From Methanolinea sp. (GTDB lineage: Archaea; Halobacteriota; Methanomicrobia; Methanomicrobiales; Methanospirillaceae), in the NCBI GenBank assembly GCA_018263335.1, contig JADFCY010000021.1, positions 1 through 33,918 of the forward strand: a stretch of 33,918 bases of DNA, read 5' to 3'. The first letter of the stretch is position 1. Every line of letters starts with the position of its first letter. The translations under genes were made by a program, and so were the position numbers. The notes under the pieces are model-generated. The model saw only the letters and a program-made list of their open reading frames with translations, ran no database searches and was not told the origin of the DNA. Below are positions 1 to 33,918 of this stretch, in pieces.

Positions 1-94
1 TCGGTGGATTTTTTTCAAATCGCTATTTGGATGATGTATTTTGTGTTTTTTGAACATGCCTAAAAGAGGGGGCTAATCCTCCTAGTATCCCCTG

Positions 95-1243
95 ATGAAC
101 CCGCTTGCTGCAATCCTTCTCCTCCTGGTTGCCGCAAAAGGGCTGGGAGAACTCCTGGAGCGGGCAGGGTATCCCTCGATCATCGGTGAGATAGGCGCAG
201 GTGCACTCCTTGGCCCTGCGGTGCTCAATATTGTCAGGCCGGAAGCAACAATCGAAGTATTCGCAGATGTAGGACTCATCACCCTCCTCTTCATGAGCGG
301 TGCGCAGCTGAATCTCCGGACATTCGCACGCTCCGGCAGGGCCGGGTTCTGGATTGCCTGCGCCGGAGTGGCAATCCCCCTCGCAGCGGGTGCAGCCCTT
401 GGGTTTGCATCGGGCTTCGATCTCATCTCCTCCCTCTTCATCGGGATAGCGCTCTCCATCACCTCCATAGGCATCTCTGTCCGGACGCTGATTGATCTCA
501 GGCAACTCAAATCGGATATCGGTCTTCTGGTCGTGAGCGCATCGGTGATCGATGACGTGATCGGGATTATCCTCCTCGGCATGCTCACCTCGCTGACCAT
601 GGGGGAGGGATATGGCCAGGGAATGATCATAACCCTGCTCCTTGCCATTCTCTTTTTTGCCGTCCTGCTGACCATCGGCAGGCGGGTGATCGTCTGGGCC
701 TTCCGGGCCTCCCACCGGGCGCATATCCACGAGATGCCCTATTCTGTTGCTTTGATATGCGGGTTGCTGTGCGCCCTTGCAGGGGATGCCGCGGGGCTGC
801 ATTATGCGATCGGTGCATTCCTGGCAGGCCTCATCCTCGGCGACAGTATCCGCAGCGACCGATCCCTCTACGACAACCTCTCTGATCTCGCGTTTGGGTT
901 CTTTGTCACCCTCTTCTTCGCCTCTATCGGGCTCCTTTTTCCCCCTTCACTCGGAGGAATACCGCTTCTCTTCCTCATCGCCCTGATCCTTGCAGCATTT
1001 GGCAGCAAGATACTCGGGGGTTTTGCCGGTTCCCTGCGGACACTGCGTGACCCCCGGAGATCCCTTGTGGTGGGCCTGGGGCTCGTCCCCCGGGGAGAGA
1101 TTGCGCTTGTCGTGGCCAAGATCTCCCTCTCTGCAGGCCTGATTACGGCCGCCCTCTTTTCATCTGTGACCATCATGGTGATTGTGACTGTATTCGCGAC
1201 ACCATTCCTCATGGCCCGCGGTTTTTCCTGGATCAGGCGATGA
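95..1243 (+). CDS. CPA2-family cation/proton antiporter (Kef/NapA type)
   Basis: The 382-residue product is a polytopic membrane protein of the monovalent cation:proton antiporter-2 family, expected to exchange Na+ or K+ for protons across the cytoplasmic membrane. About twelve hydrophobic segments run through the whole length. The paired acidic residues in SVIDDVIGI (near residue 152) match the transport-site aspartates of the family, and GLVPRGEIALVVAKI (near residue 330) is the conserved late motif. There is no C-terminal TrkA-N/RCK domain, so it is the short form. The ATG at 95 lacks a well-placed Shine-Dalgarno sequence. The gene ends exactly where the convergent CBS-domain gene ends, with no spacer. 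Family assignment is firm; the transported ion is not known. Confidence 0.9.
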   Translation: MNPLAAILLLLVAAKGLGELLERAGYPSIIGEIGAGALLGPAVLNIVRPEATIEVFADVGLITLLFMSGAQLNLRTFARSGRAGFWIACAGVAIPLAAGAALGFASGFDLISSLFIGIALSITSIGISVRTLIDLRQLKSDIGLLVVSASVIDDVIGIILLGMLTSLTMGEGYGQGMIITLLLAILFFAVLLTIGRRVIVWAFRASHRAHIHEMPYSVALICGLLCALAGDAAGLHYAIGAFLAGLILGDSIRSDRSLYDNLSDLAFGFFVTLFFASIGLLFPPSLGGIPLLFLIALILAAFGSKILGGFAGSLRTLRDPRRSLVVGLGLVPRGEIALVVAKISLSAGLITAALFSSVTIMVIVTVFATPFLMARGFSWIRR

Positions 1244-1753
1244 TCAGATATCCCCGCTGACCCGGAGATGACTGATAATGGTGCAGATCTCGACCACCCC
1301 AATGGCGATTCCTTCGCGGTTGATTACCACGAGGTCAGGATGGTGATATTTCTCAAGCAGGCGGAGAGCCTCGCTGATAGGGGTATCCTCATTCACTGCG
1401 ATGTGCCTCCGCGTCATGATATCCTCTGCAGTCGACGCGTCACCACTGAGAATGCATTCGATGCACCCGGACTTCTTCCTGCTCCGGACGCCAATGGTGG
1501 GGCTGATCTGGGTCAGGAAGTCAAATGGGGTAATGACGCCGAGGAAGCGGCCGTCACTGTCTGTGACAACGAGATCCCTGCAGCCCCGCTGGGAAAAATG
1601 TCTGATGCACTGGGCAATGGGGGTATCAGGGCGCAATGTCTCAAAGTCACGAGTCATGAGATCTCCCACGGTGATGGCGGTGGTTTCCCTGCGGCCGGAG
1701 CCGGGTGCTCCCTGACCCTGATTGCGGTCCTTCCGGGTCTCTCCCTCAGTCAT
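1244..1753 (-). CDS. Two-CBS-domain protein
   Basis: The 169-residue soluble protein consists mainly of a pair of CBS domains, at about residues 30-85 (starting VGDLMTRDFETL) and 108-165 (starting AEDIMTRRHIAV). CBS pairs usually bind adenine nucleotides or SAM and regulate a partner protein. A C-x2-C pair (Cys97, Cys100) lies in the linker between the domains. The start ATG is preceded by a good ribosome site (GAGGTGA, about 7 nt spacing) and a TATA-like CTTATATGG about 50 bp upstream. It lies tail-to-tail with the antiporter gene; a functional link is possible but is inference only. No catalytic domain is attached. Confidence 0.88.
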   Translation of the reverse strand: MTEGETRKDRNQGQGAPGSGRRETTAITVGDLMTRDFETLRPDTPIAQCIRHFSQRGCRDLVVTDSDGRFLGVITPFDFLTQISPTIGVRSRKKSGCIECILSGDASTAEDIMTRRHIAVNEDTPISEALRLLEKYHHPDLVVINREGIAIGVVEICTIISHLRVSGDI

Positions 1754-1916
1754 GGTACACTCACCTCATGTGAGTCTTCAAGAAAGGGATAGTGCCCCAC
1801 CATATAAGAACACTCCATCCTGCGGTTCACCGGGTGGTGTGCGGCTGACGGGGATTGATTGCCAAAAAGAAGCAATGCGCCGGCACAAGGACCGCATACC
1901 ACAGCCTCGCCCTGCA

Positions 1917-2438
1917 TTACCCGAGATGCGCGCGGCATGCCGGACAGAACCACCGCTTCTGCCGGTTGATGTCGTCGAGGACAAGGGGGTTGTACATGAT
2001 GCATTCGCGGTTCCGGCAGTGCGGGAGACCGAGAAGGTGTCCGACCTCGTGGGCAGATTCCTTGACCAGCCGGTCGATGAGGTCCCCGTCGTCTGCGGGA
2101 AGACCATAGTACTCATTCTCCAGGCGGGCGGTCGATACGACGGCACTGCCGGTGGATTCCCGCGAGAGGCCGAAGAGGTATTCATCCCCGCTCCTGCAGA
2201 GATCTTCTGAAACTACGAGGAGAATCGGGTGAGAGATCCCGGTACGCTTCTTGTAGAGGTCGAGTGAATCGAGAAGGACGGATGCGTCCGTCTGCCGGCG
2301 CGATGGCATGTAGCCAGTGACGACAAAATGGCTTTCACAGACAGCTGGCGTGAGGGGGAGGAGTGCTCCAAGTTCCCTTGAAAGTGCGGCCTGGATGCCG
2401 GAGGGGGCCCTGGCATCCCAAAAAATAAGCAAATCCAT
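1917..2438 (-). CDS. amzA: Archaemetzincin, zinc-dependent metalloprotease
   Basis: The 173-residue protein carries the archaemetzincin signature. HEVGHLLGLPH (residues 130-140) supplies three zinc-binding histidines and the catalytic glutamate. A four-cysteine pattern follows (Cys141, Cys146, Cys165, Cys168), expected to bind a second zinc. Met148 in the CIMYNP stretch fits the Met-turn of metzincins. Length is typical of the archaeal family. The physiological substrate of archaemetzincins is not established. The gene starts head-to-head with the UPF0146 gene, only about 13-19 bp apart, so its promoter (TATA-like TTTAAG near 2468-2473 on the minus strand) lies inside the neighbouring coding region and the transcript is probably leaderless. 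Confidence 0.93.
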   Translation of the reverse strand: MDLLIFWDARAPSGIQAALSRELGALLPLTPAVCESHFVVTGYMPSRRQTDASVLLDSLDLYKKRTGISHPILLVVSEDLCRSGDEYLFGLSRESTGSAVVSTARLENEYYGLPADDGDLIDRLVKESAHEVGHLLGLPHCRNRECIMYNPLVLDDINRQKRWFCPACRAHLG

Positions 2439-2457
2439 CTCTTATCTATAAGTGGAT

Positions 2458-2880
2458 ATGGCGGGGCTTAAACATATTGAGCGAAATATCGCGTCTTACA
2501 TTGCGAAATATTACCATAATGTGGCGGAAATAGGAGTCGGCCAGAACCCTGAGACCGCATTGATATTGCGTGATTATGGCGTGAAGGTCTTCTGCACAGA
2601 CATACGGCCATCCCCCACAATTCCGGGAGTCCGTATCGTCTGCGATGATATCTTCGCGCCGAACCTCGAGCTCTACCGTGGTCTTGACCTGATCTATTCA
2701 ATCCGGCCGCACGAGGAGATGATGCCGGGCCTGATTGCCCTCGCCCGTGAAGTGGATTGCGATCTCCTGGTATATCACCTTGGATTTGAAGGGTTCCAAA
2801 ATGGCGGCGAGCTGATAGACTGCGGAGTTATCCTCCACCGGTATTTCCGGGGTCAGAACCCTTCGAACAGAGTCTTTTGA
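2458..2880 (+). CDS. UPF0146 family protein
   Basis: The product of about 140 residues matches the archaeal UPF0146 family, whose biochemical function is unknown. It resembles a small Rossmann-type methyltransferase fold: VAEIGVGQNPETA near the N-terminus looks like a glycine-rich motif I, followed by VFCTDIRPSP, where an acidic residue would contact the ribose. Activity is not demonstrated by the sequence. I prefer ATG 2458; a GTG at 2452 would add two residues. An A/T-rich box at 2420-2432, inside the archaemetzincin gene, is at the right distance for a leaderless transcript. The last 28 bp overlap the end of rfcL on the opposite strand. Confidence 0.85.
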   Translation: MAGLKHIERNIASYIAKYYHNVAEIGVGQNPETALILRDYGVKVFCTDIRPSPTIPGVRIVCDDIFAPNLELYRGLDLIYSIRPHEEMMPGLIALAREVDCDLLVYHLGFEGFQNGGELIDCGVILHRYFRGQNPSNRVF

Positions 2881-4253
2881 CTCTTCTGGGAAGACTTTTC
2901 TGCGGGTGGTTCTGGCAAGGGGGCTTCCTCTCTTTTTGCAGGAAGTTCCTTCTGTCTCATCTTTCCCCCCTCTTCCTGCTTCCGCCGGCTCTTTGTTTCT
3001 CTCTCTTTCTTTGTCACCTCTGCCTTCTCTTCTGCAGCAAGGGCCCTCGTGACCGAGGCTGCCCGGGCCCTGTCGTGGAGGAAGAGATCAAGCTCGTCGG
3101 CATCGAGGGAGAACTCCCGTGCATAGGTGAGAGGGTCTCGATCGATGACAATGCCGAGCGGAGACATGTACGTCTCAAGGAAGGTCCTCTGTGGCATGTG
3201 AAGCGATGATGAGACTTTCCTGAGCATGGATGACCGCACCGCTTTCTGCTTCTGGTAAGAAGACATCCTCTTCCAACGCTCCGGAGGAGTTATCCTGGCA
3301 TGGAGCCCTCTTCTGTCCGCAACACTTCCCACGCCAAGGACCATGAGGGAAGTTGCATATCTCCAGAGGGTATGGTACTGCTGCCGGTAAGTATAGCCCA
3401 GGTACTCATCAGCACGGGAGAGGCAGGAATATGCCGCAGAAAGGTCGTCGATCTCTGGGATACCCTCAAGATTTGCCTCGATCCACTGGATAAGGGTATC
3501 CGGAGTCTCGTCAACATCGTAGGCGATTTTCAGGAGGGCTTCGGGAGCTGTGTTCCCGTAAATGGCGACGATCAGGTCAAAAATGGATGAACGATCGTCT
3601 TTCCCTGACGGGAGAATCTCCTCCGAGAGACGCTCCCTTCCAGAGGCCGATGCATAAAGCATGTTCACTGCTGCCCTCATGTCTCCATGGGCCGCTTCCG
3701 CGATCTGGTGGAGTGCCTGCTCACTGCACGATATCTTCTCCGCTGCGCAGATATACCTGAGCCGTGGTGCGATGGAACGTGCCTGGAGCGCCTTGAACTG
3801 GACACCATCACACCTGCTCCGGATCTCCCCCGGGATCGCATAGAGATCGTTTGCGATGAGGATGACGGGCTGGCGGGACCCTCTGATCAGATCGAGGATA
3901 GCACGGGCCCCTCCGCGGTCGGCTGTCCCGTGAAGATTATCAGCCTCGTCGATTACGATCAACTTCCTCTGTGCACCTGTGAGGCTTGCAGTCGTGCTCC
4001 CACTCACTGCGGTCCGCTCGATGGCTGCCCTGGTCCGCTGGTCGCTTGCATTGAGCTCGATCACCTCCCAGCCCATATCGGCCGCAAGCGCATGCGCACT
4101 CGAGGTCTTCCCGGTTCCAGGCTTTCCATAGAGGATGAGCGGCTTTTTGTCCCGGCTCCACGTCCTGGCCCAGTCCAGCATCTGGCGCAGCGCGGTGCTG
4201 TTTCCCACCACTTCGTCGAGGTGTGCAGGCCGATATTTCTCCGCCCAGTCCAT
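2853..4253 (-). CDS. rfcL: Replication factor C large subunit (clamp loader)
   Basis: The 466-residue AAA+ ATPase is the large subunit of the archaeal clamp loader, which with RfcS opens PCNA and loads it on primed DNA. Walker A is GKPGTGKT (residues 43-50) and Walker B is IVIDEAD (ending at residue 105). A helical collar region follows, and then a lysine/glutamate-rich tail. The extreme C-terminus, QKTLFEGF, resembles a PCNA-interacting PIP box, as expected for this family. Length is normal. A TATA-like TAATTTATTT at 4277-4286 lies about 28 bp before the ATG, which suggests a leaderless or very short-leader mRNA. The gene is divergent from the methanogenesis marker 2 gene. Confidence 0.97.
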   Translation of the reverse strand: MDWAEKYRPAHLDEVVGNSTALRQMLDWARTWSRDKKPLILYGKPGTGKTSSAHALAADMGWEVIELNASDQRTRAAIERTAVSGSTTASLTGAQRKLIVIDEADNLHGTADRGGARAILDLIRGSRQPVILIANDLYAIPGEIRSRCDGVQFKALQARSIAPRLRYICAAEKISCSEQALHQIAEAAHGDMRAAVNMLYASASGRERLSEEILPSGKDDRSSIFDLIVAIYGNTAPEALLKIAYDVDETPDTLIQWIEANLEGIPEIDDLSAAYSCLSRADEYLGYTYRQQYHTLWRYATSLMVLGVGSVADRRGLHARITPPERWKRMSSYQKQKAVRSSMLRKVSSSLHMPQRTFLETYMSPLGIVIDRDPLTYAREFSLDADELDLFLHDRARAASVTRALAAEEKAEVTKKERETKSRRKQEEGGKMRQKELPAKREEAPLPEPPAEKSSQKSQKTLFEGF

Positions 4254-4276
4254 GCCTCTTGTTTCGACCCTGTATC

Positions 4277-4286
4277 AAATAAATTA
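4277..4286 (-). promoter_or_regulatory. Probable TATA box of rfcL
   Basis: On the minus strand this reads TAATTTATTT, centred about 28 bp upstream of the rfcL ATG at 4253. The position fits archaeal TBP/TFB promoters with a transcription start close to the start codon. Confidence 0.5.
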
Positions 4287-4308
4287 TCACTGATGATGCT
4301 CCAATGAG

Positions 4309-4315
4309 TTATAAC
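4309..4315 (+). promoter_or_regulatory. Probable TATA box of the marker 2-marker 4 operon
   Basis: TTATAAC is centred about 24 bp upstream of the ATG at 4336. Archaeal transcription usually begins about 25 bp after the TATA centre, so the mRNA is probably leaderless. No Shine-Dalgarno sequence precedes the ATG. Confidence 0.55.
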
Positions 4316-4335
4316 AAACCGGCTCTGTTGTCTCT

Positions 4336-5349
4336 ATGGAATTAAACGGCGTATCTGTGGCAAATGTTGCATCGGTGGTAAGAGAATACGAGGGGGTCAT
4401 GCGAAAGCATGCCATCGGCGAGATGGTAAAGGCCCTCCGCATCGAGTCTCCCGGTGTACTGGCCTCGTTTGGTGAGGATGCCGCGGTTATAGAACACGGC
4501 GAAGAGGTCCTTCTCCTCGCTGCAGACGGCATCTGGAGCCGGCTGATGGAAGCAGACCCTTACTGGGCAGGGTATTGTGCTGTCCTTGTCAACATCCACG
4601 ACATCGCCGCCATGGGAGGCCGCCCTCTTGCCATGGTGGATGTCTTTTCGATCTCAGATCCATGCATCCAGGAGCAGGTCATCGCGGGGATGCACGATGC
4701 TTCCGTCCAGTTCGGGGTCCCCATCGTCGGCGGGCACCTCCATCCTGACACTCCCTACAGCGTGATCGATGTAGCAATCCTTGGAACCGCCCCAAAGGAC
4801 TCGGTGATATATTCCCATACCGCGAAGGAGGGAGACTCCGTCATTGTTGCAGTCGACCTCAACGGGAGAGTCCATCCGTCCTGCATCCTTAACTGGGACT
4901 CCGTGACCATGAAGTCTCCCGAAGAGGTGAGGTCACAGGTCAGGGTGCTCGAAGGCCTGGGAAGGGACAGGCTGGTCACTGCCGGCAAAGACATCAGCAA
5001 CCCGGGAGTTATCGGGACTCTCGGCATGCTCCTCGAGGTGAGCGGGAAGGGGGCATCCATCGCACTTGACAGGCTCCCGATGCCTGACCTTCTGGCTCAT
5101 CATATGACCTTTGAGCAGTGGGTCAGGATTTACCCGGGGATGGGATTTGTCCTCACCGCACCGGGTCAGAACGTCCCCGAGATCTCCAGGCGCTTTGAGG
5201 AGGTCGGAATGACCGCAAGGATGGTAGGACACGTCACGGGCGACAGGATGCTCCGCGTGGAGCTCAGGGACGACTCAGCCCTCGTGTTTGATTTTGATAA
5301 AAATGGCATCATGCGCCTCTTTTCAGACGATGGCTCATGCCCAAAGTGA
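4336..5349 (+). CDS. Methanogenesis marker protein 2 (AIR synthase-related)
   Basis: The 337-residue protein belongs to the PurM/HypE/ThiL (AIR synthase-like) superfamily and matches methanogenesis marker 2, a protein found in methanogens. The N-terminal half shows the superfamily pattern of acidic ATP/Mg sites: FGEDAAVIEHG, AADGIWSRL, NIHDIAAMGGRPLAMVDVFS, followed by GGHLHPDTP. The C-terminal half contains KDISNPGVIGTLGMLLE, typical of the second AIRS domain. Its exact reaction is not established. It is the first gene of a two-gene unit with the marker 4/MtxX gene, which starts 13 bp before its stop codon; the overlap suggests translational coupling and a shared role. Confidence 0.92.
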   Translation: MELNGVSVANVASVVREYEGVMRKHAIGEMVKALRIESPGVLASFGEDAAVIEHGEEVLLLAADGIWSRLMEADPYWAGYCAVLVNIHDIAAMGGRPLAMVDVFSISDPCIQEQVIAGMHDASVQFGVPIVGGHLHPDTPYSVIDVAILGTAPKDSVIYSHTAKEGDSVIVAVDLNGRVHPSCILNWDSVTMKSPEEVRSQVRVLEGLGRDRLVTAGKDISNPGVIGTLGMLLEVSGKGASIALDRLPMPDLLAHHMTFEQWVRIYPGMGFVLTAPGQNVPEISRRFEEVGMTARMVGHVTGDRMLRVELRDDSALVFDFDKNGIMRLFSDDGSCPK

Positions 5350-6104
5350 AGATAGGGATCGGGGTCCTTGAAGAGAGCGAGAAGGTTGTCGAGAGCGTTC
5401 TCCGGTCCTGCTGTGCATCGATTACTGCCTGTTATTGCCGTCCTGGGGGAGTTGCAAGGCTAGGTGGCGTCGAAATCAGAGAAGATCCCAATCCCGGGCA
5501 GGCCCTGGTCCGCGACCTCTTCAATGGTACTCTCGACGCTGCCGTGAGGGGCACGCTCCCCTCCAACACAACCCTCTCGGCGCTCAAGAGCACGGCAGGT
5601 GTTGACAGCCTTGAGAGAGCCGCGGTCCTCGAGAGCGGGGATGGTACCATGTTCATCCTCGCCCCTGTGGGAGTTGACGAAGGGTGGACTGTCCAGGAAA
5701 AGGTGTCATTGGCCAGGAAAGCGGGAAGGCTCGCCCGGACACTCGGGCTCAGGGAGGGGGTGGCAATCCTCTCGGGCGGAAGGCTTGGCGACGCAGGCAG
5801 ACACCAAAGGGTGGACGAGAGCATGGCACAGGCTGAACTCGTCGCACGGCTTGCAGGGGCACGCCATTACGAGATCCTCATCGAGGAGGCAGCAAAGGAG
5901 GCAGGGGTCATTATCGCCCCTGACGGCATCTCTGGAAATTTGATCTTTCGTACGCTCACATTTCTCGGAAAGGGTCACGGACATGGCGCACCTGCCTTAA
6001 ATATCGACAGAGTCTTTGTAGATACCTCGCGCGCCTCGCCGGATTTTGTCAATGCGCTCCATCTCGCGAATTTATTGTCCAATACGCAAAAAACCGTTTT
6101 TTAA
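5337..6104 (+). CDS. mtxX: Methanogenesis marker protein 4 (MtxX-like)
   Basis: The 255-residue product matches the MtxX/methanogenesis marker 4 family, annotated as a putative methyltransferase with a phosphate acetyl/butyryltransferase-like fold. Recognisable features are the N-terminal KVKIGIGVLE strand, GTLDAAVRGTLPS, a central GVAILSGGRLGD and the C-terminal PDGISGNLIFRTLTFLGKG followed by GAPALN. The activity is not proven. The ATG at 5337 lies inside the end of the marker 2 gene, in a different frame, and the two overlap by 13 bp. No promoter is visible between them, so it is co-transcribed. Downstream is the independent histone promoter. Confidence 0.9.
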   Translation: MPKVKIGIGVLEESEKVVESVLRSCCASITACYCRPGGVARLGGVEIREDPNPGQALVRDLFNGTLDAAVRGTLPSNTTLSALKSTAGVDSLERAAVLESGDGTMFILAPVGVDEGWTVQEKVSLARKAGRLARTLGLREGVAILSGGRLGDAGRHQRVDESMAQAELVARLAGARHYEILIEEAAKEAGVIIAPDGISGNLIFRTLTFLGKGHGHGAPALNIDRVFVDTSRASPDFVNALHLANLLSNTQKTVF

Positions 6105-6240
6105 GGTTATTTTTGAGAAAAACGCCGAAATTATCGAAGGGAAGGAAAGATATCCAGGGAATGCTCCACGTGGGTGCAATCTTTTCAGGGTGACGCGGAA
6201 AAAGGCAATCGGCGGCAAATTGCGCGGAAATCGCGAAACG

Positions 6241-6276
6241 TTTAAATATTTCCTGATACATTTTTTGAATTGAGGT
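6241..6276 (+). promoter_or_regulatory. Histone gene promoter and ribosome binding site
   Basis: A strong TATA box, TTTAAATATT (6241-6250), precedes the histone ATG at 6285. A ribosome binding site GAGGT (6272-6276) lies 8 nt before the start. The expected transcription start is around 6268-6272, giving a very short leader. Confidence 0.6.
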
Positions 6277-6284
6277 AAAATACA

Positions 6285-6491
6285 ATGGCAGATTTACCTA
6301 TTGCTGCAGTTGTGAGAATTGCCAAGAAGAATGGTGCTGAGAGGGTAGGCAGCGATGCTGCTGCCGCACTGGTTGCAAAGGCAGAAGAGTACATTGCAAA
6401 CCTGACAAAGGAAGCCAACAGACTTGCGCTTCACGCGGGCAGGAAGACGATCAAGGAAGAGGACGTGGAGCTTGCGGCAAAGTCCGCATAA
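6285..6491 (+). CDS. Archaeal histone (HMf family)
   Basis: The 68-residue protein is a single histone fold, the usual size for HMf/HMt-type archaeal histones that dimerise and wrap DNA. The N-terminus LPIAAVVRIAKKNGAERV is the alpha1/loop region. DAAAALVAKAEEYIANLTKEA is the long central helix (written here in part). AGRKTIKEEDVELA is the L2-alpha3 region with the conserved RKTI DNA-contact motif. No tail extends beyond the fold. It is monocistronic with its own strong promoter. Identification is certain; whether it is one of several paralogues cannot be seen. Confidence 0.97.
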   Translation: MADLPIAAVVRIAKKNGAERVGSDAAAALVAKAEEYIANLTKEANRLALHAGRKTIKEEDVELAAKSA

Positions 6492-6623
6492 TCCTTACCT
6501 TTTCCACTAAATTCAACTCTCAAAACTGGCCAGCAACACTAAAATCAAGGTGGCATCAACCCTTTTCTCTGCAACATCATAAGAGCTTCCGCCACTCAGA
6601 TCGGTCGCAATAAACCCGAACGA

Positions 6624-6632
6624 TTATATAAA
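6624..6632 (+). promoter_or_regulatory. TATA-like box upstream of the HEAT-repeat gene
   Basis: TTATATAAA lies about 95 bp before the HEAT-repeat gene and directly abuts the dyad at 6630-6668. If used, transcription would begin near 6655 and leave a leader of about 70 nt. Confidence 0.4.
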
Positions 6633-6668
6633 ATTATGCTGTGCATTACTGTATGGCACAATAATTTT
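6630..6668. repeat. Long imperfect inverted repeat between histone and HEAT gene
   Basis: The left arm, AAAATTAT-gc-TGTG-CAT (6630-6646), pairs with the right arm, ATG-g-CACA-ATAATTTT (6653-6668), across a 6-nt loop. This gives 15 base pairs with one 2-nt and one 1-nt bulge. It overlaps the end of the TATA-like box, so it could be an operator, or a leader hairpin for the downstream gene. It sits about 140 bp after the histone stop, too far for an obvious histone terminator. Confidence 0.55.
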
Positions 6669-6727
6669 TACCACATTGATCCACTCTCATTCACCTTCGA
6701 AAGAGGGTCTGTGACAGGGGGAGATTG

Positions 6728-7096
6728 ATGACAGGGCATCTGCTGGGTGTGGCAGAGAAGACCAGTACGGACATTGTCCAGTCAATTATGGAACTTGGGA
6801 AGAAAGGCCAGCCTGCGGTTGACTTTCTTCTCCTGGCATTAAAGGACGAGGATAAGCGCATCAGGATCGCTGCAGCACATGCCCTGGGCGAGATAGGGGA
6901 CCGGCGGAGTGTTGAGCCGCTCATTTCAATGCTTGCAGACCGCGACCGGGATATCCGGTTCATCTCTGCATCGGCACTGGGTATGATCGGCGATCCCCGG
7001 GCAACCGAACCGCTCGCCAGCGCATGTGCAGACGAGAACTGTTTCGTACGCATTACCGCAAAGGAAGCCCTTGCAAGGCTTTCGTGCCGACACTGA
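6728..7096 (+). CDS. Small HEAT-repeat protein
   Basis: The product of about 122 residues is almost entirely HEAT/PBS-lyase-type helical repeats: KDEDKRIRIAAAHALGEIGD, ADRDRDIRFISASALGMIGD and a degenerate third, ADENCFVRITAKEALARL. Such repeats form an alpha solenoid that mediates protein-protein contacts; no catalytic residues are present. I start at ATG 6728, with a GGGGGAG ribosome site a few bases upstream; a TTG at 6725 would add one residue. Partner and role are unknown. It is short compared with most HEAT proteins but looks complete. It is convergent with hisB. Confidence 0.87.
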   Translation: MTGHLLGVAEKTSTDIVQSIMELGKKGQPAVDFLLLALKDEDKRIRIAAAHALGEIGDRRSVEPLISMLADRDRDIRFISASALGMIGDPRATEPLASACADENCFVRITAKEALARLSCRH

Positions 7097-7123
7097 AGAG
7101 AAATCCAAGTTCTTTGAGAAGTG

Positions 7124-7166
7124 AAAAAAGGTCAGGGTACGTCATAACGTGGGTGGGATCTCCCAC
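7124..7166 (-). terminator. Probable terminator after hisB
   Basis: Downstream of hisB on the minus strand there is a short inverted repeat (GTGGGA and TCCCAC arms, 7153-7166). It is followed by a T6 tract (A6 on the plus strand, 7124-7129). It lies between convergent genes and may also affect the HEAT-repeat transcript. Confidence 0.4.
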
Positions 7167-7196
7167 TATGCCTTGCCCCTCCCTTCCTTCTGACGG

Positions 7197-7778
7197 TCAG
7201 AGAATCCCCTTGGTGCTTGGAATTTTCTGAGTATCTGCCCGAAGACGGGTCGCAGCACCAACCGCGATGCCAAAAGCCTTGAATAGTGCCTCACACTTGT
7301 GGTGGTCGTTCTTTCCGTCAATGGCCAGGTGCGCGGTAATCCCCGCGTGGACACAGATGCTGTAGAAGAAGTGCTCGAATATCTCCCGTTCAATCCCCCC
7401 CACACGGGGATGGAAGAAGCAACCTTTGAAGACCAGGAATCCCCTTCCTCCGCAGTCCAGTGCCGCGGTCGCAATCGATTCGTCCATGGGGATGATCGCA
7501 TGGGCAAACCTCACGATCCCCCTGCCATCCGCAATCGCGTCCCTGAAAGCCTGGCCCAGGACAATGCCGGTGTCCTCGATTGTATGGTGCGAATCCACTT
7601 CAAGGTCGCCCCTTGCCGAGCAGGAGAGTGAAAAACCCCCGTGAGTGGCCATCGCGCTCAGCATGTGGTCAAAAAATGCAATTCCCGTGGCGATCTCCCC
7701 CTCATGCGGGGAGTCAAGATCAAGGATGATATCAATCGAAGTCTCTTTTGTCTTTCGTGTTCGGTGTACGCGTCTCAT
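7197..7778 (-). CDS. hisB: Imidazoleglycerol-phosphate dehydratase
   Basis: The 193-residue enzyme dehydrates imidazoleglycerol phosphate to imidazole-acetol phosphate in histidine synthesis. The metal-binding histidine motifs of the family are present: [30 protein letters not shown], and the late [15 protein letters not shown]. It is the monofunctional dehydratase, without the phosphatase domain of enteric HisB, as is normal in archaea. The ATG overlaps the hisA stop codon by 4 bp, so it is probably translationally coupled. It is the last gene of mat-hisG-hisA-hisB. Confidence 0.97.
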
Positions 7779-8485
7779 TCAGCCGCCTCCATGGCTTCCC
7801 GCAGGTGGAGTCTCCCGCTGTAGAGGGCAGATCCAAGTACCACGCCAGAAGACCCGAGCTGCCTGAGGACCCTGATGTCCTCTACGGTGGTGATACCGCC
7901 CGCAACCGTGACGGGGAGCCGGGTGTGGCGCAGCAACCGCGCAACGGGTTCCGGGTCAATGCCGGACTGGAGCCCTTCAACGTCCACGTTGGTAAAGAGG
8001 AGTGCGCCTGCACCCATATCCTCAAATCGTTCTGCCCATACAAGATAGTCACCCCCGCTCTTCTGCCACCCCTCGATGGTGATCTCGCCGCCTCGTGCAT
8101 CGACGCCCGCCATGATCCGGGAGCTGCCGAATTCATCACTCAACCGTTTCAGGACAGGGGGGTCCCTGGTCGCAAGTGTCCCGAGGATTATCCGCTCTAC
8201 ACCTGTCTCAAGCCATGCGGATGCATCTTCATATGATCGGATGCCTCCCCCAAGTTGGACTTCGATGCCAGTCTCCTGCACGATCTCCCTGATCTTCTGG
8301 GCGTTCGACGACGAGTCTCCAAACGCCCCGTCAAGGTTCACGACATGCAGGCATCTCGCACCGAGATCCAGCCAGCGCCGTGCACAGTCCAGAGGGTCGC
8401 CAAAAACCGTTGCCGAGTCCCTCTTTCCCTGAACCAGCTGGACGCACTCTCCCTTCAGAATATCCACAGCGGGAAATACGCGCAT
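7775..8485 (-). CDS. hisA: ProFAR isomerase (phosphoribosylformimino-AICAR-P isomerase)
   Basis: The 236-residue TIM barrel catalyses the Amadori rearrangement of ProFAR to PRFAR in histidine synthesis. [18 protein letters not shown] contains the N-terminal catalytic aspartate, and [15 protein letters not shown] contains the phosphate/active-site region. [11 protein letters not shown] and [11 protein letters not shown] are the C-terminal phosphate-binding loops. It starts 1 bp after the hisG stop and overlaps hisB by 4 bp. Length is normal. Confidence 0.97.
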
Positions 8486-8486
8486 G

Positions 8487-9404
8487 TCAGGGGATCATCC
8501 GTGCGATGGGCATGACCAGGATATCCCGCGCCCCAGACCTCTTGAGGAGGTGTATCAACTGGTAAACCCTCTCTTCGTCAACGACTGCGTGAATGGCGAC
8601 CATGTCCTGCCTTGAAGCGACCTCCATCACCGTGGGCCCTGAAAGACCGGGGAGGACAGAGGTTACCTTATCGACACAGGCACGCCTCGCGTTCATCATC
8701 AGGTAGCACTGCCCCCTCGCCCTGATCACGCTCTCGAGTGCAAGGACGATCTCCTCAATCTTTGTGCCTTTCGAGGCGAGGGATCCGCGATTCGCAATCA
8801 ACATGGTGGTCGTCTGAAGGACCGTATCAAGGACCCTGAGGCGGTTCGAACGGAGCGTGTTCCCCGAGCTCGAGAGATCGATGATCGCTTCGGCAATGCC
8901 GAGGTACGGTGTAGCCTCGCATGCCCCGCCGACCGGCACGAGTGTGACGTGGATCCCCATCTCCTGGAAATATCGCCTTGATATGACAGGAAACTCGGTT
9001 GCCACCCTTGCCCCCTCAAGGTCTCCTGGAGATGAGAACCCGGCATCTTCCCTGACGGCAAGGACGAGTGATGCGGATCCGATCTTCAGGTCAAGGAGCT
9101 CGGATACATCGGACTCGCGCTCGAGAACCATGTCATGGCCTGTGATCCCCAGATCTGCCGCACCGTTGGCCACGTATTCCGGGATATCCACGGGCCTTGC
9201 GAAGAGGATCTCCACGTGGGGGTCGGGGGTGCGGGAGACAAGGCGACGTTCTCCGATATCAAGGAGGTGGAGCCCGCTCTTCTCCATCAAATCGTTGACC
9301 GGCCCCGAAATCCGCCCCTTGTTGGGAATGGCCAGGCGTACAGCCTGGGCCCCTGGAGTCGCGTCAGGACTCTTTTTTTTATCAGAACGTCTTGATCTCG
9401 CCAC
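8487..9404 (-). CDS. hisG: ATP phosphoribosyltransferase, long form
   Basis: This enzyme makes phosphoribosyl-ATP, the first and feedback-regulated step of histidine synthesis. The catalytic region opens with VRLAIPNKGRISGPV and includes DLGITGHDMV; the PRPP/phosphate loop is IDLSSSGNTLRSN. The final ~75 residues (from about GQCYLMMNARRA) form the ACT-like HisG_C regulatory domain, so this is the long form that does not need HisZ. The start is uncertain: no ATG, GTG or TTG lies between the mat stop codon and the conserved RLAIPNKG. The nearest in-frame candidate is GTG 9404, inside the end of mat, giving 305 residues with about 26 extra N-terminal residues. Longer in-frame starts reach 9482. 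Confidence 0.9.
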   Translation of the reverse strand: MARSRRSDKKKSPDATPGAQAVRLAIPNKGRISGPVNDLMEKSGLHLLDIGERRLVSRTPDPHVEILFARPVDIPEYVANGAADLGITGHDMVLERESDVSELLDLKIGSASLVLAVREDAGFSSPGDLEGARVATEFPVISRRYFQEMGIHVTLVPVGGACEATPYLGIAEAIIDLSSSGNTLRSNRLRVLDTVLQTTTMLIANRGSLASKGTKIEEIVLALESVIRARGQCYLMMNARRACVDKVTSVLPGLSGPTVMEVASRQDMVAIHAVVDEERVYQLIHLLKRSGARDILVMPIARMIP

Positions 9405-10584
9405 GGATGATCTTCTCGGTGATACAGGTGATCCCTGCCAGCCCGTTGTCAATGATTGCCTCGATGTCAGGGCTGAGTGCACTTACCTCGACGCCTTGCG
9501 CAGGGAGAACCTGCACGCTCGCAACGAGGGGCTGATCGATCGGTTTTCCGATCTGGGAGAGGAGGCGGATGTAGATCTCCTCGATACCGTCGACTTTTGC
9601 CACGCACTCCTGTGCGAGCTGCGTGGAGATGACGTTGTAGATCTTTCCGATGTGGTTGATAGGGTTCTTCCCGCTTGTTGCTTCCATGCTCATCGGGCGG
9701 TTCGGGGTGATGAGGCCATTGCAGCGGTTCCCCCGTCCCACTGAACCGTCATCGCCCATCTCTGCGGATGTCCCGGTAACCGTCAGGAAGACGCTCCCCG
9801 TGTCAATATCGTCAGCGGTATTGATGGCGGCTACCACCTTCCTCCCGGTGTGCTGGCGCGCCACTTTCAGGACATGCTCCCTCAGGAGTTCCTTGTACTC
9901 AAGATACTCGGGGAGGCCGGAACAGTAGCGATCCACCATGGCGCAGCCGAGAGTGAGGGTGATGGTGTCACCGTCCCGGAGCCCCATGATCTTGATGTCC
10001 TGCCCCACCACAGGGTGCCGGGGCCTCAGGGTGTGGTCGATGTAATCGGACACTGCCTTGACGATCGTCTCGGTCTCGGAGAATGGAGCGTGCCCCACGC
10101 CAAACGAGGTGTCATTGGCGCGTGGCGGGGTGTTCTGGCATGGCTTGAAGACGTCACGGAGGTCCGTTGAGCCCGTCCCCAGCCTACAGTCGACGATGAT
10201 ATCGCGCTCCATGTTGAGATTGGTCAGGGTATCCCGAAGGTAAGCCCGGGCGGCCTCAACGGCGATTGCGTCGGTGGGGATGTTGATCCCGTCAAACTGC
10301 TTGGTTGCCCTGCCGTCGATCAGCATGTAGATGGGCCGGATGACCTTCCCGCCCCCGTACTTTGGCTGGGACTCGCCGGCGACGATCTCCCCCTGGTCGG
10401 TATTATGGTGCAGGATTGCCCCGCATTCCTCAAGGTATGCTTTTGAGAGAGCCCTGCTGATGGATTCTGCAATCCCGTCGGCAAGGCTGTCAGGGTGGCC
10501 TATGCATTTACGCTCAACGAGTTCGATCTCCTGGCGTTCCAGCGGGATCTGGTGCAGTGCTTCGATCTTTATATTTCTTTTCAA
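9382..10584 (-). CDS. mat: Archaeal S-adenosylmethionine synthetase
   Basis: The enzyme makes SAM from methionine and ATP and belongs to the archaeal AdoMet synthetase family, which is divergent from bacterial MetK. IGHPDSLADGIAE, NTDQGEIVAGES and GGGKVIRPIYMLIDGRA are diagnostic. I start at TTG 10584, preceded by GAGGGA at 5-6 nt. That gives 400 residues, the family length, beginning LKRNIKIEALHQIP; the open frame continues to an ATG at 10671 but that extension is not family-like. The 3' end overlaps the likely hisG start, so it leads the histidine genes in a probable operon. A TATA-like box lies at 10615-10625. Confidence 0.95.
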   Translation of the reverse strand: MKRNIKIEALHQIPLERQEIELVERKCIGHPDSLADGIAESISRALSKAYLEECGAILHHNTDQGEIVAGESQPKYGGGKVIRPIYMLIDGRATKQFDGINIPTDAIAVEAARAYLRDTLTNLNMERDIIVDCRLGTGSTDLRDVFKPCQNTPPRANDTSFGVGHAPFSETETIVKAVSDYIDHTLRPRHPVVGQDIKIMGLRDGDTITLTLGCAMVDRYCSGLPEYLEYKELLREHVLKVARQHTGRKVVAAINTADDIDTGSVFLTVTGTSAEMGDDGSVGRGNRCNGLITPNRPMSMEATSGKNPINHIGKIYNVISTQLAQECVAKVDGIEEIYIRLLSQIGKPIDQPLVASVQVLPAQGVEVSALSPDIEAIIDNGLAGITCITEKIIRGEIKTF

Positions 10585-10614
10585 TGAAATCCCTCGATCA
10601 CCGGACGCGTAATC

Positions 10615-10625
10615 ATTAATAAAAC
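10615..10625 (-). promoter_or_regulatory. Probable TATA box of the mat-hisGAB unit
   Basis: On the minus strand the sequence is GTTTTATTAAT, centred about 35 bp before the TTG start of mat. The rest of 10626-10810 holds no gene I can support. Confidence 0.4.
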
Positions 10626-10810
10626 GATGGGAAATAACATAATCATTCCTTTTGAGTTTCGGCCCCTCCATCCGGAATTCTTTTGGGGAACCGAAATGTT
10701 CGTTCGCGCAAACTGCCGAAAAGAAGCGTGCTCATCTCCTGGCCACACTGATCGGGCATCGCCTCCATCATGGATTCCTGCCTCCGCAAGGCCGGGGAAA
10801 CATTCGCTTT

Positions 10811-10820
10811 AAAAAAAAAA
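10811..10820 (-). terminator. T-tract terminator after the zinc-ribbon gene
   Basis: A run of ten A on the plus strand is T10 on the minus strand. It lies about 60 nt downstream of the stop codon of the minus-strand zinc-ribbon gene. Poly-T runs are the usual archaeal intrinsic termination signal. No strong hairpin precedes it. Confidence 0.55.
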
Positions 10821-10879
10821 GACCTCCGTTTCATGTATTGAACTCTCCAGGTCAGCGTGGAAGATGAGAAGGGGGATTT

Positions 10880-11740
10880 CTATTTCCTTCGGAAGAGCCA
10901 TCCCAGCATCTTCTTCTTCTCCTTCTCCTTGGTCAACGCGCCCGGCGATTCCTCGACACTCATTTTTTGCTGGACAGGCACGTGCGGCGTCCCGTGGGTT
11001 TGTGCCTGGTGCATTCGCGTCCCGCAATACGGGCAGAAATTCGCATTCGGCGGCAGGCGGTGCCCACAGTGGAAGCAGAACTGTATCTGGGTGATTGAAG
11101 CACCCTCCCCAGGAAAGGCTCTTGCCGGAGGCTCGGGTTCTCTTTGCCGAAAAGGAGGTGAGACGCCCCCACTCCTCTCATCCCTCGTCTGCGTGGCGGT
11201 TTGCGCGGGCATGGGGGGGAAGGGCTCCACGGTGGTCTTTTCAGGGTACACAATCGTCTCAGAGAGTGCCCTGGCCTCGGCCGATATGGGGATGGGAGGG
11301 GGAGAAGACACCCCCGGGGATGAGATGTCTCCCTGTTTTTGCCGGACCTTCCCATGCCGTATCAGGTGCATCCACTCTTCAGCCTGGGGAAGGCGGTCTG
11401 CGCCAGTATGCACGAATGTCATCTTCATCGTGCGGAGATCGTCTTCGGATGTACGGATGGAGAGGACAAGGATTGGCTCCTGGGCCGGGGAATGTTCAAG
11501 GTACGTATCCACGACTGACCCGATTGGGATCTCTTTTGCAGTGACTCCAGGGGTCTTTTCGGCCTGATCAGTGAGAAAGAGCCGCGTGTCTGTGAGATAG
11601 GCATCGAACCTGAACTTCTTTATCTGGATATCAGGGGTATAGATGAGAAGTTCTTCACCGGGCCTCAGGTACCTTTCAGGGCCCTGGGACTCCTCCTCTC
11701 CGGTCATGGGATCGTAGCCGGGATATGAGTGATCGGTCAT
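10880..11740 (-). CDS. Uncharacterised PH-like domain plus zinc-ribbon protein
   Basis: I do not recognise this 286-residue protein as a named gene. The N-terminal part (about residues 25-130) reads as a small beta-rich domain like bacterial PH/GRAM-type domains: LRPGEELLIYTPDI, DAYLTDTRLFLTD, EIPIGSVVDTYLE, a strand with ILVLSIRT, and a closing helix EEWMHLIRHG. A proline-rich, probably disordered linker follows (about 140-215). A zinc ribbon has Cys222, Cys225, Cys236 and Cys239 (CFHCGHRLPP...FCPYCG). The C-terminus is lysine-rich and ends KKKMLGWLFRRK. No transmembrane segment is present. The start has GGAGG 4 nt upstream. It is a single gene downstream of sucD on the same strand with its own T-tract terminator. 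Confidence 0.8.
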   Translation of the reverse strand: MTDHSYPGYDPMTGEEESQGPERYLRPGEELLIYTPDIQIKKFRFDAYLTDTRLFLTDQAEKTPGVTAKEIPIGSVVDTYLEHSPAQEPILVLSIRTSEDDLRTMKMTFVHTGADRLPQAEEWMHLIRHGKVRQKQGDISSPGVSSPPPIPISAEARALSETIVYPEKTTVEPFPPMPAQTATQTRDERSGGVSPPFRQREPEPPARAFPGEGASITQIQFCFHCGHRLPPNANFCPYCGTRMHQAQTHGTPHVPVQQKMSVEESPGALTKEKEKKKMLGWLFRRK

Positions 11741-11826
11741 CGTTCCTCCGAAAGAGAGCTATTAGTGAGATACTCCGTGATGGGTTAAATGGTTTCCAGG
11801 TGATATGCCGTAAAATTCAGGATGCA

Positions 11827-12693
11827 TCAGAGGATCTCCCGGATGAGGCGCGGGACTTCAGAAGGCCGGGAGGCCACAGGTACACCCATATCCCGAAGCC
11901 TTGCGATCTTCGAGCGTGCGTCTCCCTCGCCACCCTCGATGATCGCTCCCGCGTGCCCCATCCGCTTCTCGGGGGGTGCGGAGATCCCTGCGATGTATGC
12001 GGCAATGGGCAGGTCGGTGGCCCTTGCGCCTTCCTCCTCAAGCGATCCTCCCACCTCGCCAAGTATCACCACCGCCTTTGTCTGGTCGTCCTCTTCGAAA
12101 CGTCGGAGGACGTCCCGGAATGTCTGGCCAATCACCGGGTCTCCCCCGATACCGACGATGGTGCTCTGCCCAAGACCCGCCCTCGTGAGCTGATCCACGA
12201 TCTCATAAGTGAGCGTGCCGCTCCTTGAGATAACCCCTATATGCCCGCGCGAAGAGAGGTGGACAGGCATGATGCCCATCTTGATCTCTCCCGGCGAGAG
12301 GAGTCCCGGGCAATTTGGGCCGATCACGTCGCAGCCATGAATTCTTGCATACGAGATTGCCCTCATTGTGTCGTGCACCGGGATGTGCTCGGTGATTGCA
12401 ACAACGAGAGAGAGTCCGGCGCTTGCAGCCTCCATGATGGAGTCTCCAGCGGCAAAACCCGGGACAAAGAGGACGCTTGCGCTTGCATCGTGCTTCTTTA
12501 ACGCGTCCCGGATGCTGTTGTAGACCGGGACTCCCGCGACCTCCTGGCCCGCTTTTCCAGGCGTCACCCCGGCAACCACTCCCACTCCGCCTACCTTCCG
12601 GGCATATTCGTTCATCAGCGCGATGTGGAAAGCCCCCTGTTTGCCGGTCGCGCCAGTGACGATCACGCCCGTGCTCCTGTCTCCGTAGATCAC
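11827..12693 (-). CDS. sucD: Succinate-CoA ligase, alpha subunit
   Basis: The 288-residue subunit carries the CoA-binding Rossmann domain (VTGATGKQGAFH near residue 13) and the active-site phosphohistidine in MGHAGAIIEGGEG. With SucC it interconverts succinate and succinyl-CoA; in methanogens the direction is usually biosynthetic, making succinyl-CoA for 2-oxoglutarate synthesis. Translation begins at a GTG that overlaps the sucC stop (GTGA, 4 bp). It is the last gene of the eight-gene fum-kor-suc operon. Length is normal. Confidence 0.97.
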   Translation of the reverse strand: MIYGDRSTGVIVTGATGKQGAFHIALMNEYARKVGGVGVVAGVTPGKAGQEVAGVPVYNSIRDALKKHDASASVLFVPGFAAGDSIMEAASAGLSLVVAITEHIPVHDTMRAISYARIHGCDVIGPNCPGLLSPGEIKMGIMPVHLSSRGHIGVISRSGTLTYEIVDQLTRAGLGQSTIVGIGGDPVIGQTFRDVLRRFEEDDQTKAVVILGEVGGSLEEEGARATDLPIAAYIAGISAPPEKRMGHAGAIIEGGEGDARSKIARLRDMGVPVASRPSEVPRLIREIL

Positions 12694-13775
12694 TTCACCG
12701 CCTCCACTGCCGCTTTCACTGCCTGCTCCATGCTCTCCATCATGCGGTACCCGCTCCCGTCGAGGATCTGCCGGCCCTCCGCCTCGTTTGTCCCGGCCAG
12801 CCTTACGATTACGGGCTGTTCAACCCCCGCACTGATGATCCCCCGTGCAACCTCGTCACACCTGGTGATCCCCCCGAGGAGGTTGACGACGATCACCTTC
12901 ACTGACGGGTCGGCGGCAACAAGCTTCACTGCATGCATCACCCGCTCCTGGTCCGCTCCTCCACCGACATCGAGGAAGTTCGCGGCCTTTCCATCGTAGT
13001 ACTCGATAAGGTCAAGAGTGGCCATAGTGAGACCGGCGCCGTTGCCGATCACCCCGATATCCCCCTTCAGTTCAACGTAGGAGAAGCCGTGCTTCTCGGC
13101 TTCCCGTTCCCTCTCGGTGAGGTCCCGGTTCAGGGTGATACCCTGGCGGGAAAGGGCGTTGTCATCGATGATCAGTTTTGCATCCGCGGCAAAGATGCCA
13201 TGGGGCGTTGCGACCAGGGGATTTATCTCTGCGAGCAGGGCGTCCTTTTCACAGAATACCCGGAAGAGCTGGTTGAGTATACTTCCGATCTCTTTATGTG
13301 ACGACCCGAGAAGGTCCCTGAGCATGAAAGGGGGGATATCCCGCATGAGGAGGGGGAGCGAGGCCTTCCGCACCGCATCAGGATTCTCCTTTGCCAGGAT
13401 CTCGATATCCACACCCCCCTGGTCAGTAAAGAGAATGAGAGCCTGTTTCGTGGAACGGTCGATGGCGATACTTGCGTAATACTCCTTCTGGATCTCGAGG
13501 TACTCCACTGCGAGCACCTCCCGGACACCCACCCCCTTGATCTCTTTTTTGAAGAGCTCCTCGAGAAGGCGCTCTCCATTCGAAGGGTTGGCCACGAGAA
13601 TGCCGCCTGATTTTCCACGCCCTCCGACTTCCACCTGTGCCTTCAGTACGAACCGGTCGCCAAGTTCCCCCATCAGGGGACCAAGTTCACCAACGGAGCG
13701 TATGAGGAATCCCTTCGGGACAGGGATCCCATGCTCCCCGAATATCTTCATGGCCTCATGCTCACGCAGTTTCAT
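12690..13775 (-). CDS. sucC: Succinate-CoA ligase, beta subunit
   Basis: The 361-residue subunit has the ATP-grasp domain (MKLREHEAMKIFGEHGIPVP at the start; KAQVEVGGRGKSGGI is the nucleotide loop). The C-terminal ligase domain includes GDIGVIGNGAGLTMATLD, FLDVGGGAD and NLLGGITRCDEVA, the flexible CoA/phosphate-handling segments. It pairs with SucD. The ATG overlaps the korC stop by 4 bp, and the sucC stop overlaps the sucD start by 4 bp, so stoichiometric translation is likely. Confidence 0.97.
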   Translation of the reverse strand: MKLREHEAMKIFGEHGIPVPKGFLIRSVGELGPLMGELGDRFVLKAQVEVGGRGKSGGILVANPSNGERLLEELFKKEIKGVGVREVLAVEYLEIQKEYYASIAIDRSTKQALILFTDQGGVDIEILAKENPDAVRKASLPLLMRDIPPFMLRDLLGSSHKEIGSILNQLFRVFCEKDALLAEINPLVATPHGIFAADAKLIIDDNALSRQGITLNRDLTEREREAEKHGFSYVELKGDIGVIGNGAGLTMATLDLIEYYDGKAANFLDVGGGADQERVMHAVKLVAADPSVKVIVVNLLGGITRCDEVARGIISAGVEQPVIVRLAGTNEAEGRQILDGSGYRMMESMEQAVKAAVEAVK

Positions 13776-14311
13776 TGTATCTTCCCCTTTTCTGCAAGTT
13801 CAAATCCAAGTTTCATCGCCTTCAGGTTCAGCGATTCGGTTCCTTTTGGCACCGAGTCAAGGATCGCTTTCTCGATGGCTTCCTCTCTCACCACTCGGGT
13901 GACCTTCACCAGCGCCCCAAGCATGATGATGTTTGCCACGATATCTCTTCCCAGGGTCTGCTTCGCCTCGCGGGTTGCCGGGATCTCAACGTACCTGCAG
14001 CCTGGCCGGGATTGCACAAGGGACGAGTCGAGGACCATCATCGCATCTTTCCTTGCGTGGACGCCATACTTCTCGTACCCCTCCTGGGACATGATCACGA
14101 AGATATCAGGGTCGGTCACCTTCGGGTAGAGGATCGGCTCGTCGTCGATGATCACGGCACTCATGGACGCCCCGCCCCGTGCTTCCGGTCCGTAAACCTG
14201 TGTCTGTACCGCGTAGTTGCCATCGTACATCACTGCGGCCCTGCCGAGGATCACTGCCGAGAGGATGATTCCCTGGCCGCCGAATCCAGAGAACCGTACT
14301 TCGTGCCTCAT
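13772..14311 (-). CDS. korC: 2-oxoglutarate:ferredoxin oxidoreductase, gamma subunit
   Basis: The 179-residue protein is the gamma domain of 2-oxoacid:ferredoxin oxidoreductases. It opens with the characteristic VRFSGFGGQGIILSAVILG and contains the QVYGPEARGGASMSAVIIDDE motif. With KorA, KorB and KorD it forms the ferredoxin-dependent enzyme that carboxylates succinyl-CoA to 2-oxoglutarate, a CO2-fixing step. It is coupled by 4-bp overlaps to korB upstream and sucC downstream. The kor rather than vor/por assignment rests mainly on the sucCD and fum neighbours. Confidence 0.93.
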   Translation of the reverse strand: MRHEVRFSGFGGQGIILSAVILGRAAVMYDGNYAVQTQVYGPEARGGASMSAVIIDDEPILYPKVTDPDIFVIMSQEGYEKYGVHARKDAMMVLDSSLVQSRPGCRYVEIPATREAKQTLGRDIVANIIMLGALVKVTRVVREEAIEKAILDSVPKGTESLNLKAMKLGFELAEKGKIQ

Positions 14312-15096
14312 CGCTTCACCCCCATGGCCGGGCGATCACGCATGACCATGTCACCGAGGAGGATCGCGTCGGGCGGGATCGGCAGTCCTTCGTCGCGGAG
14401 CCTGTGTGCCTTCTGCACCAGGATGCCGTGGGTCTTGAAATACTCGACCTGGTCCATCACCTGGCGGAACTTGTTCCGCCTGCCGTAATTGGTGGGACAC
14501 TGGACAAGAGCCTCGATGAAAGAGAAACCCGGCACTCCTAGTCCCTGATGGATCGACCGCGTCAGTTCCTTGACGTGGTACGAGGTCCACCGGGAGACAA
14601 AATTCGCCCCGGCTGCAGTGGCAAGTTCGCAGAGATCGAATGCAGGCTCCTGGGATCCATACGGGGTGGTGGTCGAGAGCGCTCCCCTCGGGGTTGTCGG
14701 GCTCCCCTGCCCGCCGGTCATCCCGTATATCTGGTTGTTCATGCAGACCACGGTGAGATCGATATTCCTCCGGCAGGAATGGATGAAGTGGTTGCCCCCG
14801 ATTGCCGCAAGGTCCCCGTCCCCCGTGAAGACGACGACGTGCAGGTCCGGGTTTGCCATCTTGATCCCTGTGGCAAATGCGAGCGCCCTTCCATGGGTGG
14901 TGTGGAGTGAATCGGTCACGATGTATCCGGGAGCACGCGAGGAGCACCCTATCCCCGAGACAAAGACCGTCTCCTCCTTTTTCCAGCCCATCCGGTCAAC
15001 CGCATTGAGCGTGCAGTTGATCACGGTCCCGTTCCCGCATCCCGCGCAATAGATGTGGGGGAGGCGGTCCGCCCGGAGCCAGTCGGAATATGTCAT
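14308..15096 (-). CDS. korB: 2-oxoglutarate:ferredoxin oxidoreductase, beta subunit
   Basis: The TPP-binding subunit shows HIYCAGCGNGTVINC near the N-terminus and the TPP/Mg motif GDGDLAAIGGNHFIHSCRR followed by NNQIYGMTGGQ. I start at ATG 15096, giving MTYSDWLRADRLPH and 262 residues. It lies 7 nt after a GGAGG ribosome site and overlaps the korA stop by 4 bp, like every other junction in the operon. An ATG at 15102 is too close to that site, and the extension to 15180 is arginine/proline-rich and not family-like. Confidence 0.95.
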   Translation of the reverse strand: MTYSDWLRADRLPHIYCAGCGNGTVINCTLNAVDRMGWKKEETVFVSGIGCSSRAPGYIVTDSLHTTHGRALAFATGIKMANPDLHVVVFTGDGDLAAIGGNHFIHSCRRNIDLTVVCMNNQIYGMTGGQGSPTTPRGALSTTTPYGSQEPAFDLCELATAAGANFVSRWTSYHVKELTRSIHQGLGVPGFSFIEALVQCPTNYGRRNKFRQVMDQVEYFKTHGILVQKAHRLRDEGLPIPPDAILLGDMVMRDRPAMGVKR

Positions 15097-16193
15097 CGCC
15101 ATGCCTCCATTGCCTTCTCGAGCTCTGCCGGTGTGTGGAGGGCTCCCCCGAACCTCGGGAGCGGGACCACGGGGATGCACGTATGCCGCTCGATCTCTCT
15201 TGCCATCTGACCGAGGTTCTGCTCCGGCACGAGGAAGACCTTCGCATCCGGGAATTCATCGAGAGCCTTTTCCGGGAACGGCCAGACCACGCGGAACCGG
15301 AGGTGGCCGATTCGCTTGTCAGGGTTGTCGTGGAGAACCTGCGCCACCGTTCTTGCGGGCGACCCGTAGGTGATGAAGACCACCTCGGCATCCGGGTTTG
15401 TGACCCGGTAATCGGCGATCTCGTGCCGGGCGGATTCTACTTTTTCGACCAGCCGCTTCACCAGGTCTTCGTGGAGGCTCGGGCTGGTGGCGCAGGGGTA
15501 GCCGCGCTCGTCGTGGGTGAGGCCCGTCACGTGGACGCCGTACCCCTTTCCGAACTGAGGGAACCCAGGGATCATGTCCTCGTCGGCGCGGAACGGGGGT
15601 GTGCCTTTCGTGAGGGGCTTTCGTTCTTCGCGAGGCACGCTGTCCGGGATCTCGATCCTCTCACGCATGTGGCCAATGATCTCGTCGGCCATGAGAAACG
15701 TAGGAACTCGGAACCGGTCCGCGAGGTTGAACGCGTGTACCGTCAGCTCGAACATCTCCTGCACGCTTGCGGGGGAGAGGGCGATGATGCTGTAGTCGCC
15801 ATGGGAACCGAACCGGCACTGGAGCATGTCAGCCTGCGCAGACATGGTGGGTTGCCCCGTGGACGGGCCTCCCCGCTGGATGTTGACCAGAACGCAGGGG
15901 GTCTCAGTCATCACCGCAAACCCGATGTTCTCCATCATCAAGGAGAAGCCTGGACCACTCGTCGCGGTCATTGCCCTCGCGCCTGTCCAGGAAGCACCGA
16001 TCACCGATGCAATCCCGGCAATCTCATCCTCCATCTGGATAAAAACCCCCCCGATCTTGGGGAGCTTTGCTGCCATGTGCTCGGCAACCTCGGTCGACGG
16101 CGTGATGGGGTAGCCTCCGAAGAAACGGCACCCCGCGGCAAGCGCACCCTCCGCACAGGCCGTGTTGCCCTGCATGAAGTCAATTCGCGTCAA
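15093..16193 (-). CDS. korA: 2-oxoglutarate:ferredoxin oxidoreductase, alpha subunit
   Basis: The 366-residue alpha subunit begins TRIDFMQGNTACAEGALAAG and continues with FFGGYPITPSTEVAEHMA. Both are typical of the POR/KOR alpha N-terminal domain that binds the oxoacid and completes the TPP site. TSGPGFSLMMENIGFA is the conserved central segment, and the C-terminal domain II follows after about residue 250. It appears to start with TTG 16193, which overlaps the korD stop (TTGA, 4 bp) and follows an AAGGTGG ribosome site at about 9 nt; the next ATG (16175) would cut into the conserved start. Confidence 0.95.
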   Translation of the reverse strand: MTRIDFMQGNTACAEGALAAGCRFFGGYPITPSTEVAEHMAAKLPKIGGVFIQMEDEIAGIASVIGASWTGARAMTATSGPGFSLMMENIGFAVMTETPCVLVNIQRGGPSTGQPTMSAQADMLQCRFGSHGDYSIIALSPASVQEMFELTVHAFNLADRFRVPTFLMADEIIGHMRERIEIPDSVPREERKPLTKGTPPFRADEDMIPGFPQFGKGYGVHVTGLTHDERGYPCATSPSLHEDLVKRLVEKVESARHEIADYRVTNPDAEVVFITYGSPARTVAQVLHDNPDKRIGHLRFRVVWPFPEKALDEFPDAKVFLVPEQNLGQMAREIERHTCIPVVPLPRFGGALHTPAELEKAMEAWR

Positions 16194-16462
16194 AACTCGA
16201 TCGCCACCTTCTGGGCCTCGCCTGGCTTCTCCTCAACCCATGAGATCGCCTGGTCAGGGCAGATCATCTGGCACATCCCGCAGAGTGTCCGGCCGTAAAG
16301 CGCCTGCAGGCGGCAGTTCGCGCAGCGTTCTGGCCTGTCCAGTACGGGGACTACGATACCGCGGGCATTCGGCTGCTTCCCGGCAGAAAAAATCCGGTAC
16401 GGGCACACGAGGGTGCAGAGGTTGCACCCCTTGCACCTCCGTTCATCGATCACGAGTCTCAT
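16190..16462 (-). CDS. korD: 2-oxoglutarate:ferredoxin oxidoreductase, ferredoxin-like delta subunit
   Basis: The 90-residue iron-sulfur protein should pass electrons between ferredoxin and the KorABC core. The first cluster motif is standard: Cys10-x2-Cys13-x2-Cys16-x3-Cys20-Pro. The second is atypical: Cys47-x2-Cys50, a 10-residue insert, then Cys61-x2-Cys64-x3-Cys68-Pro, giving five cysteines where four are usual. It may still bind a 4Fe-4S cluster using Cys50 or Cys47 with the last three. It overlaps fumB and korA by 4 bp each. Assignment is by context plus ferredoxin motifs. Confidence 0.9.
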   Translation of the reverse strand: MRLVIDERRCKGCNLCTLVCPYRIFSAGKQPNARGIVVPVLDRPERCANCRLQALYGRTLCGMCQMICPDQAISWVEEKPGEAQKVAIEF

Positions 16463-17028
16463 GCCGGCGCCTCCTTCTTTTGCGAGAACCTCTTTTTAAA
16501 CTCTGCCTGCGCATTCCGGTGCACGCCCTCGAATATGTCGTTTCCGGCCGCATCTATCCCCACCACGAGGGGAAGCCGGTCAAGCTCGATGACCCACACT
16601 GCTTCTGCCATCCCGAGATCCTCGAAAAACACTCCCTTCAGGGTCATCCTTGATGCCGCGAGCGCTGCACAGCCCCCGGTGAATGCAAGGTACACCCCGC
16701 GGCCCTTCAGCTGGTCGGCCACCTGGCGGCCCATCCCCCCCTTTCCCACGAGGGCGCGGACACCTTTCTCGAGCAGGAAGCCGGAGAGCGAGTTCAGGCG
16801 GGCAGAGGTGGTGGGGCCAGCGGCAATCACCTTCTGCCCCTGGATGACCGGGCCGCAGTGGTAGATCACGGCTCCATGGGGGTCAAACGGGATGCCATCC
16901 TCCATCATTCTCAAGTGTGCCTCGTCCCGTGCAGTGTACACCGTCCCCGAGAGGGTGACGCGGTCACCGGCGCGCAGCATGAGCACCTCGTGCGAGAGAG
17001 GGGTGCAGAGGTCCATGATGCTCAACAT
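16459..17028 (-). CDS. Fumarate hydratase class I, beta subunit
   Basis: The product of about 189 residues matches the C-terminal (beta) domain of class I iron-sulfur fumarases, encoded separately as is usual in archaea. It has LSGTVYTARDEAHLRMMEDG, YHCGPVI, GPTTSARLNSL, GKGGMGRQVADQLK and FTGGCAALAASRM, all typical. With the alpha subunit it hydrates fumarate to malate or the reverse. I chose ATG 17028, preceded by GGAGG and overlapping the alpha-subunit stop by 7 bp; the open frame to 17103 lies within that gene. The stop overlaps the korD start by 4 bp. Confidence 0.95.
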   Translation of the reverse strand: MLSIMDLCTPLSHEVLMLRAGDRVTLSGTVYTARDEAHLRMMEDGIPFDPHGAVIYHCGPVIQGQKVIAAGPTTSARLNSLSGFLLEKGVRALVGKGGMGRQVADQLKGRGVYLAFTGGCAALAASRMTLKGVFFEDLGMAEAVWVIELDRLPLVVGIDAAGNDIFEGVHRNAQAEFKKRFSQKKEAPA

Positions 17029-17858
17029 GGAACCTCCACCGTGGCCCGGCGGCAGGCCCAGCACTGGACATTGACCGCAACAGGGAGGGACGCCGTGTGG
17101 CACCCCGCGGCCTTCACCTTGACTGCAAGCGCCGTGGTCCTCCCCCCAACACCCATCGGCCCGATGCCGAGCGCATTTACCGCTGCCAGCAGCTCCTTTT
17201 CGTAGGGCGTCATCGTGTCGATAGGCTCAAGAAGGGCCTCCTTGGCGAGCGCCGCAGCCCCGTCGAATGTCCCCCCGATCCCCACGCCGAGAATGACCGG
17301 GGGGCATGGCTTTCCACCTGCAATCAGCATCGTCTCGGCCACGAACTTCGGGATCTGTCCCCGCTCAGAGGGGAGCATCATTGCAATCCTCGACATGTTC
17401 TCTGCTCCCGCACCCTTGGGCAGCACCGTGATGGTGAGACGGTCACCCGGACGCACGTGGACCGCAGGCATCCCTGCCCCGGTATTGTCCCCGGTATTCT
17501 CCCTCGTGAGAGGGTCGACCACGTTTGGCCGGAGCGGGATCTCCCTGCTCGCCGTTCTCACCCCTTCTGCGATCGCGTGGTAAATCCCGTTGTTCAGGGG
17601 GACATGGGGCGGGATGGTGAGGTAGACCACGGGGACCCCGGTATCCTGGCAGATAGGCACCGAAAGCGCCCCCGCCATCTCAAGGTTGGCGAGGATGTTT
17701 TCGAGTTCTCCCCTGGCAATATCGCTTGTCTCGTGCTCTTTTGCGGTCAGGATGGCCTGTTTCACATCGGGAGGAAGGGTGATCTCTGCCTGCCGGAATG
17801 CCTCGCAGGTGGCACGGGTGATGGCTGCGAGGAGTGCGGGGTCCGGGGATGGGATCAT
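17022..17858 (-). CDS. Fumarate hydratase class I, alpha subunit
   Basis: The alpha subunit of the two-part iron-sulfur fumarase, about 278 residues from ATG 17858 (MIPSPDPALLAAITRATCEA). Expected motifs are present: VPICQDTGVPVVYLTIP with a cluster cysteine, VGIGIGGTFDGAAALAKEALL, and a C-terminal region with CHTASLPVAVNVQCWACRRA, holding further cysteines. The enzyme could also be the related tartrate dehydratase, but the kor-suc neighbours favour fumarase. No Shine-Dalgarno sequence is visible; a TATA box 33 bp upstream suggests a leaderless or near-leaderless mRNA. It is the first gene of the eight-gene operon. Confidence 0.94.
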   Translation of the reverse strand: MIPSPDPALLAAITRATCEAFRQAEITLPPDVKQAILTAKEHETSDIARGELENILANLEMAGALSVPICQDTGVPVVYLTIPPHVPLNNGIYHAIAEGVRTASREIPLRPNVVDPLTRENTGDNTGAGMPAVHVRPGDRLTITVLPKGAGAENMSRIAMMLPSERGQIPKFVAETMLIAGGKPCPPVILGVGIGGTFDGAAALAKEALLEPIDTMTPYEKELLAAVNALGIGPMGVGGRTTALAVKVKAAGCHTASLPVAVNVQCWACRRATVEVPC

Positions 17859-17885
17859 GTTGGTATGAAATTTGGAGTGGACGGG

Positions 17886-17895
17886 AATATATATT
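17886..17895 (-). promoter_or_regulatory. TATA box of the fum-kor-suc operon
   Basis: AATATATATT, a perfect palindrome, is centred about 33 bp before the fumA start. It is the only convincing promoter in this run of eight overlapping genes, since no intergenic space exists further down. Confidence 0.6.
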
Positions 17896-18036
17896 GTGAT
17901 ACGGCGTGATTGGGGAGTGATGCCCAAATCCGCAAGTACCGATATGCTTCGTTGCCCGGTTCATATCATTGCCAGATTCATGCATGAGTGAACTCCTGGC
18001 AGGTCGCACTCGAAGATTTGCAGAGAGAGAATAGAG

Positions 18037-18044
18037 AAAAAAAA
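18037..18044 (-). terminator. T-tract terminator after the L10e gene
   Basis: A8 on the plus strand (T8 on the minus strand) lies about 20 nt downstream of the L10e stop codon. It separates L10e from the fum-kor-suc promoter. Confidence 0.6.
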
Positions 18045-18063
18045 GGGATGGTATCCGGAAAAA

Positions 18064-18600
18064 TTATGCCTGCTCGGGTGTTGGGGATTCGGGAACCTTC
18101 TTTTCTTGTATGGTGATGTAGGAGGGGGAGGGGAGTTTGTGACCGCCAGACCTGAGTGCAGTCTTTACCTGGGCAAGGTACTGAGGAGTCGTATACACCG
18201 TGAAGATCTCCTGACCGGCTGCGACACGGGCTGCAGTCCCGACCGCTTTTCCAAACGAGAGCCTCATTCCCTCTGAGACACGGTCTGCCCCGGCCCCTGT
18301 GGCCTGCTTGTTCTCACGCAGCACATGGTGGGGGTAGACACGGAGCTTCAACCGGTAGTTCATCCTTCCGAGGTCCTTTATCAGGTGGCGGTTGATGGTG
18401 ATGCGTGCAGCCTCGAGTGCGGTATGGCGGATCTGGCAGGCTTCCTCCACCGCGATGCTGATGGCCATCGGGAACTCCTGGGAGAGGTTTCCCATGTCGA
18501 ACTGCACCACTTTGCTGCCAGGTACCCCGCCCATGTACTCCCGCCGGGTATAGGCTTTCTTTGAGATGTTCCTGTACATCTTTCCAGGTTTTCGTACCAT
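18064..18600 (-). CDS. rpl10e: 50S ribosomal protein L10e (uL16)
   Basis: The 178-residue protein is the archaeal/eukaryotic L10e (uL16 family), which sits near the peptidyl-transferase centre and the A-site tRNA elbow. [30 protein letters not shown] is the typical start (only part quoted is diagnostic: KPGKMYR and [10 protein letters not shown]). [24 protein letters not shown] is the conserved loop ([18 protein letters not shown]). Length is normal. It is monocistronic, with its own TATA box and a AAGGAG ribosome site, and sits between two unrelated operons. Confidence 0.97.
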
Positions 18601-18629
18601 GACTGAAGACTCCTTGTCCCTGTCTGTGC

Positions 18630-18639
18630 TTTATAAAAT
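18630..18639 (-). promoter_or_regulatory. TATA box of the L10e gene
   Basis: On the minus strand it reads ATTTTATAAA, about 30-39 bp before the L10e ATG. The AAGGAG ribosome site at 18610-18615 lies between them. It lies in the 53-bp gap after the ABC ATPase gene. Confidence 0.6.
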
Positions 18640-18653
18640 GGGGATGTATCTTC

Positions 18654-19418
18654 TTAAACCTTACTGGAAAAGGCAGTTTTCTCCACGTGATCAAGGACAT
18701 ACCGCCGGATCCTTGCAAATTCCGCGCCTGTCCTATCCCTTGGGCGCGGGAGATCGATTTGAACCATGTCTTTGATGGTCCCCGGGCGTGCAGTGAGGAC
18801 CACCACCCTGTCCGAGAGGAAAACTGCCTCGTCCACGCTGTGGGTGACAAAAATGACAGTCTTTTTGGTCTTCTCCCATATGTCCAGCAACTCCCGCTGG
18901 AGCATGTTCCGGGTCTGGGCGTCCAGTGCACCAAACGGTTCGTCCATCAGAAGGATCTGCGGGTCAATCGCAAGCGCCCTCGCAACGGCCACCCGCTGGC
19001 GCATGCCTCCCGAGAGCTCGAAGGGGTAGTTCTTCGCAAAATCGACGAGACCTACAAGTTCCAGGAACTCGAGGGCCTTCTCCCTTCTCCTCTGCTTCTC
19101 CATCCCCTTCATCTCGAGGCCAAACGCGATGTTGTCGAGCACCGTCCTCCAGGGATAGAGTGAGTATTCCTGGAATATCATTGCCATCCTTGGACAGGGG
19201 CCATCGATCCTGTTCCCGTCAAGGAGGATGGACCCTCCGGTCGCGTGGTCGAGCCCTGCAATGATCCGAAGCAGGGTGGTCTTCCCGCATCCTGATGGGC
19301 CAAGGACGGAGACGAACTCGCCGTCCGCGACCTCAAGGTTGATGTCGGAGAGGGCCTGCACCTCCGTCTTGCCTTCTCCCTGGAATGACTTGGAGAGGCC
19401 CTTCAGGACGAGGGTCAT
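18654..19418 (-). CDS. ABC importer ATPase (SsuB/TauB/NrtD-like)
   Basis: The 254-residue ATPase energises the importer encoded by the next two genes. Walker A is GPSGCGKTT, the signature is LSGGMRQRVA, Walker B is ILLMDEPF, and the H-loop is VTHSVDEAVFLSD. It matches the nitrate/sulfonate/taurine ATPase group in size and sequence. I start at ATG 19418 (MTLVLKGLSKSF), with GGAGG 10 nt upstream; the open frame runs back to 19529 but that part overlaps the permease gene in another frame. It is the last gene of the operon, 37 bp after the permease. Confidence 0.95.
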   Translation of the reverse strand: MTLVLKGLSKSFQGEGKTEVQALSDINLEVADGEFVSVLGPSGCGKTTLLRIIAGLDHATGGSILLDGNRIDGPCPRMAMIFQEYSLYPWRTVLDNIAFGLEMKGMEKQRRREKALEFLELVGLVDFAKNYPFELSGGMRQRVAVARALAIDPQILLMDEPFGALDAQTRNMLQRELLDIWEKTKKTVIFVTHSVDEAVFLSDRVVVLTARPGTIKDMVQIDLPRPRDRTGAEFARIRRYVLDHVEKTAFSSKV

Positions 19419-19455
19419 CGGCCGCACACCTCCTCTTTGGATGCCTCGACCTGTC

Positions 19456-20220
19456 TCATCGCTCAAGGCCCCTCCACGAGAACCATTTCTTCTCGACTTG
19501 CTTGAAGACAAAGTCAATGAGGAGGCCAATGACGCCGATCACCACCATCCCGGCGATGATCAGGTTGGTCTGGCCGAAGTTGTATGCATAGAGGATGAGG
19601 TATCCAAGCCCCTTTGAGATGCCGGGTAACCACTCCGCTGCAACCACACACATCCATGCAATACCAAAGCCTACACGCAGACCCGTCCATATGGTAGGGG
19701 CGGCCCCCGGGAGGACAACCTTTGTCATGATCTGCTGTTCCTTGGCCCCCAGCGTGGTCGCCACCTCGATCCATGTCTTCTTGACCGATCTCACCCCGTC
19801 AACCGTGTTGAGGAGGATTGGGAAGAACGCACCGATGAAGATGATGAAGACGATTGAGGTGAGCCCGATCTTGAACCATGCGAGTGCCAGCGGTACCCAC
19901 GCAAGCGGAGGGATCGGCCTGAGGAGCTCAATCGTAGAGTCGAAGAAATCGTTGAGCAGGGTTGACCTCCCCATGAGGATCCCTATTGGTATTGCAACCG
20001 CTGCGGCAACGAGGAACCCGAGGCCCACGCGCTGGATGCTGACAGACGCATTCTCTACAAGGCTTCCGGTCCCGAGGGTGTATGCCGGGCTGAACGGATG
20101 TAAAAGGATAGGTATGACGGTCTCAAGGGAGGGAACTATGAATGGATTGTTGACGACCCATGATGCAACCTCCCAGCCTATGATAAGAAGTATGGGGAGG
20201 AGGAACCGGAGATACCTCAT
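19456..20220 (-). CDS. ABC importer permease (SsuC/TauC-like)
   Basis: The 254-residue BPD_transp_1 permease has about six transmembrane helices, and the cytoplasmic EAA-like loop GAAPTIWTGLRVGFGIAWM couples it to the ATPase. The family imports sulfonates, taurine, nitrate or other small organic anions; the substrate here cannot be told from sequence. It begins 13 bp after the solute-binding protein stop, with AAGGGGA as ribosome site. It probably works as a homodimer. Confidence 0.94.
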   Translation of the reverse strand: MRYLRFLLPILLIIGWEVASWVVNNPFIVPSLETVIPILLHPFSPAYTLGTGSLVENASVSIQRVGLGFLVAAAVAIPIGILMGRSTLLNDFFDSTIELLRPIPPLAWVPLALAWFKIGLTSIVFIIFIGAFFPILLNTVDGVRSVKKTWIEVATTLGAKEQQIMTKVVLPGAAPTIWTGLRVGFGIAWMCVVAAEWLPGISKGLGYLILYAYNFGQTNLIIAGMVVIGVIGLLIDFVFKQVEKKWFSWRGLER

Positions 20221-20233
20221 TGTCCCCTTAAGG

Positions 20234-21469
20234 TTATCCTTCCTTCACAGATAAACCGCTTGCTTCCAGGGAATAGCGGATCATGACGTCCTGGATGGAT
20301 CCTTTGCCTGGAGCGGCGATCTTGAGCGGCTTTCCTGCAGCAGAGCGCTCCTTTGCCCATGCGACGAAACTGTTCCAGTCAGTGGCAGGGGAGTCATCTG
20401 TGACCACGACCCCGGAGCCTTCGAAATTGATCGCCATGATGATCCTGACAGGCGTCCCTTTGTCGGCCGCAGAGATTGCAGGGGGGTTTCCTACCAGCGC
20501 AAACTGGATGTTGTCTGTTGCCATCAGTTGCATTAATTGCGGGCCGGCATCGCCAGAGATCAGCTTCAGCTCGGCCACCTTTTGCCCGTTCACGATGAGG
20601 TCCGCAGTATCGGGCCTTGATGCGGCAGGGTCCCTTGGCTTGAGGGCGATTCCGTAGGTGTTGTTGAAGTACTCCCACTTCTTGATGGCCACGAAGAGCG
20701 CCGCATGGTGATCCGACATCAGGTAGCCCACTCCAACTGTGCCTCTCACCGGAGCAGGTGTCTGGATCCTCCCCTGGTCCACCATGGACTGTGCCGCTTC
20801 ATACGGAGTGGGATCAAAGAGGAGTGCTTTTGAATCCGCATCAGTTGAGTCCTTCAGGGACCCGGTGAGCACCTGGAGTTCTCTTAACGCATGGACGAAT
20901 TCGATGTTTGAGTCCATCCACTGATCAGTGGGCTCATTCACGAATTTCACCGTGGGGAAAGCGCGTTTGAGTACATCAACGGACGAGACCGAGATGTCAC
21001 CGTAGGTGAAGTTGCCTTTTCCGGCCAGCCAGTCTGCGACGATCTCTGCACTCTCATCCGGGTGCTCCTCGAGGTACCTGGTGGCGAGGATCATCGAGGC
21101 AGTCATGGCATTGACGAGATCCGGGTGCTCTGAGATAAATTTCTCGTTGGCAGTGAAGACGCAGCAGGGGTGATCCTTCCACTTGCCTTCCGGAGGCATA
21201 TCCCCCGAATACACGAGGACCTTGCCTATTCCTGCCATTGGCGGGACTTCGACGAAAGGCTGCCACGCGATATAGCCGTCAATCTGATCCGTGCCAAGAA
21301 GGGTGGGCATAGGCCCTGTCCCTTTGGTGTACGTGACGATGACATGGGCCCCTGCGGGAGGTGCCGTGGGGGTGGGGGTCCCCGAAGGAGGTGTTGGAGT
21401 GATACATCCGGCGATCAGTGCTGCGCACAACAGCATGCCGACGATTGCACACGCATGCGACATTTTCAT
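20234..21469 (-). CDS. Solute-binding lipoprotein with halves in permuted order
   Basis: A 411-residue NMT1/SsuA-like solute-binding protein. The start at ATG 21469 gives a lipoprotein signal (LIAGC, lipid-anchored Cys22) and a Pro/Thr linker. Residues about 36-230 resemble the part that is normally C-terminal: LLGTDQIDGYIAWQPF, then FISEHPDLVNAM and ATRYLEEHPDESAEIVADW. Residues 244-411 resemble the part that is normally N-terminal: VGVGYLMSDHHAALFVAIK, then GDAGPQLMQLMATDNIQFALVG, and finally PLKIAAPGKGSIQDVMIRY and LEASGLSVKEG before the stop. The family order is thus reversed, consistent with circular permutation at the interdomain crossover. The reading frame is intact, so it is not an obvious pseudogene. 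It is first in the operon, and its substrate is unknown. Confidence 0.88.
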   Translation of the reverse strand: MKMSHACAIVGMLLCAALIAGCITPTPPSGTPTPTAPPAGAHVIVTYTKGTGPMPTLLGTDQIDGYIAWQPFVEVPPMAGIGKVLVYSGDMPPEGKWKDHPCCVFTANEKFISEHPDLVNAMTASMILATRYLEEHPDESAEIVADWLAGKGNFTYGDISVSSVDVLKRAFPTVKFVNEPTDQWMDSNIEFVHALRELQVLTGSLKDSTDADSKALLFDPTPYEAAQSMVDQGRIQTPAPVRGTVGVGYLMSDHHAALFVAIKKWEYFNNTYGIALKPRDPAASRPDTADLIVNGQKVAELKLISGDAGPQLMQLMATDNIQFALVGNPPAISAADKGTPVRIIMAINFEGSGVVVTDDSPATDWNSFVAWAKERSAAGKPLKIAAPGKGSIQDVMIRYSLEASGLSVKEG

Positions 21470-21556
21470 GCACAGAGTGTACTCACCGGTGAAGATAAAT
21501 TCTCCGAAAGATGACGGTTTACTATACAAATGTAATAATAAAGTATAATTATCTAA

Positions 21557-21617
21557 CTTTTTGTGTCAATTTTTTTGACAAAAAGATAAATGATTGACCG
21601 AGAGTGGACAAAAAGAT
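21557..21617. promoter_or_regulatory. Probable operators between the ABC operon and the HTH regulator
   Basis: A perfect inverted repeat TGTCAA-N5-TTGACA (21564-21580) sits inside a larger one (CTTTTTGT arm at 21557, ACAAAAAG arm ending 21585). The element GACAAAAAGAT at 21577-21587 recurs exactly at 21607-21617, a 30-bp spacing (about three helical turns). The second copy lies at the likely promoter of the regulator gene. This is the pattern expected for a regulator controlling both itself and the divergent importer. Confidence 0.6.
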
Positions 21618-21656
21618 TATGAGTGGGCAGCGCAACATCTCATCCCGCGATAGATC

Positions 21657-22187
21657 ATGCAGATCGACCCGGTAGACCGGCTGGTGAAAGCAGCGCTCAT
21701 CTCTGATGAAGAGTTTGTCCATACCCTGCGAGAAGTGATGCAGCGTGACCTGCGGATAAGCGTGAGGGAGCTTGCCGAAAAGAGCGGGGTCGCGCAGAGC
21801 TCTCTTTACAAGATAGTGCATGGGAAAAGGTCCCCGAATCTCTCTACCCTGCGTGCAGTGATTCACGCGATGAGGAGGATCACCCATTCCTCCGAGGGAG
21901 AGTTCATCGGCCTGATCGCCGCCCGCCCGGTACTCGACGTGATTCAGGAGCGAAACGCGGAGGTCGACGGAAGGAAGGTCAGGGTACGTGAGTATCCCGT
22001 GCATACCATGGAAGAGGCCACGATCGCCGCGATACGTGCAGAGAGGGAGGGGGCAATGGCTATCGTCTGTGCGCCCATTGTCAGCAGCGTGATCGAGCAG
22101 CTCGTGAACGTGCCGGTCGCCACGATCATCCCGAGAGAATCAGTGCAGAGGGCAATCGAGCTCGCGGCCCGGAAGGCGTGGCTTTAA
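21657..22187 (+). CDS. HTH transcriptional regulator, divergent from the ABC operon
   Basis: The 176-residue protein has a helix-turn-helix of the Xre/lambda type at about residues 33-65 (ISVRELAEKSGVAQSSLYKIVHG, written here only as the RELAEKSGVAQSSLYKI core). The C-terminal domain (about 80-176) resembles a small ligand-sensing alpha/beta domain: it has MEEATIAAIRAEREGAMAIVCAPIV and NVPVATIIPRESVQRAIELA, similar in style to the PrpR N-terminal sensor, but I am not sure of the family. The ATG has no ribosome site. Its position, head-to-head with the importer with shared repeats between them, suggests it regulates that operon. Confidence 0.85.
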   Translation: MQIDPVDRLVKAALISDEEFVHTLREVMQRDLRISVRELAEKSGVAQSSLYKIVHGKRSPNLSTLRAVIHAMRRITHSSEGEFIGLIAARPVLDVIQERNAEVDGRKVRVREYPVHTMEEATIAAIRAEREGAMAIVCAPIVSSVIEQLVNVPVATIIPRESVQRAIELAARKAWL

Positions 22188-22229
22188 TCTCATTCCAGCG
22201 TCCTATCTGTACGCGAGGTTATGGTCACG

Positions 22230-23711
22230 ATGGATCAGGACGTGGTGCGGAGGGGACGGCTCACGGGGGAGCGGAGTGGCGAGATGATGCATTTTCTCTC
22301 TTCGATGGATGCAGACCGCTGCATCGCCGATGCGGACATCCTTGTCGATATCGCTCACGTGCTGATGCTCTCAAAGCAGAGGATCATCGCAAAAGACCAG
22401 GCAGCCAGGCTCCTCTCAGCCCTTCTTGATCTCTACGATAACGGGATTCCCGAGAGTGCTTTTGATGACCGGTTCGAGGATATCCATGCTGGGATCGAGA
22501 CCCTTCTCATCGCCACGATCGGGGAGGAGGCCGGAGGGAGGCTGCATATCGGTCGTTCGAGGAACGACGAAGTCGCAACGTGCCTTCGCCTCCGGGTGAG
22601 GGAAGACATTGTGCGCCAGCTCTCCATCCTCATCCGCCTGCGGGAGACGCTGCTCACACTCGCAGAGGAGCATATCGAGAGTGTCATGCCTGGCTTTACG
22701 CACCTCCAGCACGCGCAGCCAACCACCCTTGCTCACCACTTCCTTGCCCACGAGGCTGCGTTCGGCAGGGATTTCCAGAGGCTTGCAGGGGCACTCTCCC
22801 GGGTGGACCAGTGTCCCCTCGGTGCGGCCGCATTTGCATCAACAAGTTACCCTATCCAGCGTGAGTTCGTTGCAGAACTCCTTGGGTTCGAGGGCGTGCT
22901 TGAGAATACCATGGATGCGGTATCCTCGCGCGACTTTGCCCTCGAGCTGCTCTCATCCCTCGCGGTCATGATGACGCATGGGAGCCGTCTCTGCGAGGAA
23001 CTTGTAGTGTGGAGTTCCGGGTTTGCCAGGTTCGTCGAGCTTGATGACGCGTTCTGCTCGACGAGTTCGATCATGCCCCAGAAGAAGAACCCGGATACGG
23101 CGGAGGTGATGCGGGCAAAGGCCGGGTCTGTCCTTGGCTCTGCCACAGCGGCGTTCACCATCGCAAAAGCCCTTCCATTGAGCTACAACCGGGACCTGCA
23201 GGAACTCAACCCGCACCTCTGGAGGGGGATCAGCGATGCAAAACACAGCACCCGCCTCCTGGTAGACATGCTCTCTTCGGCAAGCTTCAATGTTGCAGCC
23301 ATGGCAGAGGAGGCAGGAAGGGGATTCTCGACTGCAACAGACGTGGCGGACATGCTGGTCCAGTCGCATGGGTTCCCCTTCAGGACCGCGCATACCCTGG
23401 TGGGAAAGGCGATCCAGAAGGGTAGCCTCGACCTGCCCACGCTTGACCGTGCTGCAGAGGAGATGGGACTTGCCCCCCTCTCAAAGACAGGGGTTACTGC
23501 AAATGAGATCGCCGCGGCACTCGACGTGCGGGCCTGTGTCGACCGCCGAAGGGCTCGCGGGAGCCCTTCTCCGTTCTCGGTGAAAATATCCCTCTCTTCA
23601 AGGAAGACGACACTTTCGGAAGACTCCCAAATGCTCGAAGAGCGGATGTCCCATTACGCAGGAGCAATCCGCCGGCTGATCAGCGACGCGCGAAAGGAGG
23701 CGGGGGAGTGA
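22230..23711 (+). CDS. argH: Argininosuccinate lyase
   Basis: The enzyme splits argininosuccinate into arginine and fumarate, the last step of arginine synthesis. The superfamily signature SSIMPQKKNPD lies near residue 280, THLQHAQPTTLAHHFLAHE carries the catalytic histidine region, and IGRSRNDEVATCLRLR is the conserved substrate loop. I prefer ATG 22230, 10 nt after GAGGT, giving 493 residues starting MDQDVVRRGRL; ATG 22221 is too close to that site. The stop overlaps the gatD GTG by 4 bp. The fumarate released could feed the fumarase encoded elsewhere in the window. Confidence 0.96.
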   Translation: MDQDVVRRGRLTGERSGEMMHFLSSMDADRCIADADILVDIAHVLMLSKQRIIAKDQAARLLSALLDLYDNGIPESAFDDRFEDIHAGIETLLIATIGEEAGGRLHIGRSRNDEVATCLRLRVREDIVRQLSILIRLRETLLTLAEEHIESVMPGFTHLQHAQPTTLAHHFLAHEAAFGRDFQRLAGALSRVDQCPLGAAAFASTSYPIQREFVAELLGFEGVLENTMDAVSSRDFALELLSSLAVMMTHGSRLCEELVVWSSGFARFVELDDAFCSTSSIMPQKKNPDTAEVMRAKAGSVLGSATAAFTIAKALPLSYNRDLQELNPHLWRGISDAKHSTRLLVDMLSSASFNVAAMAEEAGRGFSTATDVADMLVQSHGFPFRTAHTLVGKAIQKGSLDLPTLDRAAEEMGLAPLSKTGVTANEIAAALDVRACVDRRRARGSPSPFSVKISLSSRKTTLSEDSQMLEERMSHYAGAIRRLISDARKEAGE

Positions 23712-24943
23712 GCGATCTCCGGTCAGGGGACCTGGTCAGGTGCTTCGTGGGAGGCTCCGAACTGAAAGGGACATATATCACCAGCCGTGACGGCATGGCA
23801 GTCCTGAAGATGGACAGCGGGTACAATATCGGGGTCTTTCCCGGCGACTGCACACTCATCGAGCGCCCTCCCCCGGTCAAACCGGAAAGAGAGGAGGTTA
23901 TCCAGGACCCCTCCCTTCCCATGCTCTCCATCGTCTCCACAGGGGGAACAATCGCGAGCAGGATAGATTACCGGACCGGTGCGGTCACCAGCCAGTTCGA
24001 CGCGTCTGACATCCTCCGTGCGATCCCTGGCCTGAGTGCGATCGCCCGCTACCGGACCCGCAAGCTGTATACCATCCTGTCAGAGAACATGACGCCCTCG
24101 ATATGGCAGGAACTCGCGAGGGCTGTGTACGATGAGATAAAGGGAGGTGCGCGTGGAGTCATCGTCACCCATGGGACAGATACCATGGCATACTCCGCCG
24201 CCGCGCTCAGCTTCATGCTGGATACGCCAGTGCCGGTCGTCTTCGTTGGTTCGCAGAGGTCCGCGGACCGCCCCAGTTCAGACAATGTGATGAACGCACT
24301 CTGCAGTGCGAGCGTCGCGGTGGGGGATCTTGGCGAGGTGGCGGTGGTCATGCACGGGACGACGAGCGACGACCGGTGCGCAATCCACCGTGGCACGAGG
24401 GTCAGGAAGATGCACACTTCTCGGCGCGATGCGTTCCAGAGCATCGGTGTCTCACCCCTGGGATACGTCGACTATCCTTCGCTCAAGGTGACCCTCTCTC
24501 CTGGCACGCGAGGAAGGGGTGCCTGCGAGCCTGCGATCCACGACCGGCTTGAACCGGCGTGCGGCCTCCTCTACTTCAGCCCGGGCATGTCCCCCGACAT
24601 GCTCAGCGCATATTCGGGATTGAAAGGGGTCGTGATTGCAGGGAGCGGGCTCGGGCACGTCAGCACCTCCCTCATACCGGCAATACGGGAGCTGGTCAAT
24701 GAGGGGACCCTCGTCGTGATGACCTCCCAGTGCCTCCATGGAAGGGTCTGTGACCGCGTCTACGATACGGGCAGGGACCTGATCAGGGCAGGCGTCGTCG
24801 AAGGAGAGGACATGCTCCCAGAGACGGCACTGGTGAAACTGATGTGGGTGCTCGGAAACGAACCCGATAGCCAGAGGGCGCGCCGGATGATGCAGGAGAA
24901 CCTCAAGGGGGAGTATACAAGGAGGTCTCTGCATGGAGTATGA
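23708..24943 (+). CDS. gatD: Glutamyl-tRNA(Gln) amidotransferase subunit D
   Basis: The 411-residue protein is the asparaginase-type amidase of the archaeal GatDE complex, which converts Glu-tRNA(Gln) to Gln-tRNA(Gln) using ammonia from glutamine or asparagine. An N-terminal beta-barrel domain (about residues 1-70) precedes the asparaginase domain. Catalytic motifs are STGGTIAS (TGGT at 78-81) and THGTDTM (from residue 154). Start is GTG 23708, overlapping argH by 4 bp; gatE begins 11 bp before its stop. Length matches the family. Confidence 0.97.
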   Translation: MSDLRSGDLVRCFVGGSELKGTYITSRDGMAVLKMDSGYNIGVFPGDCTLIERPPPVKPEREEVIQDPSLPMLSIVSTGGTIASRIDYRTGAVTSQFDASDILRAIPGLSAIARYRTRKLYTILSENMTPSIWQELARAVYDEIKGGARGVIVTHGTDTMAYSAAALSFMLDTPVPVVFVGSQRSADRPSSDNVMNALCSASVAVGDLGEVAVVMHGTTSDDRCAIHRGTRVRKMHTSRRDAFQSIGVSPLGYVDYPSLKVTLSPGTRGRGACEPAIHDRLEPACGLLYFSPGMSPDMLSAYSGLKGVVIAGSGLGHVSTSLIPAIRELVNEGTLVVMTSQCLHGRVCDRVYDTGRDLIRAGVVEGEDMLPETALVKLMWVLGNEPDSQRARRMMQENLKGEYTRRSLHGV

Positions 24944-26801
24944 ACGCCTCGGCCTCGTTGCAGGGATCGAGATCCACCAGCAGCTGAATACGAGCGAGAA
25001 ACTCTTCTGCCGCTGTCCTACGGAACTTCGACCGTTCGAAGCGCACAACGGGGAATTCTTCCGCTACCTCCGCGCGACGGAGAGCGAACTCGGCGAGATA
25101 GACCGGGCAGCGCGCGAAGAGATGAAGAACCTCCGAAAATTCCGGTACTATACCTATGACAGCACGTGCCTTGTCGAGAACGACGAGGAGCCTCCTGCTC
25201 CCCTCAATCCCGAGGCACTCGCAATCTGCCTCCAGATCGCAAAGATGTGTGGCATGACCCCGATACCCCAGGTGCACACCATGCGAAAGCTCGTCATCGA
25301 CGGGTCAAACACCAGCGGGTTCCAGCGTACGGCCCTGGTCGCCGTGAACGGCACTCTCCCGAACGGCGGGGCAATCGAGACAATCTGCCTCGAGGAGGAG
25401 GCCGCCCAGAGGGTAAAGGACGAGGTCTTCTCGCTCGACCGCCTCGGAATTCCCCTGGTGGAGATCACCACCTCTCCCTGCATGCGCTCTCCCGAAGAGG
25501 TGCAGGAGATAGCCGAGTACCTCGGGATGGTGCTCCGCTCGACCGGAAAGGTGAAGAGGGGCCTTGGGACAATTCGGCAGGATGTCAACATCTCGATCCG
25601 CGAAGGAGCCCGCGTAGAGATCAAGGGCGTCCAGGAGCTGGATCTCATCGCAGAGGTTGTCAGAAGGGAGGTCCAGCGCCAGCAACGTCTCCTTTCCATC
25701 CGGCAACGGTTGAGAGAACGGGGCGCGTCTGTTTCCAGGGCACCGCAAGACGTGACAGCCCTCTTCTCCCACTCAGGCTCAAAGATACTCATGAAGGCGT
25801 CCCGGATCATGGCCGTTACACTCGCTGGGTTCGCAGGACTTGTCGGAGAAGAGATCCAGGCGGGGAGGAGGCTTGGCAGCGAACTCTCTGATTATGCAAA
25901 GAAGTGCGGAGTGGGTGGTATCTTCCACACCGACGAGCTTCCCGCCTACGGGGTAACCGCTGAAGAGGTTTCTGCCCTGCGCGCCGAGGTCGGGGCGGCG
26001 GATGCGGACTGCGTCGTCCTCGTGGCAGGAGATACACGACAGGTGGAGTGTGCATGCCAGCAGGTCATCCTCAGGGCCGAACATGCCCTGGAAGGAGTCC
26101 CAGAGGAGACGAGAAAGATGCTGGAAGGGGGGAGCACCTCGTACATGCGGCCGCTGCCTGGGGCAGCGAGGATGTATCCCGAGACCGATGTGCTTCCTGT
26201 GCCGGTCACTTCTGAATTCTGGGAGGAGATCCCCCGCGTCGAACTCCTGAATGCGAAGGCAGAACGCTTCAGGAGGGAACATGGCCTCGATGCGGCGGTC
26301 GCACGGCAGATGGCGTACTCCGAGCACGTGATGCTCTTTCAGAGGGCGGTGGATCTCGGCATCTCTGCGACGCTTGCTGCACGGACCCTCATCGCGACCC
26401 TGAAGGAACTCTCAAGGGATGGGCTCGATGTCCGTCCGCTCCTTGCCGATCGTGACAGGGAAGGGGTCCCCGTCCTCCCGGAAGTATTGCAGGTGCTGCT
26501 CGGCGTGAAGGATGCGCGCGTCGGCAAGGAGGCCGTCCCGGATGTCCTGAGGAGGATCATCCAGGGCGAATCCCCGGAGTCAGCGATGCAGGCAGTGGAG
26601 TCAACGGCCGCAGGGGCTGATCTCGAAGCGCTTGCGAGGAGCATCGTGCGCGAGAGGATGCCATTTGTGAGAGAGAAAGGGATGGAAGCCCTCGGTCCCC
26701 TTATGGGTGTGATGATGAAGGAAGTGAGGGGCGCAGTAGATGGCAGGAAAGTCTCGCAGGTCCTGAAGGCTGCGCTCTCGGAGGCACTCGGGGAGAAGTA
26801 A
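24933..26801 (+). CDS. gatE: Glutamyl-tRNA(Gln) amidotransferase subunit E
   Basis: The 622-residue subunit is the archaea-specific GatB relative that binds and phosphorylates Glu-tRNA(Gln). The cradle domain begins VAGIEIHQQLNTSEKLFCRCP, with ETICLEEEAAQRV and GIPLVEITTSP further in (Cys residues near 30 may bind zinc). The GAD insertion domain, shared with bacterial AspRS, spans roughly residues 280-410. The helical and YqeY-like tail occupies about 450-622. The ATG lies within the end of gatD (11-bp overlap). GatE with GatD is strictly archaeal and supports the taxonomic call. Confidence 0.97.
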   Translation: MEYERLGLVAGIEIHQQLNTSEKLFCRCPTELRPFEAHNGEFFRYLRATESELGEIDRAAREEMKNLRKFRYYTYDSTCLVENDEEPPAPLNPEALAICLQIAKMCGMTPIPQVHTMRKLVIDGSNTSGFQRTALVAVNGTLPNGGAIETICLEEEAAQRVKDEVFSLDRLGIPLVEITTSPCMRSPEEVQEIAEYLGMVLRSTGKVKRGLGTIRQDVNISIREGARVEIKGVQELDLIAEVVRREVQRQQRLLSIRQRLRERGASVSRAPQDVTALFSHSGSKILMKASRIMAVTLAGFAGLVGEEIQAGRRLGSELSDYAKKCGVGGIFHTDELPAYGVTAEEVSALRAEVGAADADCVVLVAGDTRQVECACQQVILRAEHALEGVPEETRKMLEGGSTSYMRPLPGAARMYPETDVLPVPVTSEFWEEIPRVELLNAKAERFRREHGLDAAVARQMAYSEHVMLFQRAVDLGISATLAARTLIATLKELSRDGLDVRPLLADRDREGVPVLPEVLQVLLGVKDARVGKEAVPDVLRRIIQGESPESAMQAVESTAAGADLEALARSIVRERMPFVREKGMEALGPLMGVMMKEVRGAVDGRKVSQVLKAALSEALGEK

Positions 26802-26832
26802 CCCCGCATACTTCCCCTGGAGAGGTCCAAAG

Positions 26833-26866
26833 TATTAAAAGAAAGCGTTGCAAATAAATTAAGGAG
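26833..26866 (+). promoter_or_regulatory. Promoter and ribosome site of the RGG-rich gene
   Basis: TATTAAAA (26833-26840) is a plausible TATA box. AAGGAG (26861-26866) lies 7 nt before ATG 26874 and decides that start over the TTG at 26868. Confidence 0.5.
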
Positions 26867-26873
26867 TTTGCCT

Positions 26874-27194
26874 ATGGGAAAAACAGGATCCGTACAATGG
26901 ACGCAGGTGAAAGGCGTCAAGGGCCAGATTCGCCTGGTTCCAAAGTCTGAAGGGGAATTAAAAAAGCCAGGGCCGAACCAGCGGTTCAAGGCTGGCGCAT
27001 CGCTGCGCACGCTTGAGCAGCTTGCGGGAGAGGGCCAGGGCGGTTACCGCGGGGGCCGCGGAGGCAGGGGCAGCCGGGGAGGCAGGGGCGGCCGCGCTTC
27101 CGAGTCGGGTCCCCAGGCAAACCCCATGGTCCGCAAAGCCATGCGGAGGCCCAAGGTCTCCGTGCTAGGCGCCAAGCAGAAATCGGGCAGATAA
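26874..27194 (+). CDS. Small basic RGG-repeat protein (DUF5350-like)
   Basis: The product has about 106 residues. The N-terminal ~50 residues (MGKTGSVQWTQVKGVKGQIRLVP, here quoted only as GSVQWTQVKGVKGQIR) resemble small methanogen proteins I know as DUF5350, though I am not certain. The middle has RGG/GRGG repeats (YRGGRGGRGSRGGRGGR), and the C-terminus is basic (MVRKAMRRPK, GAKQKSGR). RGG boxes commonly bind RNA, so an RNA-associated role is plausible but unproven. It has its own promoter, a strong AAGGAG ribosome site and a T-tract downstream, so it is probably well expressed. Confidence 0.8.
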   Translation: MGKTGSVQWTQVKGVKGQIRLVPKSEGELKKPGPNQRFKAGASLRTLEQLAGEGQGGYRGGRGGRGSRGGRGGRASESGPQANPMVRKAMRRPKVSVLGAKQKSGR

Positions 27195-27218
27195 CCACGA
27201 TATATTCCCAATTTCCCC

Positions 27219-27225
27219 TTTTTTT
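27219..27225 (+). terminator. T-tract terminator after the RGG-rich gene
   Basis: A T7 run follows a CCCC stretch about 25 nt after the stop codon. It fits an archaeal intrinsic terminator; no clear hairpin precedes it. Confidence 0.5.
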
Positions 27226-27282
27226 CAGAGCCTTTTGCGAAGAATCCAGAAGTATCTTGTATCACCGCAGTACAGTGAAAGT

Positions 27283-27639
27283 ATGGATCTGAAGACAGCG
27301 GTGAAGGGGTACCAGTTTGCAGAGCGGGCCAAGAGTGAACTGATCATCTCGTCGCAGCTTACTATCGCCCTGGCCGGATTCCCTGATGCCGAGCGTCCTG
27401 GCGGGAAGCGGATGCTTGTACTCCTCCTGGAGGCGGTCCGTTCAGAACTCGAATTTGCCTGGAAAGGGACCGAGATACCGGATTTCAGAAGAGCGATCAA
27501 CCTTCTCTCCGAATCGATCAGCACGGTCGAGAGCGAGAATTACGGCGCGGCATCCCTGAAGATGAGCGAATCAATCAGCGCGGTCACCACTGCTGCCCAG
27601 GCAGCATGGCAGGTACTCGAAGCGAATGGACTCATCTGA
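27283..27639 (+). CDS. Hypothetical helical protein
   Basis: I do not recognise this protein of about 118 residues. It begins MDLKTAVKGYQFAERAKSEL at ATG 27283; the frame is open back to a TTG at 27235. It appears mostly alpha-helical with no signal peptide, membrane segment or cysteine motif: two amphipathic stretches (FRRAINLLSESISTVESEN and LKMSESISAVTTAAQAAWQVL) follow a central region containing PGGKRMLVLLLEAVRSELEFA. Its last 14 bp overlap the nitroreductase gene, so the two are probably co-translated. It appears to head the five-gene unit that ends with the DUF2070 protein. Confidence 0.7.
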   Translation: MDLKTAVKGYQFAERAKSELIISSQLTIALAGFPDAERPGGKRMLVLLLEAVRSELEFAWKGTEIPDFRRAINLLSESISTVESENYGAASLKMSESISAVTTAAQAAWQVLEANGLI

Positions 27640-28153
27640 ATTCCTGGAATTCCTCGTATCGCGTTGCTCGGTGCGGGAGTACGACGGGAGAGAGATCCCA
27701 GGCGCAGATCTCACATTCATTCTGGACTGCGCAAGTACTGCACCGAGCGCAGGAAACCTTGAGGCCTGGGACGTCGTGGTGGTCGACGGAGAAGAGGAGC
27801 AGGAGAGGATGGCAGAGGCGGCATACGGACAGGAGCACGTGGCGAAGGCCTCGCTGCTCCTCGTCGTGTGCGCAAATTACGTGCGATCCATGTCCAGGTA
27901 TGGTGATCGTGGCGTCCTGTTCGCGATAGAGGATGCGACCATCGCATGTACCTACATGATGCTTGCGGCCCACGCCAGGCGTCTGCATACCTGCTGGGTT
28001 GGTTCATTCCAGGACGAGGAGGTCCGTCAACTGCTTGACCTCCCGTCCCACGCGAGGCCCGTTGCAATCCTCTGTATCGGAGTCGGCGCTTCGCCCGGGA
28101 GTTATACAGAACGGATGCCGGTGGTGGAGCACGTGCACTATCAGTCCTGGTGA
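27626..28153 (+). CDS. Nitroreductase-family flavoprotein
   Basis: The 175-residue protein matches the nitroreductase (FMN-dependent oxidoreductase) family. The N-terminal [13 protein letters not shown] is the FMN phosphate-binding arginine/serine motif, [19 protein letters not shown] is the second FMN contact, and a helix with [24 protein letters not shown] follows. The substrate cannot be inferred; family members reduce nitro compounds, quinones or flavins, or dehalogenate. It begins at ATG 27626, overlapping the preceding gene by 14 bp. A GTG overlapping its stop codon is a possible alternative start of the next gene. Confidence 0.9.
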
Positions 28154-28164
28154 GGGATCTATCA

Positions 28165-28503
28165 ATGCCTGATTATCGTGTAATTCTTGAAGGAGCATGG
28201 GTGGTAAAAGACGTCAGCTCGCTCGACGATGCAGTGAGCATTGCCATAAGCGAGGCTGGAAAGAGGCTGAACCCCGTAGCAGCCTATGTTGACGTGGAGG
28301 TGGGAATGCTTGCCTGCCCCTTCTGCGAGGGTGAACTGAACAGTGCCCTGGTGGTGGCTCATACCGCCCTCGTGGGGCTCCTCCTGGAGATGAAAGTCTT
28401 CAGGGCCGAGTCCCCCGAACACGCCACCCGTATCGCAAGATCAGTGATAGGAAAGGCCCTCCGCGACGTCCCCCTGGAAGTCAAGGAGGTCTGCACGCTG
28501 TGA
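28165..28503 (+). CDS. UPF0212 (DUF555) family protein
   Basis: The 112-residue protein belongs to the archaeal UPF0212/DUF555 family, of unknown function. It opens [23 protein letters not shown], contains [30 protein letters not shown] (with a C-x2-C pair) and closes with a short helix and strand. I chose ATG 28165, 9 nt after GTGAGG; a GTG at 28150, overlapping the nitroreductase stop, is possible. Its stop overlaps the start of the PfkB kinase gene. Family identity is strong but the role is not known. Confidence 0.88.
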
Positions 28504-29420
28504 TATACGTCGTGGGTCATACGGCCGTCGATCATATCTGCAGAGTACCCAGGTTTCCCCCCAGGAACGGGTCTGCCACGATCATCGACAGGAAGATCTA
28601 TTTCGGCGGGGGGGCGGCAAATATCGCCGCAGGTATTGCCAGGCTCGGTGAGCCATGTACACTCGTGAGCGCGGTGGGAGGGGATTTTCCTGGCAGCGAT
28701 TATGACCGGTGGCAGAAGTCGCTTGGCCTTCACCAGCAGTTCTTCATGGTACCTGATGCCCATACCGCAACCGCATTCATGTTCACGGACGGGGAGGGAG
28801 ACCAGATCACCTTCTTTGAATGGGGTGCATCCCACATCCTCTCTGACTCCGAGGCACCTGCATTACCCTTCGTACATATGGCAACGGCTGACCCGGGGTT
28901 CAATACCCGCATCGCGGAGCGCGCTACCTTCTCTACGTTTGACCCGGGACAGGACCTCCACCGTTACCGGAGGGAACAGCTCGAGTCGATCCTTTCCCAC
29001 ATCAATATCCTCTTTGCAAATCAGCACGAAGTAGAGAGCATGTGCCAGACCCTCGGTCTTTCGCGCGAAGCGCTTGCCGCCCGTGTCCCGCTTGCGATTT
29101 TCACGATGGGAGCCGGAGGAAGCGAGTGCATCAGAGGCAGGGACCGGCTCCATATCCCCGCATTGAAGGTCGAGATGGCAGATCCAACCGGGGCCGGTGA
29201 TGCCTATCGCGCAGGATTCCTTGTGGCATTCAAAAGGGGCTATCCCCTCCTTGAGTGCTGTCGGATAGGGACGGTGACCGCCTCGTTTGCCGTCGAGGTC
29301 GTCGGCTGCCAGAACAATCTCCCCTCATGGGATGAGATGGAAGCCCGGTATCGGCGCGAATTCGGGGGTCTCCCAGAGAGAGGGCGTGGGGAAGGAGACG
29401 ACCACCCGGTTTGGAAGTGA
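28500..29420 (+). CDS. PfkB-family carbohydrate/nucleoside kinase
   Basis: The 306-residue ribokinase-fold enzyme transfers phosphate from ATP to a sugar or nucleoside. [21 protein letters not shown] and [17 protein letters not shown] form the substrate-binding N-terminal motifs, and [16 protein letters not shown] near residue 227 carries the catalytic aspartate (GAGD) of signature 2. Archaeal relatives act on nucleosides, ribose or fructose-6-phosphate; the substrate here cannot be told. It starts at GTG 28500, overlapping the UPF0212 stop, with AAGGAGGT about 9 nt upstream. The C-terminal ~25 residues ([15 protein letters not shown]) look like an unstructured tail. Confidence 0.93.
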
Positions 29421-29429
29421 TACAGTACC

Positions 29430-31166
29430 ATGTCGGTGATGGGGGGAGAGATGAGGATCGAGCGGCTCGGGCGCTTTCTCTTCAATGCCCCGTCATGGCC
29501 AATCTCGCTTGCGCTCCTCCTGGTCCTTGGATTCATTCTCGACGGAGTCAGCCTGAAACTCGGCTCCGCCCTGTGGCTCGGGACCCTGGCATTCACGATC
29601 CCCGCGCTCTTTGCTTTTCTTTCAACAAAGCCTGCAGTGGAGATGACGGGGCGGCCCATGACCTGGAACAGGTCTGCACTCCTTGCCCTCTCCTGCACGC
29701 TTTTTGGGGTCATCATCACCCTGTCGGCGCTCACGATCTCAATCTCGATGCTCCCGCTCTTTTATGCAATATCCCTCGGGATCATCCTTGGACTGAGGCT
29801 CCTTGTCCTTGTTGCAATCGCCGATTACCGGATACCCCGCATGATCCTGCCTGCTGCAAACCAGAGCCTGACGGGGGTTGTGATGGGAGTGTTCCTCTTT
29901 TCGAAGAATTTTCTCCTCCTGGCGCTTGTCCTCCAGGTATTCTTCGGTCTTGGTTTCATCCTCCTCATCTGGGCAATCGACAGGCCACTCTACCGGACAT
30001 TCCAGATCAGGGGGCTTGACTTCCTGAACTCGTTCCTTGCACACCTTACCGATGGATCAAGGGCACTTGAGGATTTCTTCCGAAAGATTGGCGAGGAGGT
30101 CACGGTGCCGCAGGTCACGATCTTCTTCCGGAGGCCCAAAAAGAAAGGGCTCATCCTTACGGTCCCAAACGTCCACCCGGGACCGATGGGCGAGATTGGG
30201 GGCGGAAACCTTCCCCGGGGGATGCAGGCAGGGTTTCAAGAGATGGTGATGGTGCCACACGGAGCTGCCACCCACGACTTCAACCTTGTGTCAGAGAGAG
30301 AGATAGAAAAGCTCGTGCAGGCAGTTGCCGGGTCCACGAGAGACCTGAAGTTCTCTCAAGATGCAACCCGGTCAGTCAGATATCAGCATGGGTCTGTCTC
30401 CATCCTCTGCCAGGTCTTTGACGAAACGCTCTTGATGGTGGGAACCAGGTCCCCTGAACGTACAGAAGACCTTGACTTCAATATCGGCATGACCATCATG
30501 TCTGAAGGCCACCGGTCGTTCCCCCATGTCGCCTTTATTGATGCCCATAACTGTTATGCCGGGGACATGACCTATGTGCTCCCGGCGACAAGGCTCGCGA
30601 TGGAGTATTACCATGCAGGGGTAAGGGCAATTGACGAGACCCCGCTGATGGAGAGGTTTCCTTTCGAACTCGGAATCTCGCATGTTCAGGTCCCCTTCTC
30701 GCGCGAACAGGGGTTTGGTGACCAGGGCATCCAGATGGCAGTCGTGAAGGCAGGAGGCCAGACCACTGCCTATCTCCTCGTTGACGGCAACAACATGGAG
30801 GGTGGAGTCCGGGAAGCCATCAGGGATTTTTTACTCCAATCAGTTGATGATGCCGAAGTGATGACGACCGACTCACACGTGGTCAATACCATCAGCGGCA
30901 AGAACCCGGTCGGTCTTCATGTACCTGTATCAGAGATCATCCCTTGCGTGAACGACGCCCTCTGCCAGGCAATGGCCGACATGTCGCCGGCCGAGGCAGC
31001 GGGAAGCACTGCCTGGTGCGAGGGAATCGTCGTATTCGGGTCCCACCGAATCACCCAGATGGCAAGCACCGTGAATACGATACTCCTCTTCATCCCTGTC
31101 CTCAGCGCGGGAATGCTCTTTCTGGTCTTCCTCCTCTCGATTCTCGTCTATTTCATGATCGGTTGA
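29430..31166 (+). CDS. DUF2070 family membrane protein
   Basis: The 578-residue protein matches DUF2070, a mostly archaeal membrane family without known function. Six or so hydrophobic segments occupy about residues 20-190. A large soluble domain follows with the distinctive VPNVHPGPMGEIGGGNLP near residue 245, AFIDAHNCYAGDM near 370 and VDGNNMEGGVREAI near 450; the conserved His, Asp and Asn residues look like metal or active-site positions, but no activity is proven. A last hydrophobic segment (about 555-577) ends the protein. The start is uncertain: ATG 29430, 29439 and 29451 are all in frame. It is the last gene of the unit. Confidence 0.87.
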   Translation: MSVMGGEMRIERLGRFLFNAPSWPISLALLLVLGFILDGVSLKLGSALWLGTLAFTIPALFAFLSTKPAVEMTGRPMTWNRSALLALSCTLFGVIITLSALTISISMLPLFYAISLGIILGLRLLVLVAIADYRIPRMILPAANQSLTGVVMGVFLFSKNFLLLALVLQVFFGLGFILLIWAIDRPLYRTFQIRGLDFLNSFLAHLTDGSRALEDFFRKIGEEVTVPQVTIFFRRPKKKGLILTVPNVHPGPMGEIGGGNLPRGMQAGFQEMVMVPHGAATHDFNLVSEREIEKLVQAVAGSTRDLKFSQDATRSVRYQHGSVSILCQVFDETLLMVGTRSPERTEDLDFNIGMTIMSEGHRSFPHVAFIDAHNCYAGDMTYVLPATRLAMEYYHAGVRAIDETPLMERFPFELGISHVQVPFSREQGFGDQGIQMAVVKAGGQTTAYLLVDGNNMEGGVREAIRDFLLQSVDDAEVMTTDSHVVNTISGKNPVGLHVPVSEIIPCVNDALCQAMADMSPAEAAGSTAWCEGIVVFGSHRITQMASTVNTILLFIPVLSAGMLFLVFLLSILVYFMIG

Positions 31167-31686
31167 TCTCATGCCGCCGGATGGCCAAGAGAAGAGAGAA
31201 AGCAGGGACCAGGAATGGGGGGTGATACCCGGAAGTATCCCGTGAGAACTCCAAAGGAATGACCACCATGGTCCAGGCAGCGATATACCATTGATGCGTG
31301 AGAGTATCAGGCAACGATCAATTGGAGTATCAGCATTATCTGACACTGAACCATGTTGGTTTCACATTTTTTGTTGTATTGTCCTGTATATAAATATTTT
31401 GGAAAAACGTCACAAATCATCAATTATATTCTGCTTTAGGCAAGAATTAAGGGACTTATTATTCGGAGCGCATAACCTGTCAGGCATCCCACTGCCAATC
31501 CATGGCGCACCCGCTGCACCGCCCGATTCCTGTTGTGGCTCCACGAGAATGCCAGAACTCCGAATCAAGCCATTTCCGGAGAATCTCAAAACCCTCAATA
31601 TGACGTTATCTGGCAGATCCGAGTCCAATTCACTGTCTGACGCCATGTTTACATGCAGTGAGAACAAACAGGTATGTGGTGACATC
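31167..31686. other. Gap of about 520 bp without a supported gene
   Basis: I see no convincing gene here. The stretch is more A/T-rich than its surroundings. It holds a palindromic ACCATGGT at about 31266, a short dyad (TGAACCA with TGGTTTCA) followed by T6 near 31346-31373, and a strong TATA box at 31387-31396. An open frame from 31291 joins the next gene but its translation here is not protein-like. A non-coding RNA or long leader is possible. Confidence 0.5.
31387..31396 (+). promoter_or_regulatory. TATA box upstream of the hypothetical gene at 31687
   Basis: TATATAAATA is a near-ideal archaeal TATA box in the A/T-rich part of the gap. Transcription would start near 31418, leaving a leader of about 270 nt if the gene starts at 31687, or a shorter one if an earlier ATG is used. 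Confidence 0.55.
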
Positions 31687-32022
31687 ATGAGGCAGGCACC
31701 GGTATCCGTCTTTACCCGGGCAGGCATCGCCCGGCGTTCAGGAAAAGGGATCTCCATCTCGCTCGGGAACCGCACGTTCTACGTACCTCCTGACGAGGTG
31801 TGCGGACTTTTCTCTGACCGGAACGCCATGATACTCAACGACGAAGGGGAGCAGGAAGGGATGGCCTGGCTCTCCCCTGTCATGGCAAAAAAGAAGCAGG
31901 ACCTGACTGCCCTTATACAGGACAGGCTCTTTCTGGTCTCATGCAGGGACCTGAATGCACTCCTCTCTGGCGAGAGGGAGGGTATCAGAGTCAGGGAATA
32001 CCACACCGACCGGGCAGTATAA
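31687..32022 (+). CDS. Small hypothetical protein
   Basis: I do not recognise this protein of about 111 residues. From ATG 31687 it reads MRQAPVSVFTRAGIARRSG and continues with GISISLGNRTFYVPPDEVCGLF, SDRNAMILNDEGEQEGMAWL, and ends GIRVREYHTDRAV. It looks like a compact beta-rich protein with no cysteine motif or membrane segment. The frame is open back to 31291 but upstream residues look random; ATG 31645 and 31549 are other possible starts. A weak GGTGA precedes 31687. It lies upstream of the sensor kinase gene on the same strand, with a separate promoter between them. Confidence 0.6.
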   Translation: MRQAPVSVFTRAGIARRSGKGISISLGNRTFYVPPDEVCGLFSDRNAMILNDEGEQEGMAWLSPVMAKKKQDLTALIQDRLFLVSCRDLNALLSGEREGIRVREYHTDRAV

Positions 32023-32274
32023 ACCCCTCCGGAATTCATCTTTTCTCACTCCCAGGTCTCAGCAGGAGCCCCTCAGGAGAGGAGAGCCCCCGTTGATCGT
32101 GTCCTGGGACCCGAACCCCGGCATCACCAGTTTCCCTCCCCCGCATCCCTCATCCTGCATTCTTCGAAGGCCAAACACCTCCCCCCGTGGAAAAAAGGCG
32201 AAAGAAAGAAGCAGGACCGAGCGGAAGGATAAAAAGACTCCAGGTGCCATGACTATCATCCCCACACAGGACCC

Positions 32275-32305
32275 AATAAAATATTGAGACGTTCCTTGTC
32301 GGAGG
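32275..32305 (+). promoter_or_regulatory. Promoter and ribosome site of the sensor kinase gene
   Basis: AATAAAATATT (32275-32285) is a TATA-like box about 34 bp before the ATG. GGAGG (32301-32305) is 8 nt before ATG 32314. The rest of 32023-32274 contains a purine-rich stretch but no supported gene. Confidence 0.5.
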
Positions 32306-32313
32306 CGGTATCT

Positions 32314-33918
32314 ATGATGAAAATCCTGCTGGTCGATGACGACCCCGATCTGCTCGAACTCATCTGCCGTTTCCTGGAGCGGGAAGAAGAGATGCAGATA
32401 GATACCTGCATGTCCGGACCCGACGCCATCGAGGCCCTCAAGAATACTCATTACGATGCGATAGTCCTCGATTACGAGCTCCCCGGGATGAACGGCATAG
32501 ATTTTCTCAAGATGGTCAAGGGCCAGGGGGATGAGACGCCCATCATAATCTTCACCGGGAAGGGCCGCGAGGAGATTGTGATAAAGGCCCTCAACTATGG
32601 AGCTGACTATTATCTCCAGAAGAGAGGTGATCCCCGGCTGAACTTCCTCGAACTCCTTTACATGATCCGGGAAGCCGTCCGAAGGCATGAATCAAGGAAG
32701 GAACTCCGCGAGAGCGAGAGGAGATTTCGGGAATCTCTCGAGAATGCCCGGCTCATCGCGTTTCAATTGGACAGGGACCTAAAAGTCACGTTCTGCAACG
32801 CCTTTCTCCTGACACTTGCAGGGTATGAAAGGGATGAAGTGGTGGGGCAGTTCTGGTCTGATATCTTCATTGCAGACCATGAGCGGGACAGGGTCAGACA
32901 GTTCTTCACATCCGCGATGGACGGCGAACTGAACGCGCTCTATTTTACCTGCAATATCAGGACAAGGGAAGGAACTATCCGCAGGATCGACCTCAACAAT
33001 ACCCTGCTTCGAGACGCGCAAGGAAACGTGACAGGCATATCCTGCATCGGGCAGGACATCACCGACAGGATGAAGATCGCTGAACAGAAAGAAGCGTCCG
33101 AGGAACGGCTCAAAGTACTCTTTGAGCATGCCCCCTATGCATATTTCCTCACCGACATCCGTGGGACATTCATCGACGGAAATGCAGCAGCAGAGCACCT
33201 GGTAGGATATCCCAGGAACTCGATCATCGGGAAGAATTTTCTTGAGACCGGCATCCTCTCACCAGAAGAGGTCCCTAAAGCCATCTCTCTCCTCGCACGA
33301 CATGTCGAAGGTGAGCCGACGGGCCCTGAAGAGTTCGTGATCAACAGGAAAGACAAAAGCCGCGTGATCGTTGAGATCAGGAACCATCCGGTGAAAATCG
33401 GGGGAAAGACCATCGTCCTTGGATCCGCGCACGATGTGACCAGCAGGCATATTGCCGAGGAGTCACTTCGCAGGATGAATGCAAAACTCACCCTCCTGAA
33501 TATCATCACACGTCACGACATCCTCAACACGGTCACCGCTCTCCTCCTCTACATCGATCTGCTCAAGGAGGACCCAAAAGACGAGGCCCAGAGAGAGACG
33601 TTTGTGAAAGTGGAACACCTCGCCCAGACCATACGGAGGCAGATCGAATTCACAAAGGTATACCAGGATATTGGGATCGAACTCCCCCAGTGGCAGTCCC
33701 TTGAGGAAGTCATCGCACGGGCGTCAGCCACTGCAAGCCTCCATGGCGCAACAGTGAGAAGCGATATCAGGGGTATCGAGATCTACGCCGATCCCCTCCT
33801 CGAGAACGTGGTGCAGAACCTCATTGATAACTCTCTTCGGCATGGAGGAGGCGTTGATTCAATCTGGATAACCTCGCTGCTTGATGAGTCCGGTATGAAG
33901 ATCGTATACGAGGACAAC
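32314..33918 (+). CDS. REC-PAS-PAS histidine kinase (partial, cut by window end)
   Basis: The frame is open from ATG 32314 to the last base, 535 codons, with no stop. Residues 1-120 form a response-regulator receiver domain: DDD at 8-10, phospho-acceptor Asp53 in IVLDYELPGMNG, and a conserved Thr/Lys region FTGKG. Two PAS sensor domains follow at about 131-253 and 262-385. The kinase core begins near residue 395 with ITRHDILNTVTALLLYIDLL; His401 is the probable phospho-acceptor. The N-box NLIDNSLRHGGG lies near 502, and the G boxes lie beyond the window. No transmembrane segment is seen, so it is a cytosolic sensor. ATG 32317 is an equivalent start. Confidence 0.93.
   Translation, partial: MMKILLVDDDPDLLELICRFLEREEEMQIDTCMSGPDAIEALKNTHYDAIVLDYELPGMNGIDFLKMVKGQGDETPIIIFTGKGREEIVIKALNYGADYYLQKRGDPRLNFLELLYMIREAVRRHESRKELRESERRFRESLENARLIAFQLDRDLKVTFCNAFLLTLAGYERDEVVGQFWSDIFIADHERDRVRQFFTSAMDGELNALYFTCNIRTREGTIRRIDLNNTLLRDAQGNVTGISCIGQDITDRMKIAEQKEASEERLKVLFEHAPYAYFLTDIRGTFIDGNAAAEHLVGYPRNSIIGKNFLETGILSPEEVPKAISLLARHVEGEPTGPEEFVINRKDKSRVIVEIRNHPVKIGGKTIVLGSAHDVTSRHIAEESLRRMNAKLTLLNIITRHDILNTVTALLLYIDLLKEDPKDEAQRETFVKVEHLAQTIRRQIEFTKVYQDIGIELPQWQSLEEVIARASATASLHGATVRSDIRGIEIYADPLLENVVQNLIDNSLRHGGGVDSIWITSLLDESGMKIVYEDN

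Follow-up and report, generated by a model that had tools for sequence, protein, structure and literature searches.

The best-described relatives of the protein discussed here are TauA and SsuA, which are type II solute-binding proteins (cluster F; NMT1_2, TIGR01728). In TauA, domain I is made of residues 23-104 and 202-319, domain II is made of residues 105-201, and the hinges are at 103-106 and 200-202; Asp205 and Glu106 hold the amine of taurine, and Gly61 and Gly79 hold the sulfonate (PMC6906117). In M. acetivorans, ssuA and ssuC belong to a coenzyme-M-specific ABC transporter and are induced by coenzyme M starvation (PMC12068725), and nearly all methanogens are described as having ssuABC as their genes for coenzyme M transport (PMC10658910). 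In the literature, we found just one ABC binding protein with a natural circular permutation, a member of the type I glucose family: TpMglB-2 (Tp0684) from Treponema pallidum, or "Type Ic," is a naturally permuted, tethered protein that binds its ligand and closes (PMC4990184). Our literature search found no report of a permuted binding protein from the SsuA/NMT1 family.

The window, which is the whole stretch of DNA that was analysed (33,918 nucleotides from a Methanolinea genome), encodes such a protein (Table 1). Each half is homologous to TauA and SsuA along its length, and, as in those systems, the glycines of the sulfonate site are kept and the operon encodes a binding protein, a permease, and an ATPase. 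Unlike in TauA and SsuA, the halves are swapped, which would place the termini and the lipid anchor in lobe II; also, the amine ligands are replaced and a pair of cysteines is predicted at the pocket. Our best explanation, to which we assign a probability of roughly 0.78, is that this is the permuted lipoprotein of a coenzyme M importer, with its ends in lobe II, and that it is the host's source of the cofactor.

Table 1. Features of the transporter locus (positions within the window)
Feature	Position	Strand	Basis
Circularly permuted SsuA/NMT1-type solute-binding lipoprotein, 411 aa	20234..21469	-	frame, Pfam, homologues, BLASTP
Signal peptide and lipobox IAGC with lipidated Cys22, residues 1-22	21404..21469	-	sequence
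Pro/Thr-rich spacer from the lipid anchor to lobe II, residues 23-41	21347..21403	-	sequence
Canonical second half, residues 42-235	20765..21346	-	Pfam and BLASTP; lobe borders from TauA
HPCC motif, residues 100-103	21161..21172	-	alignment
Linker joining the old C-terminus to the old N-terminus, residues 236-243	20741..20764	-	BLASTP
Canonical first half, residues 244-411	20237..20740	-	BLASTP and alignment
ABC permease (BPD_transp_1; nearest NCBIfam SaoP, below cut-off)	19456..20220	-	profile matches
ABC ATPase (nearest NCBIfam SaoA, below cut-off)	18654..19418	-	profile matches
Divergent HTH regulator, weak PrpR_N-like C-terminal match	21657..22187	+	profile, conserved neighbourhood

Order of the two halves

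An earlier note on this DNA had proposed a circularly permuted binding lipoprotein with an intact frame and a proper signal peptide, followed 13 bp later by a permease. All of this holds. The gene is a single frame from the ATG at 21469 to the stop at 20234, the lipobox is IAGC, and the permease's ATG lies at 20220, 13 bp beyond the gene for the binding protein. Two kinds of comparison establish the permutation. First, the protein matches Pfam's NMT1_2 (PF13379) with 99.3 bits, as compared to a gathering score of 24.7, but the match is split into two stretches, and the N-terminal stretch (residues 52-148) corresponds to positions 162-251 of the 252 in the profile, which is the profile's second half. 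Second, BLASTP against eleven canonical relatives gave two crossing HSPs every time, and these covered most of the mature protein. For example, residues 41-219 align to L101 215-381 and residues 244-410 align to L101 49-208, so the break lies between the residues equivalent to L101 208 and 215. A canonical query against a canonical relative gave a single collinear HSP.

The linker is shorter than first described. The alignment to L102 extends to residue 235 (L102 394 of 395), and the other half begins at 244-245; a linker of about 8 residues (the IQTPAPVR region) replaces the proposed linker of about 14 (the QGRIQTPAPV region). With borders taken from TauA, the segment before the linker would contain the remainder of lobe II, the second hinge, and the C-terminal part of lobe I, and the segment after it would contain the N-terminal part of lobe I, the first hinge, and the start of lobe II, ending in GLSVKEG.

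These results also bear on how the protein should be classified. It scores above the threshold for NMT1_2, has the signal peptide and lipobox of an exported or lipid-anchored protein, and is encoded with a permease and an ATPase, as expected for that family, but its halves are not in the canonical order. It falls short of the curated cut-off for TIGR01728 (SsuA_fam), with 83.5 bits instead of 163.5, again in two stretches. The closest names for the permease and the ATPase are from the Sec-assisted organometallic system (SaoX/SaoP/SaoA; PMC13188914), but all of the scores are below the curated cut-offs, and SaoX (NF040735) itself matches just the first stretch, with 52.6 bits against a cut-off of 300. 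The protein matches NMT1/TauA families only, and so it does not belong with the type I hexose-binding proteins.

Conservation and number of origins

The survey of related methanogens covered 199 Methanomicrobiales genomes; about 95 of them (a hand count of the match rows) encode a full-length copy with the same permuted order in a single frame, at 31-96% identity. Methanolinea and Methanoregulaceae MAGs are among the named relatives that carry it. In the Methanomicrobiales loci that we examined, the main permuted copy mostly has rpl10e on one side and, on the other, the divergent HTH regulator and then argH and gatD, and these shared surroundings imply that it was inherited with its site. Full-length conservation across the order, together with the conserved operon and regulator, supports the note's impression that the gene is functional. 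Of 53 permuted homologues, 44 have the lipobox pattern.

There is almost no chance that the swapped order is an artefact of assembly or sequencing. Most of the genomes involved are MAGs, but the order recurs across these many genomes down to 31% identity, with conserved flanks, and single-contig assemblies (G064, G042, and G011 among them) carry it too. For the window's locus, this recurrence rules out misassembly, which the note had named as a way that its proposal could fail.

Half-profile scanning of the retrieved loci identified 52 permuted proteins, 53 canonical proteins, and 1 mixed protein. Beyond Methanomicrobiales, the same cut is found in four families (f9, f26, f31, and f36; clade B below) and in a single genome from Methanophagales (L036/L084; clade A below). 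Among the 31 Desulfobacterota genomes with matches, of 247 searched, we saw no permuted copies, and a scan of viral contigs for more homologues found none. Matches in G081, G137, and G117 were considered as unpermuted close relatives, but reading the strands shows that all three are permuted.

Several of these loci have features of their own. Two permuted binding-protein genes lie in tandem, in one operon, at L060 2074-4670 (G122) and also in G138:C65. L041 and L044-L049 form a diverged subfamily of permuted paralogues, several of which have an N-terminal membrane helix and no lipobox; their substrate may differ. In L043 (1966-3224; G172), a permuted gene is split across two overlapping frames and is possibly a pseudogene. 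In family f14, a KaiC-like ATPase and two small genes of unknown function come right after the importer operon (L143 11731-13092 and L144 13339-14733).

Within this family, archaea have acquired the permutation independently on at least three occasions. In a tree of re-ordered binding proteins (87 rows), the permuted state requires three changes: there are two separate permuted clades, A and B, plus L069. Clade A (29 rows) groups with canonical Desulfobacterota and Nitrospirota proteins that share an insert, and clade B (8 rows) is near a canonical Desulfobacterota clade that is marked by STVQDFLL. The permease tree recovers the same two clades; both trees are from short searches, and some canonical rows have long branches.

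The third event, at L069 (1865-2953; G233), is a recent permutation in place. Compared to a canonical congener, L081, the blocks of the mature gene have been exchanged, while the signal peptide, the stop, and the flanking genes and DNA are collinear; the proteins are 70-84% identical. Three relatives in L069's family have the canonical order. By our reading of the sequence, the inner join of L069, ASGTPKVKDTVKVGW, still resembles the spacer after the lipobox of L081, PTGTPGVKDLVKIGW, as would be expected if a tandem duplicate had been trimmed. This event is seen in just one genome, a MAG of 220 contigs, which is a point in favor of an artefact; on the other side, besides its collinear flanks, the gene possesses a signal peptide, a spacer, and a stop of its own. 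We also considered whether both ends of permuted proteins share a copy of one strand, as a remnant of tandem duplication, but this was not significant (best p 0.03, n=14 proteins).

Could there have been one permutation, ancestral to all of the copies, with later reversions or transfers? Clades A and B do have the same cut position. However, constraining them to form one clade costs 64.6 log-likelihood units and is rejected (p-AU 5.8e-5), they lie near different canonical groups, and the permease tree agrees. L069 has a different cut, for a total of two cut positions, and its sister within the genus is canonical. A reversion would demand that the change be undone exactly. We consider a single origin to be improbable.

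A probable link to coenzyme M

This operon probably encodes SsuABC, the importer by which methanogens take up coenzyme M. First, it shares its site and its regulator with canonical transporters. In families f2 and f5, the same rpl10e/argH site encodes a similar ATPase together with a binding protein and a permease that are canonical, in the order rpl10e-ATPase-permease-binding protein and adjoining argH. A canonical transporter in G008 adjoins the same regulator (258 bits), which is thus kept beside copies of both kinds, and in family f8, which is Methanosarcina-like by kinship, a similar but more diverged regulator adjoins a canonical transporter. The likeness to the described SsuABC (PMC12068725, PMC10658910) lies in the layout of regulator, binding protein, permease, and ATPase and in the use of the same site in sister families; we liken the canonical counterpart to M. 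acetivorans ssuA by this layout and by kinship. The difference is that the binding proteins in f2, f5, and f8 are canonical, while the window's binding protein and permease are in another clade.

Second, genes for coenzyme M synthesis adjoin relatives. No coenzyme M genes lie alongside the window's own operon. In Methanophagales L036, the permuted gene comes after a fused sulfopyruvate decarboxylase that is above both cut-offs, and in L134, from clade B, it comes after cysteate synthase and sulfopyruvate decarboxylase. (Between the decarboxylase and the permuted gene, L134 also encodes a second NMT1_2-like protein, at 7950-8825.) L036 can be compared to a canonical operon, L082: the DNA is 83% identical from ComDE to the start of the binding-protein gene and 79% identical over the ATPase, which groups with Methanophagales. 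The intervening binding protein and permease are of the permuted type, with 46% and 62% identity to their counterparts in the window. This implies that a permuted pair replaced the canonical pair within a coenzyme M operon. L036 2706-5467 also has a second stretch that resembles a permease (about 4729-5452); it is broken across two frames and is possibly a decaying copy.

Third, the host seems to need the cofactor. The window's genome (G000; 99.18% complete) encodes McrA (946 bits), and our profile search of this MAG did not find ComD or ComA. Its best matches to cysteate synthase (92 bits, cut-off 324.9) and to methanogenesis marker 16 (ComF; 159.6 bits, cut-off 364) are below the cut-offs. 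ComD also had no match in 10 of 11 sampled genomes of the genus, which are MAG based. From these absences in a MAG, the host is predicted to be a coenzyme M auxotroph, with the importer as its likely supply.

The pocket fits with this ligand. In our alignments, TauA's Gly61 and Gly79 correspond to invariant Gly309 and Gly327, Asp205 corresponds to Cys103 of the HPCC motif, and Glu106 corresponds to Gly353. Where taurine has an amine, coenzyme M has a thiol, and the replacement of the amine's ligands by Cys and Gly fits this difference. The cysteine pair is kept in the main part of clade A, in clade B, and in nearly all of the archaeal canonical relatives, and it is lost in part of the L041-L049 paralogue subfamily. 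The motif is also conserved in Desulfobacterota relatives, which need not use coenzyme M; the cysteine pair is therefore consistent with coenzyme M but is not proof.

There is a small but appreciable chance that the solute is something else: taurine, another sulfonate, or a metal-organic or thiol compound of the kind proposed for the Sao system. The conservation of HPCC in Desulfobacterota points that way, as do the nearest named families of the permease and ATPase (SaoP and SaoA) and the binding of several sulfonates by TauA (PMC6906117). However, the Sao scores are below the cut-offs, TauA's amine ligands are replaced (Glu106 by Gly and Asp205 by Cys), coenzyme M genes adjoin relatives of both topologies, and the host seems to lack coenzyme M synthesis. 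We prefer coenzyme M, given the shared site and regulator, the synthesis genes beside relatives, the exchange in L036, and the host without ComA or ComD.

Lobes, hinges, and the lipid anchor

In our alignments to TauA, the chain number is the residue number minus 21, which fits Gly61, Gly79, Glu106, Thr132, and Asp205. The cut shared by the window's protein and clades A and B aligns to chain position ~127-129 (TauA residue ~149-151), and the cut of L069 aligns to ~90 (TauA residue ~112). Every cut that we mapped lies in domain II, past hinge 1 and ahead of hinge 2. Cuts at these places would preserve both hinge crossings, join the old termini on domain I, and put the new N-terminus and the lipid or membrane helix that it carries on domain II. 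By this alignment, the lipid anchor appears to have shifted from lobe I to lobe II with the hinge crossings intact. The note had expected a change in hinge connectivity, which is not supported, and a change in the tether point, which is: 7-20 residues would separate the anchor from the strand that opens the second half of lobe II, as the spacer from the lipobox to lobe II has this length in most homologues from clades A and B.

AlphaFold2 reached a pLDDT of 42 with a seven-row alignment; with twelve rows, including canonical half fragments, the best model had a pLDDT of 66 and a pTM of 0.61, which is not reliable. Foldseek gave no match at E<=0.001. The top matches from VIA-align were other binding proteins, with Z of 6 or less (OpuAC, Z 6.0 over 120 residues); TauA and SsuA were absent from its rows, which we do not count against the fold. 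None of the solved structures that were matched had the permuted order. Since the monomer model is not confident, we considered whether the halves might not close on each other, so that the protein forms a swapped dimer or is a sensor without transport. This is very unlikely: judged against TauA, the linker and the ends would allow a monomer, the permuted genes come with genes for a permease and an ATPase, and in a coenzyme M operon a permuted copy took the place of a canonical one.

We propose that a canonical SsuA/TauA-like ancestor underwent circular permutation, which would have given new ends in lobe II. The lipid on Cys22 and the short spacer would then keep lobe II, rather than lobe I, close to the membrane. 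With both hinge strands retained, the lobes should still be able to close over the ligand, and the closed protein would pass it to the permease and ATPase from the neighboring genes. Coenzyme M (2-mercaptoethanesulfonate) is the most likely ligand: its sulfonate may be held by Gly309, Gly327, and the loop at 391-393, with the thiol toward Cys102 and Cys103. As the host has methyl-coenzyme M reductase and apparently lacks known synthesis genes, the importer probably supplies the cofactor.

More tentatively, the permutation might be a recurrent, selected change in archaeal importers of coenzyme M (a sulfonate), with tethering by lobe II itself being advantageous; this is possible but doubtful. 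A tether on lobe II might better orient the closed protein to the permease in cells that lack an outer membrane. The authors of the TpMglB-2 study likewise suggested a tie to tethering (PMC4990184). Both proteins are natural circular permutations of a tethered binding protein. TpMglB-2, however, is a bacterial protein from a type I glucose/galactose family, with a fourth lobe crossing, an added segment, and a cut in the N lobe, whereas the window's protein is archaeal and from a type II sulfonate family, both of its two crossings seem to be kept, and there were at least three events.

The novelty lies in finding permutation in the type II sulfonate family, in its having arisen repeatedly, in an anchor that each time appears to have moved to lobe II, and in a probable link to the supply of coenzyme M. 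With three events in one family, including a recent one with a congener that is 70-84% identical, both the origin and the benefit of circular permutation become testable. For an essential cofactor of methanogenesis, the host seems to rely on this protein. More broadly, homology models with the canonical order score the permuted protein too low, so poor annotation of the coenzyme M importer is probable in many Methanomicrobiales.
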